A DNA stretch of 64,000 nt from Actinobacteria bacterium IMCC26256 (GTDB taxonomy: Bacteria; Actinomycetota; Acidimicrobiia; IMCC26256): NCBI GenBank assembly GCA_001023575.1, contig CP011489.1, forward strand, positions 2,231,001-2,295,000. Reading direction: 5' to 3'. The translations under genes were made by a program, and so were the position numbers. Shown here piece by piece: positions 1 through 64,000 of this stretch (its first letter is position 1; each line of letters opens with the position of its first letter). Under the pieces are notes generated by a model. That model saw nothing but the letters and a program-made list of their open reading frames with translations, did not search any database and was not told where the DNA came from.

Positions 1-303
1 CAAAAATTTCCGAAGTGAGTTCTCCGGGAGAATGGTTGACCACACACGTACCGGCGACTCATTGACCAACCGACGGCGTCCACCGATTAATCCAGCGATG
101 CTCCAAACGGGTTGAGCTAGCAACCTCGGGAGCCTCACAGCGAGATTTACAAGACGATGCTGGAGCATCCATCTTCTCGGTGCTGTCTCTACCCGGAGGA
201 GCACATCAACTTCGTGGCCCCGCGCCGCCATACGCCCTGCCAACTCACGTGTACTCATTGCGGAACCACCCACGGCAGTCCCCGATAAGAAGAGGATTCG
301 CAT
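1..303 (-). CDS. Glycosyltransferase (GT-B/GT4 type), N-terminal fragment at window edge
   Basis: An open frame of 101 codons starts at ATG (complement of 301-303) and runs off the left edge without a stop. The start MRILFLSGTAVGGSAM, followed by a helix ending in AARGHEVDVLLR, is the classic first beta-strand, glycine-rich loop and helix of GT-B glycosyltransferases that bind a sugar acceptor in the N-terminal Rossmann domain. A Shine-Dalgarno GAGG lies about 6 nt before the ATG. It diverges from the sulfotransferase pair at 451 and belongs with the glycan cluster to its right. The donor-binding C-terminal half is outside the window, so the substrate cannot be inferred. Another nucleotide-sugar-type Rossmann protein is possible but less likely. 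Confidence 0.72.
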   Translation of the reverse strand, partial: MRILFLSGTAVGGSAMSTRELAGRMAARGHEVDVLLRVETAPRRWMLQHRLVNLAVRLPRLLAQPVWSIAGLIGGRRRLVNESPVRVWSTILPENSLRKFL

Positions 304-450
304 GGACTACCTCGATGGCGGGCTTCTGCTCTGAATCCGAGCAGGATTGAAACATTACTTCGATTTTTAGGAGGCCTTGACACATCGCCTGCCTAACGAC
401 CTGCAACCTTGGGGCACTCGGCATCCCTTATCGGCTGTATTCTCGCAGGG
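304..450. promoter_or_regulatory. Divergent intergenic region between glycosyltransferase and sulfotransferase genes
   Basis: These 147 bases separate two divergent genes and must contain both promoters if each gene has its own. A perfect TTGACA hexamer sits at 377-382 in plus orientation, but I see no convincing -10 hexamer 16-18 bases after it. No coding frame here looks real. A TTG at 409 in frame with the sulfotransferase would add 14 residues that its paralog lacks. Confidence 0.3.
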
Positions 451-1374
451 ATGTCACGCGTTCTGCTGTTAGGGGTACCACGCTCTGGGACCACATGGTG
501 CGGACGCGTATTGGGCCAGACAGATCAGACCATCTATGTCAACGAGCCGGACGGCGATACGGAGGCGTTCGCTCTCCCTGCGCGCTCCGGTTTCAATGGC
601 CCTCCGTCCCTTAGCGTCGGCCAGAGCGCAGAGGCTTATGAGCGACTCTGGCAGGGCGCCTTTGATGGAGCTGGTCGGCCACACTCTGTAGGTGCCCGCG
701 TCGCGAGATACCTAAATTCCTCGGCTTCTAGTGCCGAGAGATTCTCTGCATGGTTCGACTCTGATTTCACACCAAGGATGCGCGCTGTGAAGCGGCTAGC
801 CAAGCCAGGAGAGTTGAGATCCGATTTCCTAAATGTTGTTGCGAAAAGCGTGAGAGCAGAGTTCACCGCTGAGTGGATCGCTGACCGTTTCAAGCCGACT
901 GTGCTGCTAGTGGAGCGAAGCCCAATGAATGTCTTGGCATCTTGGATAGACCTCTCCTACGCCCACAGCACGCGTGAATTTAAGGCATACGCCGACCAGG
1001 CAAAGATGCGCTGGGGGATTCGACCGCCCGAGGACCCAGCCCTGCTCGAGCGTCAAGTATTTACTTATGGAGTAATGGCCTTAGCGCTTAGAGAGAGCGC
1101 AGAGGCGAATAATTGGCAACGCGTTCAGCATGAGTACCTCTGCATCGATTCGAGTCAGCGCTTTCAGAGCCTCACATCCAGACTCAACCTTGGGTGGAAC
1201 GAGAATGTTGAGCGCTTTATTCAAGACTCAAATCGCAGTGGTGAGGGGTATCAGACAACCCGCCACACCGCTGACCAGCCGGAGTCTTGGAGAACGCGCC
1301 TCGACAACAACGCAGTAGAGCAAATCCTCCTTGGACTGAGCAGATTCCCTGGCCTAACACCGAGCGGGATATGA
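451..1374 (+). CDS. Sulfotransferase family protein (first of a tandem pair)
   Basis: The predicted 307-residue cytosolic sulfotransferase would transfer sulfate from PAPS to a hydroxyl or amine, here probably of a glycan. The 5'-phosphosulfate-binding loop GVPRSGTTW lies at residues 8-16, right after the first beta strand. A second conserved strand-helix, VERSPMNVLASW near residues 153-165, fits the 3'-phosphate-binding motif. I chose ATG 451 rather than TTG 409 because the downstream paralog begins with the same MSRVLLLGVPRSGTTW. The stop overlaps the start of the next gene by four bases (ATGA), so the pair should be co-translated. The acceptor is unknown; a carbohydrate is inferred from context. 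Confidence 0.8.
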   Translation: MSRVLLLGVPRSGTTWCGRVLGQTDQTIYVNEPDGDTEAFALPARSGFNGPPSLSVGQSAEAYERLWQGAFDGAGRPHSVGARVARYLNSSASSAERFSAWFDSDFTPRMRAVKRLAKPGELRSDFLNVVAKSVRAEFTAEWIADRFKPTVLLVERSPMNVLASWIDLSYAHSTREFKAYADQAKMRWGIRPPEDPALLERQVFTYGVMALALRESAEANNWQRVQHEYLCIDSSQRFQSLTSRLNLGWNENVERFIQDSNRSGEGYQTTRHTADQPESWRTRLDNNAVEQILLGLSRFPGLTPSGI

Positions 1375-2306
1375 GCCGCGTCCTTCTCTTGGGCGTTCCA
1401 CGCTCAGGCACGACATGGGCAGGGCGCGCCCTTGGTGCCACCGATGGAACGGCTTATGTAAACGAGCCTGACGGATTCCGAGAGCCGCTAGCGCTGCAAA
1501 TCATGCTCAAATACGGCGAGCACCCGTATATTTCGTCAGGAGAGCATGCTCCGGATTATGAGCGCCTCTGGAACTCTGCTTTCTTAGGCGGTCTCCCATC
1601 TAGAACGCTACGCGATAAAGCCGCGCGTTTTATCTTCGAGAGGACACCTCTCGACGAGCGCAGAGAAGCTCGCTCAACAGGGAGAGTTCCGCTTCGCCTG
1701 CGCATTGTGCAGTCCCTAGCGCAGCCGTTTGCGCCCTCCCCCGACGCGAGGCATGTCGTTGTCAAGAGCGTTCAGGGATGCCTCTCAACGAACTGGATAC
1801 TTGAGCATGTAGATGCGCGAGTGATCCTTATCGAGCGCAATCCATTCAACGTGCTCTCGTCCTGGAGAGATCTTGGCTTCGTCAGCGAGGGTCGCGAATT
1901 TGACCGCATTGCATTACTCGCGAGTCAGAGATGGGGGGTAGACCGACCTCCTGTTGGTGCACCCCACCTAGCTCTGCAGAGTTTCTTCTATGGAGTCCTC
2001 TCAGCGAGCCTGCGCGAATCTGCGATGCGCCATCCGGAGTGGATTCAGACCACTCACGAATACCTATGTGTTGAGTCCCTCGAGCGCTTTGCGTTGCTCG
2101 CCGAACAAGTCGGGCTCGAGTGGGGGGAGAATGCGAGCGCATTCATTTCTGACTCCGATACGGAAGGCACTCCGTTTCGCACGATGCGACGAAGTGCCGA
2201 TCAACCAGAGCGTTGGCGCGACCGTCTCTCCAGCGAAGAGGTCTCGACGATCAGGTCCGTGCTTGAGACTTTCCCGAGCGGGTTACTCGCAGATATTCCT
2301 GAGTAA
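1371..2306 (+). CDS. Sulfotransferase family protein (second of a tandem pair)
   Basis: A 311-residue paralog of the preceding gene. It shares the MSRVLLLGVPRSGTTW start with the PAPS 5'-binding loop, an INxD/YVNEPDG segment and the 3'-binding motif IERNPFNVLSSW near residue 153. Conserved shared stretches continue to the C-terminus (HEYLCVESLERF against HEYLCIDSSQRF), so this is an ancient tandem duplication and not a recent repeat. ATG 1371 overlaps the upstream TGA (ATGA). It ends convergently with the hexapeptide acetyltransferase, 39 bases away. Two diverged copies suggest two sulfation positions or acceptors, which is inference. Confidence 0.8.
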   Translation: MSRVLLLGVPRSGTTWAGRALGATDGTAYVNEPDGFREPLALQIMLKYGEHPYISSGEHAPDYERLWNSAFLGGLPSRTLRDKAARFIFERTPLDERREARSTGRVPLRLRIVQSLAQPFAPSPDARHVVVKSVQGCLSTNWILEHVDARVILIERNPFNVLSSWRDLGFVSEGREFDRIALLASQRWGVDRPPVGAPHLALQSFFYGVLSASLRESAMRHPEWIQTTHEYLCVESLERFALLAEQVGLEWGENASAFISDSDTEGTPFRTMRRSADQPERWRDRLSSEEVSTIRSVLETFPSGLLADIPE

Positions 2307-2345
2307 TTACACCCTGAGCAAGCACAGAGTAAACGGAGGTAGAGA

Positions 2346-2945
2346 CTAACGACTCTCTTTGGGCGGCAGCAGCCGCGCTGGAACCCCTACGGCTGTAAAT
2401 CCGGGCGGAACATCTTTCAGCACGACCGCGTTGGCACCGACAACACTGCCGTCACCTAGATGCACTGCGCCAAGAACCTTTGCTCCGGCGTGCACGGAGA
2501 CTCCATCACCGATCACTGGTCGGTCCTCTGGATTAATGAACCCAATCGTTACCTGTTGATTAATCCAGCAGTTAGCCCCAACTCGTGAGGCCGCAACGAT
2601 GGTTGCGAAGCCATGCTGGATGAATAGCCCTGGCCCAATCTCAGAGCAAGCAAGGTGGAGTGTCCGCTCACCTGGGTAGATCACAGCTAGAACAGCTGCG
2701 ATCGATGCATTGAACGCACCTGCCCGACGTATCCGATAGAGAAGAAGTGAACGAAATTCTGGGCGCTCAGCGATGAGTGCCCACCGAGAAAATCGCCTAG
2801 AAACTGGGGGCTTTAAAATTTTGACCCACCGTTCTACATCTGCCTCAGAGGCATCTCTCGAAGAACTGCGCGGGGCGAGCATCAGTGGCGCATACCATCC
2901 CATGCGTATGAGTAATCGAATGTCACGTACCCCCTTCGCAGCCAC
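2346..2945 (-). CDS. Serine-acetyltransferase-like hexapeptide-repeat acyltransferase
   Basis: A 199-residue protein whose second half is a left-handed beta-helix. The run from about residue 115 (GLFIQHGFATIVAASRVGAN) through VTIGFINPEDRPVIGDG and GDGSVVGANAVV to VPPGFTAVGVPARLL is typical of serine acetyltransferase/colanic-acid-type O-acetyltransferases. The GFATIVAA segment replaces the usual catalytic GxxVVIxxxA region with the histidine (IQHG) in place. In a glycan cluster such enzymes usually acetylate a sugar, which fits better here than cysteine synthesis. Start is GTG with AGGA about 7 bases ahead; it diverges from the GT gene at 2978 with only 32 bases between. Confidence 0.72.
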   Translation of the reverse strand: MAAKGVRDIRLLIRMGWYAPLMLAPRSSSRDASEADVERWVKILKPPVSRRFSRWALIAERPEFRSLLLYRIRRAGAFNASIAAVLAVIYPGERTLHLACSEIGPGLFIQHGFATIVAASRVGANCWINQQVTIGFINPEDRPVIGDGVSVHAGAKVLGAVHLGDGSVVGANAVVLKDVPPGFTAVGVPARLLPPKESR

Positions 2946-2977
2946 CCCCGAATCCTACGGCCAGTGAGGACCCGGTC

Positions 2978-4141
2978 ATGACCGAGCGCGACCAAACCCT
3001 GCGCGACCAAACCCTGCGCGACCAAACCCTCCCCCCTATCCGAGTCCTCTATCTCGTGAAGGGCCTAGGCCCCGGTGGCGCTGAGCGCTTAATCGTGGCT
3101 GCCGCTAGTGCCCACGATCGCTCTGCATTCTCTCTAAGGCTGGCGTACCTTCTCCCTTGGAAAGATGCCCTAGTGCCTGAGCTCGAGAGGCTCGATGTTC
3201 CGACCACTTGCTTAAACGTGCGCAGAGAATTGGATCTACGCTGGGGGATGCGCCTCAGGCGTGAACTAATGGAGAATCCTGCAGACATCCTCCATGCCCA
3301 CTCGCCATATCCTGCGGGGATAGCTCGACTCGTAATCCGGACCCTGCCACGCCGCCTTCGCCCTCGCATCGTCTACACGCTGCACAACACTTGGGGATCG
3401 TTCTCGAGGCTGACGCGTTTACTAAACGGACTGACCTATGGCCTCGACTCGGCAGATATAGCGGTGTCGCGAATTGTTAATGACACACTTACCCCGAGAC
3501 GCCGAGAGCGCACTGAGGTATTAGTCCATGGAATCCAACTCGACGAGGCCCGCTTGCAAATGGGGAAGAGAGCCTCTATTCGCAGTGAACTCGGGGTCGC
3601 TCCAGACGAGTTTGTGGTGGGGACAATCGCAAACTTCAGGGCACAGAAGGACTACCCCAATCTGCTCGAGGCAGCGCTGCTACTGAAACAACGTGATGTA
3701 CCGATTCGTATCATCGCTGTCGGCCAAGGTCCTCTAGAAGAGGAGATGCGAGCGCTCCACGACTCAATGGCGTTAGGCGATCGCGTGCTCCTACTCGGCC
3801 AGCGAGACGACGCAGTAGCAGTGCTTGGTGCTTGTGATGCATTCGTGATGGCCTCAAAGAATGAGGGCCTTCCGGTTGCGATTATGGAGGCCCTCGCCCT
3901 CGGCCTACCGATATGCGCCACCTCAGTTGGAGGAATCCCCGAGGCAGTTACTGACGGGGTAGAGGGGCAACTTGTTCCACCGAGCGACCCCGAGTCTCTA
4001 GCCTCCGCCCTGACAAGACTCGCAACTGAGCCTGTATTGCGAGAGCAACTAGCCGCTGGCGCGCGCGAGTCTGGAGAGCGCTACGACATTCGAACAGCCG
4101 TCACGCGAATAGAGGAGATATATAGGGAGGTTCTGAGGTGA
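2978..4141 (+). CDS. GT4-family glycosyltransferase with repeated N-terminus
   Basis: A 387-residue retaining GT-B glycosyltransferase. The N-terminal domain has VLYLVKGLGPGGAERL at about residues 23-38 (acceptor-side glycine loop). The C-terminal donor domain has FVVGTIANFRAQKDYP and the E-x7-E nucleotide-sugar motif in KNEGLPVAIMEAL near residues 291-305, then GGIPEAV. AGGA 7 bases before ATG 2978 supports the start. The first 18 residues are oddly repetitive (three RDQTL units). Its stop overlaps the GTG of the acetyltransferase at 4138, implying one operon. Substrate is unknown. Confidence 0.87.
   Translation: MTERDQTLRDQTLRDQTLPPIRVLYLVKGLGPGGAERLIVAAASAHDRSAFSLRLAYLLPWKDALVPELERLDVPTTCLNVRRELDLRWGMRLRRELMENPADILHAHSPYPAGIARLVIRTLPRRLRPRIVYTLHNTWGSFSRLTRLLNGLTYGLDSADIAVSRIVNDTLTPRRRERTEVLVHGIQLDEARLQMGKRASIRSELGVAPDEFVVGTIANFRAQKDYPNLLEAALLLKQRDVPIRIIAVGQGPLEEEMRALHDSMALGDRVLLLGQRDDAVAVLGACDAFVMASKNEGLPVAIMEALALGLPICATSVGGIPEAVTDGVEGQLVPPSDPESLASALTRLATEPVLREQLAAGARESGERYDIRTAVTRIEEIYREVLR
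2986..3030 (+). repeat. Three perfect 15-bp tandem repeats inside the GT4 start
   Basis: GCGCGACCAAACCCT occurs three times in a row at 2986-3000, 3001-3015 and 3016-3030. In frame it encodes RDQTL three times just before the conserved first beta strand. The copies are identical at nucleotide level, which points to recent slipped-strand expansion. The array length is a multiple of three, so copy-number change would not shift the frame. Confidence 0.95.
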
Positions 4142-5112
4142 GCTCAGATGGCTTGACTATTAGGAGAGCCCTGCCAGCCGACCGCCCCGAGATAATCGCG
4201 CTGCTTGCAGCCTCGTTAGGGAGAGAGACTGATCCTCGTTTTGAGGAGCTCTACTCATGGAAGCACGAAGAGAACGCCTTCGGAGCATCTGCGAGTTGGG
4301 TCGCATGCGACGGCGAAACAATCGCGGGGTTTCGCGCATTGATGCGATGGGAATTCACTCGCGGAGACGAGTTATTGCGATGCGTCCGCGCAGTAGATAC
4401 TGCGACTCACCCGGATTATCAGGGCCAAGGAATCTTCACGCGCCTCACTCTCCGCGGGATAGATGAACTGCGCGACGAAGGGTGCGGATTCGTATTCAAC
4501 ACACCCAATGAGCAGAGTCGCCCCGGTTACCTGAAGATGGGGTGGAGCGTTGTCGGCCAACCACAAGTATTTTTCAGGCCGCGCTCGGCGACCGCAGCAC
4601 TAAAGATGCTCAGGTCCCGGACGCCAGCCGAGCGGTGGTCATCGCTTAGCAATCTTGGGGCACCCGCGGCTGAGATTCTGAGTGACACTCGCGGCCTACA
4701 AGCTCTACTCGATTCGCTCCCGAGAGTTGCCGAACTCCGCACACGCCACACTGCAGAGAGTCTCGAGTGGCGCTTCGGGTCCGAGCTCCTTAGTTACAGG
4801 ATCGTTACCGGGGATGGCGGCGTCGAGGACGGAATTGCAGTGGTCAGGGTGAGGCAGCGCGGAGATGCTCGGGAGGCCGCGCTCTGCGAGGTAATTGCCC
4901 CAGACGATAATGCGAAGGCAAGAAAGGCTTTGGTTAAAGCAGTTACGAGACAGGTAGACGCGGATTATGTGCTCAGCCTCGGAGTTAACCGCGATGGCCT
5001 GCTTCCGCTCCCGAGACAAGGACCAATACTTACTTGGCGTGGCGTCACAGAGATCGAGATGCCAGCTCTTGATAACTGGCTACTGACACTCGGCGACATC
5101 GAGCTTTTTTAG
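4138..5112 (+). CDS. GNAT-family N-acetyltransferase
   Basis: A 324-residue protein with an N-terminal GNAT fold. The segment AVDTATHPDYQGQGIFTRL near residues 83-102 carries the Q/R-x-x-G-x-G/A acetyl-CoA pyrophosphate loop, and FVFNTPNEQSRPGYLKMGW completes the fold. The C-terminal half (about 170-324) has no motif I recognise. GTG 4138 overlaps the TGA of the glycosyltransferase (GTGA). Given its neighbours it may acetylate an amino sugar or a lipid-linked intermediate. A FemAB-like aminoacyl transfer role is a less likely alternative. Confidence 0.68.
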   Translation: MSSDGLTIRRALPADRPEIIALLAASLGRETDPRFEELYSWKHEENAFGASASWVACDGETIAGFRALMRWEFTRGDELLRCVRAVDTATHPDYQGQGIFTRLTLRGIDELRDEGCGFVFNTPNEQSRPGYLKMGWSVVGQPQVFFRPRSATAALKMLRSRTPAERWSSLSNLGAPAAEILSDTRGLQALLDSLPRVAELRTRHTAESLEWRFGSELLSYRIVTGDGGVEDGIAVVRVRQRGDAREAALCEVIAPDDNAKARKALVKAVTRQVDADYVLSLGVNRDGLLPLPRQGPILTWRGVTEIEMPALDNWLLTLGDIELF

Positions 5113-5135
5113 TTCGCTCCCCTAGAGGCTCATCG

Positions 5136-5852
5136 CTAACCTGCTGCGTCGAACATCGCCTCGTAGGCAGTCCCCGCGTAGAGCTCTCTGAGTTCGTCAA
5201 AATTGGCGATCACTTCTCGTAGGTCATCGCTTGTGTTCTTCAGTGTTGCCCCTGCTACTGGAAGGCTGCGCACTCCGAGGTATTTGAATACCTTCTCGAA
5301 AGTCGCTGGCGGGTCGGCGCATAGGTCTTCATAATCAATGTGTAGGTGCGGCCTATCTAGGCCATCTACAAAACTACGAATGACCCCTTTCTCCTCCTCT
5401 ACCGCAGCGAGGCGCGCAGCGAAGTCTTCTGGGTCTATCTCAAGCAGTCCGAGCTCCGCTGAGCCTTCGTAACGGTTCCACCTACCAGTTCGCTCTCGAA
5501 GCACCCTTGCCGTAATTCTGCTCACGGCATGCTTGACGTCATTTCTCCGATCCAAAACAATGATCTGAGTGTTATACCGCTCTACGGCTGCAGTAAAGGC
5601 TTCTTGATCAAGCACATCTCGGAGTTTGGTCTTAAAGCCGATTGCCTTGGAGCGCCCAACTACTGGCCCTCGCAGATAGCGATCCACCCAGGCCCTCTGT
5701 GTCTCGACGCCTTTAGCGCGCAGCCCGTCTAAGACCTCGCCCTTCGCCTCTACATCGCGGTGGGAGTCAAGAGCGCTGACAAGGAACGTGCTTCCTGTGC
5801 GCCCCGGGAAGAGAATCACGAATCGAACTAGTTGTGGTCGAGCTACCAGCAT
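5136..5852 (-). CDS. Sulfotransferase (Stf0/LPS-sulfotransferase-like)
   Basis: A 238-residue protein unlike the tandem pair. FPGRTGSTFLVSALDSH at residues 15-31 matches the PAPS loop of Stf0- and glycolipid-type sulfotransferases. VLDRRNDVKHAVS provides the second PAPS motif, and IDYEDLCADP is the usual late-strand motif before a FEKVFKYLGV helix. I chose ATG 5852 because GGAGAGG lies just upstream; a frame open to 5897 would add 15 residues without a ribosome site. It faces the GNAT gene tail to tail and the deacetylase head to head. It would be the third sulfate-transfer enzyme in the cluster. Confidence 0.72.
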   Translation of the reverse strand: MLVARPQLVRFVILFPGRTGSTFLVSALDSHRDVEAKGEVLDGLRAKGVETQRAWVDRYLRGPVVGRSKAIGFKTKLRDVLDQEAFTAAVERYNTQIIVLDRRNDVKHAVSRITARVLRERTGRWNRYEGSAELGLLEIDPEDFAARLAAVEEEKGVIRSFVDGLDRPHLHIDYEDLCADPPATFEKVFKYLGVRSLPVAGATLKNTSDDLREVIANFDELRELYAGTAYEAMFDAAG

Positions 5853-5984
5853 GGATTTCCTCTCCTGCAAGACTCCGTAGACTACACAGCGCAACATTGT
5901 TCGAGAACCTCCACTAATGGTCCGAGGCGCGGGGAGTCTGAGGGTCCGGTGCCTACATCATCTGCACGCAGAATCACGACAACT

Positions 5985-6824
5985 ATGACCTCCCGTCTAG
6001 CGGAGGGCATCAAACTAGGCATCGGCACGGGTATCAAGGCCGCTGCGGCATCGGCTGATCGCGCACGCCCTCCCCGCAGCGGAGTCACTGTTCTGATCTA
6101 CCACCGCGTTGGCCGACGAGCTCAAGTTGAGATGGATCTAGATGCCCATATTTTTGAGCGCCAGATCTCCGAACTAGCCGAGGGAGGTCGGGTTGTAGAT
6201 ATCGATCAGGGACTTGCGCTTCTAGACGGATCGCTCGCCGAGCCTGCCTATAACCCTGTTGTCATCACCTTCGACGACGGAACCTCCGACTTTGCTGAGA
6301 TCGCAGTTCCAATACTTGTTAAATACAGAGTCCCGGCGTTGCTATACGTCTCCACTGAGTTTCTCGACTCTAGGAGGGAATTCCCTTATGCCGGTACCCC
6401 TCTGACTTGGAATGCTGCACGAGAATCAATCGCAACAGGGCTCATCACACTCGGTTCGCATACCCATACCCACGCCCTCCTCGACCGCGTCGACGCGTCG
6501 ACTGCGCGCGACGAACTCGACCGCTCTATCGAGAGGCTGGGCGAGGAGACAGGCCTCGCGCCAAAGCACTTCGCATACCCTAAGGCCCTGCTTGGCACCC
6601 CGGCTGCAGCCGAACTCGTGAGAAAAAGGTTTGTCTCAGCATCTCTCTCAGGTACGAAACGAAATGTATTTCTTGAGACAGATCCCTACAGACTTGCGCG
6701 ATCGCCCATTCAAGCAAGGGATGGAATGCATTGGTTTCGTCGCAAGGTAGATGGCGGACTCCGCCTCGAGGACGATCTACGTGCAAGGTTGAACCGGCTG
6801 CGATATAGAGGGGCTAGCGAGTGA
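5985..6824 (+). CDS. Polysaccharide deacetylase (NodB homology domain)
   Basis: A 279-residue carbohydrate esterase family 4 protein that would remove N- or O-acetyl groups from a polysaccharide or lipid-linked sugar. VTVLIYHRVG near residue 32 starts the barrel. TFDDGTSDF near residue 95 carries the catalytic base and the metal-binding aspartate. SHTHTHALL near 157 supplies the metal-binding histidines, and HFAYPKALLG follows. No signal peptide or membrane segment is obvious, so it may act on a cytoplasmic intermediate. ATG 5985 is preferred over upstream in-frame codons because the family-like sequence begins there. Its TGA overlaps the GTG of the next glycosyltransferase. Confidence 0.85.
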   Translation: MTSRLAEGIKLGIGTGIKAAAASADRARPPRSGVTVLIYHRVGRRAQVEMDLDAHIFERQISELAEGGRVVDIDQGLALLDGSLAEPAYNPVVITFDDGTSDFAEIAVPILVKYRVPALLYVSTEFLDSRREFPYAGTPLTWNAARESIATGLITLGSHTHTHALLDRVDASTARDELDRSIERLGEETGLAPKHFAYPKALLGTPAAAELVRKRFVSASLSGTKRNVFLETDPYRLARSPIQARDGMHWFRRKVDGGLRLEDDLRARLNRLRYRGASE

Positions 6825-8035
6825 GCCGACCGCGCCTGATACACGTCACCACTGCAGATATAAGTCTCTCTCTACTTCTAGGGCCTCAACTAAGCGCATT
6901 CTCCAATGCAGGGTACGAGGTAATCGGCGCATCAGCTCCAGGCCCATTTACGGAGGAGCTTGAGTCTTGGGGCATTGAGCACCGACCACTCAAGCATGCA
7001 ACGCGCTCAATGGCGCCCCATAAAGATGCCGCTGCAATGGCTGAGTTATACAGACTCTTCAGGGAACTTCGCCCTGAGATTGTGCACACACATAATCCAA
7101 AACCAGGTCTCTACGGACGGATCGCTGCGCGAGCTGCGAGAGTCCCCGTAGTGGTCAACACCGTGCATGGCCTATATGCGCTACCTGAAGACAAGTTTGC
7201 AAAACGATCAGTTGTTTACTCGCTAGAGCGCCTCGCATCTATGTGTTCTGATGCAGAGCTAGTTCAGAATCCAGAGGACATAGCGACCCTCCTAAAGATT
7301 GGGGTGCCCAGCAAGAAGATTCGGCTGCTCGGTAACGGTGTAGACCTGACGCGCTTTAAGCCTTTAGATGAGGGCGATACAGACTCAATCGAAGGAACAG
7401 CGGATACCCAGCCTGAAACACGGAGTGAAAGCCTGCGCGACAAATTGCGAGGCGAACTCGGGGTCGGAGCTTCAACCGTTCTATGTGGAGCCGTTGGTCG
7501 CCTGGTCTGGGAGAAGGGCTATCGCGAAGTATTTGCAGCCGCAGAGGCTCTTAAGAAGCAGGGAGTTGACGCTGCGTTCATAGTTGTCGGGCCTACAGAT
7601 CCGCAAAAATCCGACGGAGTGGACGCCGCATCAATCGCAGCAGCAGAGGCCAACGGTATTCGCTTCCTTGGGATGCGTTCAGACGTAGAAGACCTGTACA
7701 GCGCTATGGATCTCTACATACTTGCCTCCTATCGCGAGGGATTTCCTCGATCTGCGATGGAGGCGGCGGCATCTGGCTTGCCAGTCATTGGAACCGATAT
7801 TCGCGGCTGCCGCCAAGTAGTTGACCCAGGCCTAACCGGCTTGCTTGTACCTGCCCGCGATTCTCAGGCACTGACATCAGCGATCTTGGAGATGGTTAAG
7901 GACCCAATTAAGCGCAGTGAGATGGGTAGTCGCGCCGTAGCAAAAGCTAGAGCAGAGTTTGACCATCAGCGCGTAATCGACATAACCCTTGAGACCTACG
8001 AGCGTCTCCTGGGTGACAGAAGGGTTCGTCGTTGA
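6821..8035 (+). CDS. GT4-family glycosyltransferase
   Basis: A 404-residue GT-B enzyme. The N-terminal domain opens with LIHVTTADISLSLLLGPQL and has EIVHTHNPKPGLYGRIAAR at about 87-106, typical of enzymes using polyprenyl-linked acceptors. The donor domain has GAVGRLVWEKGY and the E-x7-E motif in REGFPRSAMEAAASGLP near 305-321, then GTDIRGCRQVV. A stretch rich in D, T, E and S near 185-205 looks like a flexible insertion. GTGA overlap upstream and TGATG overlap downstream place it mid-operon. It resembles N-acetyl-glucosamine/galactosamine transferases of bacillosamine-type pathways, but substrate is not proven. Confidence 0.86.
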   Translation: MSRPRLIHVTTADISLSLLLGPQLSAFSNAGYEVIGASAPGPFTEELESWGIEHRPLKHATRSMAPHKDAAAMAELYRLFRELRPEIVHTHNPKPGLYGRIAARAARVPVVVNTVHGLYALPEDKFAKRSVVYSLERLASMCSDAELVQNPEDIATLLKIGVPSKKIRLLGNGVDLTRFKPLDEGDTDSIEGTADTQPETRSESLRDKLRGELGVGASTVLCGAVGRLVWEKGYREVFAAAEALKKQGVDAAFIVVGPTDPQKSDGVDAASIAAAEANGIRFLGMRSDVEDLYSAMDLYILASYREGFPRSAMEAAASGLPVIGTDIRGCRQVVDPGLTGLLVPARDSQALTSAILEMVKDPIKRSEMGSRAVAKARAEFDHQRVIDITLETYERLLGDRRVRR

Positions 8036-8661
8036 TGAGCGAGCCGCCTATGTCCTCTGATTATTTGATTCGATTAGGCACGAGCAAAGATGCCGGCGAT
8101 GCGTCGCTCCTACATTCGTCGCGCATCAACGAAGGGTTCCTTCCGACGCTTGGCCCTCGGTTCCTTGGGAGGCTCTACCGTAGAATTGCGCTTGACGGTG
8201 ACTCTTTCTTAATGGTCGCCGAGAAGGACGGGGAGATTCTTGCAATGGCCTCGTGCACAGAGAACCTTGGGCGTCTCTACAGAGTCTTCATTCTGCGCGA
8301 CGGGGTAATCGCTGCAGCGAGTGCCCTGTTACCTATTCTTCGATCACTACCGCGCGTTTTTGAGACTCTTAAGTACCCATCACAGGGCGGCTCTGAGCTC
8401 GCTAAGACTCCCCTCCCCGAGGCGGAGGTTCTTGCTGTTGCAGTTAGAGAAGGATCATCAGGGCTCGGAGTCGGTCGCCAAATTATGGTTGCTGTGATTG
8501 CAGAGTTCACGCGCAGAGGCATTGAGAGTTTCAAAGTTATTACTAACTCTGATAATGCAGCAGCTCTCGCTCTCTACCGTTCTGTAGGTTTTCGGGATAC
8601 CGCGGCACTAGAGCTACACGAAGGCACAGATTCACTTGCGCTTGTTTGGAGTAGCGAGTGA
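8035..8661 (+). CDS. GNAT-family N-acetyltransferase
   Basis: A 208-residue single-domain GNAT. REGSSGLGVGRQIMVAVIAEF near residues 138-158 is the acetyl-CoA loop and helix, and ITNSDNAAALALYRSVGFRD is the closing motif. ATG 8035 overlaps the upstream stop (TGATG), preferred over the in-frame TTG at 8032. It sits between a GT4 transferase and a WecA-like transferase. N-acetylation of a 4-amino-sugar made by the aminotransferase at 9633 would be a logical role, but this is inferred from context. Confidence 0.75.
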   Translation: MSEPPMSSDYLIRLGTSKDAGDASLLHSSRINEGFLPTLGPRFLGRLYRRIALDGDSFLMVAEKDGEILAMASCTENLGRLYRVFILRDGVIAAASALLPILRSLPRVFETLKYPSQGGSELAKTPLPEAEVLAVAVREGSSGLGVGRQIMVAVIAEFTRRGIESFKVITNSDNAAALALYRSVGFRDTAALELHEGTDSLALVWSSE

Positions 8662-9632
8662 ACCCCTTTCTTGGTCTAATAACTGCATTTGTAGTCACTT
8701 GCGCGATGACGCCCATCGCTATTCGCGTGGCGCATCGCACCGGCATGGTTGATAGGCCTGGTTCCCTAAAAGTTCAGAGCACCCCCGTGGCTTACTTAGG
8801 TGGGGTTGCAGTTTTCGCCGGCGTATCTGGAGCACTCGCTGCGACGACTCCACGCTTGCTCATTCCACTTGCTCTCGCTCTATTACTTGGACTCTTCGAT
8901 GACCGCTTAGATATTTCCCCTCGCATACGCGTTATCTGCGAGGCTGTAATTGCTCTAATCGGCGGAGCATTGGTACCGGCCGGAGATGGCGCTTTGGGGG
9001 TTGCAATTACGGCTCTCCTCATTCTCGGACTGCTAAACGCCGTGAACCTTCTGGATGGCCTAGATGGTCTAGCGGCTGGAGTCTGCTCTGCCTCCGCGAT
9101 TGGCTTTGCATTCATATCTGAAGACCTCCGATTGGAAGACCCTAAATTGCTGGCGTTATCGCTTCTTGGGGCACTAATCGGATTCTTGATATTCAATCGC
9201 CCACCAGCACAGATCTATTTAGGCGACGCCGGCGCATACCTAATAGGCGTGGCGCTAGCGATCCTTGCCGCCCTCAGCCTTAAGGGGGCCAGTACCACCT
9301 CGGCGAGCGTTGCTATCTGGGCCGCACTCCCCCTAATCGTTGCGGTGCCGATCCTTGACACCCTGGTTGCGATTCTTCGAAGGCTCCGGGCTGGAGACCC
9401 CATCTTCTCTGGTGATCGAAGCCACATCTATGACCAATTATGCGATCGCGGCATCCCTGCGCAGCGTGTTGCCGTGATCATGGTCTCGGCACAGTGCGTC
9501 TTGGTGCTCCTTGGAATTCTGGCCTCACGCCTAAGCAGTATTGCAAGTGTGTCCTTGATGCTCCTAAGCGCCGGTATTCTCATTGCGATCACGGTAAGGG
9601 CGGGGTTCCTAACCACAGACGGAGGAGAATAA
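8658..9632 (+). CDS. WecA/TagO-like polyprenyl-phosphate sugar-1-phosphate transferase
   Basis: A 324-residue integral membrane enzyme with about ten helices that starts glycan assembly by moving a sugar-1-phosphate onto undecaprenyl phosphate. The family signatures are all present: GLFDDRLD near residues 77-84, NAVNLLDGLDGLAAG near 128-142, YLGDAGAYLIG near 186-196 and a GDRSHIYDQL cytoplasmic loop near 252, equivalent to the usual DRNHLHHRL. It is not MraY of peptidoglycan, which would sit in the division cluster. GTG 8658 overlaps the previous stop; GGAGGAG at its own end serves the next gene. Confidence 0.87.
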   Translation: MNPFLGLITAFVVTCAMTPIAIRVAHRTGMVDRPGSLKVQSTPVAYLGGVAVFAGVSGALAATTPRLLIPLALALLLGLFDDRLDISPRIRVICEAVIALIGGALVPAGDGALGVAITALLILGLLNAVNLLDGLDGLAAGVCSASAIGFAFISEDLRLEDPKLLALSLLGALIGFLIFNRPPAQIYLGDAGAYLIGVALAILAALSLKGASTTSASVAIWAALPLIVAVPILDTLVAILRRLRAGDPIFSGDRSHIYDQLCDRGIPAQRVAVIMVSAQCVLVLLGILASRLSSIASVSLMLLSAGILIAITVRAGFLTTDGGE

Positions 9633-10799
9633 GTGAAGAAGCTCGCAGTACTCGGCGGCGAGAAGTCATTCCCTGATGGCGTCGCGTTCGTGCGCCCTCC
9701 AGCACCGCCGCTCGAGGAGGTAGTAGCACGCCTCGCTCCTTCATACTCTCAAGGCTCACTAACCAATGGACCTTTAGTACGCGAGTTGGAGGACTCTGTT
9801 GCAGAGCGACTCGGTGTCCGTAATGTTGTCGCAGTCTCCTCATGCACAACAGGCTTGATGCTCTCTGTTGCTGGGCTCGCAGAATTTGGAGAGATCAGCG
9901 GACCGGTCATCATGCCGTCGTTTACATTCTCCGCCGGCCCTCATGCAGTCGCGTGGAGCAACCTAGGCGTCCGCTTCGTTGAGTGTGACCCCCTAAGTTT
10001 TCAGATTGACCTTGCTCACACCTCGATGCATCTTGAGGGCGCAGGCGCAATTATGGCTACGCATGTTTTCGGCGCGCCGTGTCGACCTGAACAAGTTGAG
10101 GCAATGGGTAAAAGCGCTGGTATTCCCGTTCTCTTCGATGCCGCACATGGCTTTGGGGCGCTTCGTCATGGCCGACCGCTTGGAGGATTCGGAGAGGTCG
10201 AGGTATTCAGCATGACCCCTACAAAGCCTCTAGTTGCAGGCGAGGGCGGTCTTGTCTGCACCGATAGAGACGACCTTGCTGAGTATCTTCGCCTCGCACG
10301 TGAGTATGGAAACCCCGGCGACTACAACACTCGTTTTATAGGCTTAAACGGTCGTTTGTCTGAGATGCATGCAGCTATTGCCCTGGCCTCAATTTCCCAT
10401 ATTGATGAGCACCTAGAGACGCGCAGGCGCCTTGCCGGTAGATATTCAGATGGAATCCTCGCTATCCCAGGGGTCAGGACTCAAGCAGTAGATAGTGAAG
10501 ACCTATCTACCTATAAAGATTTTACGATCGCAATAGACGCAGGAGATTTCGGTGTTAGCCGAGACCAACTTGTGACGGCTCTTAGCGCTGAGGGAATCGA
10601 TACACGCAATTATTTTGATCCCCCCGTACACCGACAGGATTCGCATGCTTCGCGTTCTCCATCTGACCTACCGGTAACAGATGCTGTCTCAAAGACAGTA
10701 GTGAGTCTCCCGCTCTACCCCGCATTAACCGACGCTGTGGTCGATCAAATTGTTGAGATCATCGCAGGTGTCGGGGAGAGCGCAGCGAGCCTCAACTAA
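9633..10799 (+). CDS. DegT/DnrJ/EryC1/StrS sugar aminotransferase
   Basis: A 388-residue PLP-dependent aminotransferase converting a keto sugar nucleotide into an amino sugar nucleotide. The family marks are TNGPLVRELEDSVAERLG near residue 45, IPVLFDAAHGFGA with the PLP aspartate near 165, and FSMTPTKPLVAGEGG, whose lysine near 198 forms the Schiff base. NTRFIGLNGRLSEMHAAIAL follows, as in PglE/PseC-type enzymes. GTG 9633 follows the upstream stop directly, with GGAGGAG before it. With the dehydratase at 12042 and a nearby acetyltransferase it could form a 4-amino-4,6-dideoxy-sugar branch. It overlaps the convergent membrane gene by 8 bases. Confidence 0.88.
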   Translation: MKKLAVLGGEKSFPDGVAFVRPPAPPLEEVVARLAPSYSQGSLTNGPLVRELEDSVAERLGVRNVVAVSSCTTGLMLSVAGLAEFGEISGPVIMPSFTFSAGPHAVAWSNLGVRFVECDPLSFQIDLAHTSMHLEGAGAIMATHVFGAPCRPEQVEAMGKSAGIPVLFDAAHGFGALRHGRPLGGFGEVEVFSMTPTKPLVAGEGGLVCTDRDDLAEYLRLAREYGNPGDYNTRFIGLNGRLSEMHAAIALASISHIDEHLETRRRLAGRYSDGILAIPGVRTQAVDSEDLSTYKDFTIAIDAGDFGVSRDQLVTALSAEGIDTRNYFDPPVHRQDSHASRSPSDLPVTDAVSKTVVSLPLYPALTDAVVDQIVEIIAGVGESAASLN

Positions 10800-11829
10800 C
10801 GGAATTCTCTGCGGCTTGCCTGCGCGCAGATCGCGATATGCGCCGCCTGCCCAAGGGAATAGCGACGCCAATGAATACCCCGGCAGCGAGGGCTGGCACT
10901 AGCCGGACAATCGCCTCTCCGGCACCAAACGCCATGCCCGCTATACGCGATGCCCACATGGCAAGAATCAACTGCGCCGCAAGAATCGCGAGAGCTCTGC
11001 GTGTTCGATTCCAGCCGAGCTCAAATCGAAACCAGACTCGAAGTCGGTGACCTATCGGAATCGTTGCAAACAGCGCAAGCGCCCCGACTGACCCCACAAT
11101 AGAACCAGGCCTCGCCCAACCTTCGTGGACTGCAACCCAGAGGAGGAGACCAACAGCAGCGGCCGAGCCGCCCTCCCCTAAACGCGCTAGTCGGAATGGG
11201 AGCCCAAGAAGGGCGAGGGGTATAGCGGCGCCAAGCAGGACAAGCATGAGTTCGGTATCTGGAACCGTTGAGTAGACCGCTCCAATCGTAAAGAGCCACA
11301 TCACTGGACCGAGGCCGAGGCGACCTAGGTCCCGGTCGGTCTCAGCAGCGAGCGGCCCGAGTATCGCGGTCCCGAGAATAACTAGCCAAGGAACCCAGCT
11401 CGGCCCGAAGAAGGTCTGCCCGGCGACGAGTCGCCAAGCACCTGGGAGGGCCAGAATCATTCCGGCCGGTAGTGGTGCTGGGGTCAGCCCCGCTACTGCA
11501 ACCCCCAGCCAAACAAGGGCTAGCCCAAGGAAGACTCCGCTCGGCACGGCAGGGATATTCCCCCCAGCCTTTACCATCGGCGGCAAGGACCTCTGGAGCG
11601 CATCTAAGGCCATGAGTGAGGAGACCACGAATGCCGGGCCAACTAGGCCGGGGAGTCTGCTCGGAGAGGCTCTAATGCGCAGGCGTCTCAGCCATCTTCT
11701 CCCGACAGCCGATCGGAGCCAGACGGCTATTAGCGCCAATACCCCAGCGCCGGCTGCGGCTACTAGCCCCCGCAGTGCCCCAATATGAAGCTCAGGGGCC
11801 TCGAGCGCAGTTCTAATTGGATCAAACAT
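10792..11829 (-). CDS. Multi-spanning membrane protein of unknown function
   Basis: A 345-residue protein dominated by hydrophobic helices; I count roughly nine or ten. Arg-rich loops (RRWLRRLRIRASPSRLPG near residue 45; a basic C-terminal tail RRRISRSARRQAAENSVS) suggest both are cytoplasmic. I do not recognise a family. Its position inside the glycan cluster, between the aminotransferase and the dehydratase on the opposite strand, suggests a polymerase, flippase accessory or ligase-like role, but no periplasmic loop motif supports that. ATG 11829 is preferred to an in-frame TTG at 11841. It diverges from the dehydratase across about 210 bases. Confidence 0.6.
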   Translation of the reverse strand: MFDPIRTALEAPELHIGALRGLVAAAGAGVLALIAVWLRSAVGRRWLRRLRIRASPSRLPGLVGPAFVVSSLMALDALQRSLPPMVKAGGNIPAVPSGVFLGLALVWLGVAVAGLTPAPLPAGMILALPGAWRLVAGQTFFGPSWVPWLVILGTAILGPLAAETDRDLGRLGLGPVMWLFTIGAVYSTVPDTELMLVLLGAAIPLALLGLPFRLARLGEGGSAAAVGLLLWVAVHEGWARPGSIVGSVGALALFATIPIGHRLRVWFRFELGWNRTRRALAILAAQLILAMWASRIAGMAFGAGEAIVRLVPALAAGVFIGVAIPLGRRRISRSARRQAAENSVS

Positions 11830-12041
11830 TGGCCCCACCAACCTCAGGCTTAACGCATAATTTGACTCTTCGTAGCACCGTATTCACTTTCGGTGAAATT
11901 AGGTCTTGCGCTCACGGTTACTTGGGGTGAGAATAGACGCAGTTTCTAGGGGGACCGGGCAGTCCGCTTTGATTTGGTTTCATTATTGATTCCAAGTTAG
12001 GTCGGATCCCCCTCCGGCGAGAGTTATCGGGGGAGTTGAGC

Positions 12042-13937
12042 ATGGCATTGGTCTCATCATCAATAGTGCCCGCGCGACTGAGGTCTAAGAGAAGCCTCAG
12101 AATCATGACTGATAACGCCGCTTGGGTATTCGCTATGTATGCGGCGGTCTTACTTCGACTTGATTTTGATATGACTCGCGTTGAGGCCTTTCGCGTAGCG
12201 ACTCTGATCCCACTCGCATGGGCCCTTCAGTTTCTTTTCGGATGGCTATTCGGGCTCTACCGCGGCTTCTGGATCAACGGTTCTTTCGATGAAGTGGCGG
12301 CCCTTGCCCGGACGATCGGAGCGGTCACCGGAGTTCTCTTCATCTACGACTTACTAATCCCAGGAACTCGGCCGGCACCCGCTAGCGCAATTATTGCTGC
12401 GGGATTCCTAGCCCTCGTGGCATCAGGCGGCGTTCGTTATCTTGCTCGACATGCAATTGACCGTAGCCGCAGAGCAAGAGATGAAGGCCTCCCTCGTGCG
12501 CTCATCTTTGGAACGGGCGAGTGCGGGGTGCGAATGATCAACTCCCTGCTCTTTGAAGACTCCAGCCCCTGCATCCCTGTAGCACTTCTCGACGACGACC
12601 GCGAAAAACAAAACCTCACCGTTAAGGGCCTGCGCGTCATCGGCGGGCGTGCATCGATGTTCGATGCGGCGAGGCGCTTCAACGCGACTGTCTTAGTTAT
12701 CGCAATCCCAACCGCCGAGGGCTCGACCATTCGTGAGCTCACAGCACTCGCCGAACTCGCCCAGCTCGAGGTACTAGTAGTTCCTACTGTCACTGAGTTA
12801 TTCGGTGGTCAGGTGCGCGCTACTGACCTTCGTGAGCCGACCGAGGCCGACCTTCTCGGTCGACGCATCATCGAGACAGACCTTGAGCAAGCAGCCTCTT
12901 ACCTGCAAGACCGAGTTGTTCTTGTAACCGGGGCTGGAGGATCAATCGGCTCAGAGTTATGTCGGCAAATAGCGCGCTTTGGGCCACGCAGACTCGTAAT
13001 GCTCGATAGAGACGAGTCCGGTCTCCACCAGGTACAGCTTTCATTAGAGGGCCGGGCTCTCCTTGATTCTCCAGACTTAATACTCCTCGATATTCGAGAC
13101 CGCCATCGCGTCGCAGAATTGTTCGGAGAGATTCGCCCCGACGTCGTCTTCCATGCTGCGGCTCTCAAGCACCTTCCTCTTCTTCAGGCCCACCCGGTAG
13201 AGGCGCTTAAATCCAACGTATGGGGATCTCTCTCCGTCCTCGATGCCGCGGCCGCTGCAGGTGTAACACGATTTGTAAACATCTCCACTGATAAAGCCGC
13301 CAACGCATGCAGCATCCTTGGATACTCCAAACGCATAGCCGAGGGACTCACCTCCTACTTCGGACTGCGACACCCTGGTACCTACCTAAGTGTTCGCTTC
13401 GGGAATGTTCTCGGCAGCAGAGGCTCTGTGCTTACCGCATTCAGAGCACAGATTGAGGCTGGCGGACCGGTCACAGTTACGCATCCAGATGTGACCCGCT
13501 ATTTCATGACCATCGAGGAAGCAGTTCAATTAGTAATCCAAGCCGGAGCTATTGGTCACGACGGTGAGGCACTCGTCCTCGATATGGGCGAGCCGGTAAA
13601 GATTGCGGATGTAGCTCGAAGGCTCTGTGCCAACCATGTGCCAGAGATTCCGATTGTCTTCACAGGGCTGCGCCCTGGAGAGAAGATGCATGAAGAACTC
13701 TTCGCAGATGGAGAAGCCTCGTACCAATCCAATCACGAATTGATTCGCTATGTCAGGGTTCCGGATCTCGACCCAACATTTGTACGTGACGTCGATCCGA
13801 AAGTAAGCGGAAAAGACATGGCCTCGCTCCTTGAGTTCCTTGCTCGCACCATGACCGTCGTACTTGGTGATGAACCAGTGAGCAGCGGTGTCTTTGAGGC
13901 TCCAAGGGTCGATCGAGTCGTGGACGGCGCGCTGTAA
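12042..13937 (+). CDS. FlaA1/CapD-type nucleotide-sugar 4,6-dehydratase, membrane-anchored
   Basis: A 631-residue protein of the long PglF/WbpM class, which makes UDP-4-keto-6-deoxy-GlcNAc-type sugars. An N-terminal membrane part (about four helices, residues 20-140) is followed by a first Rossmann domain (ALIFGTGECGVRM near 155). The catalytic SDR domain has VTGAGGSIGSELCRQ near 296 and ISTDKAANACSILGYSKR near 414-431. The Met that normally sits four residues before the catalytic Lys in long-chain members is Leu here. GRPGEKMHEELF-type text (GLRPGEKMHEELF) closes the domain. ATG 12042 has GGGGGAG six bases before it; TTG 12036 is weaker. Confidence 0.88.
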   Translation: MALVSSSIVPARLRSKRSLRIMTDNAAWVFAMYAAVLLRLDFDMTRVEAFRVATLIPLAWALQFLFGWLFGLYRGFWINGSFDEVAALARTIGAVTGVLFIYDLLIPGTRPAPASAIIAAGFLALVASGGVRYLARHAIDRSRRARDEGLPRALIFGTGECGVRMINSLLFEDSSPCIPVALLDDDREKQNLTVKGLRVIGGRASMFDAARRFNATVLVIAIPTAEGSTIRELTALAELAQLEVLVVPTVTELFGGQVRATDLREPTEADLLGRRIIETDLEQAASYLQDRVVLVTGAGGSIGSELCRQIARFGPRRLVMLDRDESGLHQVQLSLEGRALLDSPDLILLDIRDRHRVAELFGEIRPDVVFHAAALKHLPLLQAHPVEALKSNVWGSLSVLDAAAAAGVTRFVNISTDKAANACSILGYSKRIAEGLTSYFGLRHPGTYLSVRFGNVLGSRGSVLTAFRAQIEAGGPVTVTHPDVTRYFMTIEEAVQLVIQAGAIGHDGEALVLDMGEPVKIADVARRLCANHVPEIPIVFTGLRPGEKMHEELFADGEASYQSNHELIRYVRVPDLDPTFVRDVDPKVSGKDMASLLEFLARTMTVVLGDEPVSSGVFEAPRVDRVVDGAL

Positions 13938-13943
13938 AGGTAT

Positions 13944-13966
13944 TTAGGCCTCCGATTACGGCCTAA
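13944..13966. other. Short inverted repeat between dehydratase and epimerase
   Basis: TTAGGCC (13944-13950) and GGCCTAA (13960-13966) are perfect 7-bp arms around a 9-base loop. The stem ends four bases before the epimerase ATG, and no other ribosome-binding site is visible there. It could limit translation of the epimerase or be a weak pause site; there is no T-run. Confidence 0.4.
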
Positions 13967-13970
13967 TCTC

Positions 13971-14903
13971 ATGCCTGTGAAAATTCTTATCACCGGCGGA
14001 GCCGGATTCATAGGCTCGAACCTCGCGGATGCATTACTCGCACGTGGAGACTCTGTACGCATACTCGATGACCTCTCAACAGGGTTCAAGGAGAACGTCC
14101 CCGACGGAGCCGAGTTGATTATTGGTTCGGTCGCTGACGAGGAGTGCGTCGCTGCAGCGATGGACGGAATCGAGGCGGTTTTCCATGAGGGTGCGCGTGG
14201 ATCTGTTGCGCGCTCCGTTGCGCTGCCACTCGAGACCGATACGGCCAACACACACGGAACCCTCACGGTGCTGCACCGCGCCCAGCAGGCAGGAGTGCGA
14301 AGGGTCATCTATGCATCCTCGAGCAGCGTCTACGGTGGCGCAACCGCTCCCCCAACCGCTGAGACTGCCCCGCTCGTTCCTCGCTCTCCATATGCCGCCA
14401 CAAAACTCGCCGGAGAGGTTTACTGCCGTGTATTCGCCGAGTTACATGGCCTAGAGACTGTTTCGCTGCGATATTTTAATGTCTTTGGACCACGGCAGCG
14501 GCCTGACTCTCAATACGCAGCGGTAATTCCGCTATTTATTGAGGCGTTATCTGCTGGGAAGCCAGTTGAGGTCCATGGTGACGGACTGCAGAGCAGAGAC
14601 TTCACGTTCGTCTCTGATGTTGTAGCCGGCAATATCGCTGCCTTAGAGGCGCCTGCTGATAAGTGCTCTGGGAGGGTCTTCAATCTCGCTCCAGGCACTA
14701 CCCAATCGCTACTCGACCTCCTAGATTCTCTCGGCAGAATCCTCGGCGTTACCCCTGAGCGTATCCATACAGAGTCGCGTGCGGGGGATGTAAAACTCTC
14801 CCAAGCAGATTCCTCACTAATAGCAAGCGCACTCGGCTTCTCCTGCAGCGTTGCTTTCCACGAAGGACTAGAGCGCACTGTTGATTGGTTCTCAAAGCGC
14901 TAA
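13971..14903 (+). CDS. NAD-dependent sugar-nucleotide epimerase/dehydratase (extended SDR)
   Basis: A 310-residue extended short-chain dehydrogenase. ITGGAGFIGSNLADALL at residues 7-23 binds NAD. SSSSVYGG near 118 holds the catalytic Ser, and SPYAATK near 138-144 gives the Tyr-x3-Lys pair. RYFNVFGPRQRPDSQYAAVIP with SRDFTFVSDVV is the typical substrate-side region of UDP-glucose/UDP-glucuronate or UDP-N-acetylglucosamine 4-epimerases. It is the last plus-strand gene of the glycan cluster and ends convergently with map, 20 bases away. Exact substrate cannot be read from sequence. Confidence 0.85.
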   Translation: MPVKILITGGAGFIGSNLADALLARGDSVRILDDLSTGFKENVPDGAELIIGSVADEECVAAAMDGIEAVFHEGARGSVARSVALPLETDTANTHGTLTVLHRAQQAGVRRVIYASSSSVYGGATAPPTAETAPLVPRSPYAATKLAGEVYCRVFAELHGLETVSLRYFNVFGPRQRPDSQYAAVIPLFIEALSAGKPVEVHGDGLQSRDFTFVSDVVAGNIAALEAPADKCSGRVFNLAPGTTQSLLDLLDSLGRILGVTPERIHTESRAGDVKLSQADSSLIASALGFSCSVAFHEGLERTVDWFSKR

Positions 14904-14923
14904 ACACCGATAGCGATGAAGCT

Positions 14924-15700
14924 TTAGAGGAGTGTTAATACCTCAGGGCCATTATCTGTTAGAGCAATCGTGTGCTCGAAGTGCGCCGACCTGCCACCAT
15001 CAACCGTGACTACAGTCCAGCCGTCGTCTAATACTTGAGTCTCATCAGACCCGGTGTTGACCATCGGCTCAATCGCCAAGACGATCCCAGGCTTCAACCT
15101 CAACTTATGCCCCGAGCCGTTGCGAAAATTGGGGACCTCGGGGTCTTCGTGCATTGCCCGGCCAATGCCGTGACCTACATACTCCCGCACGACAGAGAAG
15201 CCCGCAGCCTCAACCAAGTCTTCGACTGCTCCGCCGATTCTCCCAAGGCTCGCGCCCACTTTCATAGCCGCAACGGCCGCCTCGAGCGAGGATCGCGTTA
15301 CATCAATGAGGCGCTGTGACTCTTCATCAATGGCGCCAATAGGAATAGTGATAGCTGCGTCTGCATGCCAACCCTCGATAATCGCTCCACAGTCAATGGA
15401 GAGGATGTCGCCCTCATGAAGGACACGACCATCTGGGATTCCATGCACGATTACTTCATTCGGGGATGCGCATATAACTGCCGGGAACCCGTGATACCCA
15501 AGGAAATTAGAGAGGGCATTGCGGCGCTCTAATACTCCTCTCGCAACAGCATCAATCTCTAGAGTCGTCGCCCCTGGGCGCGCAGCCATTGAGCATGCTT
15601 CATGCATCTCGGCGACTACCTTGCCAGCCCGGCGCATGATCGCTATCTGTGCGGTTGTTTTGCGTGTATACAACTCAGTCTTCGGTTTTAAGGCGAGCAT
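14924..15700 (-). CDS. map: Methionine aminopeptidase, type I
   Basis: A 258-residue cytosolic metalloprotease that removes initiator Met. The metal ligands are visible: Asp in LSIDCGA and in GWHADAAITI, His in YVGHGIGRAMHEDPEVPNF, Glu in LAIEPMVNTG, and Glu in HFEHTIAL near the C-terminus. Length fits bacterial type Ia. The start ATG 15700 lies 26 bases inside the 3' end of adk, the usual actinobacterial adk-map pairing. It is the last gene of the long minus-strand locus; infA and rpmJ, which often follow, are absent, as a plus-strand gene ends just beyond. Confidence 0.95.
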   Translation of the reverse strand: MLALKPKTELYTRKTTAQIAIMRRAGKVVAEMHEACSMAARPGATTLEIDAVARGVLERRNALSNFLGYHGFPAVICASPNEVIVHGIPDGRVLHEGDILSIDCGAIIEGWHADAAITIPIGAIDEESQRLIDVTRSSLEAAVAAMKVGASLGRIGGAVEDLVEAAGFSVVREYVGHGIGRAMHEDPEVPNFRNGSGHKLRLKPGIVLAIEPMVNTGSDETQVLDDGWTVVTVDGGRSAHFEHTIALTDNGPEVLTLL

Positions 15701-16349
15701 CGATTGCGCTCACGATGCGTGCGAATACTTCGTCCCCCGTTCCGAGCCCATCAATCTCATCGAGGCGATCTATCTCTCTATAAAAATCAAGAATGGGCAT
15801 CGTCGCGGTTTCGTAGAGCTCAAGGCGGCGCATTACAGCGACCTCAGTATCATCGTCTCGCTGGCTTACTGTGCCGCCGCATACATCGCAGACGCCATTG
15901 ACCTTGGGAGGCATAGTTAGATGGTAGGTAGTGCCGCAGTCGTCGCATACTCGACGCCCGGCAATACGGTCGAGGACGATCTCCGTCGGGACCTCAAGAT
16001 CAATCGCTATATCTAGCGGTCGACCAGAGATAGCAAGCTCTTCCTCAAGAGCGGATGCCTGGACAAGTGTGCGCGGGAATCCATCTAGAACGAACCCGCT
16101 ATCCATCAGACCCCCGTCGAGCATCTGCTCTCGTACAACACGCAGTACAAGATCATCGGGTACAAGTTCGCCGCGATCCATGTAAGCAATTGCCTCTAAG
16201 CCTGCAGGTGCTCCGCCTCTTGCAGCGGCACGAAAAAGATCGCCCGTAGAGAGGTGCGCGACGCTGTAATGCTGGGCAATACGCACCGCTTGGGTGCCCT
16301 TGCCGGCACCCTGCTTCCCCAGCAGGATGAGACGTATTCCGCTTGTCAT
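15675..16349 (-). CDS. adk: Adenylate kinase
   Basis: A 224-residue long-form adenylate kinase, catalysing AMP + ATP to 2 ADP. The P-loop GKQGAGKGT at residues 11-19 differs from the usual GPPGAGKGT by having KQ. HLSTGDLFRAA binds AMP, and DGFPRTLVQA is the next signature. The LID domain carries the zinc motif CDDCGTTYHL...CDVCGG, so this is a zinc-type enzyme. GAGGAG precedes the ATG. It lies between secY (11 bases upstream) and map (26-base overlap). Confidence 0.95.
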   Translation of the reverse strand: MTSGIRLILLGKQGAGKGTQAVRIAQHYSVAHLSTGDLFRAAARGGAPAGLEAIAYMDRGELVPDDLVLRVVREQMLDGGLMDSGFVLDGFPRTLVQASALEEELAISGRPLDIAIDLEVPTEIVLDRIAGRRVCDDCGTTYHLTMPPKVNGVCDVCGGTVSQRDDDTEVAVMRRLELYETATMPILDFYREIDRLDEIDGLGTGDEVFARIVSAIDARLKTED

Positions 16350-16360
16350 GTTGATGCTCC

Positions 16361-17659
16361 TCAGGCGAGGAAGCCCTCATAGTTTCTCATCATCAACTGA
16401 CTATCGATTTGTTTCATCGTCTCAAGCGCCACACCAACGGTAATGAGAAGTGAGGTTCCTCCAAACGGAAACTGCGTAATGTTCCACGCAGCAAAGACAA
16501 TGAGCGGTGTCAGCGCAATAGCGGCAAGGAAAAGCGAGCCAGGGAGCGTGATCCGGTTGAGCACCTTTGCTAGGTATCTCTCCGTGGGAGGCCCTGGTCG
16601 AATGCCTGGGATAAATCCACCCTGCTTACGAATGATGTCAGCCTGCTGCGCGGGGTTGAATGCAATCGCTGTATAGAAATAGGCAAAGAAGACAATGAGC
16701 AGGGTGTAGAAGCCCATGTAGAAGAGGCTGCTCTGCCTAACTAGGTACTTGCTCGTGAAAGTTTGGAGAGCCTGCCAGTTAGTAGCGGTTGCGATAAGGG
16801 CGGGGAACGAGAGGATTGATGAGGCGAAGATAACCGGGATAACGCCGGACTGGTTGACCTTGAGAGGTATGTAAGTGCTTTGACCCCCATACATCCGTCG
16901 CCCAACTACACGTTTTGCGAATTGGACAGGGATTCTTCGCTGCCCGGACTCGACATAAACAATTGCCGCAACCATTCCGATGAGGATGATGAATATAACT
17001 ACACCCTTGTACCAGCCGCCCTCTGCGAAGATGGTCCCGAATCCGCTTGGTAAGCGCGATACGACAGAGGCAAATATCAAGATCGACATCCCATTACCAA
17101 TTCCGCGAGCGGTAATCGACTCTGCGAGCCACATGACTAGTGCAGTACCGGCTGTCCAAACAAGGACGATCATTGCTGCTCGCCATGCGTTGAAGTCCGG
17201 TATGAAGTTGACTCCCTGCGGAAGGTTACCGAAGAGCGCGGTATTCCCCTGCTTGAGCGCAAATACAAAACCAGTTGACTGGATGATTGCGAGACCCATG
17301 GTGACATAACGGGTCCACTGCGTAATTTTCTTCTGACCAGACTGTCCCTCGTTCTGCCACTCCTCGAGCTTGGGGATCACAACACCGAGCAACTGCATGA
17401 TGATCGATGCAGTGATGTACGGCATGATTCCAAGGAAGAAGACCGAGACGCTAGTTATGGCTCCACCGGAGAAGAGGTTAAGGAAACCCACGACTCCGTT
17501 ATCCGCTGAGGTCTGCTGCAGAGATTGGATCGCAGAGAAATCTACAAATGGGACAGGTATATGCGAACCTATGCGATAGGCAGCAATAACTAGGAGCGTG
17601 AAGAGAACCTTGTTCCGTAGGTCAGGGACCCGGAACATATTCCGCAAGCGGCCGATCAT
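16361..17659 (-). CDS. secY: Protein translocase subunit SecY
   Basis: A 432-residue ten-helix channel protein of the Sec translocon. It opens with the amphipathic RVPDLRNKVLFTLLVIAAYR. It has GIMPYITASIIMQLL in helix 2, the plug region NLFSGGAI, and KIT QWTRY-type and PPGxPTERYL-like (RPGPPTERYL) cytoplasmic loops that contact the ribosome and SecA. AGGAGG lies upstream of ATG 17659. It follows rplO in the spc operon order; secE, its partner, is 26 kb upstream in the same locus. Confidence 0.96.
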   Translation of the reverse strand: MIGRLRNMFRVPDLRNKVLFTLLVIAAYRIGSHIPVPFVDFSAIQSLQQTSADNGVVGFLNLFSGGAITSVSVFFLGIMPYITASIIMQLLGVVIPKLEEWQNEGQSGQKKITQWTRYVTMGLAIIQSTGFVFALKQGNTALFGNLPQGVNFIPDFNAWRAAMIVLVWTAGTALVMWLAESITARGIGNGMSILIFASVVSRLPSGFGTIFAEGGWYKGVVIFIILIGMVAAIVYVESGQRRIPVQFAKRVVGRRMYGGQSTYIPLKVNQSGVIPVIFASSILSFPALIATATNWQALQTFTSKYLVRQSSLFYMGFYTLLIVFFAYFYTAIAFNPAQQADIIRKQGGFIPGIRPGPPTERYLAKVLNRITLPGSLFLAAIALTPLIVFAAWNITQFPFGGTSLLITVGVALETMKQIDSQLMMRNYEGFLA

Positions 17660-17708
17660 TGGGTGGTTGTCCTCCTGGAGTTGATCCCGTCAAGCGAGAT
17701 CGCGAAGC

Positions 17709-18200
17709 CTACCGGTTAGTGAGGGCATTGCCCTTGGCGGGTGGACGACGATCTCCCCATGGAAGCGCAATGAGTTCAGTGGTCCCACCAGCGGCCTCAA
17801 TAGCGGCCTTGGCGGAGTCTGAGAATCGATGAGCTTTAACGGTTAGGGAGTTAGAGATCTCGCCTCTCCCAAGTACCTTGACTAATCCTCGCTTGGCCAC
17901 AAGGCCGCGCTCGCGTAGTGTCTCGGGGTCGACAACCGTCCCTGCTGCAAAATCCTCTAGAGCATCTAGGTTGACGACGTTGTACTCGACTCGGAATGGG
18001 TTCTTGAAGCCCTTGGACTTCGGTGTCCGGCGATGCAGCGGTGTCTGTCCACCCTCGAACCCTGGCTTTACAGTATTCCGAGCGTGCTGACCCTTAGTAC
18101 CGCGGCCTGCAGTCTTGCCACCTTTACCGGCGATACCACGACCCATACGCTTGGCCGGGCGCTTGGACCCCTCTGCTGGCTTAAGTTCATGGAGTTTCAT
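17709..18200 (-). CDS. rplO: 50S ribosomal protein L15
   Basis: A 163-residue L15 with the expected glycine/arginine-rich N-terminus ([36 protein letters not shown]) and [18 protein letters not shown]. The C-terminal globular part ends with a short extension, [15 protein letters not shown]. The start overlaps the rpmD stop by one base. Standard spc-operon position before secY. Confidence 0.96.
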
Positions 18201-18382
18201 TAGGAGATCTCCTCTACCTTTACGAGGTGAGTGACACGCGCAATCATTCCGCGAATCTCTGGTCGGTCATCGAATTCATTAGTGCGGCCAATGCCGCGAA
18301 GCCCAAGGGCACGCATTGTCCCGCGAGTCTTTGGCTTTGTGCCGATAGTTGAACGCAGCTGAGTAACTCGGATTCGCCCCAT
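18200..18382 (-). CDS. rpmD: 50S ribosomal protein L30
   Basis: A 60-residue L30. [21 protein letters not shown] and [10 protein letters not shown] match the short bacterial form, which is one ferredoxin-like domain on the large subunit. It overlaps rpsE upstream and rplO downstream by one base each, so translation is coupled. Confidence 0.95.
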
Positions 18383-18930
18383 TATGCGACCTCAATCGGT
18401 GCGGTCTTCACTGCATTGCGCTCACGGTATGCACGGAGCACACCGGCAGGGGTTACTTCCTCCATGCTCTTGCCACGCATCTTGGCGACATCCTCTGGAC
18501 GACGCAGAGCGCGTAATCCGGCGATGGTTGCACGAGAGACGTTGATTGCATTAGCCGAGCCAAGAGACTTAGCTAGAACATCGTGTACACCCGCTGCCTC
18601 GAGGATTGCTCGCGCCGCACCACCGGCGATTACACCGGTACCAGGGGCTGCTGGCTTGAGAAGGACGCGCGCTGCGTCGTGCTCTCCAACGAGTTCATGG
18701 GTGATTGTGGTTCCAGCAAGCGGCACCTTGAAGAGGTTCTTCTTGGCCTCTTCCATGCCCTTTTGGATAGCAGCAGGAACCTCTTTAGCCTTGCCGTAGC
18801 CAAGACCAACACTTCCCTCGCCATCGCCGACTACTACTAGGGCAGTAAAGGAGAACCTTCGTCCACCTTTTACTACCTTGGCAACGCGGTTGATTGCGAT
18901 TACCCGCTCTTCGTACTGGCCTTCGGCCAT
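18382..18930 (-). CDS. rpsE: 30S ribosomal protein S5
   Basis: A 182-residue S5. The double-stranded-RNA-binding-like N-terminal domain reads [21 protein letters not shown], with [19 protein letters not shown]. The C-terminal domain has [19 protein letters not shown] and [14 protein letters not shown]. These are the conserved regions lining the mRNA entry and the site where spectinomycin-related mutations fall. It lies 19 bases after rplR. Confidence 0.96.
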
Positions 18931-18949
18931 GGGTTACTCCCTTGTCTTT

Positions 18950-19306
18950 CTAGAACTCGAGGCCGCTAGCGCGCGCCGCATCGGCGATTGCTGCAACTCG
19001 TCCGTGGTATCGGTATCCACCGCGGTCAAACACGACGCTTTTGATACCTGCTTCTTTTGCTCTCTCGCCAATGCGCTGGCCAACAGCTGTGGCTGCTGCC
19101 ACATTGCCGGTTGCACCCTTGCGAGCTGCTGCCTCCATTGTTGATGCGGAGACAATTGTTCGTCCAGTTACATCGTCGATCACCTGCGCATAGATGTGCG
19201 AGGCAGAGCGAAAAACCGCGAGACGCGGTCGCTCGGCTGTGCCGTGCACTTTCTTGCGAACGCGTACGTGGCGACGCTTCCTAGATTCTGGTTTGGTAAG
19301 GCTCAT
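18950..19306 (-). CDS. rplR: 50S ribosomal protein L18
   Basis: A 118-residue L18 that binds 5S rRNA with L5. The signatures are [38 protein letters not shown], and the C-terminal [22 protein letters not shown]. Length is standard. It follows rplF in the conserved spc order. Confidence 0.96.
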
Positions 19307-19318
19307 CGTGTCCCTCTC

Positions 19319-19864
19319 TTATCCGCTCTTGGCTGACTTGCCGGCCTTGCGCAGGACGCGCTCGTCGGCGTAGCGAATGCCCTTGCCTTTGTAAGGCTCG
19401 GGCTTACGGATCTTGCGAATGTCTGCAGCGACCTGGCCAACGACCTGCTTGTCTATCCCGATCACAGTGATGCGGGTAGCAGCAGGGACATCGAAGGTCA
19501 CTCCATCTGGGGCCTCGACGAAGACTGGGTGCGAGAAACCTACCTGCACCTCAATTTTGGTCGGGCTCTGAGGAATTGCACGATAACCAACGCCTACGAT
19601 CTCGAGCTCTCTGGTGAAGCCCGCAGATACACCTATCACCATGTTGGAGACGAGAGATCGTGTGAGTCCGTGGAGAGCGCGGTTCTGGCGTTCGTCATCG
19701 GGTCGGGTTACAACGAGGTCATCGCCATCGCGTGCGACCGTGATAGTCGGCGGTGCGTCGATCTCAAGAGTTCCCTTGGGTCCCTTTACGGTGATGTGAG
19801 AACCAGTGATGGTTACCTCAACGCCTGCGGGGAGAGTTATGGGCTGCTTACCAATACGAGACAT
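19319..19864 (-). CDS. rplF: 50S ribosomal protein L6
   Basis: A 181-residue L6. [19 protein letters not shown] is the classic start, so ATG 19864 is chosen although the frame is open another 49 codons into rpsH. Two similar domains follow, ending in the signature [18 protein letters not shown]. The start is only four bases past the rpsH stop. Confidence 0.96.
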
Positions 19865-19868
19865 GTGA

Positions 19869-20273
19869 TTACCAGACGTGGCAGAGCACTTCGCCACCGA
19901 TGCGACGCTTACGCGCCTCACGGTCGGTGACGAGACCCTTATTGGTAGAGAGCACGGCAATTCCGAATCCGCCGAGTACGCGAGCGACCGAGTCGGCCTT
20001 CGAATACACACGCAGACCTGGCTTCGATACTCGCTTGATGCCAGAGATTGTTCGCTTACGCTCGGGGGTGTACTTCATGTAAACGGTGAGGCGTTGTCCA
20101 GGGCGAACGGGGTCGTCTTCGACCTCATAGCCCTCGATGTAGCCCTCGCTCAGCAGCACTTTGGCGAGTGCTTCCTTGACTTTCGAGGAAGGCATCGACG
20201 TTGTGTCATGCATAGCGATATTTGCGTTGCGGATGCGTGTAAGCATGTCCGCGATGGGGTCGGTCATTGTCAT
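19869..20273 (-). CDS. rpsH: 30S ribosomal protein S8
   Basis: A 134-residue S8 that binds helix 21 of 16S rRNA and, in many bacteria, represses the spc operon. [16 protein letters not shown] is the N-terminal signature and [21 protein letters not shown] the C-terminal one. Two ATGs (20273 and 20267) are possible starts. Confidence 0.96.
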
Positions 20274-20286
20274 TGGATCGCCTTCC

Positions 20287-20472
20287 TCACCACGACGCCT
20301 TGGTCACGCCAGGCACTTCGCCTGCGTGAATGAGCTCGCGTAGGCAGATTCGGCATAGGCCGAACTTGCGGTACACCGCTCGCGCTCGACCGCATTTACG
20401 GCACCGCGAGTAACCGCGGACCTTAAACTTTGGCTCACGCTGCTGCTTGTTGACTAGTGCTTTTTTAGCCAT
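20287..20472 (-). CDS. rpsZ: 30S ribosomal protein S14, type Z (zinc-binding)
   Basis: A 61-residue short S14 with the zinc ribbon CRKC...CRIC ([20 protein letters not shown]). This is the type-Z form of Gram-positives and actinobacteria. ATG 20472 begins [20 protein letters not shown]; the open frame upstream belongs to the rplE overlap. It lies between rplE and rpsH. Confidence 0.96.
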
Positions 20473-20476
20473 GTTC

Positions 20477-21034
20477 CTAACCCACGTTCTCTGTGCGTCT
20501 GAACGGAAATCCGAGAGCTCGTAAGAGTGCTCGTCCCTCGTCGTCGGTACGTGCAGAGGAGACAATTGTGATGTCCATTCCACGCGTTGTGTCGATTTTG
20601 TCGTACTCAATCTCCGGGAAGATCAATTGCTCGGTCACGCCAAACGTGTAGTTGCCGTGTCCGTCGAAAGACTTGGGGCTAAGCCCGCGGAAGTCGCGAA
20701 TGCGAGGGATCGCCAGAGTCACAAGGCGGTCATAGAACTCCCACATGCGGGCGCCTCGGAGAGTCACCTTTGCTCCGATGGCATTTCCCTCGCGCAGTTT
20801 GAATCCAGCGATAGAGGTCTTTGCCTTCGTGATCAGAGGCTTCTGGCCAGAGATCGTCGTGAGGTCTGCAACTGCACCATCAAGCAAGGAGGCCTGCTGG
20901 GTTGCCCCACCTACGCCCATGTTGATGACGATCTTCTCGAGTCGCGGAACCTGCATCACATTGATGAGACCGAGCTCGGTACGCAGAGCCTCACGAAGCT
21001 CAGACTCGTATCGTTCTTTTAGACGCGGAGCCAT
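20477..21034 (-). CDS. rplE: 50S ribosomal protein L5
   Basis: A 185-residue L5, the central 5S rRNA-binding protein. The signatures are [58 protein letters not shown] and [23 protein letters not shown] 21034 overlaps the rplX stop by one base (TAATG); codons further upstream lie inside rplX and are not part of it. Confidence 0.96.
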
Positions 21035-21339
21035 TAGAGGTCCCCTCCACACTTGCGGCAGGTACGCCGTTTCTTCTCGCCCTCGAACTTCATTCCGATG
21101 CGAGTGGGTCCACACTTTGAGCAGACGATTGCAACGTTAGAGACATGAATCGGCATCTCTTTATCGATGATTCCACCCTGGGTGGTGGCTGAAGTAGCGC
21201 GCTGGTGGCGCTTGGCCATGTTGATTCCACCATCGACGATGACCTTGTCGGTAGCGGTAATTACACGGATCACTTCGCCCTCTTTGCCGAGATCCTTGCC
21301 AGCTATGACTCTGACTTTGTCTCCCTTACGGATACGCAT
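21034..21339 (-). CDS. rplX: 50S ribosomal protein L24
   Basis: A 101-residue L24 with a KOW motif at the start: [20 protein letters not shown]. The C-terminal half has [22 protein letters not shown] and ends KCGGDL, giving two Cys-x2-Cys pairs, so it may bind zinc, as actinobacterial L24 often does. It overlaps rplN and rplE by one base each. Confidence 0.96.
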
Positions 21340-21707
21340 CAGAGCACCTCCGGTGCGAGTGAGACGATGCGCATGAACTTCTTGTCACGCAGTTCGCGAC
21401 CAACTGGTCCGAAGATGCGGGTACCACGAGGCTGCATCGCGTCATTGATAAGAACTGCTGCGTTCTCATCAAATCGGATGTATGAGCCATCGGCGCGACG
21501 CTTCTCTTTCTTGGTGCGAACAACTACGCACTTGACAACATCGCCCTTCTTTACAGCGGCACCAGGCTGGGCAGCCTTGACCGATGCAACGAATACATCT
21601 CCGATGCTGGCATAGCGACGACGGGTTCCGCCGAGGACCTTTATGCAAAGGACCTCTTTGGCACCGGAGTTGTCGGCAACCTTGAGTCTGCTCTCTTGCT
21701 GAATCAT
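21339..21707 (-). CDS. rplN: 50S ribosomal protein L14
   Basis: A 122-residue L14 starting [20 protein letters not shown], with [20 protein letters not shown] and [20 protein letters not shown]. It is standard in length and sits between rpsQ and rplX. Confidence 0.97.
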
Positions 21708-21716
21708 TCTCTCTCC

Positions 21717-22109
21717 CTACCTTGCCCGCTCGAGAATCTCGACGACTCGCCAACGCTTAAGGCGTGACATCGGGCGAGTCTCAGTGATGCGCACACGGTC
21801 GCCTTCACGTACCTCGTTGTTCTCGTCGTGAGCGTAAAGCTTCGTTGTGCGCTGGACTGTCTTGCGGTACTTGCGGTGACGTACCCGATCGATTACTGCA
21901 ACAACAACCGTCTTGTCCTGCTTCACTGAGACTGCTACCCCTTCACGCACTTTTCGCGCATTACGGGTCTCGCCTGTCTCGGCCTGCTCGGCATTGGTCC
22001 CTGTGGCGTCAATAGCCTCAGGCACTTCAGTATTGACGGTCTCAGTATTGATGGTCTCAGTATTGATGGTCTCAGTATTGATGGTCTCGGTCTGTTCGGT
22101 CTCGCTCAT
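21717..22109 (-). CDS. rpsQ: 30S ribosomal protein S17 with long repetitive N-terminal extension
   Basis: A 130-residue protein; the conserved S17 OB-fold begins only around residue 53 ([20 protein letters not shown]) and includes [19 protein letters not shown] and [20 protein letters not shown]. Typical S17 is 80-90 residues. The first half is acidic and repetitive: four near-copies of a five-residue INTET unit (15-bp repeats at DNA level). The start ATG 22109 overlaps the rpmC stop (ATGA), so the extension is not an artefact of choosing a distant start, though an internal GTG near residue 56 could begin a short form. Confidence 0.93.
22028..22087 (-). repeat. Four 15-bp tandem repeats in the 5' part of rpsQ
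   Basis: The unit CAGTATTGATGGTCT (plus strand) occurs at 22028-22042 (one mismatch), 22043-22057, 22058-22072 and 22073-22087. Translated on the minus strand it gives repeated T-E-T-I-N. The near-identity of the copies at the DNA level indicates recent slippage expansion inside a ribosomal protein gene. Confidence 0.95.
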
Positions 22110-22342
22110 GCGTTCTCCTCGGCAGCCTCTGCCGCTGCGATCTCGCGCTCACGCACGATGGTCTTGATGCGTGCGATGTAACGACGCACATGGGTAATAC
22201 GCGAAGAGTTCTCGACCTGACCGGTGGCTAGTTGAAAGCGCAGGTTGAACTGCTCTTCCTTTGCCTCGGAGAGTTTTGCGAGCAGATCTGCATCGTTGAG
22301 ATCAACGAGCGTGTCTGGTCTGAATTCTTTGATTCCAGCCAT
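22106..22342 (-). CDS. rpmC: 50S ribosomal protein L29
   Basis: A 78-residue L29 of two antiparallel helices: [20 protein letters not shown] and [20 protein letters not shown]. It lies at the tunnel exit next to L23. It overlaps rpsQ (ATGA) and rplP (one base). Confidence 0.96.
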
Positions 22343-22758
22343 CAGGCCTCCTCACGTCTAACTACGAAGCGCGTCTTGATCGGAAGTTTGTGCATAGCGA
22401 GGCGCATGGCTTCGCGTGCAACATCTTCAGTAACTCCTGAGAGCTCGAACATGATGCGACCTGGCTTAACAACTGCGACCCAGTGCTCAGGGTTTCCCTT
22501 GCCAGAACCCATACGGGTCTCAGCAGGCTTCTGAGTAACTGGTTTGTCCGGGAAAATCGTGATCCATACCTTGCCACCACGCTTGATATGCCGAGTCATG
22601 GCAATTCTGGAGGCCTCGATCTGGCGGTTGGTGATCCAACCTGGCTCAAGTGCTTGGATCCCAAAGTCTCCATATGTAACGCGCGATCCACCCTTAGCGA
22701 TGCCGCTCATGCGACCACGCTGGACCTTGCGATGACGAACTCTCTTAGGCATCAACAT
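22342..22758 (-). CDS. rplP: 50S ribosomal protein L16
   Basis: A 138-residue L16. [20 protein letters not shown] and [20 protein letters not shown] are diagnostic, as are [19 protein letters not shown] and [11 protein letters not shown]. It lies near the A-site tRNA. ATG is possible at 22758 or 22752 (MLM). Confidence 0.97.
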
Positions 22759-22766
22759 GGCAGGCC

Positions 22767-23693
22767 TCAGTCCTCGTCGCCGTGGAACTTAGGAGCCTCG
22801 TGGTGCGCTCGTGTGCGACGCTCGATCTCTTCTTCCTCTGCCAAGAGGCGCTCGAGCTCGGGGTCAGCTTCCTTAATAACTGGAGTTGCTTCAAGGCTGA
22901 TGTCATCGGAGACATTCGTTGAGTCGACGGATACTGACTCATCGGCAGGGCGACGACGCCCTCCACCAGCGGTTACTACACGGCGAACTCCAGGGGTACT
23001 CGGAGCCTCACCAGCAGCGAGTGCTGCTTCTTGAGAAATTTTGTCGTCGGAGACCTGCTTGTAAGGAAGGATGTCACCTTTGTAGATCCAGACCTTTACA
23101 CCGATGCGGCCGAATGTTGTCTTGGCCTCAGATGCGCCGTAGTCGATATCGGCACGCAGTGTGTGCAGAGGAACTCGGCCCTCGCGGTACCACTCCTTGC
23201 GGCTCATCTCAGCGCCGCCGAGGCGACCACTTACCTGAACACGAATCCCGAGCGCTCCGGCCTTCATTGCGGTCTGTACAGCGCGCTTCATTGCACGCCT
23301 AAATGAGACGCGCCCTGCGAGCTGGTCTCCAACACCCTGAGCGATTAGCGCAGCATCGAGCTCTGGCTGCTTAATCTCTTGGATGTTGAAGTGAATCTTG
23401 TTGTTGCCGGTGATCTTGAAGAGTCCAGTGCGAAGACGGTCTGCCTCTGCACCGCGACGACCGATGACGATTCCTGGGCGAGCGGTGAATACATCGATTC
23501 GCAGCTTGTCGCCAGAACGCTCGATCTCAATGCGGCTCACCATTGCACGCTCAAGCTGTATGCGCAGGTAGTCGCGGATCTTCCAGTCCTCAATTAGAAA
23601 CTCTGTATACGCCTTATTATCGGCGAACCATCGTGACTTCCAGTCGGTAGTAATACCGAGGCGGAAGCCATACGGATTGACTTTCTGTCCCAT
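22767..23693 (-). CDS. rpsC: 30S ribosomal protein S3 with long C-terminal tail
   Basis: A 308-residue S3. The KH domain carries [14 protein letters not shown] (GxxG loop) around residues 74-87, and the C-terminal domain has [20 protein letters not shown] and KVWIYKGDI. Conserved sequence ends near residue 218. About 90 further residues form a low-complexity tail with a basic GGGRRRP patch followed by an acidic [15 protein letters not shown] helix. Actinobacterial S3 often has such tails; this is on the long side. It starts at the rplV stop (one-base overlap). Confidence 0.95.
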
Positions 23694-24283
23694 TACTCGG
23701 ACGCCTCCGTGGTCTCCGCGACCTCAGACTCAGCCGACTCAGCCACTGGGGCCTCCTCCGGCTCGCTGTGGTCGTGTTCGTGGTCATGATCATGGTCATG
23801 ATCGTGATCGTGGTTGTGCTCGGCCTGAGCCTCTGCTGCACGTGATGCAGCACGTCGGCGCGCACGGTTGGCTTGAGTCGCTCCGCCTCCACCGCGTCGC
23901 TCGGAACGCGCACGGTGAAGCTCAAGAGCCTCATCGGGCATGCGGTCTACGACAATTGTGATGTGGCTGGTGCGCTTGCGAATCTTTGTGGCGCGTCCAC
24001 GAGCACGTGGCCTCCAACGCTTCGCAGTAGGTCCTTCATCGGCCCAGCAGGCGCTGACGAATAGCTCCTCAGGGTCGAGATGATCGTTGTGCTCGGCATT
24101 GGCGATTGCTGAGTTCAGCAACTTGCCAATCTCTTCTGCAGCACCGCGTTCACAGAACTGAAGTACATCGCGAGCCTCGTCAATACCGAGTCCGCGGATG
24201 AGCCCAAGGACTGCACGCACCTTGTTAGGTGCAATGCCGCAGTGGCTCAGGGTTGCTTGTGTGCCTTGAACGTCAGACCTCAT
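23693..24283 (-). CDS. rplV: 50S ribosomal protein L22 with His-Asp-rich C-terminal tail
   Basis: A 196-residue protein whose first 115 residues are ordinary L22: [40 protein letters not shown] and the tunnel-lining hairpin [18 protein letters not shown]. After residue 125 comes a basic linker ([19 protein letters not shown]). Residues 156-172 then alternate His with Asp/Glu/Asn (nine His), followed by an acidic end ([18 protein letters not shown]). The His run resembles metal-binding tails of metal chaperones, not any L22 I know. The DNA of the tail uses a 6-bp repeating pattern. It starts with an ATGA overlap on rpsS. Confidence 0.94.
23768..23818 (-). repeat. His-Asp codon repeat in the rplV tail
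   Basis: This 51-bp block alternates CAC/CAT with GAC/GAT/GAG/AAC codons on the minus strand, encoding residues 156-172 of L22. Synonymous differences between repeat units (CAC and CAT, GAC and GAT) show that the amino-acid pattern is conserved beyond simple DNA slippage. Confidence 0.93.
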
Positions 24284-24558
24284 CGACGCACGACCTTCTC
24301 CTGGCCGGCGTGGAACCGGAAGGTTCGGGTTGGCGCAAACTCGCCGAGCTTGTGACCGACCATCGGCTCGGAGAGGAACACGGGGACGTGCTTACGCCCA
24401 TCGTGAACCGCGATCGTGTGGCCGACCATGTCGGGGGTGATCGTCGAACGGCGGGACCAGGTCTTGATCACCTTGTGCTCGCCGGCCGCGTTTTGACGCT
24501 CGACCTTCAAGAGAAGGTGCTCATCAACAAATGGGCCTTTTTTTAGACTGCGTGGCAT
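24280..24558 (-). CDS. rpsS: 30S ribosomal protein S19
   Basis: A 92-residue S19: [40 protein letters not shown] and [18 protein letters not shown] are all classic. It forms the head of the 30S with S13. It lies seven bases after rplB and overlaps rplV. Confidence 0.97.
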
Positions 24559-24565
24559 GTTTTAA

Positions 24566-25402
24566 CTACCTCCGTGAACCGCGTGTGCGGCGGCGGCGAA
24601 TGATCATCTTGTCGGAGGCCTTGCCTCGCTTGCGTGTTCGTCCTTCAGGCTTACCCCATGGTGAAACAGGGTGACGCCCACCAGAAGACTTACCTTCTCC
24701 ACCACCAAGTGGGTGGTCAACAGGGTTCATAGCTACACCGCGGGTCTGCGGGCGCTTGCCCTTCCAGCGGTTACGACCGGCCTTACCAATTGAGATAAGT
24801 GATGCCTCGGCGTTACCGACAGAACCAACCGTTGCACGGCAGTCAATCGGAACGCGACGCATCTCGGTTGATGGGAGACGAATAGTTGCGTATAGGCCTT
24901 CTTTAGCGACGAGTTGAATTGAAGCGCCAGCGCCGCGACCCAACTTCGCCCCTGCTCCAGGCTTCATCTCAACATTGTGGACAACGGTACCGACTGGGAT
25001 GTATCGCAGAGGTAGAGCGTTTCCTGGGCGAATATCTGCGCCTTGACCACTCTGGAGCATGTCTCCAACCTGGATACCAGCTGGCGCAATGATGTAACGC
25101 TTCTCGCCATCGCGGTAGTGCAGAAGTGCAATACGTGCGTTGCGGTTTGGGTCGTACTCAATCGCTGCAACCTTTGCAGGGATGCTGTCTTTCTCGCGCT
25201 TGAAGTCGATGATGCGGTACTGGCGCTTGTGGCCTCCACCGCGGTGACGCGATGTGGTACGACCATAGGAGTTACGTCCACCGGTACGCGGCTTAGGCGC
25301 GAGTAGCGACTTCTCGGGGCGATCCTTGGTGATCTCGGCGAAATCCGAGACGGTCTGGAACCTGCGCCCTGGGCTTGTGGGTTTACGTTTACGAATGGCC
25401 AT
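24566..25402 (-). CDS. rplB: 50S ribosomal protein L2
   Basis: A 278-residue L2. It has [20 protein letters not shown], the central [13 protein letters not shown] and the signature [20 protein letters not shown], whose histidine is implicated in peptidyl transfer, and it ends with a basic [10 protein letters not shown] tail. The rplW stop is two bases upstream. Confidence 0.97.
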
Positions 25403-25404
25403 AA

Positions 25405-25698
25405 TTAGCTCCCGAAGATCTCAATCCGGTCGCCCTCGGCAAGCGATACCAGTGCGCGCTTTGTCTTTGACCGCTGACCCCAAGTGCCGGTCTTGCGGTT
25501 GCGCTTGCGCTTGCCAGCGCGGTTGACCGTGTTGACGTTTATTACCTTGACCCCGAAGATGGCCTCAACGGCCTGACGGATCTCAATCTTGTTTGCTCCA
25601 GGTGCAACCTCAAACGTATAGACGTTTGCGTCGAGAGCCGCGTAGGACTTCTCCGATACAACTGGGCGAATAATTACATCGCGATGGTCGGCGCTCAT
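25405..25698 (-). CDS. rplW: 50S ribosomal protein L23
   Basis: A 97-residue L23: [40 protein letters not shown] and [20 protein letters not shown]. It sits at the tunnel exit where trigger factor and SRP dock. The start overlaps rplD by four bases. Confidence 0.97.
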
Positions 25699-26423
25699 GA
25701 TGCGTCCTCATCTGTATCTGCGTCAGCACTATCTGAGGCGGTGACGCTCAACTTTGTGCGAGGCGTTGCTGGAGTTGCTGCACTAAGACGCTCGACAGTG
25801 ATAGCGAGAGTTGACTCGCTGAAGACAATCGTGTCGCAGAGCAGTACGTCGTAGGTGTTGATCTCCTCAGGGAGAATTACACGAACTCGGTCACCCAAGT
25901 TTCGGAAGGAGAGCCAGGTCTCGCGCTCCGAGCGGTCTAGGCAGATAGCGAGACGCACTTGGCGCTCACCACTAGCCCGGAGCCCAAGAGCCTCGAGTGC
26001 GCCAATTGCACGCTTGGTTGATGGTGGAGTAAAGCCCCATGCATCAATTACCTGAACCTTGCCCTCTTGAGCACGATCCGATAGAGCTGAGAGAACCGCA
26101 AGTCGCACCATCTTCTTGGGTGTGCGCTGCGTATAGTCACGAGGCTTCGGTCCATGAGCAACTCCACCACCGCGCCAGTGAGGCGCACGTGAAGAACCCT
26201 GGCGCGCACGCCCGGTGCCCTTCTGGGCCCATGGCTTAGCGCCTCCGCCTCGTACCTGAGCACGGGTCTTGGTGCTAGAGGTACCGGAGCGTTTATGCGC
26301 CAACTGTGCAGTAACAACCTGGTGCATTACCGATGCATTTGGCTCAATACCAAAGATGTCATCAGGCAACTCAGCAGTGCCTACTACCTTGCCCTCGATG
26401 TTGCGAACGTCAACGGTACTCAT
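25695..26423 (-). CDS. rplD: 50S ribosomal protein L4
   Basis: A 242-residue L4. The extended tunnel loop includes [20 protein letters not shown] and [22 protein letters not shown]-terminal extension after residue 215 is acidic ([13 protein letters not shown]). It overlaps rplC by four bases. In enterobacteria L4 represses the S10 operon through an mRNA leader; whether the structured spacer upstream of rplC here plays such a role is open. Confidence 0.96.
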
Positions 26424-27064
26424 CGGGCACCTGCTTTGACTGCGTTACGTAGGAATACAAGCCCGCCCTTGGGGCCAGGGACTGCGCCGCGAACAAGGAT
26501 GATTCCCCGCTCGGCGTCGCCCTCTACAACCATGAGATTAAGAGTCGTTGTCTTGGAGTGCCCCATCTGTCCAGCCATCTTCATACCCTTGAAGACGCGA
26601 GATGGTGTGGCGCATGCACCGATTGAGCCGGGAGCACGGTGAGCCTTGTGGTTACCGTGGCTAGCGCCTTGACCCTTGAAGTTGTGTCGCTTCATAACTC
26701 CAGCGAAACCCTTACCCTTCGAGATGCCAGTGACGTCAATAAGCTCGCCGGCCTCAAATAGTTCGGCTGTGATGACCTGGCCGACCGCGTATGCGCTGAG
26801 GTCATCAACACGCATCTCTGCGAGGTGATTCGTGGCCTCGGCATTTGCTGCCTTCAGGTGACCAAGCTCGGGCTTAGATAGTCGACGGGGCTTTGCATCG
26901 CCGAAGGCGATCTGCACAGCCGAGTATCCATCGCGCTCTGGTGTCTTGAGTTGGACGACGCGACAAGGACCAGCCTGGATCACCGTCACCGGTACTACCC
27001 GGTTCTCGGAGTCCCAGACTTGGGTCATGCCGAGCTTTCGCCCTAAAATCCCCTTGGATGCCAT
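26420..27064 (-). CDS. rplC: 50S ribosomal protein L3
   Basis: A 214-residue L3: [20 protein letters not shown] at the start, [19 protein letters not shown]-type text ([20 protein letters not shown]), and [23 protein letters not shown] 27064 ([12 protein letters not shown]) has GAGGAAG a few bases ahead; the frame is open further upstream, but that part is unlike L3. It is separated from rpsJ by a hairpin-rich 254-base spacer, whereas all later genes are nearly contiguous. Confidence 0.96.
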
Positions 27065-27318
27065 TTGGCTTCCTCGCCTACTCTTCTCATGCGAACGCTC
27101 CGCAGGGCGGGTGCCCGGCGGAGCGATCAGTTCGGTTGTGCTCTGCGGGTTCCCCAAAGAATCTTGGGGCTACCGGAGACGTCGGTTTAGCCAGAGTGTT
27201 TAACGCACTAGGGCTGAGTCGGGAGACCCTAGCCGACACCAGTACTAGGTGTCGAATGGAGGCTCCATATCGAGAAAAATCTCCTCGATGTCTTCTTATA
27301 AGTGCTTCTCAGGCTTAG
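27065..27318 (-). promoter_or_regulatory. Hairpin-rich spacer between rpsJ and rplC, candidate structured RNA leader
   Basis: This 254-base gap is unusual inside an operon whose other junctions are mostly 0-20 bases. It holds five consecutive inverted repeats. 27096-27125: CGCTCCGC/GCGGAGCG arms plus inner GGGC/GCCC. 27152-27169: CCCCAA/TTGGGG. 27208-27232: CTAGGG/CCCTAG. 27234-27254: CGACACC/GGTGTCG. 27256-27268: ATGGA/TCCAT. There is no T-run, so these are not simple terminators. No open frame looks coding. Possibilities are a ribosomal-protein autoregulatory site, an RNase processing region or a relocated operon leader. Confidence 0.5.
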
Positions 27319-27645
27319 TTAGACGCCCTGAAGCTTGATCTCGATATCGACACCTGCAGGGAGATCGAGGCGCTGAAGCGACTCAATCGTCTTTGCGGCG
27401 GGGTCAATAATGTCGATTAGACGCTTGTGGATACGCATCTCAAAGTGCTCGCGAGAGTCCTTGTTGACGTGTGGTGAGCGAATAACGGTATAGCGGTGCT
27501 TCTCCGTGGGGAGAGGGACTGGTCCACGGATCTTGGCGCCAGTACGAACAACGGTCTCGACGATCTTCTTCGTCGACTGATCGATGATCTCGTGGTCATA
27601 GGCCTTGAGCCGGATTCGGATTTTTTGCCCCTTGGCGTCAGCCAT
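27319..27645 (-). CDS. rpsJ: 30S ribosomal protein S10 (NusE)
   Basis: A 108-residue S10: [40 protein letters not shown] and [17 protein letters not shown]. It also acts as NusE in antitermination with NusG. It lies 32 bases after tuf and before the structured spacer. Confidence 0.97.
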
Positions 27646-27677
27646 GGTGTGCCTCTCGTTTTCTTTTAGTTAAAGAC

Positions 27678-28865
27678 TTACTTGATGATGCTGACCACGC
27701 GACCAGCACCCACTGTACGACCACCCTCACGAATAGCGAAACGGAGACCTTCCTCCATCGCGATCGGGTTAATCAACTCCACATTCATCTCAGTATTGTC
27801 ACCCGGCATAACCATCTCCACACCCTCAGGCAAAGCAATCATGCCCGTAATATCAGTAGTACGGAAATAGAACTGCGGACGATAATTACCAAAGAACGGA
27901 GTATGGCGACCACCCTCCTCCTTCGTCAACACATAGACCTGAGCAAGAAACTCAGTGTGAGGAAGAATCGAACCCGGCTTAGCCAAAACCTGGCCACGCT
28001 CAACATCTTCTTTCTTCGTTCCACGAAGAAGAGCACCAATGTTGTCGCCAGCACGCCCCTCATCAAGAAGTTTGCGGAACATCTCAACACCAGTACAAGT
28101 CGTCTTCGTCGTAGGACGAATACCAACAATCTCAATCTCGTCGTTAACGTTCACAATTCCACGCTCAACACGACCAGTAACAACAGTTCCACGACCAGTA
28201 ATCGTGAACACATCCTCAATAGGCATCAAGAACGGCTTATCAATCTCACGCGTAGGCTCAACAATGAAGTCATCAACAGCAGCCATCAAATCGAGGATTG
28301 CCTGACCCCACGTCTCGTCGCCCTCAAGAGCTTTAAGCGCAGAAACACGCACAATTGGAGTGTCATCACCAGGGAAGTCGTACTCGTTAAGAAGCTCACG
28401 AACCTCGAGCTCTACAAGCTCAAGAAGCTCCTCATCATCAACCATGTCCGACTTATTCAAAGCCACAACAATTGACGGCACACCAACCTGGCGAGCAAGC
28501 AACACATGCTCACGCGTCTGAGGCATAGGACCATCAGTAGCAGCAACAACAAGAATCGCGCCATCCATCTGCGCGGCACCCGTGATCATGTTCTTGATGT
28601 AGTCAGCGTGACCAGGGCAATCAACATGCGCATAATGACGATTATCAGTCTCATACTCAACATGAGAAATAGAGATCGTTATTCCACGAGCCTTCTCCTC
28701 AGGAGCCTTATCGATCTGATCAAACGCAGTCGCAGTCACATTCGGATTGTGATCAGCCAACACCCGCGTAATCGCAGCAGTCAACGTGGTCTTCCCATGG
28801 TCAATATGACCAATCGTTCCAATATTCAAATGCGGCTTATTACGCTCAAACTTTGCCTTACCCAT
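27678..28865 (-). CDS. tuf: Elongation factor Tu (str-operon copy)
   Basis: A 395-residue GTPase that delivers aminoacyl-tRNA. G1 is GHIDHGKTT at residues 18-26, the switch I region [14 protein letters not shown] contains the conserved Thr, G3 is DCPGHADY and G4 is NKSD. It is almost identical to the copy at 44800: two residue differences (Thr/Lys in GDE-WGQ, Glu/Asp in ALP-GVEM) and about 22 base differences by eye over 1188. Identity stops at the start and stop codons. Codon choice is unlike neighbouring highly expressed genes (AAT, CAT, TTT, TTG favoured). A 133-base A+T-rich gap separates it from fusA, allowing its own promoter. Confidence 0.98.
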
Positions 28866-28998
28866 TTTGGGTCTCGCTCCTTCTCGCGTGAGACGCGTAG
28901 TTGCTGATTATTTCTTGGCTTATTTATTGGCTGCTATTACTGGTGATCTTTACTAAAACTCTGAAATCTTGAATTGTTGAAGTGCTAATAATCGCCCG

Positions 28999-31086
28999 TT
29001 ACTCGCCGCGAACTCTTGCGGTGATTTCTAAGGCGATTGACTCAGGTACCTGCTGGTACGAGTCGAACTGCATGGAGTACGTAGCACGCCCCTGGGTGCG
29101 TGAACGAAGATCCGTAGCATACCCGAACATCTCTGCAAGCGGCACTTGGGCCTTTACGGCGGAGGCATTACCCACCTGGACCATGCCCTCAACGCGGCCA
29201 CGCCTTGAGTTGAGGTCTCCAATGACGTCGCCCATGTAGTCATCCGGGGTTACAACCTCTACAGCCATAACTGGCTCAAGGAGCACAGGGGCCGCTTGGC
29301 GAACCGCTTTCTTGACACACATGGAGCCTGCGATCTTGAAGGCCATCTCTGAGGAGTCAACATCGTGGTAGGAGCCGAAGGTAAGGGTGGCTCGCACATC
29401 GACCATTGCATAGCCGGCGATAATTCCACCCTCGAGTGCCTCTTTGATCCCAGCATCTACAGACGGGATGTACTCACGGGGGATCACTCCACCGGTAATT
29501 TTGTTGACGAACTCATATCCACCACCGGGGCCGGTCGGCTCAACAGTGAGCACAACGTGGCCATACTGGCCCTTACCACCGGTCTGACGGATGTAGCGCT
29601 CCTCGATCTTCTCGACCTTCTTAGTAATCGTCTCGCGGTATGCAACCTGAGGCTTACCAACATTGGCCTCAACATTGAACTCACGCGTCATACGGTCAAC
29701 AAGGACCTCAAGGTGGAGCTCGCCCATTCCCTCGATGATGGTCTGGCCTGTCTCCTCGTCGGTGTGGACCCTAAATGTGGGGTCCTCATCAGAGAGGGAA
29801 CTAAGTGCCTTGCCCAACTTGTCCTGGTCGCTCTTGGTCTTAGGCTCGATAGCAACCGAGATAACTGGCTCGGGGAAGACCATGCGCTCAAGAACGATCG
29901 GCTTAGAGCGCTCACAGAGGGTATCTCCGGTTGTGGTCCCCTTGAATCCAAGGCCAGCAACAATGTCTCCAGCGTAAGCAATCTCAATATCTTCACGCTC
30001 GTTTGCGTGCATGCGAAGGAGGCGACCAATGCGCTCCTTCTTCTCCTTGGTGGAGTTATAGATATCTGCACCCTTCTCAAGGGTCCCTGAGTAGATGCGG
30101 AAGTAGGTCAACTTGCCATATGGGTCTGCAACGATCTTGAAAGCGAGAGCAGCAAAAGGCTCATCATCGCTAGCGATTCGAGACATCTCAACATCTCCGC
30201 TGATGTCGGTACCCAGTGTTGGCGGAATGTCTAGCGGGGAGGGCAGGTAAGCCACGACCGCATCGAGCATGGGCTGGACACCCTTGTTTTTGAAGGCCGA
30301 ACCGCAGAGCACAGGTACGAATACGTTCGCAATTGTTCCCTTACGAATACCCGCTTGAATCTCCTCAAAGGTGAGTTCCTCATCAGCGAGGTACTTCTCC
30401 ATCAAGTCATCGTTTGCAGCAGCAACCTCTTCAAGCATCGCAGCGCGGTACTCGGCGGCCTGCTCAACAAGGTCATCGGGGATCGGTACTACCTCGAAGG
30501 TTGAGCCGAGAGAGTCATCGTCGAGCGGCCAGACGAGAGCATTGTTGGCAACAAGGTCAACGATGCCGCGGAAGTCGCCTTCGGCGCCGATGGGGAGATG
30601 GATGACGAGAGTATTCGCGGCTAGGCGGTCCTTCATCATCTCAACGCAGCGATAGAAGTCGGCTCCGGTTCGGTCCATCTTGTTGACAAAGCACATGCGC
30701 GGAACGTTGTACTTGTCAGCCTGACGCCAAACGGTCTCCGTCTGGGGCTCTACTCCGGCGACCGCGTCGTATACCGCTACCGCTCCGTCAAGAACGCGCA
30801 GGGAGCGCTCTACCTCGACAGTGAAGTCAACGTGACCGGGGGTGTCGATGATGTTGATTCTGTGGTTATCCCACTCGCAGGTTGTAGCAGCGGAGGTAAT
30901 GGTGATACCGCGCTCCTGCTCCTGAATCATGTGGTCCATTACTGCTGCGCCCTCGTGCACTTCACCGATCTTGTAGGTACGACCTGTGTAGTAAAGGATG
31001 CGCTCAGTAGTAGTGGTTTTGCCCGCGTCAATGTGGGCCATGATGCCGATGTTGCGAACTTGTTCGAGGGGGAACTGCCTAGCCAT
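28999..31086 (-). CDS. fusA: Elongation factor G
   Basis: A 695-residue translocation GTPase. It has [20 protein letters not shown] (G1), [14 protein letters not shown] (switch I) and [20 protein letters not shown] (G3), then MNKMD-like [10 protein letters not shown] (G4). Domains II-V follow with [20 protein letters not shown] in domain IV. Length and motifs are standard. It lies between rpsG (104-base gap) and tuf. Confidence 0.97.
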
Positions 31087-31190
31087 TTGTTTTCGTCTGC
31101 TCTCGTGAGTGAGTTCTGTTATGCGTAGTAAATTAGTTACTCGAGTTGGTTACTTCTTCGAGTGCCGACGTCGCTATGGATAAGCCCCTG

Positions 31191-31661
31191 CTACCAGCGG
31201 TAGTGAGCGAATGCCTTGTTAGATTCGGCCATTTTCTGAAGGTCGTCTTTGCGCTTGATAGCGGCACCAAGACCATTGCTGGCATCCATAATCTCAGATG
31301 CAAGGCGCTCGGCCATTGTGCGCTCGCGACGCTGGCGTGAGTAACCCACTACCCAGCGAATAGCGAGGGTCGTTGCACGGCGAGGGCGCACCTCGACGGG
31401 GACCTGGTATGTAGCTCCACCGACGCGGCGGCTGCGAACCTCAAGTGCTGGGCGAACATTCTCTACTGCGCGCTTGAGAGTAGGCACCGGGTCGGAGCCT
31501 GTCTTGCGCTCAATCTCAGAGAGTGCGTCATAGACGATCTTCTCTGCTGTCGAGCGCTTGCCTTGAACAAGAATCTTGTTTACGAGCTGAGTAACTACAA
31601 CCGAACGGTAAACCGGGTCGGGGAGGAGTTCTCTGCGTGCTGCTGGTCCTTTACGTGGCAT
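31191..31661 (-). CDS. rpsG: 30S ribosomal protein S7
   Basis: A 156-residue S7 that nucleates the 30S head: [60 protein letters not shown] and [12 protein letters not shown]. It is two bases from rpsL, as in the usual str operon. Confidence 0.97.
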
Positions 31662-31663
31662 CT

Positions 31664-32032
31664 CTAGCCCTTCTTCGCGCCGTAGCGGCTACGGGCCTGC
31701 TTGCGGTTGGCGACGCCACTTGCATCGAGCGCACCGCGCACGATTTTGTAGCGGACACCAGGGAGGTCTTTCACGCGGCCACCACGCACAAGCACAATGG
31801 AGTGCTCCTGCAGGTTATGGCCAACGCCTGGGATATAAGCCGTAATCTCAACACCGGTGCTGAGACGCACACGAGCAACCTTACGGAGCGCCGAGTTTGG
31901 CTTCTTGGGGGTTGTCGTAAAGACGCGCGTGCATACGCCGCGTCGCTGCGGTGATCCCTTAAGCGCTGGGGTCTTTGACTTATCTACTTTGGACTCTCGG
32001 CCTTTACGGACCAATTGAGCGATGGTGGGCAC
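31664..32032 (-). CDS. rpsL: 30S ribosomal protein S12
   Basis: A 122-residue S12 of the decoding centre. [19 protein letters not shown] holds the lysine at which streptomycin-resistance substitutions occur, and [20 protein letters not shown] holds the second such lysine region; both look like sensitive types. It begins the str segment, 147 bases after rpoC. Confidence 0.97.
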
Positions 32033-32179
32033 AGGTCTCCTGTGATATTTAAGACTTCTCGGATAACGACGATCTCGGTGCGCTGCGCCAGAAGGCGGGT
32101 GCGCACCGGAGCGCCAAGGATACGGTCAGGGCGCCTCGCCGGGCAAACCCCAGCGATTATTGCCCCTCTCGGGATTAAA

Positions 32180-35100
32180 TCAAGCTCCGGCTGCGCTCTC
32201 CCCCGGCTCGTCTGTCTCGTCTACCTCGAGAATCTCGAGGGTCTCAAGAACCTCTAGAACCTCGGCGACCTCTTCGATGACTGCTAGCTCTTCAAGGACC
32301 TCGATAGCCACCTCAGCGGCGACAATCTCCTCGAGAATCTCTACAGCGGCGATTGCCTCAATCTCGGCGATCTCCTCTGGAGTTGCCCCAACCTCAGCGA
32401 TTGCGACTGCCTCCATGATGTCCGAGATTGCAGCTACGGCCTCCTCGGCGACGATCTCCTCAAGGATCTCAAGCGTCTCTTCGACGCTCTCGACTACCTC
32501 TTCGATTACCTCTTCGATAACCGCCTCAACGAAGGCTTGCTCCTCGGCAGCTGTCGGCTGAATCCAAGAGAGATCCGGGGCAGCCTGCTCCTCATGGGCA
32601 GTCGTCAAGTACTCGAGAAGCCCCTCTGTGTCTGATGAGTAATAAGGCATTGGCTCATAGAAGGGGGCCTCGGTAGCAATCTCTCGGTAGACGGGCATTC
32701 CCGTACCAGCCGGGATGAGCTTCCCGATAATGACATTCTCCTTGAGACCCTCGAGTCCGTCTTCACGACCCTCGATCGCAGCCTCGGTAAGCACTCGTGT
32801 TGTCTCCTGGAAGGAGGCAGCCGATAGCCATGAGTCCGTGGCGAGAGATGCCTTGGTGATTCCCATCAACTCTGGGCGACCCTCAGCGGGGCGCTTTCCA
32901 TCATCAACGAGTGCCTTGTTGGTCTCGGCGTACTTGCGAGAGTCGACCTTGGAGCCCGGAAGGAACTCCGTGTCTCCAGGCTCAAGCACGGTTACACGAC
33001 GAAGCATCTGACGAACGATTACCTCGACATGCTTGTCGTGGATTGATACACCCTGCTCGCGATACACGTTCTGAACTTGGTCAACCAAGTACTGCTGAGT
33101 AGCGCGAATTCCAAGAATATCGAGAATACGCTTTGGATCACGGGGGGTTGAGGCCTCGCCGACGAGTGCATCTCCGGCAGTTACCTCTGAGCCATTAGCA
33201 ACCTGAAGGCGAGCACGGCGTGATACTGGGTACTCGACCTCGGTTCCATCATCTGCGATAACAGTGATGACCAACTCACCCTTCTCATTATCGCCAAGGC
33301 GCACAACACCTGTTGTTTCAGTCAAGACCGCAGCACCCTTAGGAGTACGTGCCTCGAACAACTCAACGACGCGTGGCAGACCGTGAGTGATGTCCTCTCC
33401 GGCTACACCACCAGTGTGGAAAGTACGCATGGTGAGCTGTGTTCCAGGCTCACCAATTGACTGAGCAGCGATGATGCCTACTGCCTCGCCAAGTTCAACC
33501 ATCTTTCCAGTTGCGAGCATCGTTCCGTAGCAAGAGCTGCAGATTCCACGCGTTGAGTCACAAGTAAGTGCAGAGCGAACACGAATACGCTTCACAGCGG
33601 AGTCGTCGCGCAGTACGTCGGTTAGTTCCTCAGTGATCTCGGTGTTACGCGGGAGCACAGTACCGTCGTCCAACTTAAGGTCCTCGGCGAGGCAGCGGCT
33701 GCGAATAGTTGTACGCAGTGTGCGCTGGGACTCAGGACCAACATCCTCAATCCAGATTCCACGAGTTGAACCACAGTCAATGTCACGCACGATTAGTTCC
33801 TGCGAAACATCGACGAGTCGACGTGTCAGGTAACCAGAGTCAGCGGTACGTAGTGCAGTATCGGCGAGACCCTTGCGTGCACCGTGAGTTGAGATGAAGT
33901 ACTCAAGGACGGAGAGTCCCTCACGGAAGTTGCTCTTGATGGGTCGAGGAATAATCTCACCACGAGGGTTAGCCACTAGACCACGCATACCTGCGATCTG
34001 GCGAACCTGCATAACGTTTCCACGAGCACCGGAACCAATCATCATCTCGATTGGGTTGAAGATGTCACCCTGCTGAAGCTCGCGCATCACCTTGGTTACA
34101 TCCTCGGTCGCGCTAGTCCAGATCTCGATCTCACGCTGACGACGCTCTTCGTCGGTCAGGATGCCCTGCTCGTACTGCTGCTCAACCTTTGCGGCCTTGA
34201 CCTCATTCTCGTTGAGGAGTTTTGCCTTCTCGGGCGGCGTACGAACATCAGCAATCGAGATAGTGAGCCCAGCACGTGTTGCGTAGTCGAATCCAAGGTC
34301 TTTCAAGTTGTCTAGTGAAGTAGCAACCTCAGCCTTATCAAACTGCGCAACCAAGTTTCCGACAACATCGGAGACATCGCCCTTACGGAACGCTGTGTCG
34401 TTGTTCCCAAACGGGAAAGCCATCGCTGCTGGGAGAGCCTCGGCAAACCGGAGACGCCCAAGGGATGTCTCAACAAGGACTCGGCCATCAGAGGCGCGAC
34501 GCACTACAGGGTTATCCGCTGCGGCTGGATCAGTAATCCACTCGCCCTTAGCTTCATCCCAGTTCTCACGTGCCTTGAACTGCTCCTCAGGGAACCTCTC
34601 GCCAGAGACGCGAATGCGTAACGGGCGGTGAAGGTTTACGCCTGGAGCACCGTTAGCGGCACGCGTGTCGTATGCCATAGTCGCTTCGTTAAGAGATGCG
34701 AATACTTCGCGCTCTTCCTCTGCGAGGTCCGAGAATTTACGGATCACACCTTTGTCATCGGTCTCTAGAACAGTTAGGTAGTAGGCGCCGATAATCATGT
34801 CCTGGCTAGGAACCGCAATCGGGCTTCCATGTGCAGGTGAGAGCACGTTGTGTGCGCTCAGCATGAGGATACGGGCCTCGGCCTGAGCCTCAGAACTAAG
34901 CGGAAGGTGAACGGCCATCTGGTCACCATCGAAGTCGGCGTTGAACGCCGAGCAGACGAGTGGGTGAATCTGAATGGCCTTGCCCTCAATAAGCACAGGC
35001 TCGAAGGCCTGGATACCAAGGCGGTGAAGAGTTGGGGCGCGGTTCAGGAACACTGGGTGCTCCATGATCACATCCTCGAGCACATCCCACACCTGCGGGC

Positions 35101-36556
35101 GCGCGCGCTCAACCATGCGCTTTGCAGACTTGATGTTCTGCGCGTACTCAAGGTCTACAAGCTTCTTCATTACGAAAGGCTTGAAGAGCTCGAGTGCCAT
35201 CTGCTTTGGAAGTCCGCACTGGCGGAGTTTGAGCTGAGGCCCGGCGACAATTACGGAACGACCTGAGTAGTCAACGCGCTTGCCGAGAAGGTTCTGACGG
35301 AATCTTCCCTGCTTGCCCTTCAACATGTCAGAGAGCGACTTCAGGGGGCGGTTACCTGGGCCCGTTACCGGGCGTCCGCGGCGGCCGTTGTCGAATAGTG
35401 CATCGACAGCCTCCTGAAGCATGCGCTTCTCGTTGTTGATGATGATCTCTGGCGCACCGAGATCAAGTAGTCGCTTAAGACGGTTATTACGGTTGATAAC
35501 GCGTCGGTATAGGTCGTTTAGATCCGAGGTAGCGAAGCGTCCACCATCGAGCTGCACCATCGGGCGCAGGTCCGGGGGGATAACCGGAACGCAGTCAAGA
35601 ACCATCCCAAGCGGAGAGTTAACGACCTTGCCATTCTCATCACGACGGTTGAATGCCGAGACAACTTTGAGGCGCTTAATAGAGCGAGCCTTCTTCTGTC
35701 CCTTCGCACTCTGGCTTAGTTCTTTGAGCTCAATCTCCTCAGACTCAAGGTCGAGACGGCTGATGAGATCCTTGACGGCCTCTGCACCCATGCCGCCAGC
35801 GAAGTACTCGCCGACTCGATACCTGATCTCGCGCCATACGCGCTCGTCGTCGATGAGTTGCTTGACCTTAAGAGACTTAATTGTGTCGAAGACTGTCTTC
35901 TCAAAGTCGAGGTCAAACTGTGCACGCTCGCGCATCTCCTCAACCTCGCGCTCGGCGAGTTTGCGGATCTTGTCGGTATCGGCCTTCTTGGCTCCACCGG
36001 CCTCTGCGGTAGCAAGCTCTGCCTCAAGGGCTTGAAAACGCCCCTCAATCTCAAGGTCGCGCTTCTTCTCAAGATCGCCGATCTCTGCCTTGGACTCGGC
36101 CTCGATGGTCGGGCGATCGGTGTGAAGACGCTCGGTGTCGACCCATGTAACGAGGTTCGACGCGAAGTAAATGACCTTCTCAAGCTGCTTCGGGGCAATA
36201 TCGAGCAAGTAACCAAGACGGCTCGGTACACCCTTGAAGTACCAGATGTGAGTAACAGGAGCGGCTAACTCAATGTGGCCCATGCGCTCGCGACGAATCT
36301 TCGAGCGTGTGACCTCTACACCGCAGCGCTCACAGATGATGCCTTTAAAGCGGACGCGCTTGTACTTGCCGCAGTAGCACTCCCAGTCCTTCGTCGGGCC
36401 GAAGATCTTCTCGCAGAAGAGTCCGTCCTTCTCAGGCTTGAGGGTTCGGTAGTTGATCGTCTCTGGCTTCTTTACCTCACCGTCTGACCACGCGCGGATC
36501 TGGTCCGCTGTGGCGAGAGAGATAGAGAGCTTGTCTGAGGCGTTGACGTCGAGCAC
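32180..36556 (-). CDS. rpoC: DNA-directed RNA polymerase subunit beta' with E/I/V/A-rich C-terminal tail
   Basis: A 1458-residue beta' subunit. The N-terminal zinc site is [20 protein letters not shown] (about 60-79), the catalytic Mg loop is [16 protein letters not shown], and the second zinc site runs from [13 protein letters not shown]. The regular protein ends around residue 1334 after APDLSWIQP. The last 124 residues are almost wholly Glu, Ile, Val, Ala and Leu (for example [15 protein letters not shown]), ending [13 protein letters not shown], and read as long amphipathic or coiled helices. GTG 36556 has GGAG eight bases before it. It lies 62 bases after rpoB. Confidence 0.97.
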
Positions 36557-36618
36557 TGGTGAATCTCCGTCGTTGCAGATAGTCGGGCGGGTTGACAGGT
36601 CTTACTTACTAGAAGGTC

Positions 36619-39600
36619 TTACTTGTTTGCTTCACGCTCTCTACGGCGTGCCTCATCCTCTTCATCGGATCCACGCTCATTGCGAGATAGATCGATTCCG
36701 AGAGACTCGGTTGTTCTAAAGGCATCCTCATCAAGTTCCTTGATCTGGACCTCTCCACCATCTGCGTCGAGAACACGCACATTTAGGCAGAGTGCCTGCA
36801 TTTCTTTAATAAGTACCTTGAAGGACTCGGGAATCCCGGGCTCCGGAATGTTCTCGCCCTTCACGATTGCTTCGTAGACCTTTACGCGGCCCAGAACATC
36901 GTCGGACTTAATGGTGAGAATCTCCTGGAGTGCGTAAGCAGCTCCATAGGCCTCAAGTGCCCAGACCTCCATCTCACCAAATCTCTGACCACCGAACTGT
37001 GCCTTACCACCGAGCGGCTGCTGGGTGATCATGGAGTACGGGCCTGTCGAGCGAGCGTGAATCTTGTCGTCGACAAGGTGCGAGAGTTTCAAGATGTACA
37101 TGTAGCCAACGGTGATGTCTTGGTCGAAGGGCTCGCCTGTGCGGCCGTCGAACAACTGAGCCTTACCGTTTGTATTGGCTAGACGTGAGTCGTCTGCAGA
37201 CTCGATGTTGGAGTTGTCCGAGTGCATCTTTCCGAACAACTGCTGAATCGTGTCGTGCGGTCCGGCCTGATCCTCTTCGTCCCAGTGGGCGCCATCGAAT
37301 ACAGGGGTCTGAATCCACATTGCCGGCTCTGTGACAGGTCGTGTCTTGCGCGGCTCAGCTGGCTTCTTTGACTCGCCTTCCCAACCGTGACGCGCAACAT
37401 AACCAAGGTGAGCCTCTAGAGCCTGACCAACGTTCATGCGGCTCGGAATACCAAGCGGGTTCAGAACAATATCGACAGGTGTTCCATCGGCGAGGTAGGG
37501 CATGTCCTCGGGCGGGAGAATCTTGGAGATAACTCCCTTGTTTCCGTGGCGCCCGGCGAGCTTGTCGCCCTCGCTAATTTTACGCTTCTGTGCAACATAG
37601 ACACGCACAAGTGCATTTACACCAGGTGCAAGTTCGTCTCCGTTGTCACGTGAGAAGACGCGAACATCGATGACCTTTCCGGTCTCACCGTGTGGAACCT
37701 TGAGGGAAGTATCGCGAACCTCGCGAGCCTTCTCTCCGAAGATTGCACGGAGGAGGCGCTCCTCTGGTGTTAGCTCTGTCTCACCCTTAGGTGTGACCTT
37801 GCCGACTAGAACATCTCCGGGGCCAACCTCTGCACCAACGCGCACGATTCCACGCTCATCGAGATCTTTAAGGATCTCCTCTGAGAGGTTAGGAATATCG
37901 CGAGTGATCTCCTCGGCACCAAGCTTGGTATCACGAGCATCAATCTCGTGCTCCTCAATGTGAATCGAGGTGAGGACGTCATCGCGAACGAGACGCTCAT
38001 TGAGGATGATTGCATCCTCGAAGTTGTGACCCTTCCACGGAATCAGCGCTACGAGCAGGTTCTTGCCTAGGGCAAGTTCTCCACCGTGCGTAGAGGGTCC
38101 GTCAGCAAGAATCGCTCCGGCTGTAACAACATCGCCCTCTGTAACCAAGATCTTCTGGTTGATGCAGGTTCCCTGGTTAGAGCGGTTGAACTTCCGAAGT
38201 TCGAAGACTTCCTTAGTCCCAGAGTTGTAGGTCATGGTAATCGTGTCGCCATTTACCTCAGAGACTGTTCCGTCCTCTTTGGCAACGCAGAGTTCCCCTG
38301 CATCATGTGCAGCGCGAGCCTCAACGCCGGTACCCACGTAAGGGGCCTCAGGGCGAACAGTCGGGACTGCCTGACGCTGCATGTTGGCACCCATAAGTGC
38401 GCGGTTTGCATCGTCGTGCTCAAGGAACGGAATCAACGCTGTAGCAACAGAGACAATCTGCTTCGGCGAGACGTCCATGTAGTCAAGATCTGCTGGGCTA
38501 ACGAACGCAACCTCACCGCGACCCTTACGAGCAAGTACACGCTCATCAAGGAAACGGTTGTTGTCAGCAAGCTTTGCGTTTGCCTGTGCGATGACGTGCT
38601 TGTCTTCATCATCCGCGGCTAGGTAAACGACGTCGTCAGAGACGATGCCCTTAACCACTGGTCGGTAAGGGGTCTCGATGAATCCGAAACGGTTGATACG
38701 TGCAAAGGATGCGAGGTATCCAATTAGACCAATGTTTGGTCCTTCTGGGGTCTCGATCGGGCACATACGTCCGTAGTGAGAAGGGTGCACGTCTCGAACC
38801 TCGAAACCAGCACGCTCACGGCTAAGACCACCGGGTCCAAGGGCCGAGAGACGGCGCTTGTGGGTGAGCCCTGCAAGTGGGTTCGTCTGGTCCATGAACT
38901 GGCTGAGCTGCGAAGATCCAAAGAACTCCTTCATTGATGCAACTACCGGTCGGATGTTGATCAATGTCTGAGGAGTAATCGCCTCTTGGTCCTGAGTCGT
39001 CATGCGTTCACGCACAACGCGCTCCATGCGAGAGAGGCCTACGCGGTACTGGTTTTGAATTAGCTCGCCGACTGAACGAACACGACGGTTACCGAAGTGG
39101 TCGATGTCGTCCGGGAAGTAATCATCTGGCTGGTCATTAGCGTGAAGCTTCACGAGGTAAGAGACTGCAGCGATGATGTCGGCCTTGGAGAGAGTGAACT
39201 CTGCCTCGCCGCGCTCTGGGTTAGACGGAGGAACCGTAAGCCCAAGGCGATCCATAACAGCCTTGACCTTGGGGTACTCGTCGCCAAGCTTCTTCGAGAC
39301 TTTGTGGCGACCAACCTTCGCGAGGTCGTAGCGCTTCGGGTTGAAGAAGAGGGTGTCGATGAGTTTCGTTGCTGCATCAACTGTTGGCGGCTCACCTGGT
39401 CGCAACTTCTTGTAGAGCTCTATAAAAGCCTGCTCCACAGTCTCAGTTGTGTCCTTCTCGAGCGTGTTGCGCATCGAGTCGTAAGGGTTTCCCTGTGGGT
39501 CAAGGATGAGGTTTAGAAGATCTTCTTCAGTATCCCCAAAGCCAAGTGCCTTCAAGAAAATCGTGATCGGCTGCTTACGCTTACGGTCAACACGCACATA

Positions 39601-40131
39601 AACAACGTCTTTTTTATCTACCTCAAACTCAAGCCATGCACCACGACCGGGGATCATCTTGGATCCAACCGTGTACTTCTCTGGCTGCAACTTGTCGGGC
39701 TCGACGCTGAAGTAGACGCCCGGTGAACGCACTAGCTGCGATACAACAATGCGCTCGGTACCGTTGATGATGAAGGTTCCGCGAGACGTCATCATGGGGA
39801 AGTCGCCCATGAATACTGTCTGCTCCTTGATCTCGCCAGTAAGAGCATTCATGAAGCGCGCTGTAACAAAGAGGGGGCGCGAGTAGGTCATGTCGCGCTC
39901 GCGGCACTCGTCCTCAGTGTGCTTGGGCGGCTCAAAGAAGTGATCGGTCAACTCAAGTCGGAGCTGCTCGGTGAAGTCGGTCACTGGCGAGATGTCGCGA
40001 AGTACCTCAGCTACACCTTCGTTGATGAACCACGCAAAGGATTCCTTCTGCACTGCCACGAGATCGGGCAGGGGAAGTACTTCTTTGTGTTGACCGAATG
40101 AATAACGAACACGGGACGCGAGGGGGGCCAA
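36619..40131 (-). CDS. rpoB: DNA-directed RNA polymerase subunit beta
   Basis: A beta subunit of about 1170 residues. It has the [20 protein letters not shown] start region, [20 protein letters not shown], the rifampicin pocket [35 protein letters not shown] and the C-terminal [21 protein letters not shown] place the start at TTG 40131 because AAGGAG lies five bases before it; the frame is open to TTG 40146. The pocket differs from the common DQNNPLS by Thr and Ala at two positions known to matter for rifampicin binding. It is preceded by strong hairpins after rplL. Confidence 0.95.
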
Positions 40132-40257
40132 CGTCACTCCTTGCAAGAAAGCGGGCGCGAAGCGACCACGGGATTGTGGTCAAGAGCAGGACAACAGGGC
40201 ACGACTAGGTAAACGATAGCCGTCCGCAGCGAGAGTCGCAAGGCGCACGAAAGTGGG

Positions 40258-40333
40258 CGCCACCAAAGTGGCGTCAACTGACGGGCAGAGTACGACGGTA
40301 TCGGCCTCAGGTCAAGGACCTTTGCCGATACCG
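40258..40333 (-). promoter_or_regulatory. Two strong hairpins in the rplL-rpoB spacer
   Basis: The 200-base spacer has a large hairpin at 40296-40333, with 10-bp perfect arms CGGTATCGGC/GCCGATACCG and an inner AGGTC/GACCT stem around a three-base loop. A second one at 40258-40273 has CGCCAC/GTGGCG arms and a CAAA loop. Neither is followed by a T-run in the direction of transcription. In enterobacteria this junction holds a partial terminator and an RNase III site, so a similar attenuating or processing role is likely. Confidence 0.65.
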
Positions 40334-40355
40334 GTACGACCCTCGTGGCGGTTTG

Positions 40356-40739
40356 TTACTTAACCTCTACAGAAGCGCCGGCTGCCTCAAGCTGGTCCTT
40401 GGCCTTCTGGGCATCCTCCTTGGAGACCTTCTCAACGACGGCCTTGGGGGCTGAGTCCACGAGGTCCTTGGCCTCCTTGAGACCGAGGCTCGTGAGGGCA
40501 CGCACCTCCTTGATGACCTGAACCTTCTTGTCGCCAGCGGCGATAAGGATCACGTCGAACTCGTCCTGCTCTGCGGCTGCTCCACCGGCATCTCCACCAG
40601 CGGCTGGCGCTGCGGCGACTGCTGCGGGGGCAGCGGCTGTGACGCCGAACTCTTCCTCAAATGACTTAAGAAAGTCATTGAGCTCGAGAACGGTCATGCT
40701 CTTAAATACATCGAGTAGTTCACTTGTGCTCATAGCCAT
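40356..40739 (-). CDS. rplL: 50S ribosomal protein L7/L12
   Basis: A 127-residue stalk protein. Helical N-terminal dimerisation domain [20 protein letters not shown], Ala-rich hinge ([20 protein letters not shown]), and the C-terminal factor-binding domain [20 protein letters not shown] with [16 protein letters not shown]. Standard length. It follows rplJ after a 114-base gap. Confidence 0.97.
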
Positions 40740-40853
40740 GGTGTTTTCTCCTTGCGGTGTGTCCGCTTCATCTATCTGCGGTTGGATGGGTTCTTCGTAT
40801 TTCTAGATATATCTAGATTTTAAGGTTATTTCTCTTGTTGCTTATGAAAATCT

Positions 40854-41600
40854 TTACTCAGCGGCGGGTGTGCTCTCTTCTGGTGCCTCTTCTGGTGTCG
40901 CCTCTGGTTCCGCCCCTGCAGGCTCCTCGGCTACTGCCTCTGCTGTTTCTGGGGCAGCTGATTCCGTCTCTGCTGTCTCCGTCTCTGCTGTCTCTGGGGC
41001 AGCCTCGACTTCGCCAGCTTCTGAGGTAGTCGCCTCTGGGGCCGGAGCCTCGGCTGGCGCCTCCTCGGGGAGTGCCTCTCCGTTCGCTACACGCTGCTCG
41101 ATGAGTGCCTTGACTCCATAAGCAAGGTTGCGTGGAATCGCCTGGAATAGTCCGGCTGCCTTGACAAGCGGGCCCTGGAATGCGCCTGCGATGCGGGCAA
41201 GGAGCTCCTCGCGAGGAGCGACCTCAGCGAGCTCTGATACCTCTGCGGCCGAGATGAATCTGGACCCAAGCATTCCGCCCTTGATTACAAAGGCCTCTGC
41301 GGTCTTAGCGAAGTCCCGAAGCGCCTTGGCGGCAAGAACCGCGTCGCCCTTGATGAAGGCGATCGCCGTTGGGCCCTGGAGCATTGGGACGAGGTCCTCA
41401 ACGCCGGCCTCATTTGCAGCACGGCGAGCAAGGGTGTTCTTGTAAATCTTGAGGTCTGTACCCGCTGGGCGCAGTGCAGAACGCAGATTCGCGAGCTGCG
41501 TAACAGTGAGTCCTCGGTACTCTGTGAGCACTGTCGCGTCTGACTCCGCAATGCGATCACGAATCTCAGCGACGGTGGCTACCTTCTCGGGCCTAGCCAT
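40854..41600 (-). CDS. rplJ: 50S ribosomal protein L10 with long acidic tail
   Basis: A 248-residue protein. The RNA-binding domain MARPEKVATVAEIRDRIAES, VLTEYRGLTVTQLANLRSAL and LKIYKNTLARRA is canonical L10, and the helix that carries L7/L12 dimers lies near 155-175. After residue 180 comes about 65 residues of Ala/Glu/Thr/Pro (ETAETETAETESAAPE), with partly repeated ETAET units. ATG 41600 begins MARPEK; the upstream open frame overlaps the leader. A structured leader with an attenuator-like terminator precedes it. Confidence 0.95.
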   Translation of the reverse strand: MARPEKVATVAEIRDRIAESDATVLTEYRGLTVTQLANLRSALRPAGTDLKIYKNTLARRAANEAGVEDLVPMLQGPTAIAFIKGDAVLAAKALRDFAKTAEAFVIKGGMLGSRFISAAEVSELAEVAPREELLARIAGAFQGPLVKAAGLFQAIPRNLAYGVKALIEQRVANGEALPEEAPAEAPAPEATTSEAGEVEAAPETAETETAETESAAPETAEAVAEEPAGAEPEATPEEAPEESTPAAE

Positions 41601-41656
41601 GTGGTTACTCCTGATGGTCGATCTATAAGGCTCACACTCTGCGAGCCTCAAATAAT

Positions 41657-41760
41657 AAAAAACGAGGTATCCCGCGTGCACAGCACTGCGAGGACACCCC
41701 GAATTAAAGGAGTCGCCTCGTTCGGCGGGGTAATTACCCCTTTATCGCTTGAGTTTTAAG
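41657..41760 (-). promoter_or_regulatory. L10-type leader with attenuator upstream of rplJ
   Basis: In the direction of transcription this leader has CTCCTTTAATTCGGGGTGTCCTCG, split into a UUUAAU-containing internal loop region like that of known L10-binding leaders. The stem GGTGTCC/GGATACC (41692-41698 with 41666-41672) is followed by six T at 41662-41657. A CGAGG at 41716-41720 can pair either with CCTCG of the loop region or with CCTCG at the terminator, so two exclusive folds exist. A further hairpin AGGCTC/GAGCCT (41628-41648) lies before the ribosome site. Binding of L10-L7/L12 would repress rplJL. Confidence 0.65.
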
Positions 41761-41810
41761 GCTAAAACGACCGAATGTCTGTGGCGCAGATTCAAATGTA
41801 GATGGGGACT

Positions 41811-42539
41811 CTAGCGTGGTGCCCCCGTCGGTGCCTCACCGAGGAGATCCTTGGTGCGGGTTGGGTCGATTCGTACTCCAGGGCCCATGGTTGAGGACAT
41901 GCTCACGCCCTTGATGTAACGGCCCTTTGCAGATGCTGGCTTGGCACGAAGTACCTCGTCCATAACTGCCTGATAGTTCCCGACCAGGGCCTCTTTAGAG
42001 AAAGAGACCTTACCGATCGGGACCTGGACATTTCCGTAACGGTCAGTGCGGTACTCCACGCGCCCGCCCTTGAACTCGGTTACTGCCTTGCCGACATCAG
42101 CGGTAACGGTACCCGTCTTCGGGTTGGGCATCAGGCCCCGAGGTCCGAGTGCACGACCGAGTTTTCCGACCTGAGCCATCAGGTCAGGCGTAGCGATAGC
42201 GAGGTCGAAGTCCAAGAATCCGCCCTCAACACGGGCCACTAGATCCTCGGCTCCTACGACATCAGCGCCTGCTGCCTCAGCTGCTCTTGCCTGCTCGCCC
42301 TGGGCGAATACGACGATACGGATTGTCTTACCGGTACCGGCTGGGAGGCTGACTGTTCCGCGAATGCTCTGCTCGGCTTTGCGAGGGTCAAGCCCGAGGC
42401 GGAATACAACCTCAACTGTCTCATCGAACTTCGCCCTAGCGAGCGATTGAATGAGGACGAGCGCCTCAGCGGGATCAAAAATTGTCTCTGCGTCAAATTT
42501 CTTTGCCGCGTCTACGTAGGTCTTTCCGTGCTTCGCCAT
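41811..42539 (-). CDS. rplA: 50S ribosomal protein L1
   Basis: A 242-residue L1 of the mobile L1 stalk: [56 protein letters not shown] and [20 protein letters not shown]. It also acts as a translational repressor of the L11 operon in many bacteria. A 132-base spacer separates it from rplK. Confidence 0.97.
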
Positions 42540-42560
42540 AAGGCTCCCTCTTTCATCTAG

Positions 42561-42639
42561 CCCTGTAGCGAGGTCGTCTACAGGGGGTTGGTTTTGTGTT
42601 GGCTGGTTTTTGGTGCGTATTTACCCTAAAAAATAGGGT
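42561..42639 (-). promoter_or_regulatory. Two hairpins in the rplK-rplA spacer
   Basis: CCCTGTAG (42561-42568) and CTACAGGG (42578-42585) form a perfect 8-bp stem with a 9-base loop just before the rplA ribosome-binding site. ACCCTA/TAGGGT (42623-42639) forms a second with a five-base loop of T in the transcript. The first could be an L1-binding or translation-control hairpin for rplA; L1 control normally acts before rplK, so this is tentative. Confidence 0.45.
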
Positions 42640-42671
42640 TCTTTACTCAGTAGTTCTTATTACTGGTCTTA

Positions 42672-43100
42672 TTACTTGACTACGTCGAGCCCCATTGAGC
42701 GGGCTGTTCCCTCGACCTGAGCGATTGCTCCCTCAATGTCGATTGCATTCAAGTCGGGCATCTTCTGCTCAGCGATCTGGCGAACCTGAGCGCTTGTTAC
42801 GGTCCCGGCCTTGACGATCGGTGTGGTTGAGGAGCCCTTGTCGATGCCGGCAGCCTTGCGGAGCAAGAACGGCGTCGGTGGGGTCTTCAATACAAAGGTA
42901 AAGGACCGGTCCTCATAGACGGAGATCTCGACAGGCACAACAGTGCCTCTCTGGCTCTCAGTCGCTGAGTTGTAGGCCTTGCAGAAGTCCATGATGTTTA
43001 GACCATGCGGTCCGAGCGCGGTACCCACGGGGGGTGCCGGCGTCGCTGCGCCTGCCTCAATCTGGATTTTTACTACTGCTGCGAGTCTTTTTTTCGCCAT
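42672..43100 (-). CDS. rplK: 50S ribosomal protein L11
   Basis: A 142-residue L11: [40 protein letters not shown], and the RNA-binding C-terminal domain [20 protein letters not shown] with the proline-rich thiostrepton-region. It is needed for stringent response activation of RelA. It lies 23 bases after nusG. Confidence 0.97.
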
Positions 43101-43123
43101 TGGATTGCTTCCTTGGTCTAGGT

Positions 43124-43891
43124 CTAGAGCTTGGCTACGTCGGCGATCTCAAGCTCGACAGGTGTCTCACGTCCGAAGATGTTTACGAGAACCTTGAGCT
43201 TGGAGCGGTCGATGTCAATTTCGTCGATGATTCCATTGAAGTCTGCGAAGGCGCCGGTAACAACTCTTACCTGCTCGCCCTTCTCAAACAAGAATCTTGG
43301 TCGGAGCTTCTTCTCTGGCTTGCCCTCTAGCGGGCCACCGCTACCGAGTGTGTCCTCAACCTCGCGTCGAGAGAGAGGGGAAGGCTTTGCGCCGTTACCA
43401 ACAAAACCTGTGACACCTGGGGTATTGCGCACTGCTCCCCAAGTCTCGTCGTCAAGCACCATTCGAATGATGAGATACCCAGGCCAGACTTTCTTCTGAA
43501 CAACTACCTTGCGGCCATTCTTAAACTCAATTACATCCTCAGTCGGGATGACGATCTCGTAGATGAGCTCCTCAACATTTAGAGCCTTCATGCGAGTCGT
43601 GAGATTCTGCTTAACCTTGTTCTCGTAGCCGGCATAGGTGTGTACTACGTACCAGCGACCCGGTCGGTCGTATGGACTCGGCTCAATCTCTTCTTCTTCT
43701 TCTTCGTCGTCGTCATCATCAAAGACGGCGAGCAGTTCTGCATCGCCCCCCAGAGAGACGCTATCGATAACTACCTCTGATGCTATATCTGTAGCGTTTT
43801 CGGTCGCCTCAGAGTCAAGCGCTGAGCTCTCAATCGAGTCTTCTGCATTCTCTGCAGCCAAATTGTCTTCAGTTATGTTGTCTTGAGTCAT
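43124..43891 (-). CDS. nusG: Transcription termination/antitermination factor NusG, acidic N-terminus
   Basis: A 255-residue NusG. The NGN domain starts near residue 78 ([20 protein letters not shown]) and binds beta' clamp helices. The KOW domain ([20 protein letters not shown]) lies near 200 and contacts S10 or Rho. Residues 1-75 are an acidic, Ser/Glu/Asp-rich extension ending in [17 protein letters not shown]. Actinobacterial NusG usually has such an extension. It begins one base after the secE stop. Confidence 0.96.
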
Positions 43892-43892
43892 G

Positions 43893-44174
43893 TCAGCTGC
43901 CGTAGAGCTTGAGGACGAACTTGGCCGAGGCCCAGTCGAGTCCGAAGATGAGGGACGTCATTATGACGACCACGATGAGAACAATCACTGTGGAGTTAAT
44001 TACTTCTGGGCGAGTAGGCCATGCGACCTTCTTGAGTTCGCCTTTGACTTCGCGAAAATAAGTTGCGGGTGAGGTGCGGTTGCGCTCGGAGACCGGAGCG
44101 GCAGGGCGGCGAGAAGGGCGAGCTTTTTTCTCGTCTTCCTGCTTAGCCATCATGCGCTTGGACTCGCGATTCAC
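43893..44174 (-). CDS. secE: Preprotein translocase subunit SecE
   Basis: A 93-residue protein with a basic N-terminal part and the SecE signature YFREVKGELKKVAWPTRPEV ahead of a single membrane helix (STVIVLIVVVIMTSLIFGLD). It clamps SecY. GTG 44174 has AGAGGT seven bases before it; an ATG at the MMAKQ position is an alternative start. It precedes nusG, as almost everywhere in bacteria. Confidence 0.95.
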   Translation of the reverse strand: MNRESKRMMAKQEDEKKARPSRRPAAPVSERNRTSPATYFREVKGELKKVAWPTRPEVINSTVIVLIVVVIMTSLIFGLDWASAKFVLKLYGS

Positions 44175-44188
44175 TTCGTACCTCTTGG

Positions 44189-44230
44189 TTTGAGTATCTG
44201 GGTTGGAGTATCAGGATTGGAGTATCAGGT
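44189..44230. repeat. Three 14-bp tandem repeats upstream of secE
   Basis: TTGGAGTATCAGGA at 44203-44216 and TTGGAGTATCAGGT at 44217-44230 are near-identical, preceded by the degenerate TTTGAGTATCTGGG at 44189-44202. They fall between the tRNA-Trp gene and the secE start, 15-56 bases before the GTG, so they lie in the secE 5' untranslated region. Confidence 0.85.
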
Positions 44231-44299
44231 TTAGATTTCGAGACTCCTTGGCGAGAGCCCCGCATTGCTTCACTATCTGTCTTACATTTCTTTTATTCG

Positions 44300-44372
44300 C
44301 AGGGCAGGAGGGACTTGAACCCACAACCCCCGGTTTTGGAGACCGGTGCTCTGCCAATTGAGCTACTGCCCT
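44300..44372 (-). tRNA. trnW: tRNA-Trp (anticodon CCA)
   Basis: The 73-nt minus-strand cloverleaf starts AGGGCAGTAGCTC and has anticodon stem-loop CCGGTCTCCAAAACCGG with anticodon CCA. The T-arm is GTGGGTTCAAGTCCCTC with one U-U mismatch, and the acceptor 3' strand is CTGCCCT with discriminator G, as expected for Trp. CCA is not encoded. Its place just before secE-nusG is a widely conserved arrangement. Confidence 0.95.
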
Positions 44373-44456
44373 CCGGGCACCTAGGGGCCGGGCGAGGAAT
44401 CGTATCAGTCAAGCCCCGTCATACGACAGCCGGGGATAAACCGTGGCTCGACATCT

Positions 44457-44490
44457 CCAAAATAGAGACAGCCCCAAAATAGAGACAGCC
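44457..44490. repeat. Perfect 17-bp direct repeat, two copies
   Basis: CCAAAATAGAGACAGCC is duplicated head to tail at 44457-44473 and 44474-44490, in the spacer between rpmG and tRNA-Trp. It is non-coding. A recent slippage duplication is the simplest explanation; this could also be a duplicated protein-binding or promoter element for the tRNA-secE-nusG unit. Confidence 0.9.
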
Positions 44491-44501
44491 CCATGAAAGA
44501 A

Positions 44502-44530
44502 CCCGGCCTGGGGTCTCCCCCATAGCCGGG
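44502..44530 (-). terminator. Hairpin terminator candidate after tuf-rpmG
   Basis: CCCGGC (44502-44507) pairs with GCCGGG (44525-44530), and inner TGGGG pairs with CCCCA around a TCTC loop, giving a stable 29-base hairpin. In the minus direction it is followed by TTCTTTC, a weak T-rich tract. It fits as the end of the tuf-rpmG transcript before tRNA-Trp. Confidence 0.55.
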
Positions 44531-44556
44531 CGCTCACAGAAATATCTCGCTAAACC

Positions 44557-44600
44557 CCCTTCACCGCGGTGAAGGGCGCGCCCCGCTCAAATCAGCGGGG
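44557..44600. other. Adjacent palindromes downstream of rpmG
   Basis: CCCTTCACCGCGGTGAAGGG at 44557-44576 is a perfect 20-bp palindrome. CCCCGCT/AGCGGGG at 44581-44600 is a 7-bp stem with a six-base loop, starting 13 bases after the rpmG stop. With the hairpin at 44502 they make a run of three stems that may protect or terminate the rpmG message. Confidence 0.6.
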
Positions 44601-44613
44601 CTCTAGTGAGGTA

Positions 44614-44775
44614 TTAGCGGGTCTCTTTGTGAAGGGTATGGACACGCTCGAAGCGGCAGTACTTCTTCATCTCAATCCGCTCACGGTCGTTGATCTTGTT
44701 CTTCTTGGTGATGTAGTTGCGTCGCTTGCAGCTTTCGCAGGCGAGCGTCACCTTGATGCGCTTGTCACTTGCCAT
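44614..44775 (-). CDS. rpmG: 50S ribosomal protein L33
   Basis: A 53-residue L33, too short for most gene filters. It reads [20 protein letters not shown], then [20 protein letters not shown] and ends [13 protein letters not shown]. The first zinc pair CESC is intact. The second pair, usually C-x2-C (as in CPxC), is CRFE here, so the fourth zinc ligand is Glu. It starts 24 bases after the tuf stop with AGAGGA upstream, so tuf and rpmG are probably one transcript. Confidence 0.93.
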
Positions 44776-44799
44776 TTTTTATTTTCCTCTACTCAAGAC

Positions 44800-45987
44800 T
44801 TACTTGATGATGCTGACCACGCGACCAGCACCCACTGTACGACCACCCTCACGAATAGCGAAACGGAGACCTTCCTCCATCGCGATCGGGTTAATCAACT
44901 CCACATTCATCTCAGTGTTGTCACCCGGCATAACCATCTCCACACCATCAGGCAAAGCAATCATGCCCGTAATGTCAGTAGTACGGAAATAGAACTGCGG
45001 ACGATAGTTACCAAAGAAAGGAGTATGGCGACCACCCTCCTCTTTCGTCAACACATATACCTGAGCAAGAAACTCAGTGTGAGGAAGAATCGAACCCGGC
45101 TTAGCCAAAACCTGGCCACGCTCAACATCTTCTTTCTTCGTTCCACGAAGAAGAGCACCAATGTTGTCCCCAGCACGCCCCTCATCAAGAAGCTTGCGGA
45201 ACATCTCAACACCAGTACAAGTCGTCTTCGTCGTAGGACGAATACCAACAATCTCAATCTCGTCGTTGACGTTCACAATTCCACGCTCAACACGACCAGT
45301 AACAACAGTTCCACGACCAGTGATCGTGAACACATCCTCAATAGGCATCAAGAACGGCTTATCAATCTCACGCGTAGGCTCAACAATGAAGTCATCAACA
45401 GCAGCCATCAGATCGAGAATTGCCTGACCCCACTTCTCGTCACCCTCAAGAGCTTTAAGCGCAGAAACACGCACAATTGGAGTGTCATCACCAGGAAAGT
45501 CGTACTCGTTAAGAAGCTCACGAACCTCGAGCTCTACAAGCTCAAGAAGCTCCTCATCATCAACCATGTCCGACTTATTCAAAGCCACAACAATTGACGG
45601 CACACCAACCTGGCGAGCAAGCAACACATGCTCACGAGTCTGAGGCATAGGACCATCAGTAGCAGCAACAACAAGAATCGCGCCATCCATCTGCGCAGCA
45701 CCCGTGATCATGTTCTTGATGTAGTCAGCGTGACCAGGGCAGTCAACATGCGCATAGTGACGATTATCAGTCTCATACTCAACATGAGAAATAGAGATCG
45801 TTATTCCACGAGCCTTCTCCTCAGGAGCCTTATCGATCTGATCAAACGCAGTCGCAGTCACATTCGGATTGTGATCAGCCAACACCCGCGTAATCGCAGC
45901 AGTCAAAGTGGTCTTCCCATGGTCAATATGACCAATCGTTCCGATATTCAAATGCGGCTTATTACGCTCAAACTTTGCCTTACCCAT
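44800..45987 (-). CDS. tuf: Elongation factor Tu (second copy, tufB position)
   Basis: A 395-residue EF-Tu nearly identical to the copy at 27678, in the same orientation. ATG 45987 begins [20 protein letters not shown] with AGGAG nine bases before; the open frame above it is leader. Its place after tRNA genes and before rpmG, tRNA-Trp, secE and nusG matches the tufB locus of proteobacteria. Most actinobacteria keep one tuf in the str operon, so two copies is unusual. Sharp loss of identity outside the coding region suggests gene conversion. Confidence 0.97.
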
Positions 45988-46142
45988 AACTTCCGTCTCC
46001 TGAGGTTCGCCCACGGCCATCGCCGCAAGTGGTTTACGTCTTTTTGTTTTCTATGTTTTTAGTTGTTCTCTTGCTGTGCTATTCCGTCTCGTATTATTTT
46101 CTTTAGTTAGCCCCTCAGGACTAACGCCGTGCCGATTACTAG

Positions 46143-46216
46143 TAGCGGAGGCGGGAATCGAACCCGCGACCCCACGATTATGAGCCGTGTGCTCTAACCA
46201 ACTGAGCTACTCCGCC
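46143..46216 (-). tRNA. trnM: tRNA with anticodon CAU (elongator Met, or Ile2)
   Basis: The 74-nt cloverleaf starts GGCGGAGTAGCTCAGTTGGT with anticodon arm CACGGCTCATAATCGTG (anticodon CAT) and T-arm GCGGGTTCGATTCCCGC. The acceptor ends in a G1-U72 pair with discriminator A. It lacks the three G-C pairs of an initiator anticodon stem, so it is elongator Met or, if modified to lysidine, Ile2; sequence alone does not fully separate these. Confidence 0.9.
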
Positions 46217-46254
46217 GCCGTTGCTGCGCGTCGCAGTTTTACCCGCGCAAGCGG

Positions 46255-46326
<72 letters not shown>

Positions 46327-46376
46327 AAGGGGTAGGAGGTTAGCAAGCGCGAGCCCCTCGGCTACCGTGCAGGGCT

Positions 46377-46874
46377 GTGGGATGGATTATTAGAGCCGCC
46401 GAACCGAACGATGCCGAGGCCATTAGGGCCATCTACAACCGCGAGGTGGAGGGCTCAACCGTCACCTTTGACATGGTTGAGCGGAGTCTTCAGGAGCAAT
46501 TGGCTTGGATCTCAGAGCACAGCGGAGGCCACCCGGCAATCGTCGCTGTGGAGGAAAAATCCGCGCAGATACTGGGTTTTGGGAGTCTCACGGCCTATCG
46601 CCCACGCCCTGCCTACTCCATAACAGTCGAGGACTCCGTCTACGTGCGGGACGACTCTCGGGGGCTTGGGCTCGGCCAGGCACTTTTGGGGGAGCTCGTA
46701 CGCCTAGCTCGCCTCCACGGGTATCACTCAATAATTGCCCGAATTGTTGGGGATCATGAGGCCTCCATCAAGCTCCACGCTGCTGCTGGGTTTCTTCAGG
46801 TTGGTCGGGAGACCGAGGTCGGGCGCAAGCATGGCCGCTGGCTAGACGTCGTCCTTATGCAGAGAATGATCTAG
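46377..46874 (+). CDS. Pat/MnaT-like GNAT N-acetyltransferase
   Basis: A 165-residue GNAT of the phosphinothricin/methionine-sulfoximine acetyltransferase type, which acetylates amino groups of toxic or unusual amino acids. IRAAEPNDAEAIRAIYNREV is the N-terminal signature, YRPRPAYSITVEDSVYVRDD the central strands and SRGLGLGQALLGELV near 99-113 the acetyl-CoA loop. EASIKLHAAAGFLQVGRETE then closes the fold. Start is GTG 46377. Only 50 bases separate it from the divergent tRNA-Thr, and no clear Shine-Dalgarno is seen, so a leaderless message is possible. Confidence 0.82.
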   Translation: MGWIIRAAEPNDAEAIRAIYNREVEGSTVTFDMVERSLQEQLAWISEHSGGHPAIVAVEEKSAQILGFGSLTAYRPRPAYSITVEDSVYVRDDSRGLGLGQALLGELVRLARLHGYHSIIARIVGDHEASIKLHAAAGFLQVGRETEVGRKHGRWLDVVLMQRMI

Positions 46875-46925
46875 GGACCTTCGACTCACTAGGGCCTCGA
46901 ACTCTTAGTTGTCACACCCCTAATT

Positions 46926-46946
46926 TATAATCGAACATATGTTCGA
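46926..46946 (+). promoter_or_regulatory. -10 promoter element and LexA-type SOS box over the start codon
   Basis: TATAAT at 46926-46931 is a perfect -10 hexamer. Overlapping its last base, TCGAACATATGTTCGA at 46931-46946 is a perfect 16-bp palindrome matching the Gram-positive/actinobacterial LexA consensus CGAAC-N4-GTTCG. The ATG of the HNH gene is at 46939-46941, in the centre of the palindrome. Transcription from this -10 would begin at about the ATG, so the mRNA would be leaderless and the operator would cover both transcription and translation starts. No good -35 is seen. Confidence 0.8.
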
Positions 46947-48165
46947 CAGACTTAGAGATGCCCACACAGAACTCCGATCCGCGATGACCGCAATAGATCT
47001 AGAAGTAATTGATGCTGCCGGTGCGCGCGAGTTAGTTGCACTAGCCGATGACGTGCGCCGTAGTGGAGACGCCCTGCGCACTATCGCGGTTGGGCGCGTT
47101 GATTATGTTGGCGCCTGGAAGGGTGAGGGCGCCAAGAATATCTCCGAGTGGCTAGCCGCTGAGACTAATTGTGCCCAATATGAGGCCCAGTCTGTGGTGG
47201 TCCTCGCCAACCAGCTCCAGCATCTACCCACTACCCAGGCTGCCTTGCTTTCCGGCGCACTCTCCAACACGCAGGCCGTCGAGGTAGCGCGCGGAGCGAT
47301 AGTTGCACCTAATACGGAGTCTCAGCTCTTGAATCTCGCGAAACATGTCACAGTGCGCGATCTACGCGATGCAACCGCACGCGTAATAGCAGGGGCCACA
47401 GATGAGGCCGCACGCCACAAACGAATACATAACAGTCGTTTCTTAAAGTCCTGGAGAGACCCCGATGGTGCGTTCATCATCAAAGGGCGCATGACGGTTG
47501 CTAATGGTGCGCTAGTAATGGCAGCACTCAAGCCGATACAGGATGAGATCTTTAGGTCAGCGCGCAAGAGTGGCGCACATGAAAGACCGGAGGCCTACGC
47601 CGCTGACGCTCTAATGGCACTCTGTGAAAAGGCTAATAACCCTTCCCCAGCAGCACGGGCGAGTGCAACTAAGGCAACCCGCCCTAACGCTGTGATCAAT
47701 ATTCGAGTCGACCTCAATGCGCTCAAGCGTGGACATACTGAGAATGGCGCGATCTGTGAAATCGCTGGCGTTGGGCCAGTTCCAGTGGCTACTGCAACAG
47801 AGTATTTGGGCGAGGCATTCTTAAAGCTGCTGATAGTCGATGGAGTGGACATCAAGACGGTTGCGCATATGGGGCGACACATCCCTGCACCATTGCGTAC
47901 CGCAGTCGGGGAGCGTGATCGCGTCTGCCAGGTACCGACATGCGATATGACGATCGGCCTCGAGATAGATCACATCAAACCATTCTCCGAGGGTGGTGCT
48001 GCATCCTTTGAGAACCTCGTGCGCCTCTGTAAACGCCACCACCTTCAAAAAACGCATGATGGTTATCGGCTCGTGAGACGCGAACGAGAAGCGCGTGAGA
48101 GAGATGACGAAGAAGCAGGAGCCTGGGAGTGGCGGCGGCCGCCATCGCTTAGAGACACGGGGTAG
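46939..48165 (+). CDS. DUF222 domain HNH endonuclease (13E12-like)
   Basis: A 408-residue protein. Residues 1-300 are the helical DUF222 region (RSGDALRTIAVGRVDYVGAW, AQYEAQSVVVLANQLQHLPT, FLKSWRDPDGAFIIKGRM). The C-terminus is an HNH nuclease: CQVPTCDMTIGLEIDHIKPF, GGAASFENLVRLCKRHHLQK, with the catalytic DH and N, H residues and Cys-x4-Cys plus C-x2-H metal sites. This family (13E12 in mycobacteria) is actinobacterial and multicopy; its role is unclear and DNA damage or mobile-element functions are suggested. ATG 46939 lies in a LexA-like box, so it is probably SOS-induced. Confidence 0.88.
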   Translation: MFDRLRDAHTELRSAMTAIDLEVIDAAGARELVALADDVRRSGDALRTIAVGRVDYVGAWKGEGAKNISEWLAAETNCAQYEAQSVVVLANQLQHLPTTQAALLSGALSNTQAVEVARGAIVAPNTESQLLNLAKHVTVRDLRDATARVIAGATDEAARHKRIHNSRFLKSWRDPDGAFIIKGRMTVANGALVMAALKPIQDEIFRSARKSGAHERPEAYAADALMALCEKANNPSPAARASATKATRPNAVINIRVDLNALKRGHTENGAICEIAGVGPVPVATATEYLGEAFLKLLIVDGVDIKTVAHMGRHIPAPLRTAVGERDRVCQVPTCDMTIGLEIDHIKPFSEGGAASFENLVRLCKRHHLQKTHDGYRLVRREREARERDDEEAGAWEWRRPPSLRDTG

Positions 48166-48328
48166 GAGCCGCTGACAGGGAGCCAAGAGAGATCACCACG
48201 AGCAACCAAGCTGGGACCGAGCGAATCTAGAGAGAAGGCCGAGCAGAGTGGCTGGAACGCGCGACTCCTCAACTCGGTCGCCCTCATGGGCTTACCAACA
48301 TCCTTAGAGACAGGCCTACTTACAGGCG

Positions 48329-48356
48329 GGCTAAGCCCCGAATACCGGGGTAAGCC
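48329..48356. terminator. Hairpin between HNH gene and tRNA-Tyr
   Basis: GGCT/AGCC outer and CCCCG/CGGGG inner stems (48336-48350) form a 28-base hairpin with loop AATAC. It is followed on the plus strand by TCTTACATATT, only weakly T-rich. It may end the HNH transcript or separate it from the convergent tRNA-Tyr. The rest of 48166-48387 shows nothing coding, only a short direct repeat ACATATTGC. Confidence 0.4.
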
Positions 48357-48387
48357 TCTTACATATTGCCCTGACATATTGCTTGAG

Positions 48388-48468
48388 TGGGCCCGGGAGG
48401 ATTCGAACCTCCGTAGCTTACGCAGCTGGTTTACAGCCAGCCCCCTTTGTCCACTCGGGTACGGACCC
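48388..48468 (-). tRNA. trnY: tRNA-Tyr (anticodon GUA)
   Basis: The 81-nt class II tRNA starts GGGTCCGTACCCGAGTGGAC, with anticodon arm GCTGGCTGTAAACCAGC (anticodon GTA), a long variable arm (TGCGTAAGCTACG region), T-arm GGAGGTTCGAATCCTCC and acceptor CGGGCCC with discriminator A. CCA is not encoded. Confidence 0.94.
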
Positions 48469-48518
48469 AATGAGGCGTAGAGTAGCGCACTGATAAGCGA
48501 CCACTTCTAGGGAGAACA

Positions 48519-49007
48519 ATGCCAAGTTTCGACGTCGTCTCAGAGATTGATATGCAGGAGCTGCGTAATGCCATTGATCAGGCACAACGCGAGATCACGA
48601 CCCGGTTCGATTTCAAGGGTACTGACTCCTCAATTGAGCTAAAAGACAAGGCCATCATCCTCAACACTGAGAGCGAGCAGCGCCTCCAAGCCCTCGTGCA
48701 GGTACTAGAGGAGAAGCTCGTGAGGCGCAAAGTCTCACTCAAGTCCCTCTCCTACGGGAAGGTTGAGGAGGCCACCAAGGGGCGTGCTCGCCAGAGCGTC
48801 GCTCTCGTCGAAGGCATTAGCGACGACAAGGCGCGCGACATCGGCAAGTTCGTAAAAGGCCTACCTTTAAAGGGTATCCAGCACCAAGTGCAGGGAAACC
48901 AGCTGCGGATTATCGGAAAGAAGCGCGACGATCTGCAGGAGACCATCGCCGCCCTGACGGAGCACGACTTTGGAGTACCGCTGCAGTTCAATAACTTCCG
49001 CGACTGA
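48519..49007 (+). CDS. yajQ: YajQ family nucleotide-binding protein
   Basis: A 162-residue protein with the family start MPSFDVVSEIDMQELRNAID, TTRFDFKGTDSSIEL and the end TEHDFGVPLQFNNFRD, which is diagnostic. Two ferredoxin-like domains; homologs bind nucleotides, and in Xanthomonas a family member is a cyclic-di-GMP effector. AGGGAG lies before ATG 48519. It stands alone between tRNA-Tyr and the convergent membrane protein gene. Confidence 0.95.
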   Translation: MPSFDVVSEIDMQELRNAIDQAQREITTRFDFKGTDSSIELKDKAIILNTESEQRLQALVQVLEEKLVRRKVSLKSLSYGKVEEATKGRARQSVALVEGISDDKARDIGKFVKGLPLKGIQHQVQGNQLRIIGKKRDDLQETIAALTEHDFGVPLQFNNFRD

Positions 49008-49042
49008 ATCGAGCGGATCCAAGACGTAAATCGTTGAGTGCT

Positions 49043-51460
49043 CTACTGGGCAGCGCTGAGCGTCTCGCGCTTGCGATCTAGGGCTAAGAATGCCAGGACC
49101 GCAACCCCGTACATACAGAGGGCTGTGATCTGGACTACTTGAAACCCGTAGGCCATCGCAAGAATTGTTGTCGTTACAGAGCCGATTACTGAGAAGAACC
49201 CGTTTACAGCCCAACCCCATGCCACATACTCATCCGGGTGCGGGCCGAGCCCTGAGACGACCCCGAGGCCCAGCGGCATGAACATGCCCAAGCAGAGCCC
49301 AAGTGGGGCTAGGAGTAGAACGGTGACGCAGACCCGCAGCCCAAAGGCAGCCGGGAGTAGCGCATCGGTAATGGGGTCGAGGGCGAATAGGTAGAAGACG
49401 CCGAGTACCGCCAATGCCCCACCGCTAGTAATCACTGCACGGCGAGGCGAGGCAGCGAACCGCTTACTCAGTAGCGCCCCTAGACCAGTGAATACCAAGA
49501 TGGATGCGAGAGTGACTGTCAGGGAATAGGTGGGGTAGCCAAGGAATCTCACGAGTCGCTGAATCATCGAGATCTCATAGAGCATGAACCCGAGGCCAAG
49601 AGCAGCGAAGTAGAGCGCAGAGCGCCCCTTGGCCGGAAGAGCCCTCCACTCCTTCCTCACAAAAATGAATGGCGCAAGAAGGAAGAGTGTGGCGTAACCG
49701 ATCGCCACAAGGAGTAGCAGGAGCAGCACTCTCTCGCCGATTACATCCTCGGGGTTATTCGTTGAGAACGGCTTAGTGATATTCGAGAGCACCGAGCCGA
49801 ACCCTGAGAAGTGCCAGAAGAACGGGCGATCATCATGGACTGCAAATACTTCGCGCGGGTATGTCGCCGCAATCGCGTTCGCCGCTTCACTCGTTGGAGC
49901 GCCCGCTAGTTTCCCGACGATTCCTCCGTCGGTATATCCACCCGGAGCGTAAGCAACGCCAGCGAGCGGAACTGTGGGCACAGCAGCGTTGAGACGCGCA
50001 ACCTCTTCAGGTGTGAATGGAGTTCGCTTCACCATAATTGTTGAGAGGTCACCGGTTTTATTTGTGACGAATGATGAGACGATGATGTGCTGCGAAGGAT
50101 CTGCCACGCCGATCTTGGAGAGCGCATCGCGCGCGGTCATGACATAACGCGCTGTGCGACTCGGGCGCCCTACGTAATCAAGTTCACCGAACTGAACAAC
50201 CATGATTCCATCGTTCGTGAGGTGCTTCAAGGATTCGGCGATCATCTCAGATGTATAGAGATATGACTCTGAGAGCACAAACGCCCCCGATGACGCAGCG
50301 TTGCTTGCGGCATAGGAGTCTGGGGCTACATACCAAACAAGGTTGTACTTGTCTTGGCTTCGAAAAATAAAGGAGCGACCATCCCCTTGATGAATTGCAA
50401 CCCCAGGTTGATTCGGTAGGTCGCCGGAGAACTCTCGCAGTTCTCCCTTTAGGAGTCCGACCGTTACTGGATTGAGCTCAACACCCTCGATCTTGGGGGA
50501 CTTGAAGTGAAGCGCAGCGACAATCTCGTTGCCACCAGCAGACCCGATGATCAAGGTGTGTGCAGGCGGATCCCCGTGAACGCTAAACGGTAGCAAGCGT
50601 GGGTCGGTATCGAATATGGTCGCTGAAGCAGGGTCCCCGTTATAAGGGTGAATACCAGAGCCGAAGGTTCCATCGTGCAGCAGTAAATAGTCATCAAAAA
50701 TCTTCTCTGCATCGACTCTAAAGACAGGGCCCCAGCCACTAATGGAGCCCGCAACCGGTTGACTCTTCCCCCCCTCGACCTGCACGTCTGGGACCTTGAC
50801 CACCTGAATCACCATGAGCAGGAGAAGAACGCCGAGTACCCCCGCAATCGCGGTCGTTATACCGAGACGCGGATTAGCAACCACTGCAGCTACGGCCATT
50901 ACGAGGGCTGCGAGCATCACAACCTGCGGAGGCCCTAGCCACCAAATAAGTGGAATTGCGAGTGCACATCCTAAAGCTGCCCCAATTAGATCCGCGAAGT
51001 AAAAGCGATTAACCCGATCCTCTGCGCGCCCAAGAAGCACTGCAACGATCACACCGATCATGATGAACGCAGCGAAGAGAGTGAAGCAGATCGCTATTAA
51101 CGCTCCGAGGTTTCGCCACGAGTCGGCAGTGCCGTAGTCCCAAATCTTGATCGTATCGATTGGAATCCATGCGATTACAAACTCACTCGCAGCAATCAGA
51201 ACCGCTCCAACCAACGCGCAGACTGTGACGACGGTATCGGTTGCAGCTTTGCGGAGTCGAGGCCACACAACGACAAAGATTCCACCTGAACCAATACCGA
51301 GAAGCGCTAGACCAAGGACGAGATACGTGTAGTAGTACCAGAGTTTGAATGAGACAATGCGTGTGAAGGCAACCTCAAGGAGAAGCCCGGCAAGACTGAT
51401 GAGGAAAATTGTCGCGATGTGTCGCGAGCGAGCAGCAAGCGGGTTACTCAAGGAAGTCAC
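49043..51460 (-). CDS. Membrane-embedded spermidine synthase-like protein
   Basis: An 805-residue protein. Residues 15-230 hold about seven membrane helices (GLLLEVAFTRIVSFKLWYYY, LGLALLGIGSGGIFVVVWPR). Residues about 280-480 form a soluble spermidine-synthase/methyltransferase-like fold with TLIIGSAGGNEIVAALHF, EGVELNPVTVGLL and HQGDGRSFI. Helices resume from about 570 to the end (YFAALGLGFMLYEISMIQRL is a family mark). The substrate is unknown; some such proteins lack polyamine activity. It overlaps nothing and is three bases after the small HAD gene, so co-transcribed. Confidence 0.75.
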   Translation of the reverse strand: MTSLSNPLAARSRHIATIFLISLAGLLLEVAFTRIVSFKLWYYYTYLVLGLALLGIGSGGIFVVVWPRLRKAATDTVVTVCALVGAVLIAASEFVIAWIPIDTIKIWDYGTADSWRNLGALIAICFTLFAAFIMIGVIVAVLLGRAEDRVNRFYFADLIGAALGCALAIPLIWWLGPPQVVMLAALVMAVAAVVANPRLGITTAIAGVLGVLLLLMVIQVVKVPDVQVEGGKSQPVAGSISGWGPVFRVDAEKIFDDYLLLHDGTFGSGIHPYNGDPASATIFDTDPRLLPFSVHGDPPAHTLIIGSAGGNEIVAALHFKSPKIEGVELNPVTVGLLKGELREFSGDLPNQPGVAIHQGDGRSFIFRSQDKYNLVWYVAPDSYAASNAASSGAFVLSESYLYTSEMIAESLKHLTNDGIMVVQFGELDYVGRPSRTARYVMTARDALSKIGVADPSQHIIVSSFVTNKTGDLSTIMVKRTPFTPEEVARLNAAVPTVPLAGVAYAPGGYTDGGIVGKLAGAPTSEAANAIAATYPREVFAVHDDRPFFWHFSGFGSVLSNITKPFSTNNPEDVIGERVLLLLLLVAIGYATLFLLAPFIFVRKEWRALPAKGRSALYFAALGLGFMLYEISMIQRLVRFLGYPTYSLTVTLASILVFTGLGALLSKRFAASPRRAVITSGGALAVLGVFYLFALDPITDALLPAAFGLRVCVTVLLLAPLGLCLGMFMPLGLGVVSGLGPHPDEYVAWGWAVNGFFSVIGSVTTTILAMAYGFQVVQITALCMYGVAVLAFLALDRKRETLSAAQ

Positions 51461-51463
51461 CGA

Positions 51464-51961
51464 TCAGTCGTAGTAGCCAGAGTGGAAATAAACGCAGGGA
51501 ACGCCTTCCTTGCGGAGCATCTCGACATTTCGGCGGTCGTCCTCAATCCCAAAGCGAATATCAAAACCAAAGGCGCGCAGATCCCAGAGTGATCCCTGCT
51601 TGTACTCGCGCGCCAACTCATAGTCCCCCCATGCGCGCGTAATGAGAAGGTCCCAACGAATGCCGTAGCGATGAAGCCACCCGACCGTGAGATGCGCTAC
51701 ACGCTGCGGGCGCGCCGTTAGGAGGACAACACTCAAGCTCGGGTCGAGGTGATCAAGCAGGACCTTTACCTCTTCGATCACCGGATCATCGCCGCAAGCC
51801 TCGAAGAAAGCATTCCAGTCGCGGCGAGGGGCCTCCAAATAATGCTGCCTGCTGACTGCATCAGAGAGCACGCCATCGATATCGACTAGCACTGCACCCC
51901 CTGGCTCCACTACACCATCACGCCACTGCCAGTTCTCAGGCTGAATTGATAAACGCGTCAT
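51464..51961 (-). CDS. Small HAD-like phosphatase
   Basis: A 165-residue HAD-type protein. AVLVDIDGVLSDAVSR near residue 24 is motif I (DxDG; the second Asp aligns with the acid/base residue), SVVLLTARPQRVAHL near 78 is motif II (Thr), and GIEDDRRNVEMLRKEGVP near 140 is motif IV (DD). It resembles the phosphatase domain of polynucleotide kinase-phosphatases and related proteins. Its ATG overlaps the acs stop by one base. Substrate unknown. Confidence 0.75.
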   Translation of the reverse strand: MTRLSIQPENWQWRDGVVEPGGAVLVDIDGVLSDAVSRQHYLEAPRRDWNAFFEACGDDPVIEEVKVLLDHLDPSLSVVLLTARPQRVAHLTVGWLHRYGIRWDLLITRAWGDYELAREYKQGSLWDLRAFGFDIRFGIEDDRRNVEMLRKEGVPCVYFHSGYYD

Positions 51962-53949
51962 TATTTTTGATTTTCCTCTAAGTCGTCTACTTCGTCATCC
52001 TCGGCGTCAACAGAAAGGTAACGATCCTTGATGCGCGCTACTACTCCGGGATCCGCAAGCGTAGTGGTATCTCCAAGTGTCTCATCATCGGCGACATTGC
52101 GCAGCAGCCTTCGCATGATCTTGCCGGAGCGCGTCTTGGGCAGGTCATCTGTAAAGAGGATCGACTTGGGCCTTGCAATCGCGCCGATCAGGTTGCCGAC
52201 ATGGATGCGCAGCTCCTTCTCTAGAGCCTTGCTGGGTTCGTGGTCATTCTTGAGGACAACAAATGCGCTGATGGCTTGACCAGTAGTCGGATCATGTACT
52301 CCCACGACCGCGGCCTCGGCGACGGCATGATGATCGACAAGTGCGCTCTCAACCTCGGCAGTAGAGATGTTGTGACCACTCACGAGCATCACATCATCAA
52401 CCCTACCGAGGAGCCACATGTAGCCCTCATCATCGTAACGAGCACCATCGCCAGCAAAATAAAGCCCGGGGAATCTCGACCAGTACGTCTCTTGAAAGCG
52501 CTCGGGGTCTCCCCATACGCCTCTTAGCATCGAGGGCCAAGGCTTCGTGAGTACTAGATACCCCCCGCCCGGGATTCCGACATGGCGCCCGTCGTCCCCG
52601 ACAACATCTACTCCTATACCCGGCATCGCAAATGTCGCACTACCTGGCTTGAGTGTCGTTAGTCCCGGTAATGGGCTAATCATCACCGCGCCGGTCTCTG
52701 TCTGCCACCAAGTATCGACGATCGGCGTCTTACTGCCTCCGATCACATCGTGATACCAAATCCATGCCTCAGGATTAATCGGCTCGCCAACACTCCCAAG
52801 CAGGCGCAGAGAGGTGAGGTCATGTGCTCCCGGGTACTCAACTCCCCACTTCATAAATGTACGGATTGCTGTTGGTGCCGTGTAGAGAATCGTCACTGCG
52901 TATTTCTCGACGATTGCCCAGAAGCGATCCTTATCAGGATAATCAGGCGTGCCTTCGTAGAGCACGCTCGTTGCTCTGTTCGCGAGCGGACCATAAACAA
53001 TGTACGAATGCCCCGTTACCCATCCACAATCAGCGGTACACCAATACACGTCTTCGTCTGGGTGAATATCGAAGATGCTACGGAAGGTAGATGTCACCCC
53101 GGTTAAGTAACCGCCGGTCGTGTGCATGATGCCTTTGGGCTTTGCAGTGGTACCACTCGTATAGAGAATGAAGAGCAATTGCTCTGCATCCATAGGCTCA
53201 GGTATGCACTCTGGACTCTGGCGGTCTACTAGATCATGCCACCAGATATCTCTGCCGTCAGTCATTTCATTGCCGTGATCAGTACGGCGAAGAACGATGC
53301 ACTTCTCGATGGTCGGCGTATCTAATAGCGCCTCATCGACAATGTCCTTAAGCGCCACCACGCCACCGCGCCGCCATGCGCCATCACAGGTGATGACAAT
53401 CTTGGCCTCGGCATCATTTATACGGCCTCGTAATGAGTCGGAGGAGAAGCCACCGAAGACAACGGAGTGCGCTGCGCCGATGCGCGCGCATGCCAGCATT
53501 GCGACAGTGAGTTCCGGCACCATCCCCATATAAATAGCAACACGGTCACCTCGCTGAACACCTAACTCCTTGAGGGCATTAGCGCAGCGTGATACATCTT
53601 CAAGTAACTGAGAGTATGTAATTGCCCGCTCATCCCCGGGCTCGCCTTCCCAGAAAAATGCGACCTGCGATCCATGCCCAGACTCAATATGGCGGTCAAG
53701 GCAGTTATATGTGACATTGAGTGTTCCATCAACGAACCACTTGGCATTCGGCGGGTCCCAATCGAGGACCTTGCTCCACTCGGTATCCCAGTGAAGAAGT
53801 TCCCGAGCTTGCCCTGCCCAATATGTCTCGGAGTCTGCATCGCCAGCATCGTGGAGCGAGGAGTCGCTTACGTTCGCGCGCGCAACAAACTCGGAGGACG
53901 GGGCAAAGTGGCGCAGCTCAGTTTGATGGGTCTCTATTGCATCGGACAT
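51961..53949 (-). CDS. acs: Acetyl-CoA synthetase
   Basis: A 662-residue AMP-forming enzyme: acetate + ATP + CoA to acetyl-CoA. The P-loop is [20 protein letters not shown] (usual S/T-G-K has Ala-Lys), then the ACS signature [18 protein letters not shown] with the acetate-pocket Trp, and [38 protein letters not shown] carries the catalytic Lys that is a known acetylation site. The C-terminus is acidic ([15 protein letters not shown]). GGAG is nine bases before ATG 53949. An inverted repeat lies in its leader. Confidence 0.96.
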
Positions 53950-53980
53950 TCTTTAAAACTCCATTTTTAGAGGAATGCGA

Positions 53981-54046
53981 ACCACTTAGGGTCAGAGGAT
54001 ACCCCTGCGGAGATTGCTCCCTTAGTGGTCTCTGGGATTTTTTAGC
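53981..54046. other. Inverted repeat with plus-strand T-run between midA and acs
   Basis: ACCACTTAGGG (53981-53991) and CCCTTAGTGGT (54019-54029) pair with one mismatch. The plus strand continues TCTCTGGGATTTTTTAG, so as drawn the hairpin-plus-T-run would terminate plus-strand transcription, opposite to both flanking genes. In the sense direction an A-run comes first and there is no T-run. It may be a structured acs leader or an antisense terminator. Confidence 0.45.
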
Positions 54047-54082
54047 ACCCTCAAACTCACTTGATAGAGAACGCCTAAATCG

Positions 54083-55201
54083 CTACTCGCGACGGGCGAT
54101 GATGACGGTAAAACCTCCAAGGCCCTCAGGGTCGGTAAGGATCGCTGCCTCGGTTGCCCTGCTTCTCCCGATTAAGGCCTCTAGGTCGCCACGTGCGGCA
54201 CCCGCTAACCATGTGGCCTCACCGCTAGCGACCTCCTCGTCAATCCCTAGCCCCAATAACCACTCGGCCTGGGTTGTCTCGCTCTCAATCCTGAATCCCG
54301 CAGCCACGATGGCATCTCTGAGCGGCTCAAGGACAACGTCGGAGGTGACATCAGACTCCCCGGGATGCATTAACGGGTTGGAGCCTCGGGTGTGGTCTCG
54401 GTATGTCCGCAGCCAGCCACCTCTGCGCGCCAGATCCTCTGCATTCCCTGCATAGTCAATGATCACTATCGCACCGGTCTCGATGCACTCTGCTGCGCGG
54501 GCAATCCACTCGACGATGCCTACCTGCATTGGTAGGCGGTCGCCAATGCGCGCTGCGAACTCTGGAATAAGGCTGCGATGCTCCGCGTCAAGCGGTGCGA
54601 GTACCTCAACGAAATTTGGTGTTCCAGCACCAGCGACATTCTCACTACCAAGCCCCACTCGAACCTCTGCCCAACCCTCGGTCGTGAACTCTGCAACATC
54701 AAAAGCAAGATTGTCGAGTAACTCGTTGGCAATGATCACCCCGCTCGTTGACGAATCCGGAAGGTCTGCGAGTATCGATACGTTGGAGAACTTCCCAAGA
54801 GTCACTTCCTGCACCTGGCGAAGCGCCTCGCTCCGTTCAACCGTTATGTAATTGATCGCAGAGCTGAATCCTCGATCACTGCGCAGCACCTCTCGACAGA
54901 GTCGCCCTGATCCTGCGCCGGCCTCAATAACTGTGAACTCTCTCGGGCTCCCCTGCTCCATCCACAATTTCTCGATCGCATTCGCAACTATCAATCCAAA
55001 CAATGAACCCGTCTCAGGGCTAGTTACAAAATCGGATCGACCAGTTGGGCCTCTACCGACCGCAAAAAATCCAGCGTCTTTATCGTAGAGAGCGGTCTCC
55101 ATAAATAGCGAGAACGGGATGCTTCCAGTGTTTTCGATAATGCGAGCGAGCGAGTCGGAGACCGAGCGCTTGGGGCGCCCCTCTGACGAGCCGGACTCAA
55201 T
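54083..55201 (-). CDS. MidA/NDUFAF7-type SAM-dependent methyltransferase, apparent ATT start
   Basis: A class I methyltransferase of the MidA family, whose mitochondrial member methylates the NuoD homolog during complex I assembly. FMETALYDKDAGFF, GRSDFVTSPETGSLFG and FTVIEAGAGSGRLCREVL are family marks. ATG 55102 would start in the middle of the conserved N-terminal motif; the frame above it reads VSDSLARIIENTGSIPFSLF, which is family-like, and has no ATG, GTG or TTG before a stop at 55223. The best start is ATT 55201, which shares its A with the nuoN stop (TGATT); CTG one codon earlier is an alternative. This gives 372 residues. Confidence 0.8.
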   Translation of the reverse strand: MESGSSEGRPKRSVSDSLARIIENTGSIPFSLFMETALYDKDAGFFAVGRGPTGRSDFVTSPETGSLFGLIVANAIEKLWMEQGSPREFTVIEAGAGSGRLCREVLRSDRGFSSAINYITVERSEALRQVQEVTLGKFSNVSILADLPDSSTSGVIIANELLDNLAFDVAEFTTEGWAEVRVGLGSENVAGAGTPNFVEVLAPLDAEHRSLIPEFAARIGDRLPMQVGIVEWIARAAECIETGAIVIIDYAGNAEDLARRGGWLRTYRDHTRGSNPLMHPGESDVTSDVVLEPLRDAIVAAGFRIESETTQAEWLLGLGIDEEVASGEATWLAGAARGDLEALIGRSRATEAAILTDPEGLGGFTVIIARRE

Positions 55202-56670
55202 CAGAGCGCAGCGCCTGCTAGTTCACCGAGGCGCGCGATGACCTGCGGGTAGATACCCACAATGAGAACAAACGATCCGGTAATGGCGATTGCAGCATTG
55301 AGCGCGAACGGCGTCTTGAGGGGGCGTAGATCGATTCCCTCTGGAGTCTCTCTAAACCAAATTGCCCTCGCGACTCCTGCGTAATAGAAGAACGCTATGA
55401 CCGAGTTGAGGGCCGCTATTACTCCAAGGATCACCGCTGGCGTTGTTCCCGCGTCAAGCACTGAACGGAACATCACAAACTTCGCAAACCAACCGGCGAG
55501 AGGAGGAATACCAGCGAGCGAGAATAGGAAAGCCGAGGTCATAACCGCCAAGATCGGCGAGTACTTAGACATTCCACCGAAGGACGAGATCTCATCGGAT
55601 TGAGTACGTCGCATTGCGGCAATTACACACGCAAACATTCCGAGATTCATCGCTCCATAGATCAGGATGTAGACGATTACCGCCTCAAACGAAGCATGCT
55701 TAGAGCTACCAACCCCGGCAACGGCGAAGGGCACGAGCATGAATCCACCCTGAGCGATTGAGGAATACGCAAGCATGCGAACAATGCTGGTCTGACGAAT
55801 CGCAACGAGGTTTCCAACTGTCATGGAGAGCGCTGCTAGTACCCAAATGATGGGCTGCCAAGATGTATGGCTTGCATAGAAACCGAAGAAGATGACGTTT
55901 AGAAGGGCAACAAATCCACCTGCTTTGGATGCAACCGAGAGGAATGCCGTAACAGGTATGGGCGCACCGTCGTAAGTATCAGGCGCCCAGAAGTGGAACG
56001 GCACAGCACTGATCTTGAATGCAAAACCCACAATGGTGAGGAAGATCGCGATGCTTAAGAGCGCTGGGGTACCCGCTGATCCTGCATATTCCGCAATTCC
56101 GGAGAGCGAGGTTGAGCCACTGAGTCCGTATACCATCGAGATTCCGTAGAGCATCACCGCAGATGAGAGCACGCCGATAATGAAGTACTTGACCGCTGCT
56201 TCGTTGGAGCGCGTGTCGTGCTTTCTCCAGCCTGCAAGCACGAAGGTTGGAATGGAGATCATCTCTAGCGCAACAAATATCGTGATGAGGTCGCGCGCCC
56301 CAGCCATGATCATCATGCCAAGCGTTGAGGTGAGGACTAATACATAGAACTCGCCCTGGTAGTAGTCGCCCTCCCCGATGTGGTCAACGGAGATGAGGAG
56401 TGTCACGTAGGCGACTATGAGGAAGAAGCCCTGAAAAGCAAGAGTATAGGTATCGACAACAAACGCCCCTCCGAAGAGAGAGCGGGTACCACCATCCCTT
56501 GCAAGAGTGATGATCGGGATCAGCGCAGCAAGGGTTCCGAACGCGGCTAGTTGATATGTCTTGAAGCGCTCGCGGTACTCGAAGAAAAAGTCCGCGATCA
56601 ACACGACAACGATCGTCACTGTGACAGCGACGAGCGGAGCTAGAGCGTGTAGATCCCAATGCACCTTCAC
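55201..56670 (-). CDS. nuoN: NADH-quinone oxidoreductase subunit N
   Basis: A 489-residue antiporter-like complex I subunit with about 14 helices. LAPLVAVTVTIVVVLIADFF starts it, and conserved Lys/Glu helices include GWRKHDTRSNEAAVKYFIIG, FKISAVPFHFWAPDTYDGAP and MLAYSSIAQGGFMLVPFAV. It pumps protons as part of the membrane arm. Four bases follow nuoM; its stop overlaps the midA start. Confidence 0.95.
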   Translation of the reverse strand: MKVHWDLHALAPLVAVTVTIVVVLIADFFFEYRERFKTYQLAAFGTLAALIPIITLARDGGTRSLFGGAFVVDTYTLAFQGFFLIVAYVTLLISVDHIGEGDYYQGEFYVLVLTSTLGMMIMAGARDLITIFVALEMISIPTFVLAGWRKHDTRSNEAAVKYFIIGVLSSAVMLYGISMVYGLSGSTSLSGIAEYAGSAGTPALLSIAIFLTIVGFAFKISAVPFHFWAPDTYDGAPIPVTAFLSVASKAGGFVALLNVIFFGFYASHTSWQPIIWVLAALSMTVGNLVAIRQTSIVRMLAYSSIAQGGFMLVPFAVAGVGSSKHASFEAVIVYILIYGAMNLGMFACVIAAMRRTQSDEISSFGGMSKYSPILAVMTSAFLFSLAGIPPLAGWFAKFVMFRSVLDAGTTPAVILGVIAALNSVIAFFYYAGVARAIWFRETPEGIDLRPLKTPFALNAAIAITGSFVLIVGIYPQVIARLGELAGAAL

Positions 56671-56674
56671 TCGG

Positions 56675-58183
56675 TCAGCCCCCGAAGATGCGCGTTACTG
56701 CGCGGTCGGTGACGCCAAAAATAATTTGTGGGTAGATACCCAGAGCAAGAGTTAGAAGAATGAGCGGCGTCCATGCCATCCACTCTGCAGGCCCGACATC
56801 GTGGATGTGAGCCTCAGCGAATTCATCTTTCGGAACTCCAAATGCAACGCGTTGGTACATCCATAGGAGATACCCAGCGGAGAGAACAGTTCCGATCGCG
56901 GCCACGGCCATAAAGCCACGGAATAATCCTTCAGAGAGTCCAGCCGCAGGGCTATACGCCGAGAGGATTGCTGGGAACTCTCCCCAGAATCCTGCGAGGC
57001 CAGGGAGACCCAGCGAGGCCATGACGGCAAAACCGAGTATCCAACCCATACGCGGTGCCTGCTGAAGCAGCCCACCAAGTCTTGACATTTCGCGGGTGTG
57101 GTAATTGTGCTGAACGGAGCCGGCTACAAAGAAGAGCAGGCCGGTGATTAAACCATGCGCAACCATCCCGAAGATCGCAGCGTTGATTCCAAATGTGGTC
57201 AGCGTTGCAATACCGAGCATCACAAAACCCATGTGAGAGACGGAGGAGAAGGCGATCACGCGCTTCATATCTGTCTGCGCTAGGCAAGCAAGGGCACCGT
57301 AGATAATTCCAATTACAGCGAGCAGACCGATCCAAGGGGCCCATGTCTGCGCTCCACTTGGGAGAATCGGGAGAGCGATTCGAATGAAACCAAATGTTCC
57401 AAGTTTTAGAAGGACTGCAGCCAAGATCACTGAGCCAACCGTTGGCGCCTCTGTATGCGCATCGGGGAGCCAAGTGTGGAACGGGAACATAGGAACTTTG
57501 ATAGCGAATCCAAGGAACAGACCAGCGAATATCAAGACTTGAGTGCCGTGAGCAATCCCGGCGCCGTGAAGGCGTGCAAGCTCTGGTATCTGGAAGCTAC
57601 CTAGCTTGAAGTAGAGCGCCAAGAACGACAGCAGCATCAATGCTGAGCCGAAGAGGGTGAACAGGAAGAACTTGATAGATGCGTACTCGCGGTTCGGTCC
57701 CCCCCAGACGCCGATCATGAAGAACATCGGGAGAAGCACTACCTCGAAGAAGATGAAGAACAAGATCAAGTCTTGTGCAACAAATGTTCCGTTCATCCCA
57801 ACCTCAAGGAGCAGGATGAGGGCTAGGAACGCCTTCGGGTTATGGGGTTCGGGAAAGTGGTTCCATGAGTAGATGATGCAGAGGATCGTGATCAGCATCG
57901 AGAGAGCAAACATTGGGAGTGCAATGCCGTCTATGCCTAGGTGGTAGCGAGCGTCGATCACCGGTATCCAACTCTTGTTCACTACGAACTGCAGGCTCCC
58001 AGACCTGTTGTAGTTGAACTTCGTCAGGATCCCAATGCCGACGGCAGCCGTGACGATGGTTGTCAGGAGCGCTATGACCTTGACGGTCTGCTCCTGAGCC
58101 TTCGGTGTGGCTAATACCAGCACGAGACCGACTGCGGGGAGGAAGACCGCGAGGGTCAGTGCCCAACTGTCGAACCAATCCAT
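56675..58183 (-). CDS. nuoM: NADH-quinone oxidoreductase subunit M
   Basis: A 502-residue antiporter-like subunit. The key segments are LLLEVGMNGTFVAQDLILFF (Glu in helix 5), FAIKVPMFPFHTWLPDAHTE, MKRVIAFSSVSHMGFVMLGI and LLLQQAPRMGWILGFAVMAS-like text. It lies between nuoL and nuoN in the ordinary order, 17 bases after nuoL. Confidence 0.95.
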   Translation of the reverse strand: MDWFDSWALTLAVFLPAVGLVLVLATPKAQEQTVKVIALLTTIVTAAVGIGILTKFNYNRSGSLQFVVNKSWIPVIDARYHLGIDGIALPMFALSMLITILCIIYSWNHFPEPHNPKAFLALILLLEVGMNGTFVAQDLILFFIFFEVVLLPMFFMIGVWGGPNREYASIKFFLFTLFGSALMLLSFLALYFKLGSFQIPELARLHGAGIAHGTQVLIFAGLFLGFAIKVPMFPFHTWLPDAHTEAPTVGSVILAAVLLKLGTFGFIRIALPILPSGAQTWAPWIGLLAVIGIIYGALACLAQTDMKRVIAFSSVSHMGFVMLGIATLTTFGINAAIFGMVAHGLITGLLFFVAGSVQHNYHTREMSRLGGLLQQAPRMGWILGFAVMASLGLPGLAGFWGEFPAILSAYSPAAGLSEGLFRGFMAVAAIGTVLSAGYLLWMYQRVAFGVPKDEFAEAHIHDVGPAEWMAWTPLILLTLALGIYPQIIFGVTDRAVTRIFGG

Positions 58184-58200
58184 TTAAAGAATCCTCCTGA

Positions 58201-60333
58201 TTACTTTGCGAGAATGAGCGCGATACTGAAGATCGCGATCGCAATGACGATGAGCAGCGCATAACGCTGTACCTGACCAGACTGCAGGCGACGAAGAAGC
58301 CCTCCGGCCGCCCCCGTCTCCTTAGCAAGCCCGTTATATGCAGAGTCGACCGTACCTTGATCGACATATTTGTAGAGACCGCGCCCGAATGCGGGTGCTC
58401 CTCGACCGATGCCATTTACGACACCGTCAAGAATGTTCTGGTTAAACCAATATGCACTTCGAGCCAATGGCCCCTTGATTCCCCCTACCACGACGTCTGT
58501 GTAAAGAACATCTAGGTAGTACTTATTGACGAGGAATGTATAACCACCGCGAGCTGCTGCATTGCGCTGCGTGAGACCCTTGAATGGTCCGAGTTGATCC
58601 TTGCGGAACCAGAGGTATGAGCAGACGCCAACGGATAGCAAGACCGCCATTACCGAGACCGCTGCGAGTATCCCCTCGAACTGTGGAACCACGACTTCTG
58701 GGAACGCAACTCTCGGCTCTACATACTCGGCGAACTTCTCGACACCGAGTGGCGCAGCATTTGCGAGACCTGCAACCGTGCTGAAGACAGCAAGAATAAT
58801 TAGGGGAACCGTGATTGCTTTAGGCGACTCGTGGGGGTGGTGGTGACCACGATACTCACCGAAGAATGTGAGGTAGATGCAGCGCGTCATATAAGCAGCA
58901 GTTAGAACCGCACCAGCTATTCCGATGATCTGGAAGAAGTGGAAACCACTCTGCCCCGCAGTCGCAAGAATTTCATCCTTGGACCAGAAACCAGCGAGTG
59001 GAACGATTCCTGCGAGAGCCGCCGAGCCGATCATGAAGGTCACAAATGTGATCGGCATGAACTTACGCAGACCACCCATGTCTTTCTTCATGTCGAAGGA
59101 GTGGTGCGACCCTGAATGACTAATGGAACCTGCGCCTAGGAAGAGCAGAGCCTTGAAGAATGCGTGTGTAAAGAGGTGGAAGATTGCACCGACCCATGCA
59201 CCGACGCCTAGCCCCATGACCATGTAACCGAGTTGGCTAATAGTTGAGTAGGCAAGAACCTTCTTGATGTCGTCCTGCACAAACGCGAGGAGCGCACCGA
59301 CGATGATTGTGATCGCACCGATAATCGCCATTGGGTTCATACCGCCATCGGCGATCGAGAAGCCCTGCCAGAAGACGCCGTATAGACGAGCACCGAGATA
59401 CACGCCCGCTACAACCATTGTTGCGGCGTGAATGAGGGCAGATACAGGGGTTGGTCCGGCCATTGCATCGGGGAGCCAGGTATGGAGTGGGAACTGTCCA
59501 CTCTTTCCGATAATCCCCATGAGCAGAAGTGATGCTCCGACCAGCCAGATGGTGTGCCCACCACGCCCCGCCAACGCAGCCTCATTGATCTCAGTGAGGT
59601 TGAAGGTCTGACCAGCAGCGAAGAAAGTGACGATTACTCCAAGTAGCAGCCCTATGTCGCCGGTACGCGTTGTGAGGAAAGCCTTGATTGCAGCATTCGA
59701 GTTTGGCTTCTCCTCCCACCAGTGACCAATCAGCATGAAGGAGCAGACACCGACAAGTTCCCAGCCGGTGAGAAGCATCAGTGAGTTATTAGCGACCACC
59801 AGTACGAGCATGGAGCCCGTGAAGAGGCTCAGTGCTGCATAGAAATATGTGTAGCGAGTGTCGTGCTCCATGTACGCCGTTGAGTAGACGTGGACAAGGA
59901 GCGAGATAAATGTGACGACGAAGAGCATCATCACAGCCAGGCCGTCGATCTGAATCCCAGCGCTGAACTTAATGAGCCCGTTGGACCACCAGTCCCATGT
60001 CTGGGTTATCGGGGCGATTCCACTCTCAGCGCCAACACCGCCATGGAACACGAGGCTCTTGCCTAATCCGGATAGAGCAGAGCCGCCCTCGCCCGCTAGA
60101 GAATCCTCTACATGCTGAATCCACTGGAAGGCGGTGATGCATGACATCACGAACGCCGCTCCTACCGCTGTGATCCCTACCTCTGCACCGCGCTTGGGCA
60201 TGCGCTTTCCAAAGAGAAGAATCGTTACGAAGGAGAGCACCATGAGCAAGGGGATTACCCAGGCATGGGAGATGAGCCACGGAGCAGCGATCTCTGCCTT
60301 CGCTGTTGTTGTCTCTACTGCGAGTCTGTACAT
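58201..60333 (-). CDS. nuoL: NADH-quinone oxidoreductase subunit L
   Basis: A 710-residue subunit, the largest antiporter-like protein, with the long lateral helix at the C-terminus. GWELVGVCSFMLIGHWWEEK, GKSGQFPLHTWLPDAMAGPT, LAYSTISQLGYMVMGLGVG and ALLFLGAGSISHSGSHHSFD are family signatures. A fairly long N-terminal region and the C-terminal lateral arm are complete. It is 10 bases after nuoK. Confidence 0.96.
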   Translation of the reverse strand: MYRLAVETTTAKAEIAAPWLISHAWVIPLLMVLSFVTILLFGKRMPKRGAEVGITAVGAAFVMSCITAFQWIQHVEDSLAGEGGSALSGLGKSLVFHGGVGAESGIAPITQTWDWWSNGLIKFSAGIQIDGLAVMMLFVVTFISLLVHVYSTAYMEHDTRYTYFYAALSLFTGSMLVLVVANNSLMLLTGWELVGVCSFMLIGHWWEEKPNSNAAIKAFLTTRTGDIGLLLGVIVTFFAAGQTFNLTEINEAALAGRGGHTIWLVGASLLLMGIIGKSGQFPLHTWLPDAMAGPTPVSALIHAATMVVAGVYLGARLYGVFWQGFSIADGGMNPMAIIGAITIIVGALLAFVQDDIKKVLAYSTISQLGYMVMGLGVGAWVGAIFHLFTHAFFKALLFLGAGSISHSGSHHSFDMKKDMGGLRKFMPITFVTFMIGSAALAGIVPLAGFWSKDEILATAGQSGFHFFQIIGIAGAVLTAAYMTRCIYLTFFGEYRGHHHPHESPKAITVPLIILAVFSTVAGLANAAPLGVEKFAEYVEPRVAFPEVVVPQFEGILAAVSVMAVLLSVGVCSYLWFRKDQLGPFKGLTQRNAAARGGYTFLVNKYYLDVLYTDVVVGGIKGPLARSAYWFNQNILDGVVNGIGRGAPAFGRGLYKYVDQGTVDSAYNGLAKETGAAGGLLRRLQSGQVQRYALLIVIAIAIFSIALILAK

Positions 60334-60343
60334 AGTTATGAAA

Positions 60344-60643
60344 TCAGCCCTTCAGTTGTTGGGCCTGATCAAGGTCCGGGCTGCGGAAATTACGGAACAA
60401 GAGGAGAATGATCGCGAGACCTACGCCAACCTCGGCAGCAGCAATCGTGATCACGAAGAGAACAAAGATCTGCCCGCTCGTATCTTTTAGGTAAGCCGAA
60501 AACGCGATGAGATTGAGGTTCACGGCATTGAGCATCAACTCAATGCTCATAAGGACAAGCACGCCGTTACGGCGAACGAGTACGCCGTATATCCCAATGC
60601 AGAAAAGCACAGCGGCGAGGATAAGGAACTGGTTGAGGATCAT
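60344..60643 (-). CDS. nuoK: NADH-quinone oxidoreductase subunit K
   Basis: A 99-residue three-helix subunit. [36 protein letters not shown] with its conserved Glu, and [20 protein letters not shown] with the second conserved Glu make it certain. Its ATG overlaps nuoJ by one base. Confidence 0.97.
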
Positions 60644-61131
60644 CAGTCTCTCCTCGCCAGAACAATCGCTCCGACTAAGGCAGCGAGTAGGAGAATCGAG
60701 ACCGCCTCGAACGGCACGATGTAGAGGCGGAATATGTCCGATGACAGCACCGAGGTCTTAGTAGGTGCATCGATAACTACTTTGGAGTTACCGAATGCAT
60801 CGACTAGGAGAGCGGTAAGGGTGCCTACCAATGCAAGGGAGGCTACAAACGCCGGCATTCTCTGCGAGTTATCGAGATCTAGGTCGCCCATTGGTGAACG
60901 AGTCAGCATGATCCCGAACAAAAAGAGGATTACAACGGCCCCGATATAAATCAGCACCTGCACCCATGCAACAAACTCGGCTGCTAAGAGGATGTACTGA
61001 GCAGCTGCGCCAGCAAGCACAATCACGAGGTAGAGAGCAGCGTGCACAACATTGCTCGTGCGCACCACACCGATAGCGCTGAGCACCATCGCTATTGCGA
61101 TGATCCAGAAGGCGACGTTCTGAGCAACCAT
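60643..61131 (-). CDS. nuoJ: NADH-quinone oxidoreductase subunit J
   Basis: A 162-residue five-helix subunit. [20 protein letters not shown] and [20 protein letters not shown] with the [15 protein letters not shown] pi-bulge helix are diagnostic. The stop overlaps nuoK and the start overlaps nuoI by one base each. Confidence 0.95.
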
Positions 61132-61619
61132 TACTTCTTCGCCTTCGCGACAGGGGCCGCTCCAACCTCTAGCGGCTCAACCTCGGGAACAGTGTGGAAC
61201 CACTCTCCGAGTCGGTCCTTGTTGTGCAAGAGGCTTGCAATATTGGGCTCGGAGTATTCATACTCTGGGCTCCAGAAGAGGGCATCGAACGGGCAGACCT
61301 CGACGCAGATTCCGCAGTACATGCAGAGCGCGTAATCGATATCGAAGCGATCTAGAAGGTTTACAGCACGCGGTCGTCCACCCTCGCGACGAGCGGGTCG
61401 CTCTTCTTTATGCCCCTCGATGTAGATGCACCAATCTGGGCAGGCGCGGCTGCAGAGCATGCATGAGGTGCAGTTGTCTTCATGCAGTGCAATGACTCCA
61501 CGCGAGCGCGCTGGTGGCTGCTCTTTCTCATGCGGGTACTGCACGGTGACGGCGCCTTGAAGCATCGTCTTAAAGGTGATACCGAGCCCACCTATCAGAC
61601 CAGGGAGTTTAAAGGCCAT
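61131..61619 (-). CDS. nuoI: NADH-quinone oxidoreductase subunit I
   Basis: A 162-residue ferredoxin-like subunit carrying two 4Fe-4S clusters (N6a/N6b): [20 protein letters not shown] and [20 protein letters not shown], with all eight Cys. ATG 61619 begins [20 protein letters not shown] and overlaps the nuoH stop; the open frame above it is nuoH sequence. Electrons pass from here to NuoB. Confidence 0.96.
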
Positions 61620-62647
61620 TAGAAAGCCACCTTGATAATCGCTGTGACAATGATGTTTGCGAGTGCAATCGGAATCAAGAACTTCCAAGCAATTGCTTGG
61701 AGTTGGTCCTCACGAAGACGAGGATAGGTGAAGCGCACCCAGAACATTAGGAACGCAACTCCCATGAGTTTGACGAACAAAACCAAGGGCCCAAGTAGCT
61801 CCGCTGATAGGCCGTGTACCCCTGGCAGGGACCAACCGCCGAGAAAGAGTGTCGCAGCGAGTGCGGCGAAGGCGGTGGCGGTACCGAACTCTCCGATGAA
61901 GAAGAAAAGGAATCTGAATCCGGAGTACTCAACCATGTAACCAGCGACGAGTTCGCTCTCAGCAACGGGCATGTCGAATGGCGTCTGGCTCAACTCGGCT
62001 TGGGCTGCGATCATGAAGAGCAGGAACCCGATGATCTGCGTGAAGATGAAGGGGTTACCTATTCCGCTCCACCCAAAGATTGATCCATTCTGCTGGGCTG
62101 AGACGATTCCTTGGAGGCTCATCGTGCCCGCCTGCATTACGACTCCGACTACAGCTAGGAGGAGCGGGAGCTCGTAGGCGATTAACTGCCCTGCTGCGCG
62201 AAGCGCGCCCATCAATGCAAATTTGTTTGCGCTAGACCAACCGGCCATGAGCACTCCAATTACGGAGAGGCTCGAGACCGCTAGGGCGTAGAAAACTCCA
62301 ACATCGAGGTTCGCCACAACCGCTACTGGACCAATGGGGATTACAACGAACATCAGGAATGTAGAGATAACAACTATCACCGGAGCAAAGGCGAAGACCC
62401 GGCGGTCTGCATCCTCGGGGATGATGTCTTCTTTCTGGAGGAACTTAAGTCCGTCGCCTACAAGCTGGAACCAACCATGGAATCCACCTGGATCCATCGG
62501 CCCAAGTCGGCTCTGCATATGGCTCATCATTTTGAGCAAGAAGGTGTAGCCAAGTACGAGAGCGCCTAGCGGCACAATCAAGAGGATTACAAGCGCCTTA
62601 AACGCAAGCATCCATCCCCAACCGATCTCCAACGCGAGAACACTCAT
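61619..62647 (-). CDS. nuoH: NADH-quinone oxidoreductase subunit H
   Basis: A 342-residue membrane subunit forming the quinone tunnel. [40 protein letters not shown] and [20 protein letters not shown] with conserved acidic loop residues are clear, as is [23 protein letters not shown] 62647 overlaps the nuoD stop by four bases, so nothing lies between D and H. Confidence 0.96.
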
Positions 62648-63864
62648 CGGTCAATGTCTCCGAGAATGAAGTAGAGCGAAGCAAGGATGGTCACAACGTC
62701 TGGCACGTATACGCCTCGAAGCATCCATGGGAGAATTGAGACATTGCTAAATGACGCTGAGCGAATCTTTACGCGGAATGGTCCGGTGCCGCCCTTGGAT
62801 ACGACGTAGTAACCCATCTGGCCCAATGGGTTCTCAGTCTCAACCCACGACTCGCCTGCTGGCACCTTGATGATGCGTGCAACCTTGGCCATGATCGGCC
62901 CAGAAGGCATCTTGTCTAGAAGCTGCAGCACCATTCGTGCTGACTCGCGAGTCTCTTGCAGGCGCACCCAGTAACGCGCAAAGGAGTCGCCATCGGGGTG
63001 AGTGAATACCTCAAAGTCGAGCTCTGGGTAGGCAAGATAAGGAGCTCCATCGCGGCGAAGATCCCAATCGACGCCAGAGGCGCGAAGGTTCGATCCGGAG
63101 ACTCCATAAGAAGCCCCGAGCTCTCCAGGGATGATCCCGACGGAGCGCGTACGTGCCTGAAAGATCTCGTTCCCAAGGACAAGATCCTCGAACACATCGC
63201 ATGCATCAAGCACGATCTTCATGACGTTTCGAGTCTCAGCGATCCATCCCCAAGGCAGATCGTCCTTGAGTCCGCCGATGCGATTGAAGTTGGGGTGGAA
63301 ACGCCCACCGGTTGCTGATTCGATCAAGTTAAGAACGTGCTCACGATCGCGGAAACCATAGAACGCTGGAGTGAGGGCTCCAACCTGCAGCCCCATCTCT
63401 CCGAGGAAGAGCAAGAAGGTCGCTATACGAGAGAGCTCGGTGAGCGCGGTACGAATGTATTGAGCTCGCGGTGGTGCCTCAATCTCCATCAACTGCTCAG
63501 CAGCGTGGACAAATGGAACCTCGTTAGCGAAACTGCTCAACCAGTCGATTCGGTTGATAAGTGTCGTCACCTGAGGATAGGTACGGAACTCAGTAAGTTT
63601 CTCGTAGCCGCGGTGCATGTAACCGATGACAGGATCGGCGGCAATTACGCGCTCGCCATCAAGGCGCACCACTAGTCGCAGTGTTCCGTGAGTAGCAGGG
63701 TGCTGCGGTCCAAGGTTGATGATCATGTCGCCGGTATCGAGCTCGACATTTACTCGAGCATCTGCGAGGTGGCGCTGCATGCCAGGTGCTACCTCAAAAT
63801 CAGGGACGGCTTTAAAATCAGGGCTGTCGTTTGTTGGGGTTACGGGCTGCTCGGTGCTGCTCAT
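62644..63864 (-). CDS. nuoD: NADH-quinone oxidoreductase subunit D
   Basis: A 406-residue 49-kDa-type subunit that forms the quinone site with NuoB. MIINLGPQHPATHGTLRLVV with the quinone-site His, GYMHRGYEKLTEFRTYPQVT, GSNLRASGVDWDLRRDGAPY and the ending [11 protein letters not shown] are family marks. A short Gln/Pro/Asp-rich N-terminal extension precedes the core. ATG 63864 overlaps the nuoC stop (ATGA). Family knowledge links its Arg methylation to the MidA-type protein encoded at the end of this operon. Confidence 0.96.
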   Translation of the reverse strand: MSSTEQPVTPTNDSPDFKAVPDFEVAPGMQRHLADARVNVELDTGDMIINLGPQHPATHGTLRLVVRLDGERVIAADPVIGYMHRGYEKLTEFRTYPQVTTLINRIDWLSSFANEVPFVHAAEQLMEIEAPPRAQYIRTALTELSRIATFLLFLGEMGLQVGALTPAFYGFRDREHVLNLIESATGGRFHPNFNRIGGLKDDLPWGWIAETRNVMKIVLDACDVFEDLVLGNEIFQARTRSVGIIPGELGASYGVSGSNLRASGVDWDLRRDGAPYLAYPELDFEVFTHPDGDSFARYWVRLQETRESARMVLQLLDKMPSGPIMAKVARIIKVPAGESWVETENPLGQMGYYVVSKGGTGPFRVKIRSASFSNVSILPWMLRGVYVPDVVTILASLYFILGDIDR

Positions 63865-64000
63865 GCTTCAACTGCCTCGTCTTTTGTCTCTTCGTCGCTC
63901 TCCGAGCCAGGCATTGGTTCAACATCCGTGAGCCCGGGCCATGGCTTTACCTCACGCGCAAGTAATGGAAAATCTTTGCGGAGTGGGTGCCCCTCAAACT
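63861..64000 (-). CDS. nuoC: NADH-quinone oxidoreductase subunit C, C-terminal end (partial)
   Basis: The frame ending in TGA at 63861-63863 reads FEGHPLRKDFPLLAREVKPW from the right edge; FxGHPLRKDFPL is the hallmark of the NuoC C-terminus. About 46 codons are present. After the hallmark comes a short acidic tail (MPGSESDEETKDEAVEA). The rest, and presumably nuoB and nuoA, lie beyond the right edge. Confidence 0.93.
   Translation of the reverse strand, partial: FEGHPLRKDFPLLAREVKPWPGLTDVEPMPGSESDEETKDEAVEA

Follow-up and report, generated by a model that had tools for sequence, protein, structure and literature searches.

A conserved structured RNA in front of rplC in the Acidimicrobiia and its likely role as a ribosomal leader independent of S10

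The spacer between rpsJ and rplC

The window, by which we mean the whole stretch of 64,000 nucleotides of Actinobacteria bacterium IMCC26256 that was analysed, encodes on its minus strand tuf, rpsJ, a spacer and rplC-rplD-rplW-rplB-rpsS-rplV-rpsC-rplP in this order, as read from the sequence and from the Pfam identities of the products (Table 1). The spacer is GC-rich, and its whole sequence is present in one copy in the 2.46-Mb genome. The RNA of the spacer folds with -97.2 kcal/mol, compared with -78.3 +/- 4.9 kcal/mol for 200 dinucleotide shuffles (z -3.82), and none of the shuffles (0/200) was as stable. An earlier note on this DNA had reported five successive hairpins in the spacer and no coding frame; the only open reading frame there, on the plus strand opposite the spacer (27058-27318), is indeed a mechanical one. 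The note had also supposed that a gap at this place is almost absent from related operons, which is correct outside the class, the rpsJ-rplC spacers of other Actinomycetota being about 10-30 nt long, but does not apply within it. Among the rpsJ-containing loci that were gathered from relatives, the closest named records being Acidimicrobiia, those of the class mostly have a spacer of 170-470 nt, or one of 0.9-2.9 kb with other DNA between the two genes. In the neighbouring coding regions, L22 (23693-24283, minus strand) has a long His/Asp/Glu-rich C-terminal extension and the rpsQ-like open reading frame (21717-22109, minus strand) contains an N-terminal repeat.

Table 1. Genes, RNA parts and promoter-like hexamers at the locus (positions in the window)
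Feature	Position	Strand	Basis
rpsJ (S10), upstream neighbour; outside the leader's unit in many relatives	27319..27645	minus	Pfam
rpsJ-rplC spacer, 254 nt	27065..27318	minus	
-35-like hexamer TCGACA	27250..27255	minus	kept in congeners L002 and L004
-10-like hexamer TAGGGT	27226..27231	minus	TANNNT kept in congeners
Leader RNA core, model R1, 104 positions (P1, P2, hinge, P3, tail)	27083..27188	minus	match to covariance model R1 (built partly from this sequence), 86.9 bits; covariation
Conserved 5' flank AACCGACGUC	27178..27187	minus	alignment of relatives
P1, 5' strand	27173..27178	minus	double-sided changes among relatives in all six P1 pairs
P2 hairpin (GCCCC..GGGG), then conserved GGAACC internal-loop segment	27152..27169	minus	covariation, RNAalifold
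P1, 3' strand	27141..27147	minus	covariation, covariance model
Conserved hinge GCACAACCGAA	27131..27141	minus	alignments of relatives
P3 hairpin CGCUCCGC..GCGGAGCG	27096..27125	minus	covariation
Conserved tail UUCGCAUGA (consensus UUCGCRUGA)	27087..27095	minus	alignments
Likely Shine-Dalgarno GAGGA of rplC	27071..27075	minus	sequence read, inference
rplC (L3), at the start of the operon presumed to be regulated	26420..27064	minus	Pfam Ribosomal_L3
rplD, rplW, rplB, rpsS, rplV, rpsC, rplP, remaining checked genes of the presumed regulated operon	22342..26423	minus	Pfam

A three-helix RNA core

Reading the spacers of the relatives side by side revealed, close to rplC, a conserved core that is about 104 nt long. 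From 5' to 3' it consists of AACYGACGUC, the first strand of P1, a short bulge, the hairpin P2, GGAACC and the return strand of P1, followed by the hinge GCACAACCGAA, a short linker, the P3 hairpin and the tail UUCGCRUGA. The internal loop of P1/P2 is asymmetric and conserved, and the P1 helix of the window has a small irregularity. P3 is the hairpin that the earlier note had regarded as the strongest, and its description holds (CGCTCCGC/GCGGAGCG with 8 bp, and 4 further bp beyond a single mismatch). P2 was also among the five reported stems, while P1 had been missed, so that the element is a three-helix RNA and not a series of five hairpins. The other three reported stems are located upstream of the core. 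Those at about 27207-27231 and at 27235-27256 overlap the -10/-35-like pair and are each mismatched in the congener L002, and the stem near 27268-27289, although retained in the three congeners, is external to the element that is conserved in other genera. With two of them broken in a congener and none within the region that can be aligned across genera, these stems were rejected as parts of the element.

The earlier note had proposed to look for compensatory changes in relatives with a covariance model, and these were found. Of the outcomes that the note had named as refuting its idea, a lack of spacer or covariation in relatives and a match to a dispersed repeat, neither was observed. In a plain MAFFT alignment of the cores of 44 relatives, made without structural guidance, an unguided scan of all column pairs placed five P1 pairs, the P2 pair 26-67 and the inner P3 pair 109-132 among its top ranks. 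Both sides have changed in 16 of the 22 proposed pairs, and standard pairs account for 91.1% of the cells in this alignment, a value that drops to 36-52% if the partners are slid along the alignment. Cells with double-sided changes number 133 compared with 42.9 in shuffled alignments, and 133 was reached in 0 of 500 shuffles, which control only in part for relatedness. The inner P1 pairs show five or six standard types each, and this is beyond what a single inherited change can give. In addition, RNAalifold recovered P1, P2 and P3 independently, and in a 100-row alignment, the rows of which were fitted to the model, 92% of the cells are paired and 17 of the 22 pairs have double changes. The core is a conserved RNA secondary structure with covariation. 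It would hardly be credible to explain it by chance GC-rich hairpins or a dispersed repeat, as the base composition of the spacer and the lack of conservation of three of the five reported stems might suggest. Such an origin is refuted by the covariation unmatched in the 500 shuffles, by the presence of both the whole spacer and the exact tail pattern only once in the genome, and by the gene context, which is the same in all 72 loci tested.

While the inner pairs of P3 covary, the sequence of its six outer base pairs hardly varies, and the palindrome CGCTCC..GGAGCG could thus be taken for a DNA operator of a transcription factor. This is very improbable because the distance between the half-sites varies widely with the loop length, because P1, P2 and the inner part of P3 show the covariation of RNA helices, and because the promoter-like signal precedes the palindrome. 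Pairing of GCACAACCGAA with the tail in a further helix was rejected, as native tails do not pair better with the hinge than shuffled ones (mean pairing of 3.86 for the own tails and 3.99 for shuffled tails).

Gene context, promoter-like signal and distribution

The gene context was determined with loci that had been fetched by the motif alone, and those with enough DNA downstream were considered testable. In all of these (72/72) the next gene downstream is rplC, which has the same orientation as the motif and is separated from it by 10-175 nt (median 38). In 40 of the 72 loci, for which mostly 1.0-1.8 kb and in one case only 0.3 kb of upstream DNA had been fetched, rpsJ lies upstream at a distance of at least 779 nt or is not contained in this DNA. 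In those loci that had been selected by rpsJ and have a gap of 0.9-2.9 kb between rpsJ and rplC, the motif stays beside rplC. Because the motif is fixed in front of rplC even if rpsJ is elsewhere, it belongs to the rplC operon and is not an rpsJ element, and it is almost certainly a structured cis-acting leader.

Upstream of the motif, a pair of -35/-10-like hexamers (the -10 defined as TANNNT, the spacer as 16-19) is present within 170 nt in 67 of 74 loci, compared with a mean of 24 and a maximum of 35 in mononucleotide shuffles; as the 74 loci are not independent, this enrichment is indicative and has no formal probability. The -10-like hexamers are concentrated 41-60 nt before the motif. 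In the window, TAGGGT follows 18 nt after TCGACA and starts 43 nt before the RNA core. This pair is below the threshold of the general consensus scan and is hence not listed there; in the congener L002 the hexamers are retained as TCGACA and TAGAGT. The promoter-like signal and the fixed position in front of rplC agree with the idea of the earlier note that a structured element at this place would control L3/L4/L23 and the following genes separately from S10.

The covariance model R1 found the motif in 183 of 395 genomes of the class, corresponding to 100 of 184 genera, and in 159 of the 268 genomes of good quality. There is essentially one locus per genome, and the own genome has a single copy; the second matches that were inspected represent the antisense reading of the palindromic P3. 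About half of the sampled genomes of the class have no detectable R1 match, and some of these have contiguous rpsJ and rplC genes, others a spacer without the motif. The sequence ACCACCTG is common to three loci of the latter type (L112, L113 and L124, with spacers of 182-335 nt); it precedes the start of rplC by 18-23 nt, and GAGA or GAG-like bases come after it. This is possibly a different leader or initiation arrangement; a pattern search for it was not specific. In L112, moreover, rpsJ is directly followed by a perfect hairpin, the arms of which have about 23 bp (GCGTGTGTGAGTGCTGAGTTGCG...). The negative-control loci, taken from Actinomycetota outside the class and from members of the class in which rpsJ and rplC are contiguous, gave no R1 match above 23.2 bits. 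In a phylum-wide sample, matches outside the class were weak and limited to four genomes (L218, L219, L220 and L221). They correspond to GC-rich hairpins that, as judged by eye, come immediately after apparent stop codons and carry a GCGTTYGCGT or GTGTT tail, a terminator-like form sharing the P3 tail. Thus, a presence of the motif in other classes was rejected.

Judging from these hairpins after stop codons, P3 with its tail is similar to a type of terminator in other Actinomycetota. The rplC leader could accordingly be imagined to function without any r-protein, either with P3 acting mainly in termination or pausing (as an attenuator), or as an element that stabilises or processes the mRNA. 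We regard this as unlikely. There is no U-tract after P3, the tail being UUCGCRUGA, and already the earlier note had correctly stated that none of the hairpins is followed by a T-run; P3 is also missing from the list of the terminator scan. The exact tail pattern is not repeated in the genome and therefore does not belong to a common terminator there. Furthermore, a plain terminator would need neither a covarying P1/P2 domain nor a conserved hinge.

Proposed regulation and relation to known leaders

Ribosomal proteins in excess are known to bind to leaders of their own mRNAs, and ribosomal leaders are recognised by their position in the 5' UTR of an r-protein operon together with covariation (PMC7247131). 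The covarying structure described here is found consistently upstream of r-protein genes, and we consider it probable that it is an autoregulatory leader of this kind. In full, the likely reading is a new ribosomal leader of the rplC operon, with an own promoter and an autoregulatory structured 5' leader, independent of S10. A separate promoter in the spacer would drive rplC-rplD-rplW-rplB-rpsS-rplV-rpsC-rplP with the structured RNA at the 5' end of the transcript. An r-protein encoded by the operon and present in excess over rRNA would bind to the leader RNA, and this binding would lower the expression of the protein's own operon independently of S10. The transcription start, the ligand, the direction of the regulation, and its level (transcription or translation) are inferred.

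As the likeliest ligand we tentatively suggest L4, because there are precedents. In Escherichia coli, L4 controls both transcription and translation of the S10 operon via the leader (PMC10931766), and a predicted L4 leader is located upstream of rplC-rplD-rplW-rplB in Archaeoglobi (Eckert and Weinberg 2020), L4 also having been assigned by precedent (PMC7247131). L3, L2, L22 or L23 are possible ligands as well. S10 is unlikely because rpsJ is outside the unit in many genomes. A mimicry of 23S rRNA by the leader gave no convincing match with the E. coli 23S rRNA or with the own 23S rRNA outside domain I. The unbound leader does not seem to hide the Shine-Dalgarno region of rplC, which is not less accessible in native leaders (0.525 unpaired) than in shuffled ones (0.500), so that a constitutive hiding was rejected.

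The 3' strand of P3 and the tail together contain GGAG and, after 7 nt, a conserved GUG or AUG (G or A at the first position in 97 of 100 rows). This arrangement looks like the start of a leader peptide to which rplC would be translationally coupled, but it is hard to imagine such a function given that the frame varies at random with respect to rplC (27/23/22), that the resulting peptides would have between 1 and more than 500 codons, and that they share no sequence. A leader peptide starting at the RUG was therefore rejected. Without a conserved frame, the invariant 3' strand of P3 and the tail might instead serve as a decoy ribosome-binding site inside the leader. An operon protein would lock or open P3, and the 30S subunits would thus either stay caught at the decoy or move on to rplC. 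This is speculative and improbable, and to our knowledge such a mechanism has not been described for ribosomal leaders.

At curated thresholds, Rfam reports only four tRNAs in the window. With Rfam 15, nothing was obtained for the region at E-values up to 10 and nothing for six relatives at E-values up to 1. A survey describing 20 new ribosomal leaders does not contain an rplC-operon leader for Actinobacteria (PMC7247131), and keyword searches of the main texts of other structured-RNA surveys, confined to articles outside subscription and to the texts proper without supplements, gave no mention of one. In the literature searched, there was also no leader of an L3/L4/L2 operon for Actinomycetota. 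The element, with its covariation, single copy and fixed place before rplC, is thus probably a ribosomal leader, with an apparently undescribed structure, and the earlier note was right in suspecting an undescribed structured RNA.

The leader of the S10 operon in E. coli and its relatives is also a structured leader for the same group of genes and is controlled by L4 in E. coli. However, it precedes rpsJ, whereas the element described here precedes rplC and is located 3' of or far away from rpsJ, which is outside the unit. In addition, the regulation of the S10 operon in E. coli includes a Rho-independent terminator, in contrast to P3 with its missing U-tract. The Archaeoglobi leader is from Archaea and has the same gene position; it is compared here by its description. 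The S10 leader of the Firmicutes is located upstream of rpsJ. It is named as an S10-operon leader in the survey of ribosomal leaders and is likened to the present element by name only (PMC7247131). The actinobacterial L31 and L17 leaders, found in the same phylum and also by comparative genomics, belong to other genes, rpmE and rplQ (PMC7247131).

The proposed leader would provide much of a bacterial class with a control of the L3/L4/L2 operon apart from S10. With the sharp P1/P2/P3 model and the constant downstream gene, the identification of the ligand is directly testable. In several genera, rpsJ and rplC are 1.4-2.9 kb apart (e.g. in L045, L047, L060, L062, L064, L082 and L104), implying that the S10 operon has been split within the class. 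The loose linkage of rpsJ, together with the putative separate promoter and leader, suggests a case in which r-protein control was rebuilt after the split of the S10 operon.
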